This document shows positions 1 through 35,183 of a stretch of DNA of 35,183 nt, piece by piece. The stretch comes from Brevinematales bacterium (GTDB taxonomy: Bacteria > Spirochaetota > Brevinematia > Brevinematales > GWF1-51-8): positions 1 to 35,183 of the forward strand of contig JABLXV010000039.1 of assembly GCA_013177895.1 (NCBI GenBank), given 5' to 3'. Positions within the stretch are counted from its first letter, which is position 1; every line of letters starts with the position of its first letter. Position numbers and translations under genes: made by a program. Below the pieces are notes generated by a model that worked only from the letters and a program-made list of their open reading frames with translations, was not told where the DNA came from and searched no databases.

Positions 1-13
1 GTAAATAGATTGG

Positions 14-220
14 TCATCCTGAGCTTGTCGAAGGATGGTCACTGCGAGACGCAGGCGAAGCAGTCGATATAAGAAGATTACTTCGTCACTTCGTTCCTCG
101 TAATGACGGGGGTTTCGGCTGAACGCACCTCGACATTGCTCGGTGTGACGAATGGGATAAACAGGTATTGTCATCCTGAGCGCTTGTCCTCCGCGAACGC
201 GGGGGAAGTCGAAGGATGAT
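14..220. repeat. REP-like intergenic repeat cluster
   Basis: A mosaic of short repeat units fills the space upstream of the oxidoreductase gene. A unit beginning TCATCCTGAGC and ending GTCGAAGGATG occurs at 14-37 and again at 171-219. The second copy carries an extra GC-rich hairpin (CCTCCGCG / CGCGGGGG). Between them, 38-109 holds a GTCACTGCGAG...GAAGCAGTC unit followed by its near-inverse ending in GTAATGACG. Related GTCACTGCG...GAAGCAGTCT units occur near 17931 and 23237, so this is a dispersed family. No coding potential is seen and no promoter could be picked with confidence. Confidence 0.75.
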
Positions 221-268
221 GGGTACAGAAGGATTACTATTCACGTGTTACCGATAGAGGAGGAACGC

Positions 269-2116
269 ATGAGCGGTCCGGGTAAAAAAAGTTTTTTCTC
301 ACCGTTTAAGCTATGGAAAAATTTCCTAAAAAAGCCCCTCACCGTGCGGGTGCCGTTCGAGGATATCGATACCCTCGGGCGCGTAGGCGCATCGCCGGAA
401 TACCGGGGGTTTCATTATAACGACCACGAACTCTGTATCGGGTGCGGGACATGCCAGGAAATCTGCACGACCGACGCGATACGGATGGTCGAGGGGTCGA
501 ATATCGGCGAGGGCAAGCTCGGGAAGGTGCCGGAGATCGATTACGGGCGGTGCTGTTACTGCGGGTTCTGCGTGGACATGTGCACCACCGGGTCGCTGTC
601 GATGAGCCGCCATTACCTAGGGAACTATCCCACGCCGGTCGATAAGATCGGCAACGCCGAGGTGGACGACCTGAAGGAGCACTTTATCTGGACGCCGGAG
701 ATGCAGTATTCCGACGATCCGGGGCATATGGCCTCCGACGAGCAGGTATGGCTCGACCTCGAACGTACCCCGATGACGGTGCTTCCTCCGAATGAACGTT
801 GGGACAGCTTTATCGAGATCGTCCGCGGTTTCACGAAGGAAGAGGCGCTGAGGGAAGCGTCGAGATGCGTCGAGTGCGGCGTGTGTGTGGAGACCTGCCC
901 GGCGAATATGCGCGTGCCGCAATATATCCATGCGATATGGGCCGGCGACCTCGAACAGTCGGTCGGTGAAATGTATAGCGATAACTCCCTGCCCGGCATC
1001 TGCGGACGGGTATGTACGCATAAATGCGAAACGGTGTGCTCCATCGGGCATCGCGGCGAACCGGTCGCGATACGCTGGCTCAAGCGTTACGCTGTGGAGA
1101 GCCTCCCGGTCGATCAGGTCGCGGAAATTGCAGGACGGATGACCGCTAAGACCGCCGGGAAGAAGAACCGGGTCGCGATTATCGGCTCAGGCCCCGCGGG
1201 GCTGTCCGCCGCGTATTATCTCGCGGGAATGGGATACCTGATAACGATCTACGATTCGAATAAAAAGACCGGCGGCGTGATGCGTTACGGAATACCGAAA
1301 TACCGCCTGCCGGACGAGCACCTCGACCGGGACGTCGAGGTCATCAAACGGATGGGCGTCGAGTTCAAGATGGGCGTGCGTGTCGGGAAAAAGGTGAAGT
1401 TCGCCGACGTTAAGGCGGAGAACGACGCGGTAATGATCGCGACCGGGTACGACCTGCCCCGTTCGACGGGAATCCCCGGTATCGACGGGAAAAACTGTTA
1501 TCAGGCATTCGAGCTCCTCAAGGCGATAGCCGCCGGAGAGGAAGTCCCGCTCGGGAAGAAGATACTCGTGATCGGCGGCGGTAACGTCGCGTTCGATATA
1601 GCCCGTTCGCTCGCGCGTCTCCAACGCGGGAAGCTGAAAAAGGTCGATCTGACGATGACATGCCTCGAGAGCGGGGAGGAAATCCCCGCCGACAGGGAGG
1701 AAATTGTCGAAGCGACGGACGAGGGGATTGTCCTGCACGAGGGAAGGATGCCGAAGGAAGTGGTGTTCGAAAAGGGTAACCTCATGGGTCTCCGGCATAT
1801 CAAATGCGTCAGCGTGTTCGATAAAGAAGGACATTTCAATCCGGTCGGCGACGAGAGCGATACGGATATATTTAACGCGGATATGGTAATCGAAGCGGTG
1901 GGACAGAAACCGGACTTCAGTTATCTGCCCGACGACGCGATAAAGAAGATAGAGATTATCAGAGGAAAGATACTTACCGACGAAGAGGGGGGCACCGCGC
2001 TGCCGTGGCTCTTCGCCGCGGGGGATATCGTGCACGGGCCGGATATTATCCATGCCGTCCGTGACGGGCATAACTCGGCGAAGGCGATAGACGCGTATCT
2101 TTCCGGGAGAAAGTAA
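269..2116 (+). CDS. Ferredoxin-GltD type FAD/NAD(P)H oxidoreductase
   Basis: A 615-residue iron-sulfur flavoprotein of the glutamate-synthase small-subunit (GltD) type. Residues 56-66 and 95-105 form a NuoI-like double-cluster ferredoxin (CIGCGTCQEIC, CCYCGFCVDMC). Residues 200-210 and 245-257 give the cysteines of the GltD N-terminal cluster domain (CVECGVCVETC; C245, C249, C253, C257). An FAD-binding loop GSGPAGLSAA starts near 306 and an NAD(P)H loop GGGNVAFDIA near 436; the C-terminal AGD motif is present. Such proteins move electrons between NAD(P)H and ferredoxin-like or partner proteins; the partner here is unknown. ATG 269 is preferred over the upstream GTG at 245 because GAGGAGG lies just before it. 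The stop overlaps the next start (TAATG), so it is translationally coupled to the ferritin-like gene. No glutamate synthase large subunit is nearby. Confidence 0.88.
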   Translation: MSGPGKKSFFSPFKLWKNFLKKPLTVRVPFEDIDTLGRVGASPEYRGFHYNDHELCIGCGTCQEICTTDAIRMVEGSNIGEGKLGKVPEIDYGRCCYCGFCVDMCTTGSLSMSRHYLGNYPTPVDKIGNAEVDDLKEHFIWTPEMQYSDDPGHMASDEQVWLDLERTPMTVLPPNERWDSFIEIVRGFTKEEALREASRCVECGVCVETCPANMRVPQYIHAIWAGDLEQSVGEMYSDNSLPGICGRVCTHKCETVCSIGHRGEPVAIRWLKRYAVESLPVDQVAEIAGRMTAKTAGKKNRVAIIGSGPAGLSAAYYLAGMGYLITIYDSNKKTGGVMRYGIPKYRLPDEHLDRDVEVIKRMGVEFKMGVRVGKKVKFADVKAENDAVMIATGYDLPRSTGIPGIDGKNCYQAFELLKAIAAGEEVPLGKKILVIGGGNVAFDIARSLARLQRGKLKKVDLTMTCLESGEEIPADREEIVEATDEGIVLHEGRMPKEVVFEKGNLMGLRHIKCVSVFDKEGHFNPVGDESDTDIFNADMVIEAVGQKPDFSYLPDDAIKKIEIIRGKILTDEEGGTALPWLFAAGDIVHGPDIIHAVRDGHNSAKAIDAYLSGRK

Positions 2117-2616
2117 TGGAAGGTTTGGACGCCCTGGTTCTGGCGTTTCAGATGGAAGTGAACGGCGCGGATTTTTACCGTGAGTTCGCGGGACGGGTTG
2201 TTGACCCGGAGATGAAAAATGTACTCGAAGAACTGGCGAAAATGGAGGAAGAGCATATCACGTATATTTCCGGGAAGATCGCGGAGATTCGCGCGAAATA
2301 CCGGAATTTGCCGGATGTGCCGGGTCTCGGGATAGACTTATATAAGCGCCGGCAGGATACGATGAATGTAGAGAAGCACCTGATTGAAGAAAACCTCGGG
2401 AAATACTTTATCCTGCGGATGGCTTACTATGTTGAAAAAGATTTCTTCGACTTTTATTCCCGCGCGGTTGAGAAACAGGGCGGGGATACGAAAAATGTGT
2501 TCGTGAACCTCGTCAACTGGGAAACGAAGCATATCGATAAGATAGTAAACCTAGCGGATCAATTTATAAAAGAGAAAGGGTTGAACCCGGATATATACTC
2601 GCTCGAAGGTTTGTAA
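2116..2616 (+). CDS. Ferritin-like (rubrerythrin-type) protein, copy 1
   Basis: A 166-residue, all-helical protein that looks like the diiron domain of rubrerythrin without the rubredoxin tail. Candidate metal ligands are regularly spaced: E14 in helix 1, E44-x2-H47 in helix 2, E107 in helix 3 and E136-x2-H139 in helix 4. Proteins of this family reduce peroxide or handle iron and oxygen in the cytoplasm of anaerobes; the exact reaction is not visible here. The start overlaps the stop of the oxidoreductase by one base, suggesting that the flavoprotein could be its reductase. It is the first of three tandem paralogues. Confidence 0.82.
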   Translation: MEGLDALVLAFQMEVNGADFYREFAGRVVDPEMKNVLEELAKMEEEHITYISGKIAEIRAKYRNLPDVPGLGIDLYKRRQDTMNVEKHLIEENLGKYFILRMAYYVEKDFFDFYSRAVEKQGGDTKNVFVNLVNWETKHIDKIVNLADQFIKEKGLNPDIYSLEGL

Positions 2617-2673
2617 ACCCCGATCATACCTGAATTCCCTGAACGTAAATCGCGGAAGGAGATTAATCGATTT

Positions 2674-2691
2674 CTGTTAACCGGTTTACAG
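2674..2691. promoter_or_regulatory. Imperfect palindrome before ferritin-like copy 2
   Basis: CTGTTAACCGGTTTACAG is an 18-base palindrome broken only at one symmetric pair, centred on AACCGGTT. It lies about 30 bases upstream of the second ferritin-like start, in the only sizeable gap of this gene cluster. A regulator-binding site is plausible, but no factor can be named. Confidence 0.35.
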
Positions 2692-2720
2692 GATAGGTAT
2701 TGATTTTCCCGGAGGCGGAT

Positions 2721-3221
2721 ATGGATAAGTTGGATGCCTATGCGTTGACGTTCCAGATGAAAGCGAACGGGGCGGATTTTTACCGTGAACTTTCCAAGAA
2801 AGTGGCGGATGAGGGGATGAAGAAATCGTTAGCCCTGTTATCCGAGATGGAGGAGGAGAACCTGACCTACATCTCCGGGAAAATCGCCGAAATCCGCGGG
2901 AAATATCCCGAACTCTCCGAGGATATGATTTCCGAGCAGGATATCTACCAGACCCAGACGGATAAAATGAATATTGAAAAATATTTATCCGACGCGGAGC
3001 TTGGGAATTATTTTATCCTGCGGCTCGCGTATTTTATCGCGGCGGATTTTATAGACTTTTACGCCCAATCGTTACGGAAATATACCGGCGAATCGCGGGA
3101 AGTGTTCGAGGAATTGACCGAACGCGAACATAAACATATCAAATGGATAAAAAAATTGGTTGACAAGGAAATCGATGAAAAAGGGCTGAGCCCCGATCTT
3201 TATTCTCTGGAGGAAATATGA
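2721..3221 (+). CDS. Ferritin-like protein, copy 2, ligands degenerate
   Basis: A 166-residue paralogue that aligns without gaps to copy 1 (shared GADFYRE and YISGKIAEIR). Three of the predicted diiron ligands are replaced: E14 by K, H47 by N and E107 by A. The helix-4 pair E136/H139 remains. It therefore probably cannot hold a normal diiron site and may act as a structural or regulatory partner of copies 1 and 3. Start ATG 2721 is chosen because GGAGG lies seven bases upstream, rather than the TTG at 2700. Its stop overlaps the ATG of copy 3 (ATGA). An imperfect palindrome precedes it. Confidence 0.8.
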   Translation: MDKLDAYALTFQMKANGADFYRELSKKVADEGMKKSLALLSEMEEENLTYISGKIAEIRGKYPELSEDMISEQDIYQTQTDKMNIEKYLSDAELGNYFILRLAYFIAADFIDFYAQSLRKYTGESREVFEELTEREHKHIKWIKKLVDKEIDEKGLSPDLYSLEEI

Positions 3222-3712
3222 AAACTATCGATATATTCCGTATCGCGTACCAGATGGAACTCCGCGGCAGGGATTTTTACCAGGAACAGCAGAACCATGT
3301 CAAGATGCCCGTCCTGAAGGAAATATTCTGGCACCTTGTCAAGATGGAAGAGGGGCACGCGCAGTATATCGAGGGACAGATCGCGAAGATCGAGCGTTCG
3401 GAATCTCCCGAACCCCCCGCGCGGGATAACACGGATAATCTGTTTATCGAGCGGATGACCCAGCAGAAAATCACCGCCGCCGATCTGAAGAACGACCTCG
3501 GGGATTATTCGATACTGAGGATGGCATACCTGATCGAAAAAGATTTCGCGGAGTACTACGAAAAATCGGCGGGGTTGCAGGGCGATAAGAAAACCAAGTC
3601 GATATTTGAGATGCTCGCGGTATGGGAACGCGGTCACGCGGCGATGCTGAAAACCCAACTCGAAGGGATTATCGAGCGAAACTCCCTCGACCTGGGATTC
3701 TACCCGTTATAA
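3218..3712 (+). CDS. Ferritin-like (rubrerythrin-type) protein, copy 3
   Basis: A 164-residue third paralogue, more diverged than the first two. The predicted ligands E14, E44-x2-H47, E107 and E137-x2-H140 are kept, so a diiron site is expected. It differs from the others by a proline- and acid-rich linker near residues 61-72. GGAGG precedes the ATG, and the ATGA overlap with copy 2 indicates coupled translation. The gene ends 16 bases before the convergent hydrogenase-chemoreceptor gene, with no obvious terminator between them. Confidence 0.8.
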   Translation: MKTIDIFRIAYQMELRGRDFYQEQQNHVKMPVLKEIFWHLVKMEEGHAQYIEGQIAKIERSESPEPPARDNTDNLFIERMTQQKITAADLKNDLGDYSILRMAYLIEKDFAEYYEKSAGLQGDKKTKSIFEMLAVWERGHAAMLKTQLEGIIERNSLDLGFYPL

Positions 3713-3728
3713 ATATAGGGTTCTATCG

Positions 3729-5828
3729 CTATTCCTCTGTGGAGATATTTTCCAGTTCGCCTAACGATGTGAGTATTTCCTCGGAGCTGGAGTGGATATT
3801 CTCGGAGTTTTGCTTGACCGCGATCGAAATATCCGATAACCTGCTCATAATTTCCAGTATTTCTTCGCTGTCGCTCGCGACCCTCGAAACCTCCAAACTC
3901 ACGTTCGTCAGGTACTCGTCGACAAACCCCACTTCTCCCGCTAAAGTCTTGAACGACGCCCCGCTCTCCTGACTCATCTCGATCGCGTTTTTTACCTTCT
4001 GGATGGTGGTTTTTATCGAACGGGATATTTTATCGGACTGTACCGAACTGGATTGCGCGAGGTTTTTTATCTCACGCGATACGACCGCGAACGATTTACC
4101 GAATTCCCCGGCCTGCGCCGATTGAATGGCGGCGTTGATCGATAAGATATTGGTACGCGTCGATATGTCGTCGATCAGGGTGATCATGGAGTTCATTTCG
4201 TCGACGATCGCGGATATATCGGACATAATGCCCGTCAGGTTCTCGATCTTCTGTCCGCCGTCGTTGGTGATCTGCACGAGACGGTGGGTGGAATTGGTAT
4301 CGAGCTTCTCGGAAACATCCCGCACCGATTTGATGCCCTGCGTGACGGATCTTGTCGTCGAATCGACCATCGCGAATTGTTCGGTGATCTGGTTGACCAG
4401 CGATGCGATATTAACCTGAATCTGGTGGACTTCCTGCGAAATATGCGTAAACTGCCGGTTCAGATGGTCGAGCATCTCCTGCTTCTTCTCCATCTGCTGA
4501 TGGACGCGATCCTGAAGATAGAAGTGGCAGTTGTCGATTTTGTTCAGTTCATAATGGCAAGCGGTCGCCATTTGTTCGCAGGTGTGATATCCGCAGGAGT
4601 TGCAGTTTTTGATATCCGTCTCTTCAAATTTATGCATATCCTTGTAGAGCTGATCCCTTTCTTCGTCGGATATCGCGCGGATAAAGTTATTCCCGGAAAG
4701 GTTGCGGTAGGAACGGGAGTACAGACCCGCTTTCCAGTACTTATTGACCGTTTTCTGGATTTTTTTCAATGTCGGAGGTTTCTGGCCGGCTTTATTTTTG
4801 CTGTGATAAATTTCCTGCATCTTTTCCCTGCGCTTTTCGACATAGAATTCCAGCTCGTCGGGATGCATATCGGAATTCCCCGTGCCCGTGCCGCCGTTAC
4901 ATCCCAACGCACAGTTCAGGCAGTCTATAAGAAGCGGATTGTTTCCCTTGTCCAGCTGATTCTTCAATCCGGCGAGATAGGGATAGATCACTTCCGGGCC
5001 CTCGATCTTGCGTGTCAGCGACACGATATCGGGATTCTCGCGTTCAGCGGTACGCATCAATCCGCCCGGGGTGGAGAACAGCACCGCGCGTTCGGCGGGA
5101 TCGTTATCGAAATCGGTCTCCCTGAATTTCGACAGGTCGATACCCTTGTTTTTAAAATATTCCTTTATCCTGATAATCGTGACATTATAGTTTCCGATAC
5201 CCACCGCGTCGAACTCCCGTTTTTTCGCAACGCAGGGGGAAATGACCGCGATCTTATGCTTCGCGTAGGCGGGATAGAACTCGCGGATCATCTTCATCGT
5301 ATGCATCATCGGGCTGTCCGCCGGCGCGAGATGGGGGATCAGTTCCGGCTGATACAGTTCGATATAGGTTACGAGCGCGGGGCATGGCTGGGCGATCACG
5401 AGCTTGGGAGAGGCCGCTCCGACATATTCGAGGTAGGATTTGACGGTGAGCTCCGCGCCGAAACTGACGTCGAATATAGCGGATATCCCGATGGATTTCA
5501 GCCATGAATTGAATTGGAGGTACTGATCGGGAAATCCCGCCGCGATAGCGGGAGCTACGACCGCGACTATCCGTTCCCCGGCGTCCAGCGCGGCAAGCAT
5601 CTTATCGAAATCGTCGATAATGATCCTCGCCTCGTGGGTGCACGCCCGGAGGCATTCGCCGCACCCGATGCACAGGTTCTCGTCGATTAGAACCGTATCG
5701 CCGCTTCCGTCGTTGCAGAACTTGACCGGGCAGACCGCGATACAGCGGTGACAGTTGACGCATTTATCTTTATCGACATCGATCACTTTTGATAGCTTAA
5801 TTGACTGCGAATTAGCGCGGGTTTCCAT
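3729..5828 (-). CDS. [FeFe]-hydrogenase-like sensor fused to chemoreceptor domain
   Basis: A 699-residue soluble protein with no membrane segment. Residues 23-33 and 53-63 are two [4Fe-4S] ferredoxin motifs. Residues 85-345 are an [FeFe]-hydrogenase large-subunit-like domain. The four expected H-cluster cysteines are C149 (QPCP), C199 (SPCVAKK), C306 and C310 (CALGCNGG). The cysteine that in catalytic enzymes precedes C149 and relays protons is proline. Residues 409-434 form a further Fe-S motif (CxxC-x4-C-x16-C). From about 445 the chain is coiled-coil and ends in a chemoreceptor signalling region with the hairpin-tip sequence TNILSINAAIQSAQAGE near 559-575. This matches known sensory-type hydrogenase architecture and suggests H2 or redox control of chemotaxis. 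That role is inferred. Hydrogenase maturases are not in the window. Confidence 0.88.
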   Translation of the reverse strand: METRANSQSIKLSKVIDVDKDKCVNCHRCIAVCPVKFCNDGSGDTVLIDENLCIGCGECLRACTHEARIIIDDFDKMLAALDAGERIVAVVAPAIAAGFPDQYLQFNSWLKSIGISAIFDVSFGAELTVKSYLEYVGAASPKLVIAQPCPALVTYIELYQPELIPHLAPADSPMMHTMKMIREFYPAYAKHKIAVISPCVAKKREFDAVGIGNYNVTIIRIKEYFKNKGIDLSKFRETDFDNDPAERAVLFSTPGGLMRTAERENPDIVSLTRKIEGPEVIYPYLAGLKNQLDKGNNPLLIDCLNCALGCNGGTGTGNSDMHPDELEFYVEKRREKMQEIYHSKNKAGQKPPTLKKIQKTVNKYWKAGLYSRSYRNLSGNNFIRAISDEERDQLYKDMHKFEETDIKNCNSCGYHTCEQMATACHYELNKIDNCHFYLQDRVHQQMEKKQEMLDHLNRQFTHISQEVHQIQVNIASLVNQITEQFAMVDSTTRSVTQGIKSVRDVSEKLDTNSTHRLVQITNDGGQKIENLTGIMSDISAIVDEMNSMITLIDDISTRTNILSINAAIQSAQAGEFGKSFAVVSREIKNLAQSSSVQSDKISRSIKTTIQKVKNAIEMSQESGASFKTLAGEVGFVDEYLTNVSLEVSRVASDSEEILEIMSRLSDISIAVKQNSENIHSSSEEILTSLGELENISTEE

Positions 5829-5864
5829 TATTCCATCCCCATATATATATACAATAATATATCT

Positions 5865-5893
5865 ATTCTATATAATGAATGGCTGTTTGTTAA
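5865..5893 (-). promoter_or_regulatory. Candidate promoter of the hydrogenase-chemoreceptor gene
   Basis: On the minus strand TTAACA and TAGAAT are separated by 17 bases, about 40 bases upstream of the start codon. The surrounding DNA is very AT-rich. Confidence 0.45.
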
Positions 5894-6107
5894 ATATATA
5901 GTGAAATTTCAAGAAATAAATAAGGGCGGTTCCAAAAACCATTTACATTTATAATAATAGTATTCATAATTCTTTATAACACGCCCAATGGTCACTTCTT
6001 TATCTTCGCGCGAAGTGCGGAGGCTTGCCCTCTTTTCCTTAATAATTTGGTAGAAAAAGGCGGTTATTAGAAGTGCCCATAATTAATTGTCCAAAAAGAA
6101 AATAAAA
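5894..6107. other. AT-rich intergenic spacer
   Basis: Between the hydrogenase-chemoreceptor promoter and the lipoprotein terminator. It contains a short perfect palindrome, CTTCGCGCGAAG near 6006-6017, but no convincing open reading frame or RNA gene. Confidence 0.5.
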
Positions 6108-6134
6108 ATACCCCCGCGGCTTTCCGGGGGGTAT
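6108..6134 (-). terminator. Terminator of small lipoprotein gene
   Basis: ATACCCCC pairs with GGGGGTAT around a short loop. On the minus strand the hairpin is followed by TTTTTATTTTC, as in an intrinsic terminator, 24 bases after the lipoprotein stop codon. Confidence 0.8.
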
Positions 6135-6157
6135 TCATGAGTGGGGTGAGCGGAAAT

Positions 6158-6493
6158 TCACTCAATTTCGATAAATGTCAGACGAACAGGCGTGCCCCAT
6201 TGCGGGGCGCCCGGGTCTGCGGCAAGTACCTGGTAATCGAAAAACACCCGCAGTCCGTCGAAACGGAACATATCGGGGAGTTTTTCCGGTACGAACTTTT
6301 CACCCTTATCGTTGACGATGCCGAAGAAACCGCCTTGTTTCATATAAACCACGGACCCGTAATTGCTCTTGTCGTACTTTTTAATTGGAGTTTGTAACGC
6401 AGGCGCTTCTACTTTTACAGGCGGTTTCGAACAGCATCCTGTTCCAATCAGGAAGGAAAATATCAGAATAAATGCGATAGGTTTATTTATCAT
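6158..6493 (-). CDS. Small hypothetical lipoprotein
   Basis: A 111-residue protein with a lipoprotein signal peptide; the hydrophobic stretch ends in IGTGC, so the cysteine near residue 16 is the likely lipidation site. The mature part has an aromatic, mixed-strand look (GGFFGIVNDKGEKF, GLRVFFDYQVLA, WGTPVRLTFIEIE) and may be a small beta-barrel fold. No family is assigned. GGAGGG lies just before a pair of ATG codons at 6496 and 6493; the second has better spacing. It is monocistronic, with its own terminator. Confidence 0.7.
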   Translation of the reverse strand: MINKPIAFILIFSFLIGTGCCSKPPVKVEAPALQTPIKKYDKSNYGSVVYMKQGGFFGIVNDKGEKFVPEKLPDMFRFDGLRVFFDYQVLAADPGAPQWGTPVRLTFIEIE

Positions 6494-6698
6494 CATTACC
6501 CTCCGTGGCAAATCCCGAAACATCCCTCAAGGGATTTTTACGAACAAGACGCTATAATCGACGGTCGGGTGTGTAACTGAATTTCCCCGGAATAGTTCCT
6601 TTTCCGAAGAAAACAGAATCGCCCGCATTGATTTCATCGGACGCCCGCTGCAAACCTTGAGTCTTTTTTGGGAAAATATTTATATATTCCCGCGGGGA

Positions 6699-6727
6699 TT
6701 GATTTTTTATTCAAAAACGATTAAACT
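6699..6727 (+). promoter_or_regulatory. Candidate promoter of fliL-fliM-fliY
   Basis: TTGATT and TAAACT are separated by 17 bases, about 95 bases upstream of fliL. A partial sigma-28-like -10 (CCGATAA, 6784-6790) also lies closer to the gene but lacks a matching TAAA. Confidence 0.45.
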
Positions 6728-6791
6728 ATGTATAGGGAAAGAATAGGTTGTAGTCCGGCGGTATCAAGGAAACGCATACTATTCCGATAAT

Positions 6792-6810
6792 TGATAGTGA
6801 AATACTATCA
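6792..6810 (+). promoter_or_regulatory. Hairpin just before the fliL ribosome site
   Basis: TGATAGT, loop GAAAT, ACTATCA: a perfect 7-bp stem that ends immediately before the GAGGAG ribosome-binding site. It could influence fliL translation or serve as an operator in DNA form. Confidence 0.45.
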
Positions 6811-6822
6811 GAGGAGACTACT

Positions 6823-7365
6823 ATGGGCGAACCCGAAGATATTGATATAGAATCTGGCGAAGAACAACAGGCGGAAGAAGCCCCCCGAGAGGGCTTTTCA
6901 ATCGGTAAGTTAATCGAATGGCTGCTCGCGAACATGATTCCCGTAATCATCGCCGTCGTTATATCGATAATATTCATTGTTATTTACGTGAACGCGCAGA
7001 TATCCAAGAAGAGCGAAGAAGAATATGAGACCCACAAACTCAGCGCCAAGCCGGATCCGAAGGCGATATTCGCTCTCGACGATTTCAAGGTGAATACCGC
7101 GGACAGAGACGAGTCCCATTTTATCCGCGTCAAGTTCTATGTGGCGTATGACGGGGAGAACAAGAAGCTCCAGACGGAATTGACCGACCGGAAAATCCAG
7201 CTCCGTTATATTATTCTGAGTATCCTGAATTCCAAGCAGAAGATGGAAATAGACACCAATGCGCTGAAAGAGGTGCTATGCGAGGAAATCAAGAACGCGG
7301 TGAACAACATACTTAAATACGGCGAGGTGGACGACGTTTTCTATGACGAGTTCGTTATCTCCTAG
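6823..7365 (+). CDS. fliL: Flagellar basal-body protein FliL
   Basis: A 180-residue single-pass inner-membrane protein. An acidic cytoplasmic tail (residues 1-25) is followed by a transmembrane helix at about 36-57 and a periplasmic domain. The periplasmic part has the FliL pattern: FALDDFKVN, then a strand with FIRVKFYVAY, and the C-terminal VDDVFYDEFVI. FliL surrounds the stator and supports torque. GAGGAG precedes the ATG. Gene order fliL-fliM-fliY matches spirochaete motility operons, which supports the call. Confidence 0.9.
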   Translation: MGEPEDIDIESGEEQQAEEAPREGFSIGKLIEWLLANMIPVIIAVVISIIFIVIYVNAQISKKSEEEYETHKLSAKPDPKAIFALDDFKVNTADRDESHFIRVKFYVAYDGENKKLQTELTDRKIQLRYIILSILNSKQKMEIDTNALKEVLCEEIKNAVNNILKYGEVDDVFYDEFVIS

Positions 7366-7418
7366 CGCCGCGTGACGAAGGAAATCTGATTGCAAGCGAA
7401 TTTTCCGAGGAGTGAAGG

Positions 7419-8486
7419 ATGACTGAAATCCTTTCGCAGGATGAAATAGACGCATTATTGACAGCCGTATCGAGCGGAGAAGCCCTAGAATCGGAAACAT
7501 CAAGCGCCCCTTCCATCAGTATGGGGGGAGGCGGCCAATCCGTTAAGCCCGGACGCGAGAAAAAGCGTCTGAAGGTCTACGATTTCCGGCGCCCGGATAA
7601 ATTCTCCAAAGACCAGATTCGCACATTGCAGATGATGCATGAAACATTCGCGCGTCTGACCACTACATCCCTATCCGCGTCCCTGCGTACATTGGTGCGC
7701 GTGCATGTGGTATCGGTCGACCAGCTCACCTACGACGAATTCACCCGTTCCATCCCGTCGCCCACCACACTCGGTATTATCAACATGGACCCGCTGAAGG
7801 GAAGCTCGGTTGTGGAAATCGACCCGAGCGTCACATTCGCGATCATCGACCGCCTGTTCGGCGGAAAGGGCGAACCCCTCAAGACGAACCGGGAATTGAC
7901 GGATATCGAGCTGTCGGTTATCGAAGGTATTATAGTGCGATTGCTCGGCAACCTTCGTGAATCGTGGGCGAACGTGATCGACCTCCGCCCCCGCCTCGGC
8001 AATATCGAGACCAACCCCCAGTTCGCGCAGATCGTGCCCCCGACGAGCATGGTGGTGCTGACCACCTTCGATACGAAGGTTGGCGACGTCGAAGGTATGA
8101 TGAACTTCTGTATCCCCTATATCACCATCGAACCGATTATATCAAAACTTTCCGCGCAGTACTGGTATTCCAGTATCCGCAAGGGTATCACGACCGAGAA
8201 CCTGAACCTGATCAAGGAGCAGATTTCCGACGTGCGCGTCGATGTGACCGCGAAGCTGAGCGAGACCGAGTTGAAATTCCGCGAGATCGCGGCGATCCGT
8301 GACGGCGATATTATCCGTCTCAACGGGTCGATCAAGTCCGATGTGGAGATTATGATCGGCAATACCGTGAAATTCCGCGGAAAAGCGGGTATGGTCGGCA
8401 AGCGGCTATGTATCCAGATACAGGAAGTCGTCAGTACGATCGACGAGGAGATGCTGCAGGATATCCTGATGGGCGAAGAAGAATAA
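7419..8486 (+). CDS. fliM: Flagellar motor switch protein FliM
   Basis: A 355-residue C-ring protein. The N-terminal LSQDEIDALL (residues 4-13) is the conserved segment that binds phosphorylated CheY. Next is a glycine-rich linker (about 30-45), then the CheC-like middle domain, including FGGKGEPL, and a C-terminal SpoA/FliN-like domain ending in QDILMGEEE. It sets motor rotation direction together with FliG and FliN/FliY. The length is normal. GAGGAGTGAAGG precedes the ATG. It lies 53 bases after fliL. Confidence 0.95.
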   Translation: MTEILSQDEIDALLTAVSSGEALESETSSAPSISMGGGGQSVKPGREKKRLKVYDFRRPDKFSKDQIRTLQMMHETFARLTTTSLSASLRTLVRVHVVSVDQLTYDEFTRSIPSPTTLGIINMDPLKGSSVVEIDPSVTFAIIDRLFGGKGEPLKTNRELTDIELSVIEGIIVRLLGNLRESWANVIDLRPRLGNIETNPQFAQIVPPTSMVVLTTFDTKVGDVEGMMNFCIPYITIEPIISKLSAQYWYSSIRKGITTENLNLIKEQISDVRVDVTAKLSETELKFREIAAIRDGDIIRLNGSIKSDVEIMIGNTVKFRGKAGMVGKRLCIQIQEVVSTIDEEMLQDILMGEEE

Positions 8487-8559
8487 GCCCGGTTACGCTA
8501 AGGATTTTGCGTTTTTTACCGATTTATAGATAGTTACATAGTAAATTTGGAGGAAAGGT

Positions 8560-9633
8560 ATGAGCGACGGTACCCTGTCCCAAGATGAGATAGATGCATT
8601 ATTACAAGGCACCGATGAATTAATGACGGAGAACCTTGGGACGACAGCTCCCATGGGTTACGAAGCAGGCCCTTCCGTATCGGCCGAATCCATCTCCGAG
8701 AACGATAAAGCCACCTTAGGCGATCTCCTTCGCGAGATTGGAAGCGCGCAGGCGGCCGCTATCTCGACTCTGACCTCCGTAACGACGAAGTTCAGTTCCC
8801 CGTTTATCGACGCCGGACAGCTCGAAGCGTTGAAGAAGGACATCAAGGGTAAGGTAATACAGGCGAAAGTCAGCCTGACCGGCGGATTAAGCGGCGAATG
8901 GGTCTATATCGTACCTGACAAGAGCGTGCTCGCGGTTACGAATATCCTGATCGGACAGGACGACAACACCGAAGTGACCGACCTCGTGATCAACACATTC
9001 GGCGAGGTAATCACCCAGACCACCGGAGCGCTGATGTCGGTATTGACCGATCGGCTCGGCAAGACGATCACTCCCGGCTTCCCGCATCTCGACTTCCTCC
9101 AGGACGCGACCGCGATCAGCGTAGCGGGCGGCGCATACGTAGTCCGTATGAATTATGTATTCAATCTCCAGGATAAAGGCAGCGCGCGTTTCTTCGTATT
9201 CATCCCGATCACGATGGCGCGCAGTATCATATCGAGCTTTAACGCCGCGAAGAACGCGGGCGCTATGACCGCGGGGCAGGAAGCCGCCGCTCCGATGACC
9301 GGGGTGCAGATCAAGCCCGTGGCGTTCGAACCGTTACAGATGGGCGTGGAGTCCGAGGCGATGGGGAATATCACCCTGCTTCTCGACGTTCCCATGCGCG
9401 TGACAGTCGAACTCGGGCGTACGAAGATGACGATCAAGGATATCCTCGGATTGGGCGAAGGTTCGATCATCGAGCTCGATAAACTCGCCGGCGAACCGGT
9501 CGACATCCTAGTGAACGATAAAGCGATCGCGCAGGGTGAAGTTGTGGTAATCGACGAAAACTTCGCGGTACGTGTGACCAAGATTGTGACGCCGATGGAA
9601 CGTATCTTCGAGTCTCCCGAATCCCAGTTCTAA
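8560..9633 (+). CDS. fliY: Flagellar motor switch protein FliY (FliN-type)
   Basis: A 357-residue switch protein. Residues 5-16 repeat the CheY-binding-type motif LSQDEIDALLQG. The middle is CheC-like and the C-terminal 90 residues are a FliN/SpoA domain (LLDVPMRVTVELGRTKMTIK). In CheC and Bacillus FliY the phosphatase sites read E-x2-N. Here they read EIGS (residues 58-61) and GEVIT, so both asparagines are replaced and phosphatase activity may be lost. GGAGG precedes the ATG. A strong terminator follows, so no fliP or later flagellar genes are co-transcribed here. Confidence 0.93.
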   Translation: MSDGTLSQDEIDALLQGTDELMTENLGTTAPMGYEAGPSVSAESISENDKATLGDLLREIGSAQAAAISTLTSVTTKFSSPFIDAGQLEALKKDIKGKVIQAKVSLTGGLSGEWVYIVPDKSVLAVTNILIGQDDNTEVTDLVINTFGEVITQTTGALMSVLTDRLGKTITPGFPHLDFLQDATAISVAGGAYVVRMNYVFNLQDKGSARFFVFIPITMARSIISSFNAAKNAGAMTAGQEAAAPMTGVQIKPVAFEPLQMGVESEAMGNITLLLDVPMRVTVELGRTKMTIKDILGLGEGSIIELDKLAGEPVDILVNDKAIAQGEVVVIDENFAVRVTKIVTPMERIFESPESQF

Positions 9634-9657
9634 AGCAATCGAAGTTGAGTATAAATA

Positions 9658-9685
9658 AACGCCCCCGCGATGGGGGCGTTTTTCG
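9658..9685. terminator. Terminator between fliY and the FIST gene
   Basis: AACGCCCCC pairs with GGGGGCGTT around a five-base loop, followed by TTTTTCG on the plus strand. A-rich DNA on the other side may let it serve the convergent FIST gene as well. Confidence 0.88.
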
Positions 9686-9703
9686 TTATATGTCGTGTTT
9701 ATT

Positions 9704-10810
9704 TCATTTAAAGACGAGCATCGTCGAGGTCTGGTTGATATGCCCGATATACTGTTCGCCGTAGGTGCTGAACCCGATAGTGGGGATACCGCCGAATATC
9801 CTACCGTACTCGCCGGTGAGCTTTTTTTCCTCGAGCTCGAGGGTACGCAGGATACAGTGGAAATTGATGATCCCGGAAATCCCGCCGAGTTCGGACTTTT
9901 TCTGCTCGACCACCGCCTTCGTATCGGCGATAATATCGCCCGATTCCAGTACGGAAAGCTCCATCCCCTGTTTGACGTTGCAGTAGAAGACGATATTGTC
10001 GCCCTTCATCTGCTGGGGACTGCGGACATACGGCTCGCCTTCCGCCATCAGCCCTACGGGGTTGTGCATGAAGTGATTGGGGAGGTCTGCGGGAGTAGCG
10101 CCGATCGCCTGGGCGTATGCGGCGGCGGCGGGCTGGCCGTTGAATTCGCTCACCGTGCGCGCGGCTTCGTCCACCTTGGTGGCGACCAGCTTAACGGGGA
10201 GCTCCTTGAAGCTCTGGGTCTTGATGATATCGAACTGGACGCCCGGCTTTAATAGCGCGAGGATCGCGGCGTTGGTGTATGAGATACCGCCGGCATAGAC
10301 GTAAGTTTCCTTGAACTTCAAATCGTCTCCCGCCGACGCGCCGATAAAGGTTACATTAGTGAGGTCGCCGATCGTATCCATAATCCGTTCCTCGGCGCCG
10401 CTCATTCCGTCCGCGAGAATAATGCCGATAAACTTGGTGAAATCGATTTCCCGCATCGGTACGCCGTAGTATGCTTCGAACTGATCGAAGGCCGGCTTCA
10501 CGGGGTTACCGTCTTTAATATTTTTCATTACGACTATTTTCGCGTCGAGCATCGCCTCGGAATCGAATCCCATAGCGACGATGGAGTTCTTCAGCATCTG
10601 CCCGGAGACGATTTCCCCGGATGTGGAGCATCCGACAGTGAGGGCGTTACCGAACATATTCTGCATAGCGGCTGCTATGGTGTTGGGGTCGTAGTTAGAC
10701 GACGCGAAAAACAGCACCATCCGCGGGGTAAATGCCCCGAATTTTGTCTTTAGCTCGCTGGCGGCGTCCGCCGGATTAGGAAGGGATGAAAAAGATGTGA
10801 CAATATGCAT
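9704..10810 (-). CDS. FIST-domain sensory protein
   Basis: A 368-residue soluble protein consisting of the FIST N-terminal and C-terminal domains alone. Typical features are the start HIVTSFSS, the segment VGCSTSGEI near residues 78-86, and the C-terminal GGIPTIGFSTYGEQY. FIST domains are thought to bind small ligands such as amino acids and normally sit in signalling proteins. Here no kinase, cyclase or receptor domain is attached, so it probably works through a partner. AGGAGG precedes the ATG. The 69-residue gene upstream ends ten bases before the start, so the two form an operon converging on fliY. Confidence 0.85.
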   Translation of the reverse strand: MHIVTSFSSLPNPADAASELKTKFGAFTPRMVLFFASSNYDPNTIAAAMQNMFGNALTVGCSTSGEIVSGQMLKNSIVAMGFDSEAMLDAKIVVMKNIKDGNPVKPAFDQFEAYYGVPMREIDFTKFIGIILADGMSGAEERIMDTIGDLTNVTFIGASAGDDLKFKETYVYAGGISYTNAAILALLKPGVQFDIIKTQSFKELPVKLVATKVDEAARTVSEFNGQPAAAAYAQAIGATPADLPNHFMHNPVGLMAEGEPYVRSPQQMKGDNIVFYCNVKQGMELSVLESGDIIADTKAVVEQKKSELGGISGIINFHCILRTLELEEKKLTGEYGRIFGGIPTIGFSTYGEQYIGHINQTSTMLVFK

Positions 10811-10820
10811 AGTTTCCTCC

Positions 10821-11030
10821 TTATATCATCGGAACGCGGCCGGTTATCTCCACCGCGAGACGTTTCAGGTGCTCGATCATAACCGGATCGTCGGGCGATT
10901 CAGCGTTATACTTATCAGGATTGATACCCTTGAGAAGCAGCTTGGTCCGGGTCGTGCGCTCGATCAACGGATTACCCTTCGCTCGCTCCTGAACGATCAT
11001 ATCGATCATTTTTCGGATTTGTCCGGCCAC
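10821..11030 (-). CDS. Small hypothetical protein paired with FIST protein
   Basis: A 69-residue charged, helical protein with GTG start; AGGAGG five bases upstream decides the start. A central TTRTKLLLKGINPDKY is its most distinctive segment and looks like a conserved surface. There is no signal peptide or membrane helix. Its stop TAA is directly followed by the AGGAGG of the FIST gene, so translation is probably coupled. It may be a partner or output module of the FIST sensor; that is inference from position only. Confidence 0.72.
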   Translation of the reverse strand: MAGQIRKMIDMIVQERAKGNPLIERTTRTKLLLKGINPDKYNAESPDDPVMIEHLKRLAVEITGRVPMI

Positions 11031-11129
11031 ATGAGCCTCCTAGAATAAATTCATTAATAATACACTAAATAAAACAAAAAATCAGACCTGTTATGTTCTT
11101 AGAGCAGTATACCGCTAAACGGTTAGATA

Positions 11130-11158
11130 ATTATAATAAACAAGTGTGAATTAATCAA
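11130..11158 (-). promoter_or_regulatory. Promoter of the FIST operon
   Basis: On the minus strand TTGATT and a perfect TATAAT are separated by 17 bases. The leader of about 90 bases contains a small ACCG-tttag-CGGT hairpin. Confidence 0.6.
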
Positions 11159-11185
11159 ATTTATCCGCCGATTTCCCGGCAGCGG

Positions 11186-11746
11186 TCACTCCCCGATCTT
11201 AAAGGTCGCGAAAGCGTTCTGCATGATTTTCTTATATTTATCGCCGGAGGATTTCGCGGCATAGGTCATTACCTGATATGCGGTAGCGCCCTTTTTCAGT
11301 ACCGAGACCAGCATTACTATATCCGTACCGGAAATCTTTCCATCGAAAAATCCGCCGTAGCCTGAATCCGCGCCCGCGGCTGCCGCAATCTCCGGCGTCC
11401 AGCTCCGGTCCTCCTCATCCATCAGGTTCTCGCCGATACCAAACGATTCGGGCTTCTGGTACGGCCGGACGATAACGTTTTCAAAAATATCTTCGATATT
11501 TTCATCTTCAGGAATATTATAGTACATGGTAACAAATATCGCGGCCTGATCGTCCGGGCTGAAAAATCCCACGCGGTTACTTTTGGTCTCCTTGCTCCAA
11601 TCAGACGGATGCTCGATAGAAAAGCCCATCTCCTGGTCGGAATAGGTTGTCATCCCGCCGGACTGTTTGCCCCCGGTACTTTTTCCGCCGCACCCGGCAA
11701 AGAAGGATAACAATAAGATAAAGAATAACCCCGAAAAATTCTTCAT
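11186..11746 (-). CDS. Lipoprotein with PsbP-like domain
   Basis: A 186-residue lipoprotein. The signal peptide ends at FFAGC, with the lipidated cysteine near residue 19, followed by a Gly/Ser/Lys-rich linker. The mature region begins with the pattern FSIEHPSDWSKE and continues with strands and a C-terminal helix ending FATFKIGE, as in PsbP/DUF1795-type domains of bacterial lipoproteins. The precise function is unknown. ATG 11746 is chosen because AGGAGG precedes it. It is the last of three genes, starting 8 bases after the previous stop. Confidence 0.72.
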   Translation of the reverse strand: MKNFSGLFFILLLSFFAGCGGKSTGGKQSGGMTTYSDQEMGFSIEHPSDWSKETKSNRVGFFSPDDQAAIFVTMYYNIPEDENIEDIFENVIVRPYQKPESFGIGENLMDEEDRSWTPEIAAAAGADSGYGGFFDGKISGTDIVMLVSVLKKGATAYQVMTYAAKSSGDKYKKIMQNAFATFKIGE

Positions 11747-11754
11747 ATTGCCTC

Positions 11755-12228
11755 CTAATTTAATCCTAATATCTTCACCCATTTCTGGGGGAGATTATTC
11801 GTATTGATACTGTGTACATCCCCGCCGTTGGGGAGACTGTCGTACAGGAAAAGCGTATTATTATCGGAGAGAATGATGATGCAGGGGAGATATCCGGTGT
11901 TCGACACATCCTGTTTCCCGCCCTTGTAATTGATCCAGAAATACATATCCCCGCAGGTCCAGATATTTGTTTCCACGGGGGTGATATTCGTCCATTTCAG
12001 GTCGTTGGAATGAAACTGAGGCATTAGCTTTCCTTTGGGGGAGAGCAGGATGCCTGAATAAGCGTCGCCGGAGTGAATCACCTTGATGAGCGTGCCGTCG
12101 GCATAATCCCCGGTACGCATCCATATCCCCGGTAACGGGTCGTAGACTCCGCTTTTAGTGACAGGCCTGCCGGCGCAGGAGGATGCAATGAATAAGCAAA
12201 TGGCCGCGATCTGTTTCCAAAACTTCAT
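11755..12228 (-). CDS. Hypothetical lipoprotein
   Basis: A 157-residue protein with a lipoprotein signal peptide (lipobox IASSC, cysteine near residue 18). The mature part is rich in aromatic and strand-forming residues (GIWMRTGDYADGTLIKV, YSGILLSPKGKL, WTCGDMYFWINYKGG), suggesting a small beta-sheet domain. No family is recognised. GGGAG precedes the ATG. It starts 13 bases after the membrane-protein gene, within one operon. Confidence 0.68.
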   Translation of the reverse strand: MKFWKQIAAICLFIASSCAGRPVTKSGVYDPLPGIWMRTGDYADGTLIKVIHSGDAYSGILLSPKGKLMPQFHSNDLKWTNITPVETNIWTCGDMYFWINYKGGKQDVSNTGYLPCIIILSDNNTLFLYDSLPNGGDVHSINTNNLPQKWVKILGLN

Positions 12229-12241
12229 GAAACTCCCTTGA

Positions 12242-13171
12242 TCAATTAGAATTCCCCGAACTTTCCTGAGCCTTCGTTAATACATTAAGAATGATCGCGA
12301 TTACTATACATGCCCCGCCGGATATCAGCGCGGTCAGGAATACCGAACGGATCAGGTTGATAAACGGGTCTACCATCTTAGTCAGGATGATAATAAACGC
12401 GGGCGGGATTTCGGTATTTTTCAGCCATTCGCCTGCGGCAATCATCTGCGTCAGAGTGAACCATATACCCATGAGGGGTAACGACGCTAATACGAGAGTA
12501 ACCCCCACAGCGGAAAACCGCCAGAAGCCCGTATTGATCAGAATCATAATAATAAAAATGGCGGCGCATATTCCAGCGAATATCCAGAAGCTCCGCGCGA
12601 TTTTATCATGGAATTCCCGCGTCAGGAAATACAGCCCGCTATGCTTCTCCCCGTCGTAGTCGAATTTTTCCAGTTTGACGTCTTTGCCTTTACCGGAGGA
12701 GCCTTTGATGAAGAAGGTTTCCGCGAATTTGTCTCCCTTCTCATACAGGGGTTCGATGAATTTATTGGTTACAATAAAGATGATAATCTCCTTATCGTTC
12801 AGTCCGGCGACTTCATTCTTCGAGATGCGCAGATTCAGTTCCGGGAACGGCTGCGAGACCGCGGAACTTTGGAACTGTTTCTTCATCATAATGATATAGG
12901 ACGCGAACGTATCCGGGCTCGCGTCATAGAATACGCCCAGCGTATCGGTGCCGATTTTCATCAGGAACGGTTTACTGCTGATGGTAAACGACAGATAGAG
13001 GAAAAAGACGATATTCAGCAGAAAGAACATGACAAAGCCGAGAAATCCCGATAGGCATCCGCGTCCCGCTCCGCCGCTCGTATTCGTACTTCGGGTGGGA
13101 GGCTGCTGGATATATCGTGATTCAGGAGTCTGTCCCGTTGATGAATCCGACGGATTAAAAGATAGCGACAT
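12242..13171 (-). CDS. Four-helix membrane protein of unknown function
   Basis: A 309-residue membrane protein. A Ser/Thr/Pro-rich cytoplasmic N-terminus is followed by a transmembrane helix at about 40-65. An extracytoplasmic domain of about 125 residues follows, then three more helices near 195-220, 225-250 and 275-303. No family is recognised. ATG 13171 has GGAGG upstream; upstream in-frame codons cross the promoter and are rejected. It heads the operon with the two lipoproteins, which suggests an envelope role. Confidence 0.68.
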   Translation of the reverse strand: MSLSFNPSDSSTGQTPESRYIQQPPTRSTNTSGGAGRGCLSGFLGFVMFFLLNIVFFLYLSFTISSKPFLMKIGTDTLGVFYDASPDTFASYIIMMKKQFQSSAVSQPFPELNLRISKNEVAGLNDKEIIIFIVTNKFIEPLYEKGDKFAETFFIKGSSGKGKDVKLEKFDYDGEKHSGLYFLTREFHDKIARSFWIFAGICAAIFIIMILINTGFWRFSAVGVTLVLASLPLMGIWFTLTQMIAAGEWLKNTEIPPAFIIILTKMVDPFINLIRSVFLTALISGGACIVIAIILNVLTKAQESSGNSN

Positions 13172-13262
13172 GAATTTCCTCCAATGCTTATCGATAGATA
13201 CTCCGAAAATTTTGAAGCGCCATCGGGTGTTTTTAATTGAATTTCCGAACCACCCGGCTTTA

Positions 13263-13291
13263 ATTATCCACCCGAAATGAAAATAAATCAA
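13263..13291 (-). promoter_or_regulatory. Promoter of membrane protein-lipoprotein operon
   Basis: On the minus strand TTGATT and GATAAT are separated by 17 bases. The transcript would have a leader of about 85 bases with a CGGGTG / CACCCG stem. Confidence 0.58.
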
Positions 13292-13323
13292 GAGTTACGT
13301 TAAAAAGAGTTGGCCGGTTTATT

Positions 13324-13338
13324 GACGGCCGGGCCGTC
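13324..13338. promoter_or_regulatory. Perfect palindrome between divergent promoters
   Basis: GACGGCC-G-GGCCGTC lies about 40 bases upstream of the -35 of the debranching-enzyme gene and behind the divergent promoter. It could be an operator shared by both; no regulator is identifiable. Confidence 0.35.
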
Positions 13339-13378
13339 TGCCGGAACTTCAACTTTCCGCATTCTACCTATATTTACC

Positions 13379-13406
13379 TTGACATGCCTATTTGCCGCTT
13401 TATACT
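13379..13406 (+). promoter_or_regulatory. Strong promoter of debranching-enzyme gene
   Basis: Consensus TTGACA and TATACT with a 16-base spacer, about 27 bases upstream of the start codon. Confidence 0.7.
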
Positions 13407-13432
13407 ATTGTAAATAAATTCAGGAGGACGGT

Positions 13433-16057
13433 ATGAGAAAAATATGGACTTTATTTTTACTCGCGCTATCTCTTAACGGGGGGTGGGGAATGATACCGAA
13501 GGCGGAACAACTATTCGAGGATCTCGCGATAAAAGTGCCCGCGAAGGAAAAAGCGCAATTCATATACGGCGACAATATCGCCGGATTCTACGAGGGATAT
13601 ACCCATGACTATACCAAGGGACAGGGGTATGTCATGGTGAACGGGGCGATATTCCGCGACTTCGCGTCCTATAACGGCGGAGTGTTCAACGATAAAAAAA
13701 CCGCGGAATACTCTAAGATATGTCCCCAGGGGATACAGACCTATTATAAAGGCAGTTTCGACGAAATGATACTGCACTCGATGGAATACGCGGTCACATT
13801 ATCGGTATATGCCGATAGCGCGGGTATCCTCGGTATCCTGCCTATCGCGTCGATGGCCTCTAAGAAGACCGATATCTCCGATAAGAAGGGCGTTTACCTC
13901 TTCTCGCCGCAGGGAGATACCAGTAAGTCGGTTATCCCGACATTCGTCGCGGTATCGGCGAACGTACCGTTTACGATGACGCTGCTCGAACGCGACAATA
14001 CGAATCAGTACCCCGAACTGAAAAAACCGCTCAATCTCAATAAAATGATGCTGATACCTTTGTTCGCGTCGAAGGATAAAGTGAAAAAGTTTACTATCAA
14101 TATCGCGTTCGGGTTTACCGCGGACGAAGCGGTGAAGAAGGCGGAGTATCTCGCTAAGAAGAACGGGGACGACCTCCAGAAACAGAAGGTCTACGATCTA
14201 CTGACCGCGAGCTACCTCTGGACGGACGATATGGAGTACAACCGCGCGCTGATGTGGGCGAAGCTCGGCGCGTATGTGATGGTCGAACGCGAGTTCGGCG
14301 AGGGGATTTGGGCCGGCCTGCCGTGGTTCAAGCAGAACTGGGGCCGCGATACGTTTATCTCCCTCCCCGGCACCCTGATTGTCACCGGGCAGTTCAAGGA
14401 CGCTATGGGAGTACTGACCAACTTCTCGGTGTTCCAGAATAAGGGCGAACTCGGGATGGAAGTCATGTTCCCCGACGATAACAAAGAGGTTAAGGCGCAG
14501 ATTAAGGAGTACCTCAAGGCGAACTTCGGCGATAAGATGACGTTTAAGGCCGGCAAAATCCTTTGCACCCCGAAGCGTTACTATCTCGACCATGAGAACG
14601 AACTGAAGCAGAAAATCGATAAGATGAAAAAGGATATCCCCGGTATTACCGACGTGACCTATAAAATCGACATCGGCGTAAACTACGGGCGTATCCCGAA
14701 CCGTGTCGCATCCCTCGAGGATATCATCTACAATACCACCGACGGCACGCCGTGGTTTATCCGCGAAGCCCTCGAGTATATCCGTTACACCGGAGACCTC
14801 AAGTTCGCGAAGGAGATTTACCCGGTGGTCAAGCTGGGTATCGAAGGGGCGATCAAGAACTATGTGGACGCCAACGGATTTCTGACGCATGACGACGCGG
14901 ATACATGGATGGACGCGCGTATCGCCGGGAACCTGCCGTGGTCGGCGCGCGGCAACCGCGCGGTCGATATACAGGTACTCTGGTATGTCGCGCTCCAGTC
15001 CGGGGTGACTCTCGCCGAATTCAACGGCGATAAGTCTTCCGCGAAGGCGTGGACGGAGATTATCGATAAACTGAAAGTCAGTTTTCCTAAATATTTCTGG
15101 GACGACTCGCAAAAAATTCTCGCGGACAGGGTCAATAAGTCCGACGTTCCCGACTTTAAGGTACGCCCGAACCAGTTGATGGTGATCTCCGTACCGTTCG
15201 AGGACAGGTTCGTATCGCCGGAAATCGAGGCGTATATCCTGAAGAACGCGGTGAGCGAGCTTTTATACCCCTACGGGATCGCGTCGCTCTCGCAGAAAGA
15301 CCCGTACTTCCACCCGTATCACGAGAATTGGGACAAGTACCATAAAGACGCGGCGTACCATAACGGTACGGTGTGGGGATGGAACGCCGGATTCACGGTG
15401 ACCGCACTGACTCATTACGGGTATACCGAACTTGCCTACGCGCTCGCGACCAATCTCGGCAACCAGATACTTTATATGGGATGCCGCGGCAATATGAGCG
15501 AACTGGTCGAGGCGATACCGAAGAACGGGCAGATCAAGCTCTCCGGCACCTACGCGCAGGCGTGGAGTGCCGCCGAGTATGTCCGTAACGGGTACCAGGA
15601 CTTCGCCGGGTTCATGCCGAACCTGATCGCGAACGAGATCAACCTGATGCCGTCCGTGCCCGGGAAGTGGAATATGTTCTCCTCGGAGATGTCCTTCGGT
15701 TCCGGCGCGAAATTTTCCATCGACTTCAAGCGCGATAAGGGAATATTGTTCTACACGGTGTCGTACAAGGGATATTCGAAGCCCCTGACGCTGAACTTTG
15801 CCCCTCTCGCGGGTAAGGAACGTATCCTTGTGACTGTCAAGATGAAAGCGGGTAAAGCGGTAAAGATCGAGTTCGACCCGTCGAAGAAGTCTGTGAAGGT
15901 GGACGGGAAGGCCGCAAAGGTAACGACTTATCTCAAGTCCTACGAAAGCATTATCGGCGACCTGAAATTCGTCGTGCCGGATACGGGCGCAGATTATCCG
16001 ACGTTGAAGGAGAAAGATTACCTGCAGAAGATTATAGAATCGAAGAAATTTAAGTAA
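13433..16057 (+). CDS. Exported GH133-like glycogen-debranching enzyme
   Basis: An 874-residue protein with a signal peptide (residues 1 to about 19) and no lipobox. The region from about 255 to 700 has hallmarks of the amylo-alpha-1,6-glucosidase domain (GDE C-terminal family, GH133): PWFKQNWGRDTFISLPG near 297-313, then DGTPWFIREAL near 437, HDDADTWMDAR near 484 and RGNRAVDIQVLWY. This (alpha/alpha)6-barrel enzyme cleaves alpha-1,6 branches of alpha-glucans. The N-terminal 200 residues form the expected beta-rich domain, and a strand-rich tail follows the barrel. Export is unusual, since glycogen debranching is normally cytoplasmic, so an external or periplasmic glucan is the likely substrate. 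AGGAGG precedes the ATG. An ankyrin lipoprotein gene follows after nine bases. Confidence 0.82.
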   Translation: MRKIWTLFLLALSLNGGWGMIPKAEQLFEDLAIKVPAKEKAQFIYGDNIAGFYEGYTHDYTKGQGYVMVNGAIFRDFASYNGGVFNDKKTAEYSKICPQGIQTYYKGSFDEMILHSMEYAVTLSVYADSAGILGILPIASMASKKTDISDKKGVYLFSPQGDTSKSVIPTFVAVSANVPFTMTLLERDNTNQYPELKKPLNLNKMMLIPLFASKDKVKKFTINIAFGFTADEAVKKAEYLAKKNGDDLQKQKVYDLLTASYLWTDDMEYNRALMWAKLGAYVMVEREFGEGIWAGLPWFKQNWGRDTFISLPGTLIVTGQFKDAMGVLTNFSVFQNKGELGMEVMFPDDNKEVKAQIKEYLKANFGDKMTFKAGKILCTPKRYYLDHENELKQKIDKMKKDIPGITDVTYKIDIGVNYGRIPNRVASLEDIIYNTTDGTPWFIREALEYIRYTGDLKFAKEIYPVVKLGIEGAIKNYVDANGFLTHDDADTWMDARIAGNLPWSARGNRAVDIQVLWYVALQSGVTLAEFNGDKSSAKAWTEIIDKLKVSFPKYFWDDSQKILADRVNKSDVPDFKVRPNQLMVISVPFEDRFVSPEIEAYILKNAVSELLYPYGIASLSQKDPYFHPYHENWDKYHKDAAYHNGTVWGWNAGFTVTALTHYGYTELAYALATNLGNQILYMGCRGNMSELVEAIPKNGQIKLSGTYAQAWSAAEYVRNGYQDFAGFMPNLIANEINLMPSVPGKWNMFSSEMSFGSGAKFSIDFKRDKGILFYTVSYKGYSKPLTLNFAPLAGKERILVTVKMKAGKAVKIEFDPSKKSVKVDGKAAKVTTYLKSYESIIGDLKFVVPDTGADYPTLKEKDYLQKIIESKKFK

Positions 16058-16066
16058 GGACGGCGA

Positions 16067-17014
16067 ATGAGACCGATTTTGAAGCTGACCGCCGGAGCAA
16101 TTTTCCTGCTAATCTCCGCATCCTGCGCGGTTTTCAGTCCCGAGCGCGCGTTGATCTCCGCCGTACAGAAGGGGAGTATTTCCGAGGCGCAGAGGATGCT
16201 GAATAAGGGCGCGGATATCGACGCGGTTGTGGCGGGATTGGGCACACCGTTGACAGTGGCGTGCGCGAAGGGCGACGTGCTGTTCACGATCCAGCTCCTG
16301 AAATGGGGCGCGGATATTCACCGGACGGACGAGCACGGGCTCGCGCCGCTGTTCTGGGCGGTGTCGCAGGGGCATGCCGACGTCACGGAGTTCCTGCTCG
16401 ACGAGGGCGCGAAGCTGAGCGAGGCGTCCGGTAAGGGATTCGATTCGCTGATTACGGCGTGCCAGTACGGATACGAAAAAGTGGCGGAACTGCTGATAAA
16501 AGCGGGCGCCGATGTGAACAAGCCCGATAAGGACGGGGATACCCCGCTTCATTGGGCGTCCGCGTTCGGGAACTCCGATCTCGTAGCCCTGCTGCTGGAT
16601 TATAACGCCGATATGCACGCGACTAACCTGAACGGCGAGAACCCGTTCCAATGGGCGTATATCACCGGCAGTATGGATGTGGTAAAAATTTACCTGGCGA
16701 GGGGATTCGACCCGAACGACCCCGACAAGAAGGGCATGACCTACCTGCATAAGGCGGCGTGGGACGGTGATTACTCGATGGTCGACCTGCTCCTGCGTTC
16801 CGGCGCGAAGGTGAACGCCTCCGATACGCGCGGCGCGCTCCCGATACATTACGCGTGCAGGAACGGGAGTCTCGATATTATCAAGCTCCTGATCAGGTAC
16901 GGATCGAAAACTAATGAAAAAACGACCGATGAAAAGACGCCGTACATGATGGCGGAGGAATATCAGCATACGGCGGTAATGAATTACTTTAAAGAGAAAA
17001 ATATTACAAATTAA
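16067..17014 (+). CDS. Ankyrin-repeat lipoprotein
   Basis: A 315-residue lipoprotein (lipobox ISASC, cysteine near residue 20) composed almost entirely of about eight ankyrin repeats, with unit patterns such as DGDTPLHWASAFGNSDLVALLL. Ankyrin repeats mediate protein-protein contacts. Membrane anchoring on the periplasmic side suggests a scaffold or inhibitor-like role; the partner is unknown. AAGGA precedes the ATG, and the nine-base gap to the debranching-enzyme gene suggests one transcript. Confidence 0.85.
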   Translation: MRPILKLTAGAIFLLISASCAVFSPERALISAVQKGSISEAQRMLNKGADIDAVVAGLGTPLTVACAKGDVLFTIQLLKWGADIHRTDEHGLAPLFWAVSQGHADVTEFLLDEGAKLSEASGKGFDSLITACQYGYEKVAELLIKAGADVNKPDKDGDTPLHWASAFGNSDLVALLLDYNADMHATNLNGENPFQWAYITGSMDVVKIYLARGFDPNDPDKKGMTYLHKAAWDGDYSMVDLLLRSGAKVNASDTRGALPIHYACRNGSLDIIKLLIRYGSKTNEKTTDEKTPYMMAEEYQHTAVMNYFKEKNITN

Positions 17015-17027
17015 AAATGAATAACTG

Positions 17028-17056
17028 TTGAAAGACGGTCAATATTATGGTATGAT
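17028..17056 (+). promoter_or_regulatory. Promoter of second ankyrin gene
   Basis: TTGAAA and TATGAT are separated by 17 bases, about 28 bases before the start codon. Confidence 0.68.
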
Positions 17057-17083
17057 ATATCGAAAGTTAACGAGGAGGATAGT

Positions 17084-17830
17084 ATGAAGAAGACGATTTT
17101 TAGTGCGGTGTGTATTTTTGCTCTTTTAGCGATGGCTCCGAGTGTTTACGCGGATACGGATGAAGATTTAGTAACCGCGGCGCAGGACGGCGATGCCGCT
17201 CAAGTGAAAGCTTTGCTGAAACAAGGGGCGGATGTAAACTATAAGAACGATTCCGACGATGCGGCGATGCATTGGGCCGCATTTAATGGCGACCTGAAGA
17301 TTATGAAGATGCTTGTCGATGCCGGCGCGGATATCGAGATCCTGAACGGCAGCGGCGATACCCCGTTATGTCTGGGCGCGATGAAGGGATATGCCGATAT
17401 CGTGGAATACCTGATCGATAAGGGCGCGGATTTGGATGTGGTCAACGATAAGACCGACGGCCCCCTGCATTGGGCTTGTTTCAAGGGTTTTGACGACGTC
17501 GCCCAGCTTCTGATAGACGGGGGATGCGACCTCGAAGTCAGGAACGCCAGCAAGGATACAGCGTTATTCCTTGCCGCTAAGGGCGGTTTTCTGGATATCA
17601 CCCAGATGCTGGTTGATGCGGGCGCTAACCTGAACGCGCAGAATAAGTTCGGCGACACCGGACTGCATTGGGCTGCATATAACGAGGATGTCGAGATGGT
17701 TGAACTCCTTGTGGATGCGGGCGCTAAGGTTAATTTGAAGAACGAATCCGGCAGTACCCCGATGGATACCGCTAAGAAGAATAAGAATAAAAAGATCCAG
17801 AGTATCCTGAAATCCGCCGGCGGAAAATAA
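17084..17830 (+). CDS. Exported ankyrin-repeat protein
   Basis: A 248-residue protein with a cleavable signal peptide (ends SVYA, residue about 23; no lipobox) and about seven ankyrin repeats, with repeated units such as KTDGPLHWACFKGFDDVAQLL. Unlike its upstream neighbour it is probably soluble in the periplasm or secreted. The two differ in sequence between repeats but may come from a local duplication. GAGGAGG precedes the ATG. It has its own promoter and terminator. Confidence 0.87.
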   Translation: MKKTIFSAVCIFALLAMAPSVYADTDEDLVTAAQDGDAAQVKALLKQGADVNYKNDSDDAAMHWAAFNGDLKIMKMLVDAGADIEILNGSGDTPLCLGAMKGYADIVEYLIDKGADLDVVNDKTDGPLHWACFKGFDDVAQLLIDGGCDLEVRNASKDTALFLAAKGGFLDITQMLVDAGANLNAQNKFGDTGLHWAAYNEDVEMVELLVDAGAKVNLKNESGSTPMDTAKKNKNKKIQSILKSAGGK

Positions 17831-17847
17831 CAGTTATCTAAAATATG

Positions 17848-17875
17848 CCGCCTCCGAAAGGGGGCGGTTTTTATT
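17848..17875 (+). terminator. Terminator of ankyrin gene
   Basis: CCGCCTCC pairs with GGGGGCGG around a GAAA loop and is followed by TTTTTATTT. Confidence 0.88.
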
Positions 17876-17930
17876 TACCTAAACAGCCAGCCGGAGGTTG
17901 GTTGACGAAGACGGAAATTTAATTATTTTT

Positions 17931-18106
17931 CGTCACTGCGATACCCCGCGATGCAATATTTTTGATGCGCGGGGTGAAGCAGTCTATCTAGCGTGATACA
18001 CACTAATAAAACAGATTGCTTCGACTATGGTTCGACAGGCTCACCATGACGCCTCGCAATGACATTATGAGCTTGTCAATAAACCCGAAAGGGTGCGGTT
18101 TTATTT
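17931..18106. repeat. REP-like repeats with hairpins in a gene-free stretch
   Basis: Units GTCACTGCG, GAAGCAGTCT and a segment reading GATTGCTTCGACTATGG then TTCGACAGGCTCACCATGAC resemble the repeats at 14-220. An ACCCCGCG / CGCGGGGT stem (17943-17975) is inserted in the first unit. The end reads ACCCGAAAGGGT followed by T-rich DNA, a possible second terminator. Apart from a promoter at 18136, no gene is seen from 17831 to 18216. Confidence 0.65.
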
Positions 18107-18135
18107 TACCTATGCGGCCTAAAAAGCGCGTATCC

Positions 18136-18164
18136 TTGCTATATCCCTTTGGTTTAACTATAAT
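18136..18164 (+). promoter_or_regulatory. Promoter of lipoprotein 18217
   Basis: TTGCTA and perfect TATAAT are separated by 17 bases, about 53 bases before the start codon. Confidence 0.62.
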
Positions 18165-18216
18165 AATTTACCTGTAGCGGAGAAGTTTACGTTTTCTATA
18201 ATAAGGAGGATCATCG

Positions 18217-19329
18217 ATGAAAAATATCTGGATGGCGCTGCTCGGCGCGTTATTGATTTCTTCATGCGGCGGCGGAAGCGGCGGGGGAAGTGTCGCGAAA
18301 CCTGCCGATTCAAAAGCAGCCCAACTGGGGTTGGGATTGAAATGGTTCCCGAATATCCTGAAGGGCAGGATACCGTTCGACCAGTATGTGATAGACACGG
18401 TGAAGATGCCGAAACTGAACGCCGGAAAACTCGTTTTCCTGTTCGATCAGGCGGTATTTCTCGACGGGTCGTCGAAGCCTGTTTCCAATATAGACTTCAC
18501 GTTCGCGGCATACGGGAGTTCGAACCTGCTCGGCTCGATGCTCAATCTTTCGATTACCGACGGCGGTAAATACTCCATCCTCGAATCCTACGCGTTGATC
18601 TATCTGAATCCTAAGGACGCCAAGGGCGGGGATGTCACACTAAAAAACGGGTCATATATGACTATCAACGTACCCGTGCCGTATGGCTTGTCCGATGCGG
18701 TAATCAAGTCGCTCAAGGTATATAGTTTCGATATGAACTCGGCCAAATGGGTCGCGGAGTCGTTACCGGAAATCAAGGACGTAGCCGGTACGAAGATGTT
18801 CAGCTTCCGGGTCACCCATCTGTCCTATTGGATGATTGCCGCCCCGATCGATAAGTTCGCCTGTATGAAGGGGCAGGTCAAGTGCACGGGGATTCCCGCC
18901 GACGCGGATATTCTGGTGATCGCATGCGGCGAGAACTATACCGGGTTGACCCGCACTTATATCAAAAATAACGGCGCTTACGAGCTCGACGCGAAAATGA
19001 ACTCATCGGTGACTATCTACGCGTTCGCCGCCGACGAGTATCAGAGCGCCGGTTTCCTTGTGGGGAATACGGTGATCGACATGCCGGGTTCGTCGAAAAT
19101 CCCTGACGGGAGCGGGAACACCAAGCAGAAGGTGATGAATATTGTGATGCAGAAGGACGGCTACAGCGCGATCAAGAACGGCGACGACCTGTACCAGATT
19201 AAATCGGCGGCGCAATACAACCAGCAGAATACGGTCGACCCGAATAAGGACGCTCAGATGAATAAGGAATTCGACGAGATGAACAAGCTGCTGGATAAGC
19301 CGAAGAAGGACAACAGCACCAATAAATAA
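18217..19329 (+). CDS. Hypothetical lipoprotein with FAM171/carboxypeptidase-like region
   Basis: A 370-residue lipoprotein (lipobox LISSC, cysteine near residue 17) followed by a Gly/Ser linker. The central region is beta-rich; VYSFDMNSAKWVAES and FRVTHLSYWMIAAP near residues 165-210 recall the HLSYW segment of FAM171-like/carboxypeptidase-regulatory-like exported proteins. A further beta domain (about 215-310) and a polar, Lys/Asn/Asp-rich tail follow. The role is unknown; an outer-membrane surface protein is plausible. AAGGAGG precedes the ATG. It is monocistronic. Confidence 0.7.
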   Translation: MKNIWMALLGALLISSCGGGSGGGSVAKPADSKAAQLGLGLKWFPNILKGRIPFDQYVIDTVKMPKLNAGKLVFLFDQAVFLDGSSKPVSNIDFTFAAYGSSNLLGSMLNLSITDGGKYSILESYALIYLNPKDAKGGDVTLKNGSYMTINVPVPYGLSDAVIKSLKVYSFDMNSAKWVAESLPEIKDVAGTKMFSFRVTHLSYWMIAAPIDKFACMKGQVKCTGIPADADILVIACGENYTGLTRTYIKNNGAYELDAKMNSSVTIYAFAADEYQSAGFLVGNTVIDMPGSSKIPDGSGNTKQKVMNIVMQKDGYSAIKNGDDLYQIKSAAQYNQQNTVDPNKDAQMNKEFDEMNKLLDKPKKDNSTNK

Positions 19330-19335
19330 ACTGAT

Positions 19336-19360
19336 GGCGGGGTTTGCCCCGCCGTCCTTT
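19336..19360 (+). terminator. Terminator of lipoprotein 18217
   Basis: GGCGGGG-TTTG-CCCCGCC followed by GTCCTTTTAAT. Confidence 0.88.
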
Positions 19361-19395
19361 TAATAGATGCGTCAGGCTAGGGACGGGGGAATCGT

Positions 19396-20181
19396 GTGGA
19401 AGAAGGTACGCTGTTCAATGGATGGGGGAATACGGTCAACGCGACCATTATCTCGTCCGGCGACACTGAAATCGGCTCGATTCGCGATAAATTCGAAGCC
19501 CTCAAGGATTTCGAGTTCATCGGGCTGAACGAGATTCCCGATAATTACGGGAAACGGATTCTCGTCGACTTCACGTTCGATATATTCAATAAAGACCTGC
19601 GCCCGGAATACCTCTTCCGGGTGTTCGCCGACCTGCAGAAGCATCTCGACGCGCTCCGTTTCACGGGAACCCCGTTCAATTTTATTATGAATTACCCGTT
19701 CGGTACCAACCAGAAGAATTACCTCTATTTTCAGCGCATTATCGACCGGTATCTCGAACTCCTCGGGGAGTTCTATACGGTCAAGCAGATACTCATCCCG
19801 AATATCATCTCGCGTTTCTCGTTCACGAAGATACAAAGCCCCGTCATCCATATTATCAACGCCGTCCGGCTCGGGAAAAGCCTGAAGGTGAATTTGACCG
19901 ATAATTCGCGGGTGACCCTGATCTACGGGATCGACCTCGTGACCTCGTTATTGACCGCGATGGACCATATCGGGGGGCATCATGTGATTATCGAGGGGAT
20001 CGACCTGTGCCTGAAGGATATCGACGAGATCGCGCGGAGGACGGCGGGGGAAGCCCCCATCCAGTTCGATAAGGAACGTTTCATCAAGTATAACTATCCC
20101 GGTTCTCAGGGGGTGACAGTGAATAATATCAACTACGAATTCGAGAATATTATGATCGATTTGGTGAATAATCTGTTCTGA
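19396..20181 (+). CDS. SDR-like protein lacking a clear nucleotide loop
   Basis: A 261-residue cytoplasmic protein with a GTG start (GGGGG upstream; an in-frame TAG at 19378 excludes a longer form). The layout resembles an extended short-chain dehydrogenase/epimerase. There is a helix ending PEYLFRVFADLQKHLDAL, then MNYPFGTNQKNYLYFQRIID where the YxxxK region would be. The C-terminal half has the pattern HIINAVRLGKSLKVNL, TLIYGIDLVTSLLTAM, HHVIIEGIDLCLKDIDEIA. No TGxxGxxG dinucleotide loop is seen near the N-terminus, so it may not bind NAD(P). The assignment rests on overall pattern and is uncertain. It converges with the minus-strand RNA candidate. Confidence 0.55.
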   Translation: MEEGTLFNGWGNTVNATIISSGDTEIGSIRDKFEALKDFEFIGLNEIPDNYGKRILVDFTFDIFNKDLRPEYLFRVFADLQKHLDALRFTGTPFNFIMNYPFGTNQKNYLYFQRIIDRYLELLGEFYTVKQILIPNIISRFSFTKIQSPVIHIINAVRLGKSLKVNLTDNSRVTLIYGIDLVTSLLTAMDHIGGHHVIIEGIDLCLKDIDEIARRTAGEAPIQFDKERFIKYNYPGSQGVTVNNINYEFENIMIDLVNNLF

Positions 20182-20197
20182 CCGCGGGCGGTGTAAT

Positions 20198-20228
20198 AAA
20201 AAAAAGCGAGGACTTTCGTCCTCGCCCC
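20198..20228 (-). terminator. Minus-strand terminator before gap
   Basis: GCGAGGAC / GTCCTCGC with a four-base loop; the T8 run lies on the minus-strand 3' side, so it serves leftward transcription. Confidence 0.82.
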
Positions 20229-20334
20229 ACTCACCAGAGTGAGTTTGCAGAATTGGGAGGGGAATCTGCTTTCTCATCTCTTTCCGGTCATTTCCGAATG
20301 AAAGAGTCTATAGAAATGACCGCGAACATGTACA
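20198..20334 (-). ncRNA. Candidate structured small RNA
   Basis: Read on the minus strand, about 130 bases fold into consecutive stems. A 9-bp stem GGTCATTTC/GAAATGACC (20313-20321 with 20286-20294) has a loop whose CTCTTTC can pair with GAAAGAG just past the stem (20300-20306 with 20278-20284), giving an H-type pseudoknot. GCAGA/TCTGC (20247-20269) and ACTCAC/GTGAGT (20229-20244) follow. The end is the intrinsic terminator GCGAGGAC-TTTC-GTCCTCGC followed by eight U. A promoter-like sequence lies just upstream. No plus- or minus-strand gene otherwise explains a minus-oriented terminator here. The RNA family is not recognised. Confidence 0.55.
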
Positions 20335-20360
20335 TTATCGGCAAAGATTCCGCCAATTTA
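20335..20360 (-). promoter_or_regulatory. Sigma-28-like promoter for small RNA candidate
   Basis: On the minus strand TAAA (20360-20357), 14 bases, then a perfect GCCGATAA (20342-20335). This matches the flagellar sigma factor consensus TAAA-N14/15-GCCGATAA. The same DNA also offers TTTAAA-17-GATAAT, a weaker housekeeping promoter. Confidence 0.5.
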
Positions 20361-20361
20361 A

Positions 20362-21585
<1,224 letters not shown>

Positions 21586-21597
21586 TTAATTGATATC

Positions 21598-21628
21598 GGG
21601 CGGGGATTTATCCCCCGCCCTCGTTTTT
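21598..21628 (+). terminator. Terminator or attenuator between gap and pgk
   Basis: GGGCGGGG pairs with CCCCGCCC around a short loop, followed by TCGTTTTTATTC. Readthrough may set the ratio of gap to downstream genes, since no clear promoter separates it from pgk. Confidence 0.82.
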
Positions 21629-21654
21629 ATTCATTTATAGAGAAGGAGACGGAA

Positions 21655-22923
21655 ATGGCTATTACTAAAAAAACAGTCAAAGACATTAAATTCGACGGCA
21701 AGCGCGTGCTGATGCGCGTGGATTTCAACGTACCCCTCAAGGACGGCGTGATACAGGACGATACCCGTATCGTCGCGGCGCTCCCCACTATCAAGTATGT
21801 GCTCGAGCACGGCGCGAAGACGCTTGTGCTGATGTCGCATCTCGGCGATCCCGCGAAGGATACGGCGAAAGCGAAGGAGAAGGCCGACAAAGAAGGGAAA
21901 GCGTTCGACGAAAAGAAATATATCGACGGGAAACATAAAATGGCGCCTGTCGCGGCGCATCTCGCGAAGCTCCTCGGTAAAGAGGTCAGGCTCGCCCCCG
22001 CATGCTTCGGGGCGGATACCGAAAAGATGGTTTCCGCGATGAAGGACGGCGAAGTGCTCATGCTCGAAAATACCCGTTTTCATAAAGAGGAGACGTCGAA
22101 AGACGCCGCCGCCCGCGAATCGATGGCAAAGGAGCTTGCCAAGTACGGCGATATCTATGTCAACGACGCGTTCGGGACAGCGCACCGCGCGCACGCCTCC
22201 ACCGAGACTGTCGCGCATTATCTTCCCGCTGTGGCCGGCCTCCTGATGGAAAAAGAGCTCGATTATCTCGAGGACAAAGTAGTAAAAAATCCCGCGAAAC
22301 CGTTCGTCGCCATTATCGGCGGCGCGAAGGTATCGTCGAAAATAACCGTCATAGAGAGCCTGCTCGCCAAGGTCGATAAACTGATTATCGGCGGCGGTAT
22401 GGCATACACGTTCTATAAGGCGATGGGTTACGGTATCGGCGATTCGCTTTGCGAAGACGACCAGATCGACACCGCGAAAAAGGTGATGTCGGCCGCGAAA
22501 GCGAAGGGTGTGGAGCTGATCCTGCCCCTCGATAATATTATCGCCGATAAGTACGATCCCAACGCGAATACGCAGATTGTCGACTCGGACAAAATCCCCG
22601 ACGGCTGGCAGGGTCTCGACGTCGGGCCGAAAACGGTCGAGGTCTATAAAAAGACTCTTGCCGGGGCGAAGACGGTATTCTGGAACGGCCCCGTGGGCGT
22701 GTTCGAATTCGAGAAGTTCGCTAACGGAACCGTGTCGATCGCGAATACCCTCGCGGGGTTGAAGGGCGCGATCACTGTTATCGGCGGGGGAGACTCCGTA
22801 TCGGCGGTGAATAAGGCCGGGGTTGCGGACAAGATGTCGCATATTTCCACCGGCGGCGGCGCATCGCTCGAACTGGTCGAGGGGAAAGTATTACCGGGCG
22901 TCGCGGCGCTCAACGATAAATAG
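21655..22923 (+). CDS. pgk: Phosphoglycerate kinase
   Basis: A 422-residue enzyme that transfers phosphate from 1,3-bisphosphoglycerate to ADP. Signatures include [11 protein letters not shown] (22-32), [40 protein letters not shown] and the nucleotide-loop GGGDSV; the C-terminal [14 protein letters not shown] is intact. An insertion rich in Lys/Ala/Asp near residues 67-98 lengthens the N-terminal domain relative to E. coli. AAGGAG precedes the ATG. It lies 69 bases after gap, behind an attenuator-like hairpin. Confidence 0.97.
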
Positions 22924-22931
22924 GCCGGACG

Positions 22932-23228
22932 ATGGTCGAACATATTGTCATGTGGCGGATGAAGGACGAGAACAAGGCGGAGAATACCGCCGAGATGCTC
23001 TCGAAGCTCCGTTCGCTGAAGGATAAAGTCTGGGTCATCCGCGCGCTTCGGGCGGGGACGGACTTCAACGGGGGCGATAACGCCTACGACGTCGGGCTAT
23101 CGGTGACGCTGAACAGCAGGGCGGATCTGGAGATTTACCGGAAGCACCCGGAGCACCAGAAGGTCGGCGAATTCGTACGTTCGGTGACCACGGAACGCGC
23201 GGTCGTCGATTTCGAGTACCAGGGATAG
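22932..23228 (+). CDS. Dabb-family (stress-response A/B barrel) protein
   Basis: A 98-residue protein with the ferredoxin-like Dabb pattern: start [11 protein letters not shown], central [27 protein letters not shown] and terminal [10 protein letters not shown]. These small dimeric barrels occur in many bacteria and mostly lack a proven function. It starts 8 bases after the pgk stop with a weak ribosome site (CCGGACG), implying coupling to pgk. Its place inside a glycolytic operon is not explained by known roles. Confidence 0.85.
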
Positions 23229-23236
23229 ATGTGTCT

Positions 23237-23345
23237 GTCACTGCGAGCGTATACCAACTTTAAAGTGACGTGAATAAATCTAGAAGCGAAGCAGTCTTTT
23301 TCAAATTGGTATTGATTGCTTCTACCGCGCTAAAAAAACGCGTGG
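23237..23345. repeat. REP-like element between Dabb gene and tpiA
   Basis: Contains GTCACTGCGAGCG, then AAGCGAAGCAGTCT and GATTGCTTCTACCGCG, as in the repeats at 38-109 and 17931. Arms ATACCAA...TTT and AAA...TTGGTAT form an imperfect inverted repeat around a foreign-looking 34-base insert. It separates tpiA from the rest of the operon. Confidence 0.65.
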
Positions 23346-23392
23346 TATCACAATTATATGAAATTTCGGATGTATTGCGGAAGGAGGATAAA

Positions 23393-24148
23393 ATGGCTAA
23401 GAAACCTTTAATGTCGGGTAACTGGAAGATGTATATGAATACAGCAAGCGGCCTCGACCTGGTCAAGTCGCTGAAAGCGAACTGCGGGGATGTCAAAGAC
23501 CGCGACATTCTCATATTCGTACCGTTTACGCTTCTCGCCCCTATTGCGAAAGAATTGGATGGGACAAACATTTGGGTCGGCGCGCAGAATATGTACTTCG
23601 AGAAGGAAGGCGCGTTCACCGGGGAAATCTCGCCGTTACAGATACTGGATACCGGAGCGAAATGGGTGCTTCTCGGGCATTCCGAACGCCGCCATGTGTT
23701 CGGCGAAACCAACGACCTGATCAATAAAAAGCTCAAATCGGCGCTTGCGCACGGGCTGAAACCTGTTCTCTGCGTCGGAGAGCTGCTCGAGGAACGCGAA
23801 GGCGGAAAGATCGAGGAAGTGCTGAAGACCCAGACGAAGGGCGGCTTCAAGGATTTATCGAAGGAAGAAGCGGCGAATGTGGTGATCGCGTACGAGCCCG
23901 TATGGGCGATCGGCACCGGTAAGACGGCGTCGCCCGAGGACGCGGACGAGGCGCACCGGATTATCCGCGAGATACTGGCGTCGATCTACGATAAGGAGAC
24001 CGCGGACAATATGCGTATCCTTTACGGCGGGTCGGTGAAGCCCGATAATGTGGACGGGCTGATGGCAAAGCCGAATATAGACGGGTCTCTGGTCGGGGGC
24101 GCGAGCCTGAAAGCCGACGGGTTTACCCGGATTGTAAAGTTTCAATAA
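23393..24148 (+). CDS. tpiA: Triose-phosphate isomerase
   Basis: A 251-residue TIM-barrel enzyme interconverting dihydroxyacetone phosphate and glyceraldehyde-3-phosphate. N10 and K12 in GNWKM, H96 in LLGHSERR, E168 in YEPVWAIGTGK and the phosphate-binding YGGSVKPDN are all present. ATG 23393 has AAGGAGG upstream; a longer in-frame extension runs into the REP-like element and is rejected. Last of the glycolytic set. Confidence 0.97.
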   Translation: MAKKPLMSGNWKMYMNTASGLDLVKSLKANCGDVKDRDILIFVPFTLLAPIAKELDGTNIWVGAQNMYFEKEGAFTGEISPLQILDTGAKWVLLGHSERRHVFGETNDLINKKLKSALAHGLKPVLCVGELLEEREGGKIEEVLKTQTKGGFKDLSKEEAANVVIAYEPVWAIGTGKTASPEDADEAHRIIREILASIYDKETADNMRILYGGSVKPDNVDGLMAKPNIDGSLVGGASLKADGFTRIVKFQ

Positions 24149-24174
24149 ATAATTAATTTCAGGGGAGAGGGGTT

Positions 24175-24243
24175 CTGTTCCATGAGGTAAAACGCGCGGG
24201 TAATAATATCCGCGGCGTGACGGCTGACGGAACAGTTCCTCAT
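24175..24243 (+). promoter_or_regulatory. Possible pseudoknot RNA structure
   Basis: CTGTTCC (24175-24181) can pair with GGAACAG (24229-24235), and the adjacent ATGAGG (24182-24187) with CCTCAT (24238-24243); the two stems cross as in a pseudoknot. An inner CGCGG / CCGCG hairpin lies between. It sits after tpiA and before the small gene, and could be a 3' structure of tpiA or a leader element. It did not match a riboswitch I recognise. Confidence 0.4.
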
Positions 24244-24316
24244 TTCCTCAATAATGAAAAACTCCTTGACATTTTTAAAAAATAAGATAAATTATATACC
24301 TATAATTGAGGTTGTT

Positions 24317-24547
24317 ATGGATTTTTTCGGAGCGACTATGAAGTGCTTTAATCTGAAAGATGAGATTGATGCGGTAATTAAAGAAATCTTAGACTACAAA
24401 TGGCTGGAGAGTGAAAAAGCGGGGCATGATATCGGTATGAGCCGCGCCGCCCGCGAATGGATCAATAATTACTATGACGAATGGTTTCATTATAATTGCG
24501 AGCGTTTTTTAGACGAGAAGCAGTCCAAACGGAGCCAGTCGGTCTAA
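24317..24547 (+). CDS. Small conserved-looking hypothetical protein
   Basis: A 76-residue protein (69 if the ATG at 24338, with GGAG upstream, is used). The segment KWLESEKAGHDIGMSRAARE is its clearest feature and resembles the W-x-SE-x-AG-x-D-x-G stretch found in the C-terminal part of DUF4032-type proteins. The rest is helical and charged. No signal peptide or membrane segment once the likely promoter-overlapping extension (ATG 24254) is removed. TTGACA at 24266-24271 with AT-rich DNA downstream may be its promoter. Function unknown. Confidence 0.55.
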   Translation: MDFFGATMKCFNLKDEIDAVIKEILDYKWLESEKAGHDIGMSRAAREWINNYYDEWFHYNCERFLDEKQSKRSQSV

Positions 24548-24580
24548 TACTCTTACCAATATTTCTCATTCGGAATACCG

Positions 24581-26605
24581 ATGAATAAAGAAAAAAAAGC
24601 TAAAAATCCCTTCCTGCGAATCATTAAATGGGTGATTATTATCTTCGTTATCCTCGCCGCGGCCGCCGCTGGAACTGTCGCCTATTTTTACTATACCACC
24701 GACCCGCAGGACCTGGTCAAGAAAATATCCGCCGAAATTCAGACGAATTACAACCGTGAAATCAGGGTTCAGACGATCGAGATATCTCTTCTGCAGGGGA
24801 TTCATTTCACCGGCATAGAAGTATCGAAGTCGGGTGGATTTATTAACGGCGTATCGGTCAAATTCGCCGAGGGATCGCTTATTTATAATCCGCTGGGGCT
24901 TTTCATGCGCCAGCTCGACGTGCTCAGCATATCGGTCTCCGGCCTGTCCACCACCTACGACAATGTGATGAATATCCTGAACGACTTCACGAAGGATGTC
25001 CCGAAGGCGCCCGCGCAGACCAACCATCAGGCCAACCTTTTCACTATCAAGGTTCGGAATATCGAGATCAAGGATTCGCAGGTATTATTCAAGGATACCC
25101 CGCTGAATTTCCATGTGACGCTTTCCCCGTCGGATGAGTTCGACGAATCCGGTTTCGTACTGGACGTCGACTCGATGTACGGTTCGGTGCATTACGACGG
25201 TACTCTTAAAAAAGGGTTTCTCCAGATCCGCTCGTTCCAGCCGGATAAACTGATGAAGATGAATACCGGCTTCACCATCCCGCAGCTCGACGCCGAACTG
25301 GTACGTGAGGGGATGGACGATGTGACGGTGACCGGTAAGATAGTCAATATCTGCTGGGGCGAGTTCAATCTCTGTTCGCAGACGCAGTTTACCGGGACGT
25401 ACTCGCTGAAAAAACAATACCTGCTGGTGCACGGCCTCGGGTTCCGTGTCAATAACAGCCGTTTTTATATCAGCCGGCTTCTCCTTTATTTTTCACGCGT
25501 CCATATCGATCTGGTCGCCGATAAGGTCGATATCGATGTCTCTGATTTTTCCCCCGGTATGAGCGGTAAGCTGACCGGAAATATCGACCTCGTGTACGAT
25601 AAGGGATTTATCCTGAGCGGAAAGATGCGGATGGATAGTTTTAAGTTTCAGTGGATCGATAATCTAAACGGGGAATGGACGGTCGCCGATAACCGGCTGA
25701 CCGGGAGCGCGAACGCGGATTTCGCGGGGGGAAGCGCAAAACTGGGCTTTTCCAGCGGGAATCTCGCGGTATCGCCGTGGAGCGTGGAATTCAATTCGCA
25801 GAAGATAGACGTCGCGCGATTCCTCGCGGAATGGGATAAGTATTCCGGGGGCAGTGGAAACGGTGGAGGTAAAGAATCCGGGGGACAGGAAGCCGGCTTC
25901 CCGATAAAAGTGCCGGTGATCGATCTCCGCGCGAATATCGACCAGATCGTGTTCGACGACGTCGACCTGCGCGATGTCTCGATGGCGGGGATATGGAAGA
26001 ACTCCGAGCTGACCGCCGACGGCTCGCTTCAGTTCCTTCGCGGTAAACTTTCCGCGCACCTAGTATGGAAAGGAAACATCGTTAACGGGAAATTCCAGTA
26101 TATCGACGGGAAGCTCAAGGAGCTCGCGGACGCGTTTCTCAAGGGCACGGGCAAGCTTCACGGCAACCTCAACGCATCGGGGACATTCGCGCTCGACCTG
26201 ACGGATATTTTCGGGTCGGACGCCGATTTTACGGTGAGCGCGTCCGGCGGGGAAATCCGCGATTTCGCGGTGCAGAAGGAGATGGCGTCCGCGCTCTACG
26301 GTATCCCGGTGGACGATATTTTCTTCGATACCGTGCTCCTCAAGGCCAAGCTCGGCGATAAAAAACTCACCATAGAAACATTCAAGTTCGACAGCGACGC
26401 GATCGTGATCGGGGCGTCGGGAGATATTCATACCGACACTAAGAAGATGAATATAGACGCCGAGGCGTCGTTCTCTCAGGATTTCCTGAACCCGCTGCCG
26501 AATATCGCGACTATATTCACGTCGGGATACCAGAAAGACGGGCGGATCGCGTTCAGGCTGAAGATCGGCGGGGCGTTCGACAAGCCCGAAGTGAAGCTGA
26601 AGTGA
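24581..26605 (+). CDS. AsmA-like envelope protein
   Basis: A 674-residue protein with a cytoplasmic Lys-rich N-terminus, one transmembrane helix at about 14-37 and a long periplasmic beta-rich region. The opening QTNYNREIRVQTIEI and the C-terminal half (FGSDADFTVSASGGEI, VLLKAKLGDKKLTIETFKF, IGASGDIHTDTKKMNI, ending GGAFDKPEVKL) follow the repeating beta-groove pattern of AsmA/DUF748-type proteins, which help carry lipids between inner and outer membranes. A low-complexity Gly/Ser/Glu stretch is near residues 424-440. The ribosome site is weak (CGGAATACCG). Supports a diderm envelope. Confidence 0.78.
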   Translation: MNKEKKAKNPFLRIIKWVIIIFVILAAAAAGTVAYFYYTTDPQDLVKKISAEIQTNYNREIRVQTIEISLLQGIHFTGIEVSKSGGFINGVSVKFAEGSLIYNPLGLFMRQLDVLSISVSGLSTTYDNVMNILNDFTKDVPKAPAQTNHQANLFTIKVRNIEIKDSQVLFKDTPLNFHVTLSPSDEFDESGFVLDVDSMYGSVHYDGTLKKGFLQIRSFQPDKLMKMNTGFTIPQLDAELVREGMDDVTVTGKIVNICWGEFNLCSQTQFTGTYSLKKQYLLVHGLGFRVNNSRFYISRLLLYFSRVHIDLVADKVDIDVSDFSPGMSGKLTGNIDLVYDKGFILSGKMRMDSFKFQWIDNLNGEWTVADNRLTGSANADFAGGSAKLGFSSGNLAVSPWSVEFNSQKIDVARFLAEWDKYSGGSGNGGGKESGGQEAGFPIKVPVIDLRANIDQIVFDDVDLRDVSMAGIWKNSELTADGSLQFLRGKLSAHLVWKGNIVNGKFQYIDGKLKELADAFLKGTGKLHGNLNASGTFALDLTDIFGSDADFTVSASGGEIRDFAVQKEMASALYGIPVDDIFFDTVLLKAKLGDKKLTIETFKFDSDAIVIGASGDIHTDTKKMNIDAEASFSQDFLNPLPNIATIFTSGYQKDGRIAFRLKIGGAFDKPEVKLK

Positions 26606-26622
26606 CCCTTAGGCAGGCTTAG

Positions 26623-26709
26623 GGTAACGGCGCGGAAGAGCATGACCGCATCGTGGAATTCGTCAGGACGAACTATCTGGCGTGGGGCGGGGAAGTCCGG
26701 GAAGGGTAA
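26623..26709 (+). pseudogene. Possible C-terminal gene remnant
   Basis: Directly after a TAG, 28 in-frame codons read GAEEHDRIVEFVRTNYLAW and then GGEVREG before TAA, with no start codon. The composition looks protein-like, so it may be the tail of a decayed gene between the AsmA-like gene and the convergent gene. It is too short to identify and could be chance. Confidence 0.25.
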
Positions 26710-26712
26710 TCC

Positions 26713-28017
26713 CTACTTCAATTCTACCGTCTCCACCACCGCCTTCTGCCCGTCGATATAGGCGAGCACGGCGTTCCCGTCGGGGGTGAAACGGAATTCG
26801 ACTAACGGGTATCCGCCGTAGGATTTCCCGTCGATACACACATACCACTTCCCGCCGTCGTAATCGCCGGTAATCCCGCCCTGAAAATCGCCCATTTCCT
26901 TTTTAGTGCATCCCATCCCGTAGATAAATCCCCAATGGCCGCCGGAGAAACGGATCGCGTCGTCGTTCCAATAAAGCACGCCGTCATACGGCCCGTAGTC
27001 CTTCCCGGTGATATTCATATAGCACTTGCCGCCCTCGACAATCTTATACCCGTACTCGTTCTTGACCTGTTTACCGCCCTTCTTATACGCATACCCGAAA
27101 TCCTTCCCGTCGGGGGAATAGTACAGGTCGTATGCGCTGTCGTAAGGGCCGTAGTCCTTTTTCCCGACCTTCATATAGAATTTCTGCAGGGCTTTCTTAT
27201 AGGCATAGCCGTATTCTTTGCCGTTCGCGGAGAAGGATACCGGCTGGATATCGCCGTACCCGCCCTCGCTCTTTCCGTCGATATTCGCGTAATACTTACC
27301 GCCCTTGACATAGGTATATGCGACATGCTTCTCGTCGGGGGAATACGTGGGAATATATCCCTCCTGATACACAGGGTATGTCTTTCCGTCGATCGAGACA
27401 TAATGCTCCCAGTCCTTCATATAGAGGTATGACGCGAACACCCCGGTCGCTGAGAAGTACGGCCCCAACGCCTGCTCGAACGGCCCGAACTTTTTCCCGT
27501 CGATCACGATATATTCCTCGTACTCCGCCATCGAGTAATTATACCCGGTATGCTGGTTATCCGCTGAGAAAAATACGGACGCGCCGAACTTAAACGGCCC
27601 GAAGGTCTCGCCGTCTATATTGTAATAACTTTTTTTATCCGTCGTGTACGGGAAACCCCACCGCGAACCATCGGGCGTACTGTACATCAGGCAGCAAAAA
27701 TCCACGTCGGCGATTTTTTTCCCGTCGATATATACCTCGTTCTTTTTAGTCTGACTGTTTTCTAAAATCCACCCGGCGGACTTGCCGTTTTCCGAATAGA
27801 AGGAGTTTTTATGCAGGTTATGTTCCCCGAACTTTTCGCCGTTCTTCAGGATAGTCACCATATACTGGCTGACCAATTCCACATAGAGCGTTTTCCCGTC
27901 CTGCGATAACACCAGTTTCTTGGCGCTGTCGTATTTCGGCAGATTATAGGCCGTTTTCGCGGAAACCCCCGCGGTAACACCCGATATAATAAGGAATAAT
28001 ATGATAAACCGCTTCAT
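26713..28017 (-). CDS. Exported protein built of propeller-like repeats
   Basis: A 434-residue protein with a signal peptide (ends GVSA, residue about 20). The mature chain consists of about eight units of 40-50 residues, each reading like Y-x-IDGK-x-YGPY followed by FSxDGKxxGYxYxK (for example YYANIDGKSEGGYG, FYMKVGKKDYGPYD). This is reminiscent of beta-propeller or WG-like repeat proteins. Likely periplasmic and protein- or glycan-binding; the true function is unknown. AGGAGGG precedes the ATG. It lies downstream of uvrA on the same strand, with an 84-base gap. Confidence 0.72.
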   Translation of the reverse strand: MKRFIILFLIISGVTAGVSAKTAYNLPKYDSAKKLVLSQDGKTLYVELVSQYMVTILKNGEKFGEHNLHKNSFYSENGKSAGWILENSQTKKNEVYIDGKKIADVDFCCLMYSTPDGSRWGFPYTTDKKSYYNIDGETFGPFKFGASVFFSADNQHTGYNYSMAEYEEYIVIDGKKFGPFEQALGPYFSATGVFASYLYMKDWEHYVSIDGKTYPVYQEGYIPTYSPDEKHVAYTYVKGGKYYANIDGKSEGGYGDIQPVSFSANGKEYGYAYKKALQKFYMKVGKKDYGPYDSAYDLYYSPDGKDFGYAYKKGGKQVKNEYGYKIVEGGKCYMNITGKDYGPYDGVLYWNDDAIRFSGGHWGFIYGMGCTKKEMGDFQGGITGDYDGGKWYVCIDGKSYGGYPLVEFRFTPDGNAVLAYIDGQKAVVETVELK

Positions 28018-28101
28018 AACACCCTCCTGACTGTTGATATATATATCATATCACGAGTGTGTAAAAAAGCCAGTCCCGGTTGGATATATTATTCGAGCAC
28101 T

Positions 28102-30933
28102 TTACATTTTCAGTCCCATATCGTGGAGGTACTTTTTCAGGTAGAACCCCGTGTAGGACTCCCCGCATTTGAGAATACCCTCCGGCGCGCCCTCGTAAAT
28201 CACCCCGCCGCCCTTGTCGCCCCCCTCGGGGCCGAGGTCGATGATCCAGTCCGCGACCTTGATCATATCCATATTATGCTCGATCACCACAATCGTGTTG
28301 CCTTTGTCGACCAGACGCTGGAGCACGTCGATCAGGCGTTTCGCGTCGTCAAAATGCAGCCCGACCGTCGGCTCGTCGAGGATATACAGCGTGCGCCCGG
28401 TGCCGATTTTAGAGAGTTCCTTCGCGAGCTTGACGCGCTGAGCCTCGCCGCCGGAAAGGGTGGTCGCTGGCTGTCCGAGACTGATATACCCCAGCCCCAC
28501 ATCCTTGAGCACCTGGAGCTTCCGGCTGAGGATGGGGATTTTCGAGAAAAAGTCCACCGCCTCGTCCACCGGCATATCGAGCACGTCGGCGATCGACTTG
28601 CCGCGGTACTTTACCTGCAGGGTCTCTTTATTATAACGCTTCCCGCCGCATACGTCGCATTTGAGGTACACGTCGGGGAGGAAATGCATCTCGACCTGGA
28701 TATAACCGTCGCCCTCGCAGTTCTCGCAACGCCCGCCCTTGACATTGAAGCTGAAACGCCCGGCTTTATACCCGCGCGCCTTCGCCTCGGGAAGGTTCGT
28801 GAAGAGGTCGCGGATCGCCGTAAATATCCCGGTATAGGTGACCGGATTACTGCGCGGGGTGCGCCCGATGGGGCTCTGGTCGATATCGATCACCTTATCG
28901 ATATGGGATATGCCTTTTATCTCACCGTGCTCGGCGGGCTCCTCGCCGCTGCGGAAGAGCTTGCGGTGTATCGCGCGGTAGAGGATATCGTTGACCAGCG
29001 ACGATTTTCCGCTGCCGGATACGCCGGTGACCGCGATCAGTTTCCCGAGCGGGAAACGCACGTCGATATTCTTCAGGTTATGCGCGACCGCGCCCAGTAC
29101 TTCGATATACTGTCCGTTTCCCTCGCGTCGGTGTTCCGGCACATCGACAAACTTCCTGCCCGACATATACTGCCCGGTCAGCGAATGTTCGCATTTTTTG
29201 ATTTCGGCGGGAGTGCCCGCGAATATCAGCTCTCCGCCGTAAAGCCCGGCGCCCGGCCCGATATCGATCACCCAGTCCGAGCGGGAGATCATCTCCTCGT
29301 CATGCTCGACCACCAGCACCGTATTCCCCGTATCGCGGAGCTGTTCGAGCGTCTTGATCAGGCGGTCGGTGTCGCGCGCGTGCAGGCCGATAGTCGGCTC
29401 GTCCAGGACATACAGCACGCCCATCAGTCCCGACCCGATCTGGGTCGCAAGCCTGATCCGCTGGAATTCCCCGCCGGACAGCGTGCTGACCTTGCGGAAA
29501 AGCGATATATAGTCCAAACCCACGTCTATGATGAACCTGAGGCGTTTATCGATCTCCTTCATCACCTGCTTCGCCACGATGTTCTGGTTTTCGGTAAGCG
29601 TCGATTTGAGCCCCTCGAAGAAATCGTATGCCTGCGGGATATTCATCTTGGATACTTCGATGATGTTCCGTCCGCCGACCGTGACCGCGAGGCTCTCCTT
29701 CCGCAGACGCTCCCCGCCGCATTCCGGGCAGGGCGTCGAGGTCATATACCCCTCGAGCCATTCGCGCATCCCCTCGGACTGCGTCTCGAAATACCGCCGC
29801 TTGAGGTTCGGGATCACCCCCTCGTACTTCGAGTCCGACATCAGCGCGATCCGTTCGCTCTTGTACTCGAGCTTGATATTGCCTTCCTCGCCGTAGAGGA
29901 CGATCTCCTGTATTTTGCGGGGAAGCTCGCCGAACGGGGTATCTATCGAGAAGCCGTGCTTCTTCGACAACGCGCGGATATACGCCATCCAGATACTCTG
30001 CGACGAGGGATGGGTCGCGATCGCGTTATCGTTAATGCTCTTGTCCCACTGTACGAGCAGGTTCTCGTCGAACTCGAGGATATCCCCCAACCCGCTGCAC
30101 CGCGGGCATGCCCCATAGGGCGAGTTGAACGAGAACATGCGGGGGGCGACCTCGTCGATACCGAAATTATGCTCCGGGCAGTAGTATTTCTCGGAATAGA
30201 GGCGTTCCGCGCCCGAATCGGCGTCCATCACCACCATCACGCCGTCCCCGTAATGCAGGGATGCCTCGACCGAATCCGCGAGACGCGAGCGCTGCCCCTC
30301 GTCAAGCTTCAGGCGGTCGACCACTATATCGATATCGTGCTTTTTATTCTTGTCGAGCTCGGGCGCGTTCTCCAGTTCGACGATTTCGCCGTCCACCCGC
30401 ACGCGCGCGAATCCCTCGGCGGCGATCTCCTTAAATAAGTCCTGATGCGTCCCCTTCTTCCCCTTCACCTTCGGCGCGAGTATCATAAAACGGGTATCCG
30501 CGGGCATTTCCATGATCGAATCGATAATCTCGTCCACCGATGCGGCCACGAGTACGCGCCCGCAGACCGGGCAATGCGGGATACCGATACGCCCCCAGAG
30601 GAGGCGGAAGTAGTCGTAGATTTCGGTGACTGTCGCGACTATGGAACGCGGGTTCGCGTGCACCGACTGCTGCTGGATGGAGATGGACGGGGAAAGCCCC
30701 TCGATATACTCGACGTCGGGCTTCTTCATTTTACCGAGGAACTGGCGGGCGTAGGCGGACAGCGACTCGAGGTAACGGCGTTCGCCCTCGGCGTACACCG
30801 TATCGAACGCGATGGAGGATTTCCCGCTCCCGGATACCCCGGTGATCACCACCAGTTTATCGCGCGGTATCTCCACGTCGATATTCTTCAGGTTATGTTC
30901 TTTCGCGCCTTTGATGAGAATTTTATCGGTCAT
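28102..30933 (-). CDS. uvrA: Excinuclease ABC subunit A
   Basis: A 943-residue DNA-damage recognition ATPase of nucleotide excision repair, which loads UvrB at lesions. Walker [10 protein letters not shown] (32-40) recurs in the C-terminal half; both ABC signatures ([12 protein letters not shown] and [12 protein letters not shown]) are present. Zinc-binding cysteine pairs include [27 protein letters not shown] and CDVCGGKRY. Start MTDKIL at 30933 is chosen over ATG 30945 because it matches the usual UvrA N-terminus and leaves about 22 bases after the promoter's expected start site. uvrB is not nearby. Confidence 0.96.
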
Positions 30934-30961
30934 ACTCCGCCCCATTTTGGAAATAGGCTAT

Positions 30962-30990
30962 ATTTTAAGCATTCGCGGCGAATCAGTCAA
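30962..30990 (-). promoter_or_regulatory. uvrA promoter with palindromic operator candidate
   Basis: On the minus strand TTGACT and TAAAAT are separated by 17 bases. The spacer contains the perfect 13-base palindrome ATTCGC-C-GCGAAT (30971-30983). A palindrome exactly between -35 and -10 of a DNA-repair gene is the expected place for a LexA-type repressor, but this is not a LexA box I recognise. Confidence 0.6.
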
Positions 30991-31057
30991 GCCATCTTTT
31001 AAAGGTCGCTGCGCGACGGCTAATCCCGATATCTTGCTGAATCGATCAGATAAGTTC

Positions 31058-31229
31058 ATAGCCCGTGTTTATGGGTTTGCATCACACAGAGTCGACCACC
31101 TTGCCTGCGCTCGGCACTCCCCCATCCTAGGGGTCGCTGAGGGTGTGCAATGACCGGTGCCCAAGCAAATTTATTGAGTAATATATAGCCCGTGTTTATG
31201 GGAGTACGTTAGCCTAAACGTGTCGACCA
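31058..31229. repeat. Paired direct repeats upstream of uvrA
   Basis: ATAGCCCGTGTTTATGGG occurs exactly at 31058-31075 and 31185-31202. Each copy is followed 15-20 bases later by GTCGACCA (31091-31098, 31222-31229), so the two blocks appear to be diverged copies of one larger unit of about 40 bases. Between them is GC-rich DNA with short palindromes. No gene is seen from 30991 to 31288. Only two units are present, so this is not a CRISPR array. Confidence 0.7.
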
Positions 31230-31236
31230 ATGCAAT

Positions 31237-31266
31237 AAAAAAAGGGAGACCAAAGTCTCCCTTTTA
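31237..31266. terminator. Terminator of exported protein 31289
   Basis: GGGAGAC-CAAA-GTCTCCC flanked by A7 on the left and TTTT on the right; on the minus strand the T7 run follows the hairpin, 23 bases past the stop of the minus-strand gene. Confidence 0.85.
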
Positions 31267-31288
31267 TGAATTTTAATTGTATACGGAA

Positions 31289-32434
31289 CTAAGGCTTGAT
31301 ATCGTACATCAGCTTGTTGCCCAAATTCTGTTTGTAAGCGTTAAACTGGTCCCAGTATCCCTTGATGATTTCCTGGTACTTTTTATACAGCTTCTTTTCC
31401 GAACTGTCCTTGAACGCGAAGTTCTTTACGTAATCGTCCTTATACATCTTCTGCCATCCGGCATCGACTTCTTTCTCAAGCTCCATCCATTCGGCAAGAA
31501 AAGCGTCTAAACGGAGCTTTTTTGTCTCTTCTTTGTTCTCGCCTTCTATCAGCATCACATCGTTGTAAATACTGTTGTAGAATTCGTTGAAAACTTCTTT
31601 TGCGCTATCGAGCATTTTCTTACCTTGGGGATTGGCATATTTCGGAGTACATTCGTTGAGACACTTTTTGAGGCTATGGGTAGAATGCTTCATACTGGAG
31701 GCCACATCCTTAGCAACCTTTAAAGCCGCGCCGTAAAGGGCTTTCGCCTTATTCGCGGCGGCTTTCCCGGCTTTCTGCGCAAGTTCTTTAGTCTTCTTAT
31801 ATAGCTTTTTCACCGCTTCCGCGACAAAATCCTTGACTGCGGGTATGACCTTATCGGTGATCCCGTCGATAATCTTACTGAAGCCGATTTCGCCGTTTAC
31901 GCTGAACTTCAGGCTTTTACCGATCACTGAAACTTCTCCGGCGATATCGCCCATGAGCTTATTACCGCTGATCATACCGTTGATGACCATCGACTTAATC
32001 TCAAGCTGCGCGATAATCGCGTCGATAGCGACTCTTAACGCCTTCACCTTGCCCAGAACTTCGGTAACTTTACCGCGCAGGGCGCCCAGTCCTCCGCTTT
32101 CGAGTGTCAGACCTATACCGAGACCCTTAGGCTGGATACGCAATGACGCGGTATTCAAACCAAGGATGGAAAGAATCTGCCCGATGCCGGGGATATAATC
32201 GGTAAAATCACCCGCGGGTATTTCTGCGGTCAGATCGAAATCCTTAGCCGACTTGAAATATCCCTTAAAATCGTAGGTGCCCCATTTCGGGATGCCGATG
32301 GAATACACTTTGTCGGATTTTTTCTCGAACCCGACCGAACCGATTCCCGGAATTTCCACCATAAACGATTTGGCGGAATAACCGAACACACTTAATGCGG
32401 CAATCATCATCAAAATCATGAAACTTCTCTTCAT
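31289..32434 (-). CDS. Exported helical protein of unknown function
   Basis: A 381-residue protein with a signal peptide (residues 1 to about 20, ending near FGYSAKS). The first 190 residues are beta-rich with glycine repeats (IPGIGSVGFEKK, PKGLGIGLTLESGGLGALRG) and could bind a membrane or filament. The rest is a long Lys/Ala/Glu-rich helical region, including AQKAGKAAANKAKALYGAAL and a CLNEC pair. No family is recognised. ATG 32434 has CAGGAG upstream and follows a good promoter; the in-frame codons before it are rejected. Confidence 0.7.
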   Translation of the reverse strand: MKRSFMILMMIAALSVFGYSAKSFMVEIPGIGSVGFEKKSDKVYSIGIPKWGTYDFKGYFKSAKDFDLTAEIPAGDFTDYIPGIGQILSILGLNTASLRIQPKGLGIGLTLESGGLGALRGKVTEVLGKVKALRVAIDAIIAQLEIKSMVINGMISGNKLMGDIAGEVSVIGKSLKFSVNGEIGFSKIIDGITDKVIPAVKDFVAEAVKKLYKKTKELAQKAGKAAANKAKALYGAALKVAKDVASSMKHSTHSLKKCLNECTPKYANPQGKKMLDSAKEVFNEFYNSIYNDVMLIEGENKEETKKLRLDAFLAEWMELEKEVDAGWQKMYKDDYVKNFAFKDSSEKKLYKKYQEIIKGYWDQFNAYKQNLGNKLMYDIKP

Positions 32435-32512
32435 TACAAAACTCCTGTAAATATTTGTTTGCCTATAACCATACACATGTTTTTTATTAAATAATTTCCA
32501 TGGATTGCTAAT

Positions 32513-32541
32513 AGTATACTACCCGCATGTGAATAATTCAA
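32513..32541 (-). promoter_or_regulatory. Promoter of exported protein 31289
   Basis: On the minus strand TTGAAT and TATACT are separated by 17 bases, about 80 bases before the start codon. Confidence 0.65.
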
Positions 32542-32559
32542 CATAATAACCACTTTTTT

Positions 32560-32740
32560 TTCTTAGATGCGCTATATATAATTACAGTTGCCATATTATA
32601 CTATTGTATGTATATATTTAAACAATATATATATGATATATTTAACATATGAGATTGTTATATTTAACATTATTACAATTATTATAACATATATTGTATA
32701 ATTGTTATATATCTTATTAATTCATGGTGTTTTTATGATT
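32560..32740. other. Very AT-rich spacer with spaced direct repeat
   Basis: This stretch is far richer in A and T than the rest of the window. TATATTTAACAT occurs at 32637-32648 and again at 32659-32670, a 22-base period (about two helical turns). No coding region. It could be bent DNA, a protein-binding region or the scar of acquired DNA. Confidence 0.5.
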
Positions 32741-32789
32741 CACCGAATATTTTATAATGGTCATTCCTAATAAGCGCCTTTTATCAATG

Positions 32790-33100
32790 GAGGAATTCGG
32801 ACATGCCGTCACTTAGTGATAGAAGGCACTGCGTACCCTAATATTTAGTATTATGCTATGACGCAGGCTTGCGGTGTGTTTTGCCGGACATTGTGGTATT
32901 GGGATTAGCCCCCGCACTTCGTGCGAGGACCAGTCCGTCTTTTATCAAAAGGGGAAGACGGACTGGCCGTCACTCAGTGACCGCATTATTTTCCTGAAAC
33001 TTAAAGTATAATATTACATCACGGGCAATCTACTGATACCGTCACACCTTCTGAGATCGGGGTAAGCGTGCGCAGCACTTGCCCGAAACTAACTTTTCCG
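32790..33100. repeat. Hairpin-rich spacer before methyltransferase
   Basis: Contains a perfect 12-bp stem CCAGTCCGTCTT / AAGACGGACTGG (32930-32966, 13-base loop). Beside it are palindromes GTCACTTAGTGA and GTCACTCAGTGAC, which form diverged copies of one motif, and GCACTTCGTGC. CGGGCAA (33022-33028) is inverse to TTGCCCG (33079-33085). No gene is seen from 32542 to 33135. The DNA may be an accumulation of small dispersed repeats. Confidence 0.55.
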
Positions 33101-33107
33101 CTATAAT
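33079..33107 (+). promoter_or_regulatory. Promoter of methyltransferase gene
   Basis: TTGCCC and perfect TATAAT are separated by 17 bases, about 28 bases before the start codon. The -35 directly abuts the repeat GTGCGCAGCAC. Confidence 0.62.
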
Positions 33108-33135
33108 ATTGCTCTAATAACGATAAGGATGTCCG

Positions 33136-34011
33136 ATGCTTTGCCCGTTATGCGGCTCAGGCGATACCGCATTCAAGTACCGTATCGCCCGCTTCACGCC
33201 CCCGTTCGATATCCACGAATGCCGCGCCTGCCGTTTCCAGTTCCGCGACAGGACGGGTCTCGACGCATACTCGTACTACGACCGGGGATACTACGAGGGC
33301 GGGAAGGAATTTACCTATGTGGACGAACGCCGTCTGGAGGAAGCGTCGCGGATAGTCTGGCGCGCGCGGATGAAACGCCTCAAACGGCGCGACCATAGCG
33401 GCGCGGCCGAACCCGCGTTCCTCGATATCGGGTGCTCGTTCGGAGGACTGATGCAGGTCGCGGAGGAATACGGGTACCGCGCCTATGGGGCGGAGGTCTC
33501 GGAATACTCCGGCGGATACGCGCGCAAGCGTTTCGGCGGGGACCGCATATTTACCGGGAGTATCGAGGATATCCACCTCCCGGAGGGGCAGTTTTCCGCC
33601 GCCGCGATGATAGAAGTGATCGAGCATATCGCCGACCCCCGCAAGGCTATAGAAAGTATCGCGCGGGCGATGAAACCAGGCGGCGTATTCCTCGTGCAGA
33701 CCGCCGATATGGACGGGATGCAGGCGCGGCGCGCGAAGGATATGTACCATTATTACCTCCCGGGGCATCTGTCCTACTTCGACCGGCACAATTTGAGAAA
33801 TTTATTGATGGAAAACGGGTTTAGCCGTACGCAGTACATCGGCGGGGTGGAGTTCGGGCTTTTACCGAAATTATTGAAGTCCCGCGCATCTTTTTCACGG
33901 TTTTCGGAGTATATTAAATGGATGAGAATCTCATTTTATCACTGGATGAGTAAAATAACGCTGGGGCCGTGGCATCTCACGAGCTCGATGGTGATTTTGG
34001 CATGGAAGTAG
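33136..34011 (+). CDS. SAM-dependent methyltransferase with zinc ribbon
   Basis: A 291-residue class I methyltransferase. An N-terminal CPLCG...CRACRF ribbon (residues 3-35) probably binds zinc. The SAM-binding motif I is FLDIGCSFGGLMQVA near 95-109, followed by EVS and, as motif IV/post-I, AAMIEVIEHIADP and MKPGGVFLVQT. The C-terminal part has LPGHLSYFDRHNLRNLL, typical of Methyltransf_23-type proteins often linked to sugar or cell-surface modification. The substrate is unknown. AAGGA precedes the ATG. It overlaps the TonB-like gene that follows. Confidence 0.85.
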   Translation: MLCPLCGSGDTAFKYRIARFTPPFDIHECRACRFQFRDRTGLDAYSYYDRGYYEGGKEFTYVDERRLEEASRIVWRARMKRLKRRDHSGAAEPAFLDIGCSFGGLMQVAEEYGYRAYGAEVSEYSGGYARKRFGGDRIFTGSIEDIHLPEGQFSAAAMIEVIEHIADPRKAIESIARAMKPGGVFLVQTADMDGMQARRAKDMYHYYLPGHLSYFDRHNLRNLLMENGFSRTQYIGGVEFGLLPKLLKSRASFSRFSEYIKWMRISFYHWMSKITLGPWHLTSSMVILAWK

Positions 34012-34910
34012 TTTATATCGAACGGAACATTCCCGCTCAGCCCCCTGCGCTCGAAATCGAGGATAGAAAGAAGGAGAACCGGAAACGGGTTACCGTCTTC
34101 GTCGCGCTGTCGATTGTCGCGCATTTTTACCTGTTCCTGTTCAGTTCCGCCCTGCTTGATAAGCATATCTACGACCTGATATTCAATCCAAATAAAGACT
34201 CGAGCATCATCATAGAAAACATCTTTGTCGATACCCACACGGTATCCGAGGAAACCCCTAAAAAAGGGCTGGCCTCGCAGAATCCCAATATCAACAGTTC
34301 CCCTCAGATTTCTAAAGAAAACACCTACCATTATATCAACGAATCCGACGGAGGCCCGCAGACCGCGCCGTCGCCGAATAAACAAAACGCCTCCGTACCG
34401 GATACGGCGAAGACCCAGCCCGCCGAAAAAGACCCCGACGGATGGCAGAAACCGTCGCAGGATAAAACGGTGACCGCCGACCAGTCGTTCGTTATCCCGC
34501 AGGTGGTCGACACCCAGCCTTATTCCGATTATCACACATCCTACTCCGATAAGAAGGAGAAGGCCGACGTGATGATGGACAGCCGCGGGGATATATCGAT
34601 TGCGACCCTGCCGGTCGAGAACGCCGAGTACCTTTCCGCTATCCGTAAAAAAGTCGTCGAGAGCTGGAAGGTGTTTTTCCCGGTGTTCCAGTATTACCAG
34701 GGATTGCTCAAGCGGGGCGATGTGGTGGTGCAGTTCGTGATTACCCAGGACGGGAGCATCAAGGATGCGCGGGTGATCGAATCGTACGGGTATAATATCG
34801 CGGACGAGGCGGCGTTGAACGCGGTGCTCTATGCCGGGGACTTCGGCCCGTTACCGGAAGGCCTGCAGGAGAAGGGTGTTCTCGTCATCCATTTCAACTT
34901 CGCATACTAG
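34002..34910 (+). CDS. TonB-family protein
   Basis: A 302-residue protein with a cytoplasmic basic tail, one membrane helix at about 35-55 (FVALSIVAHFYLFLFSSALL), a long Pro/Ser/Asp-rich periplasmic spacer and a C-terminal TonB-like domain. That domain includes YLSAIRKKVVESWKVFFP, GDVVVQFVITQDGSIKDARV and ADEAALNAVLYAGDFGPLP. Such proteins pass energy from the inner membrane to outer-membrane receptors, or bind peptidoglycan or other envelope proteins. No exbB/exbD are nearby. ATG 34002 overlaps the upstream gene by ten bases; a GTG at 33969 is possible. The ribosome site is weak, so coupling to the methyltransferase is likely. Confidence 0.82.
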   Translation: MEVVYIERNIPAQPPALEIEDRKKENRKRVTVFVALSIVAHFYLFLFSSALLDKHIYDLIFNPNKDSSIIIENIFVDTHTVSEETPKKGLASQNPNINSSPQISKENTYHYINESDGGPQTAPSPNKQNASVPDTAKTQPAEKDPDGWQKPSQDKTVTADQSFVIPQVVDTQPYSDYHTSYSDKKEKADVMMDSRGDISIATLPVENAEYLSAIRKKVVESWKVFFPVFQYYQGLLKRGDVVVQFVITQDGSIKDARVIESYGYNIADEAALNAVLYAGDFGPLPEGLQEKGVLVIHFNFAY

Positions 34911-35056
34911 GTGCTGCGCACACTAACCCCATTACGATGTGTTTTCATTCTATCAATCGCGAGCCTGCGGCCAGTGCGCGGGTAACTTTATTCCATTTAA
35001 CGGATGCCTAGACGTTAGCGGTGTTGTTTTTCTTTGCCTGTCTCTTTGCGATTGCT

Positions 35057-35183
35057 TGTATTGGCCCCAATTAATCAAGCAATTTTTAAGCCTAATTTTT
35101 CCTGATTCTCACGGTAACAAACCGGGGATTGATATCCCAATCGTTCTATAATCCAATGATGATTATAGTTCACAATAAAGTAT
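35057..35183 (-). mobile_element. IS3-family insertion sequence, partial
   Basis: The terminal sequence TGTATTGGCCCCAATT, beginning TG, is typical of an IS3-family end. It is followed inward by the stop of a transposase reading leftward. The rest of the element lies beyond the window. Confidence 0.72.
35075..35183 (-). CDS. IS3-family transposase, C-terminal fragment
   Basis: The last 35 residues of an OrfB-type transposase are visible: NYNHHWIIERLGYQSPVCYR, then NQEKLGLKIA and stop. The NYNxxWxxxxLGYxSPVxYR pattern matches the C-terminus of IS3-family integrase-core proteins. The fragment is incomplete only because the window ends. No frameshift is seen in this part. Its stop lies 18 bases inside the presumed IS end. 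Confidence 0.8.
   Translation of the reverse strand, partial: YFIVNYNHHWIIERLGYQSPVCYRENQEKLGLKIA

Follow-up and report, generated by a model that had tools for sequence, protein, structure and literature searches.

The window, i.e., the whole stretch of 35,183 nucleotides analysed here, belongs to a Brevinematales spirochaete (G000), and was compared with its congeners G001, G002 and G003 and with G005, a genome of another family. Two adjacent ankyrin-repeat proteins (Pfam) are encoded at 16067-17830, followed by the frames 18217-19329 and 19396-20181, for which no Pfam or NCBIfam match was obtained, and by a row of glycolysis genes at 20521-24148, consisting of gap (GAPDH-I by NCBIfam) and two frames with congener proteins resembling phosphoglycerate kinase and triosephosphate isomerase. 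Between the frame 19396-20181 and gap lies a minus-strand small RNA gene of about 130 nt (20198..20328), its start placed from the promoter and its end from the T run; the same arrangement is found in G001, and the gene adjoins gap throughout the genus. According to the comparative evidence presented below, this gene is real and constitutes a conserved, new family of predicted antisense RNAs.

The minus-strand intrinsic terminator (20225-20198), GCGAGGAC-GAAA-GTCCTCGC followed by eight T, that had first drawn attention to this gap is present as claimed in the earlier note, and so are the two further hairpins described there. The predicted fold of the RNA reached -49.3 kcal/mol, compared with -33.8 +/- 3.7 kcal/mol for shuffled sequences (z -4.24; 0 of 200 shuffles reached the value). 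In agreement with its description as an RNA of unrecognised class, no Rfam 15 family matched it at the gathering threshold, and at a permissive threshold nothing credible appeared, the best match being ylbH on the other strand (23.3 vs 50 bits).

The 5' part of the RNA had been interpreted as an H-type pseudoknot, and the complementary 9-mers GGTCATTTC/GAAATGACC and 7-mers CTCTTTC/GAAAGAG proposed as its stems are both there. The 9-bp stem (20321-20313 with 20294-20286) forms a plausible minus-strand hairpin at 20286..20321, whose structure is present in all four congeners, the sequence being unrelated in G001 and G003, and which is missing in G005; in G002, the beginning of the RNA gene is broken by a stretch of N (L009:1458-1491, contig C120), so that its 5' hairpin is not readable with certainty. 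The second stem (20306-20300 with 20284-20278, spanning 20278..20306) is sterically unlikely to coexist with the first, since only one base (G, 20285) would be available to bridge the 9-bp stem. For three of the seven pairs of this second stem, just 54.5% of cells are paired; by eye, the stem is absent in G001 and G003, and G002 displays a shifted version of four pairs with one compensatory change. The pseudoknot, being neither kept nor geometrically likely, is unsupported. A structured pseudoknot RNA with a ligand-binding or catalytic role would suit the strong fold and the complementary 7-mers of the window; however, the pseudoknot region is the least conserved part of the RNA and is missing in G005, its second stem is not kept, and Rfam holds no match, all of which makes such a role very unlikely.

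Conservation is concentrated elsewhere in the molecule. A BLAST search with the 171-base region found it in all three congeners examined (G001, G002 and G003), with 80-93% identity, and in pieces in G005. In the alignment, a 24-nt core, AGATTCCCCTCCCAATTCTGCAAA (20244..20267, minus strand), is invariant in all five RNA genes, which belong to two families, and the exact core was absent elsewhere in a pattern search of 18 genomes of the class; exact 19-base matches in two Bacteroidota genomes were treated as chance, as about two are expected in a collection of that size. The core is predicted to fold into a hairpin with a GCAGA/TCTGC stem (20247..20269) that displays the loop TTCCCCTCCCAAT (20264-20252); this stem is found across the genus, and the C residues of the loop, CCCCUCCC, are unpaired with a probability of 1.0. 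In G005 this 3' arm is retained with another 5' partner, TTGCGGAATT, and the C-rich stretch is again mostly exposed; the loop is exposed in all five predicted folds. A fixed target-pairing arm with a free partner arm is as expected if the predicted targets hold the 3' arm. The following hairpin, ACTCAC-TCTG-GTGAGT (20229..20244), is invariant in the genus, with a different hairpin occupying its position in G005, and the terminator shows one compensatory change (A-U to U-A) in G003.

The RNA had also been linked to the gap leader, and a cis-acting antisense or leader element of gap would account for the two genes adjoining in this genus. Two observations contradict such a role, which we regard as extremely improbable. 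The likely gap promoter, TTGACA-N17-TAAAAT, lies on the plus strand at 20440..20468, with the RNA upstream of it and hence outside the gap mRNA; moreover, the RNA gene of G005 sits elsewhere, between metF-like and yqeK-like genes (names read from the protein starts). The locus therefore shifts between genomes while the core remains unchanged, and the RNA is not a gap regulator in cis. An intergenic gene with its own predicted promoter and intrinsic terminator, not tied to one neighbouring gene and carrying a conserved, exposed region with predicted complementarity to mRNAs encoded elsewhere, corresponds to a putative trans-encoded base-pairing small RNA.

As had been described, the -10 element GCCGATAA is found at 20342-20335, with a putative -35 element, TAAA (20357..20360), 14 bases upstream, both on the minus strand, and its reading as a flagellar sigma-28-type promoter holds as a sequence match. 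The nine letters GCCGATAAT are identical across the five RNA loci, the spacer not being kept, and TAAA-N14-16-GCCGATAA precedes the RNA in G000, G001, G003 and G005. The same promoter pattern stands before the FlgM gene of G001 (Pfam PF04316), and some flagellin genes are preceded by TAAAG-N15-GTCGATAA-like sites (GTCGATAA in G003, GTCGATAT in G000 and CCCGATAA in G004). Taken by itself, the pattern TAAA-N13-16-GCCGATAA is weak evidence, as most of its matches fall within coding sequences or ahead of unrelated genes, and it is the flgM and flagellin upstream regions that carry the weight of the sigma-28 case. In Treponema denticola, the mapped flaB2 promoter contains CCGATAA (PMC9481697). Alternatively, the housekeeping sigma factor could make the same antisense RNA with the same targets, GATAAT being its -10 box, and the RNA would then belong to a growth or stress response rather than to flagellar feedback. 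TTTAAA-N17-GATAAT agrees with a sigma-70 promoter at 9 of 12 positions, and two of the predicted targets described below, nrdD and dnaA, are non-flagellar genes; nevertheless, a sigma-70 promoter does not account for all nine letters of GCCGATAAT being kept in five genomes when the spacer is not, nor for the same element before flgM and its close forms before flagellins, and we consider this alternative unlikely. From its promoter sequence, the RNA is likely to be under sigma-28 control.

Most of the additional short BLAST matches in G003 and G005 lay immediately upstream of start codons, in the orientation complementary to the RNA. The core is complementary to the Shine-Dalgarno regions of fliP in all five genomes, to the flhB leader genus-wide, to nrdD in some genomes and to dnaA in G005. 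This C-rich antisense loop, complementary to the ribosome-binding sites of several mRNAs, is by these matches the functional core of the RNA, and was missed in the earlier note. A whole-genome search for the complement of the core, TTTGCAGAATTGGGAGGGGAAT, with up to 3 mismatches, returned in the class, beyond the RNA genes themselves, only the fliP, nrdD and dnaA starts of G005 and, in G003, the start of nrdD and the fliR-flhB junction, with one more match inside a coding region of a distant genome; the reversed pattern, used as control, had no matches within the class and two in other parts of the phylum. The identities of the FliP, NrdD and DnaA proteins were assigned with NCBIfam, and so were the fliP, fliQ, fliR-like, flhB and flhF-like genes of G000.

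The common predicted target is fliP. Its site in G005 is TTTGCAGAATCGGGAGGGGAATATG, and the fliP leaders of all four congeners carry TTTTGCAGA and GGGAGGGG separated by a spacer of 7-8 bases, before a TTG or GTG start, with pairing energies of -31 to -33 kcal/mol; the leaders of G005 and of G008 display a compact form (-37 to -38 kcal/mol). TGCAGA and the Shine-Dalgarno site are kept in the fliP leaders of all RNA-bearing genomes and of G008, and a gapped pattern, TTGCAGA-N2-8-GGGAGG, had no matches in G000, G001, G002 and G003 other than the RNA genes, the fliP leaders and, in G003, the flhB leader. The flhB leaders of G000, G001 and G002 contain a different strong match, which uses the 5' side of the core (-42.3 kcal/mol for both G000 and G001) and is found about 50 bases upstream of the flhB start. 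The ribosome-binding sites of flagellar mRNAs are thus predicted partners of the RNA.

Several further features were observed in and around these leaders. A hairpin of the flhB leader, CTCACCTATTTTTGAGGTGAG, can hide the flhB Shine-Dalgarno site and adjoins the RNA-binding site (L179:11763-11840, G000 contig C79); the same hairpin is found in L074 and L082, and an alternative outer hairpin, GAGGGGTA/TACCTCTC, would form in competition with it, so that binding of the RNA beside these competing hairpins could switch the leader. In family f2, in which the RNA was not found, the fliP leader holds GGGAGGGAGG and lacks TTTGCAGA, which is replaced by a GTAGTAGTA/TACTACTAC hairpin located about 60 bases upstream of fliP and immediately preceding the Shine-Dalgarno site (L120, L121 and L122; G004, G010 and G007), perhaps another kind of fliP control. 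In G008 (L115), the target site persists in altered form in the fliP leader, TATGCAGAATCTGGAGGGGAAATG. A modified core pattern did not find an RNA gene in this genome (86% complete), its two matches being the fliP leader itself and a site without a promoter or terminator of this type; a counterpart RNA in G008 would carry a core matching TATGCAGAATCTGGAGGGG. Additionally, a start-codon site of G000, GATGCAGAAGGGCAGGGAGGGGGAATGAGATGGCAAG (L291:9150-9210, contig C48), located before a 272-aa frame, pairs with the RNA at -31.4 kcal/mol.

Outside the flagellar genes, the sites of G005 are CGTGCAGAATGGGGAGGGGAATCTATG for nrdD and GTTGCAGAATTGGGAGGGGTGTTTTTATG for dnaA. The predicted nrdD pairing of G003 and G005 is strong, that of G000 and G001 weaker (about -27.6 kcal/mol), and pairing with dnaA was seen in G005 only. 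In the genus of the window, only the anti-Shine-Dalgarno part matches dnaA (-22 to -24 kcal/mol), and dnaA was not counted there as a target. The link to replication genes is new and predicted.

Pairing energies were placed against background in scans covering 1.6 Mb of G000 and 0.34 Mb of G005. Of the 282 gene starts sampled in G005, the top three were fliP (-43.8 kcal/mol), nrdD (-42.9 kcal/mol) and dnaA (-37.8 kcal/mol), the next one reaching -26.7 kcal/mol; this sample takes in the contigs of the three genes on purpose, and the TTTGCAGAATTGGGAGGGGAAT search covers the whole genome. None of 150 shuffled controls reached any of the three values, also when CCCCTCCC was kept. Among 339 starts of G000, fliP ranks first (-32.9 kcal/mol), a value reached by 3-7 of 150 controls, so that in this genome the weight for fliP rests on conservation; the flhB site (-42.3 kcal/mol) is clear of the background in the 1.6 Mb. 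As the core never varies, no compensatory changes between core and targets are found. It could be argued that the leaders share their Shine-Dalgarno motif for another reason, such as strong ribosome binding or an RNA-binding protein, and that the RNA has another job, the complementarity being a by-product: a C-rich loop pairs with any strong Shine-Dalgarno site, and GGGAGGGG also precedes nrdD in f2 genomes that gave no core match. However, the match extends well past the Shine-Dalgarno part, controls keeping CCCCTCCC never reach the G005 values, TGCAGA in the fliP leaders tracks the RNA-bearing families, and GGGAGGGG is rare (2 of 339 and 4 of 282 sampled leaders), and we give this explanation a low probability.

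From the conservation of the gene, its invariant core and predicted exposure, and the complementarity and position on Shine-Dalgarno sites, we infer with good confidence a trans-acting antisense RNA, probably sigma-28 dependent, that would act as feedback by keeping ribosomes from binding export-gate mRNAs. With the flagellar sigma factor active, transcription from the GCCGATAA promoter would yield an RNA of about 130 nt ending at its own terminator, whose hairpin would display the loop UUCCCCUCCCAAU. In the presumed order of pairing, the loop would first contact the uncommon Shine-Dalgarno sequence GGGAGGGG of the target mRNA; the stem would then open, and its arm UUCUGCAAA would pair with UUUGCAGA, just upstream of GGGAGGGG. 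The duplex would hide the ribosome-binding site and reduce the translation of fliP, the first of the fliP-fliQ-fliR-flhB genes, and at the second site, in the flhB leader, the RNA would bind upstream of the Shine-Dalgarno sequence of flhB itself, probably lowering flhB too. As the core is complementary to the sites where ribosomes land, the sign of the effect is probably negative, the targets being turned down when the flagellar sigma factor is active. A late flagellar stage would thereby feed back to lower export-gate synthesis, and the target set would include nrdD (anaerobic ribonucleotide reductase) in some species and dnaA in one.

Comparable RNAs are known from other bacteria. CjNC1 and CjNC4 of thermophilic Campylobacter are sigma-28-dependent, are predicted to cover the ribosome sites of flagellar mRNAs, and gave partial repression in E. 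coli (PMC4626219). The present RNA resembles them as a short intergenic RNA with a sigma-28-type promoter, a feedback reading, a strongly conserved interaction region beside a more variable stem-loop, and predicted cover of flagellar ribosome-binding sites; the hosts belong to different phyla, the RNA described here has about 130 nt and a core displayed in a loop, and the likeness is one of function, by description. CJnc170 (FlmR) of Campylobacter jejuni, a FliA-dependent RNA whose overexpression cuts flagellar length and motility (PMC11187230), is likewise a flagellar small RNA, in a different host and with no relation shown by sequence or targets. Four sigma-28-controlled RNAs of E. coli, UhpU, MotR, FliX and FlgO, act on flagellar genes and tie flagella to other cell processes, in their case ribosomal proteins (PMC10578931); these four are UTR-derived and several pair inside coding regions, whereas the RNA reported here has a free-standing gene and predicted Shine-Dalgarno pairing. 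EcpR1 of Sinorhizobium meliloti pairs through an invariant hairpin loop with dnaA mRNA, close to the ribosome site, and reduces dnaA expression (PMC4414408), but it is stress-induced and not flagellar, with another loop sequence and gcrA as its other target. Our literature search found no small-RNA study of Brevinematales, no description of small-RNA control of fliP in spirochaetes, and none of one RNA joining flagellar, dnaA and reductase targets. By this comparison, the RNA is a new family of the CjNC1/CjNC4 kind in function.

The RNA is thus ordinary in kind, and what is unusual is how completely its predicted target set is legible from the sequence, offering a case in which feedback on the flagellar export gate can be tested directly. 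More tentatively, and with somewhat less than even probability in our estimation, one sigma-28 RNA may hold down the export gate (fliP and flhB), dNTP synthesis (nrdD) and the initiation of replication (dnaA), keeping motility and replication as separate states of a free-living spirochaete. In one lineage, that of G005, the predicted sites suggest that motility is coupled post-transcriptionally to dNTP supply and DNA replication, which would possibly be important if the link to dnaA and nrdD is true.
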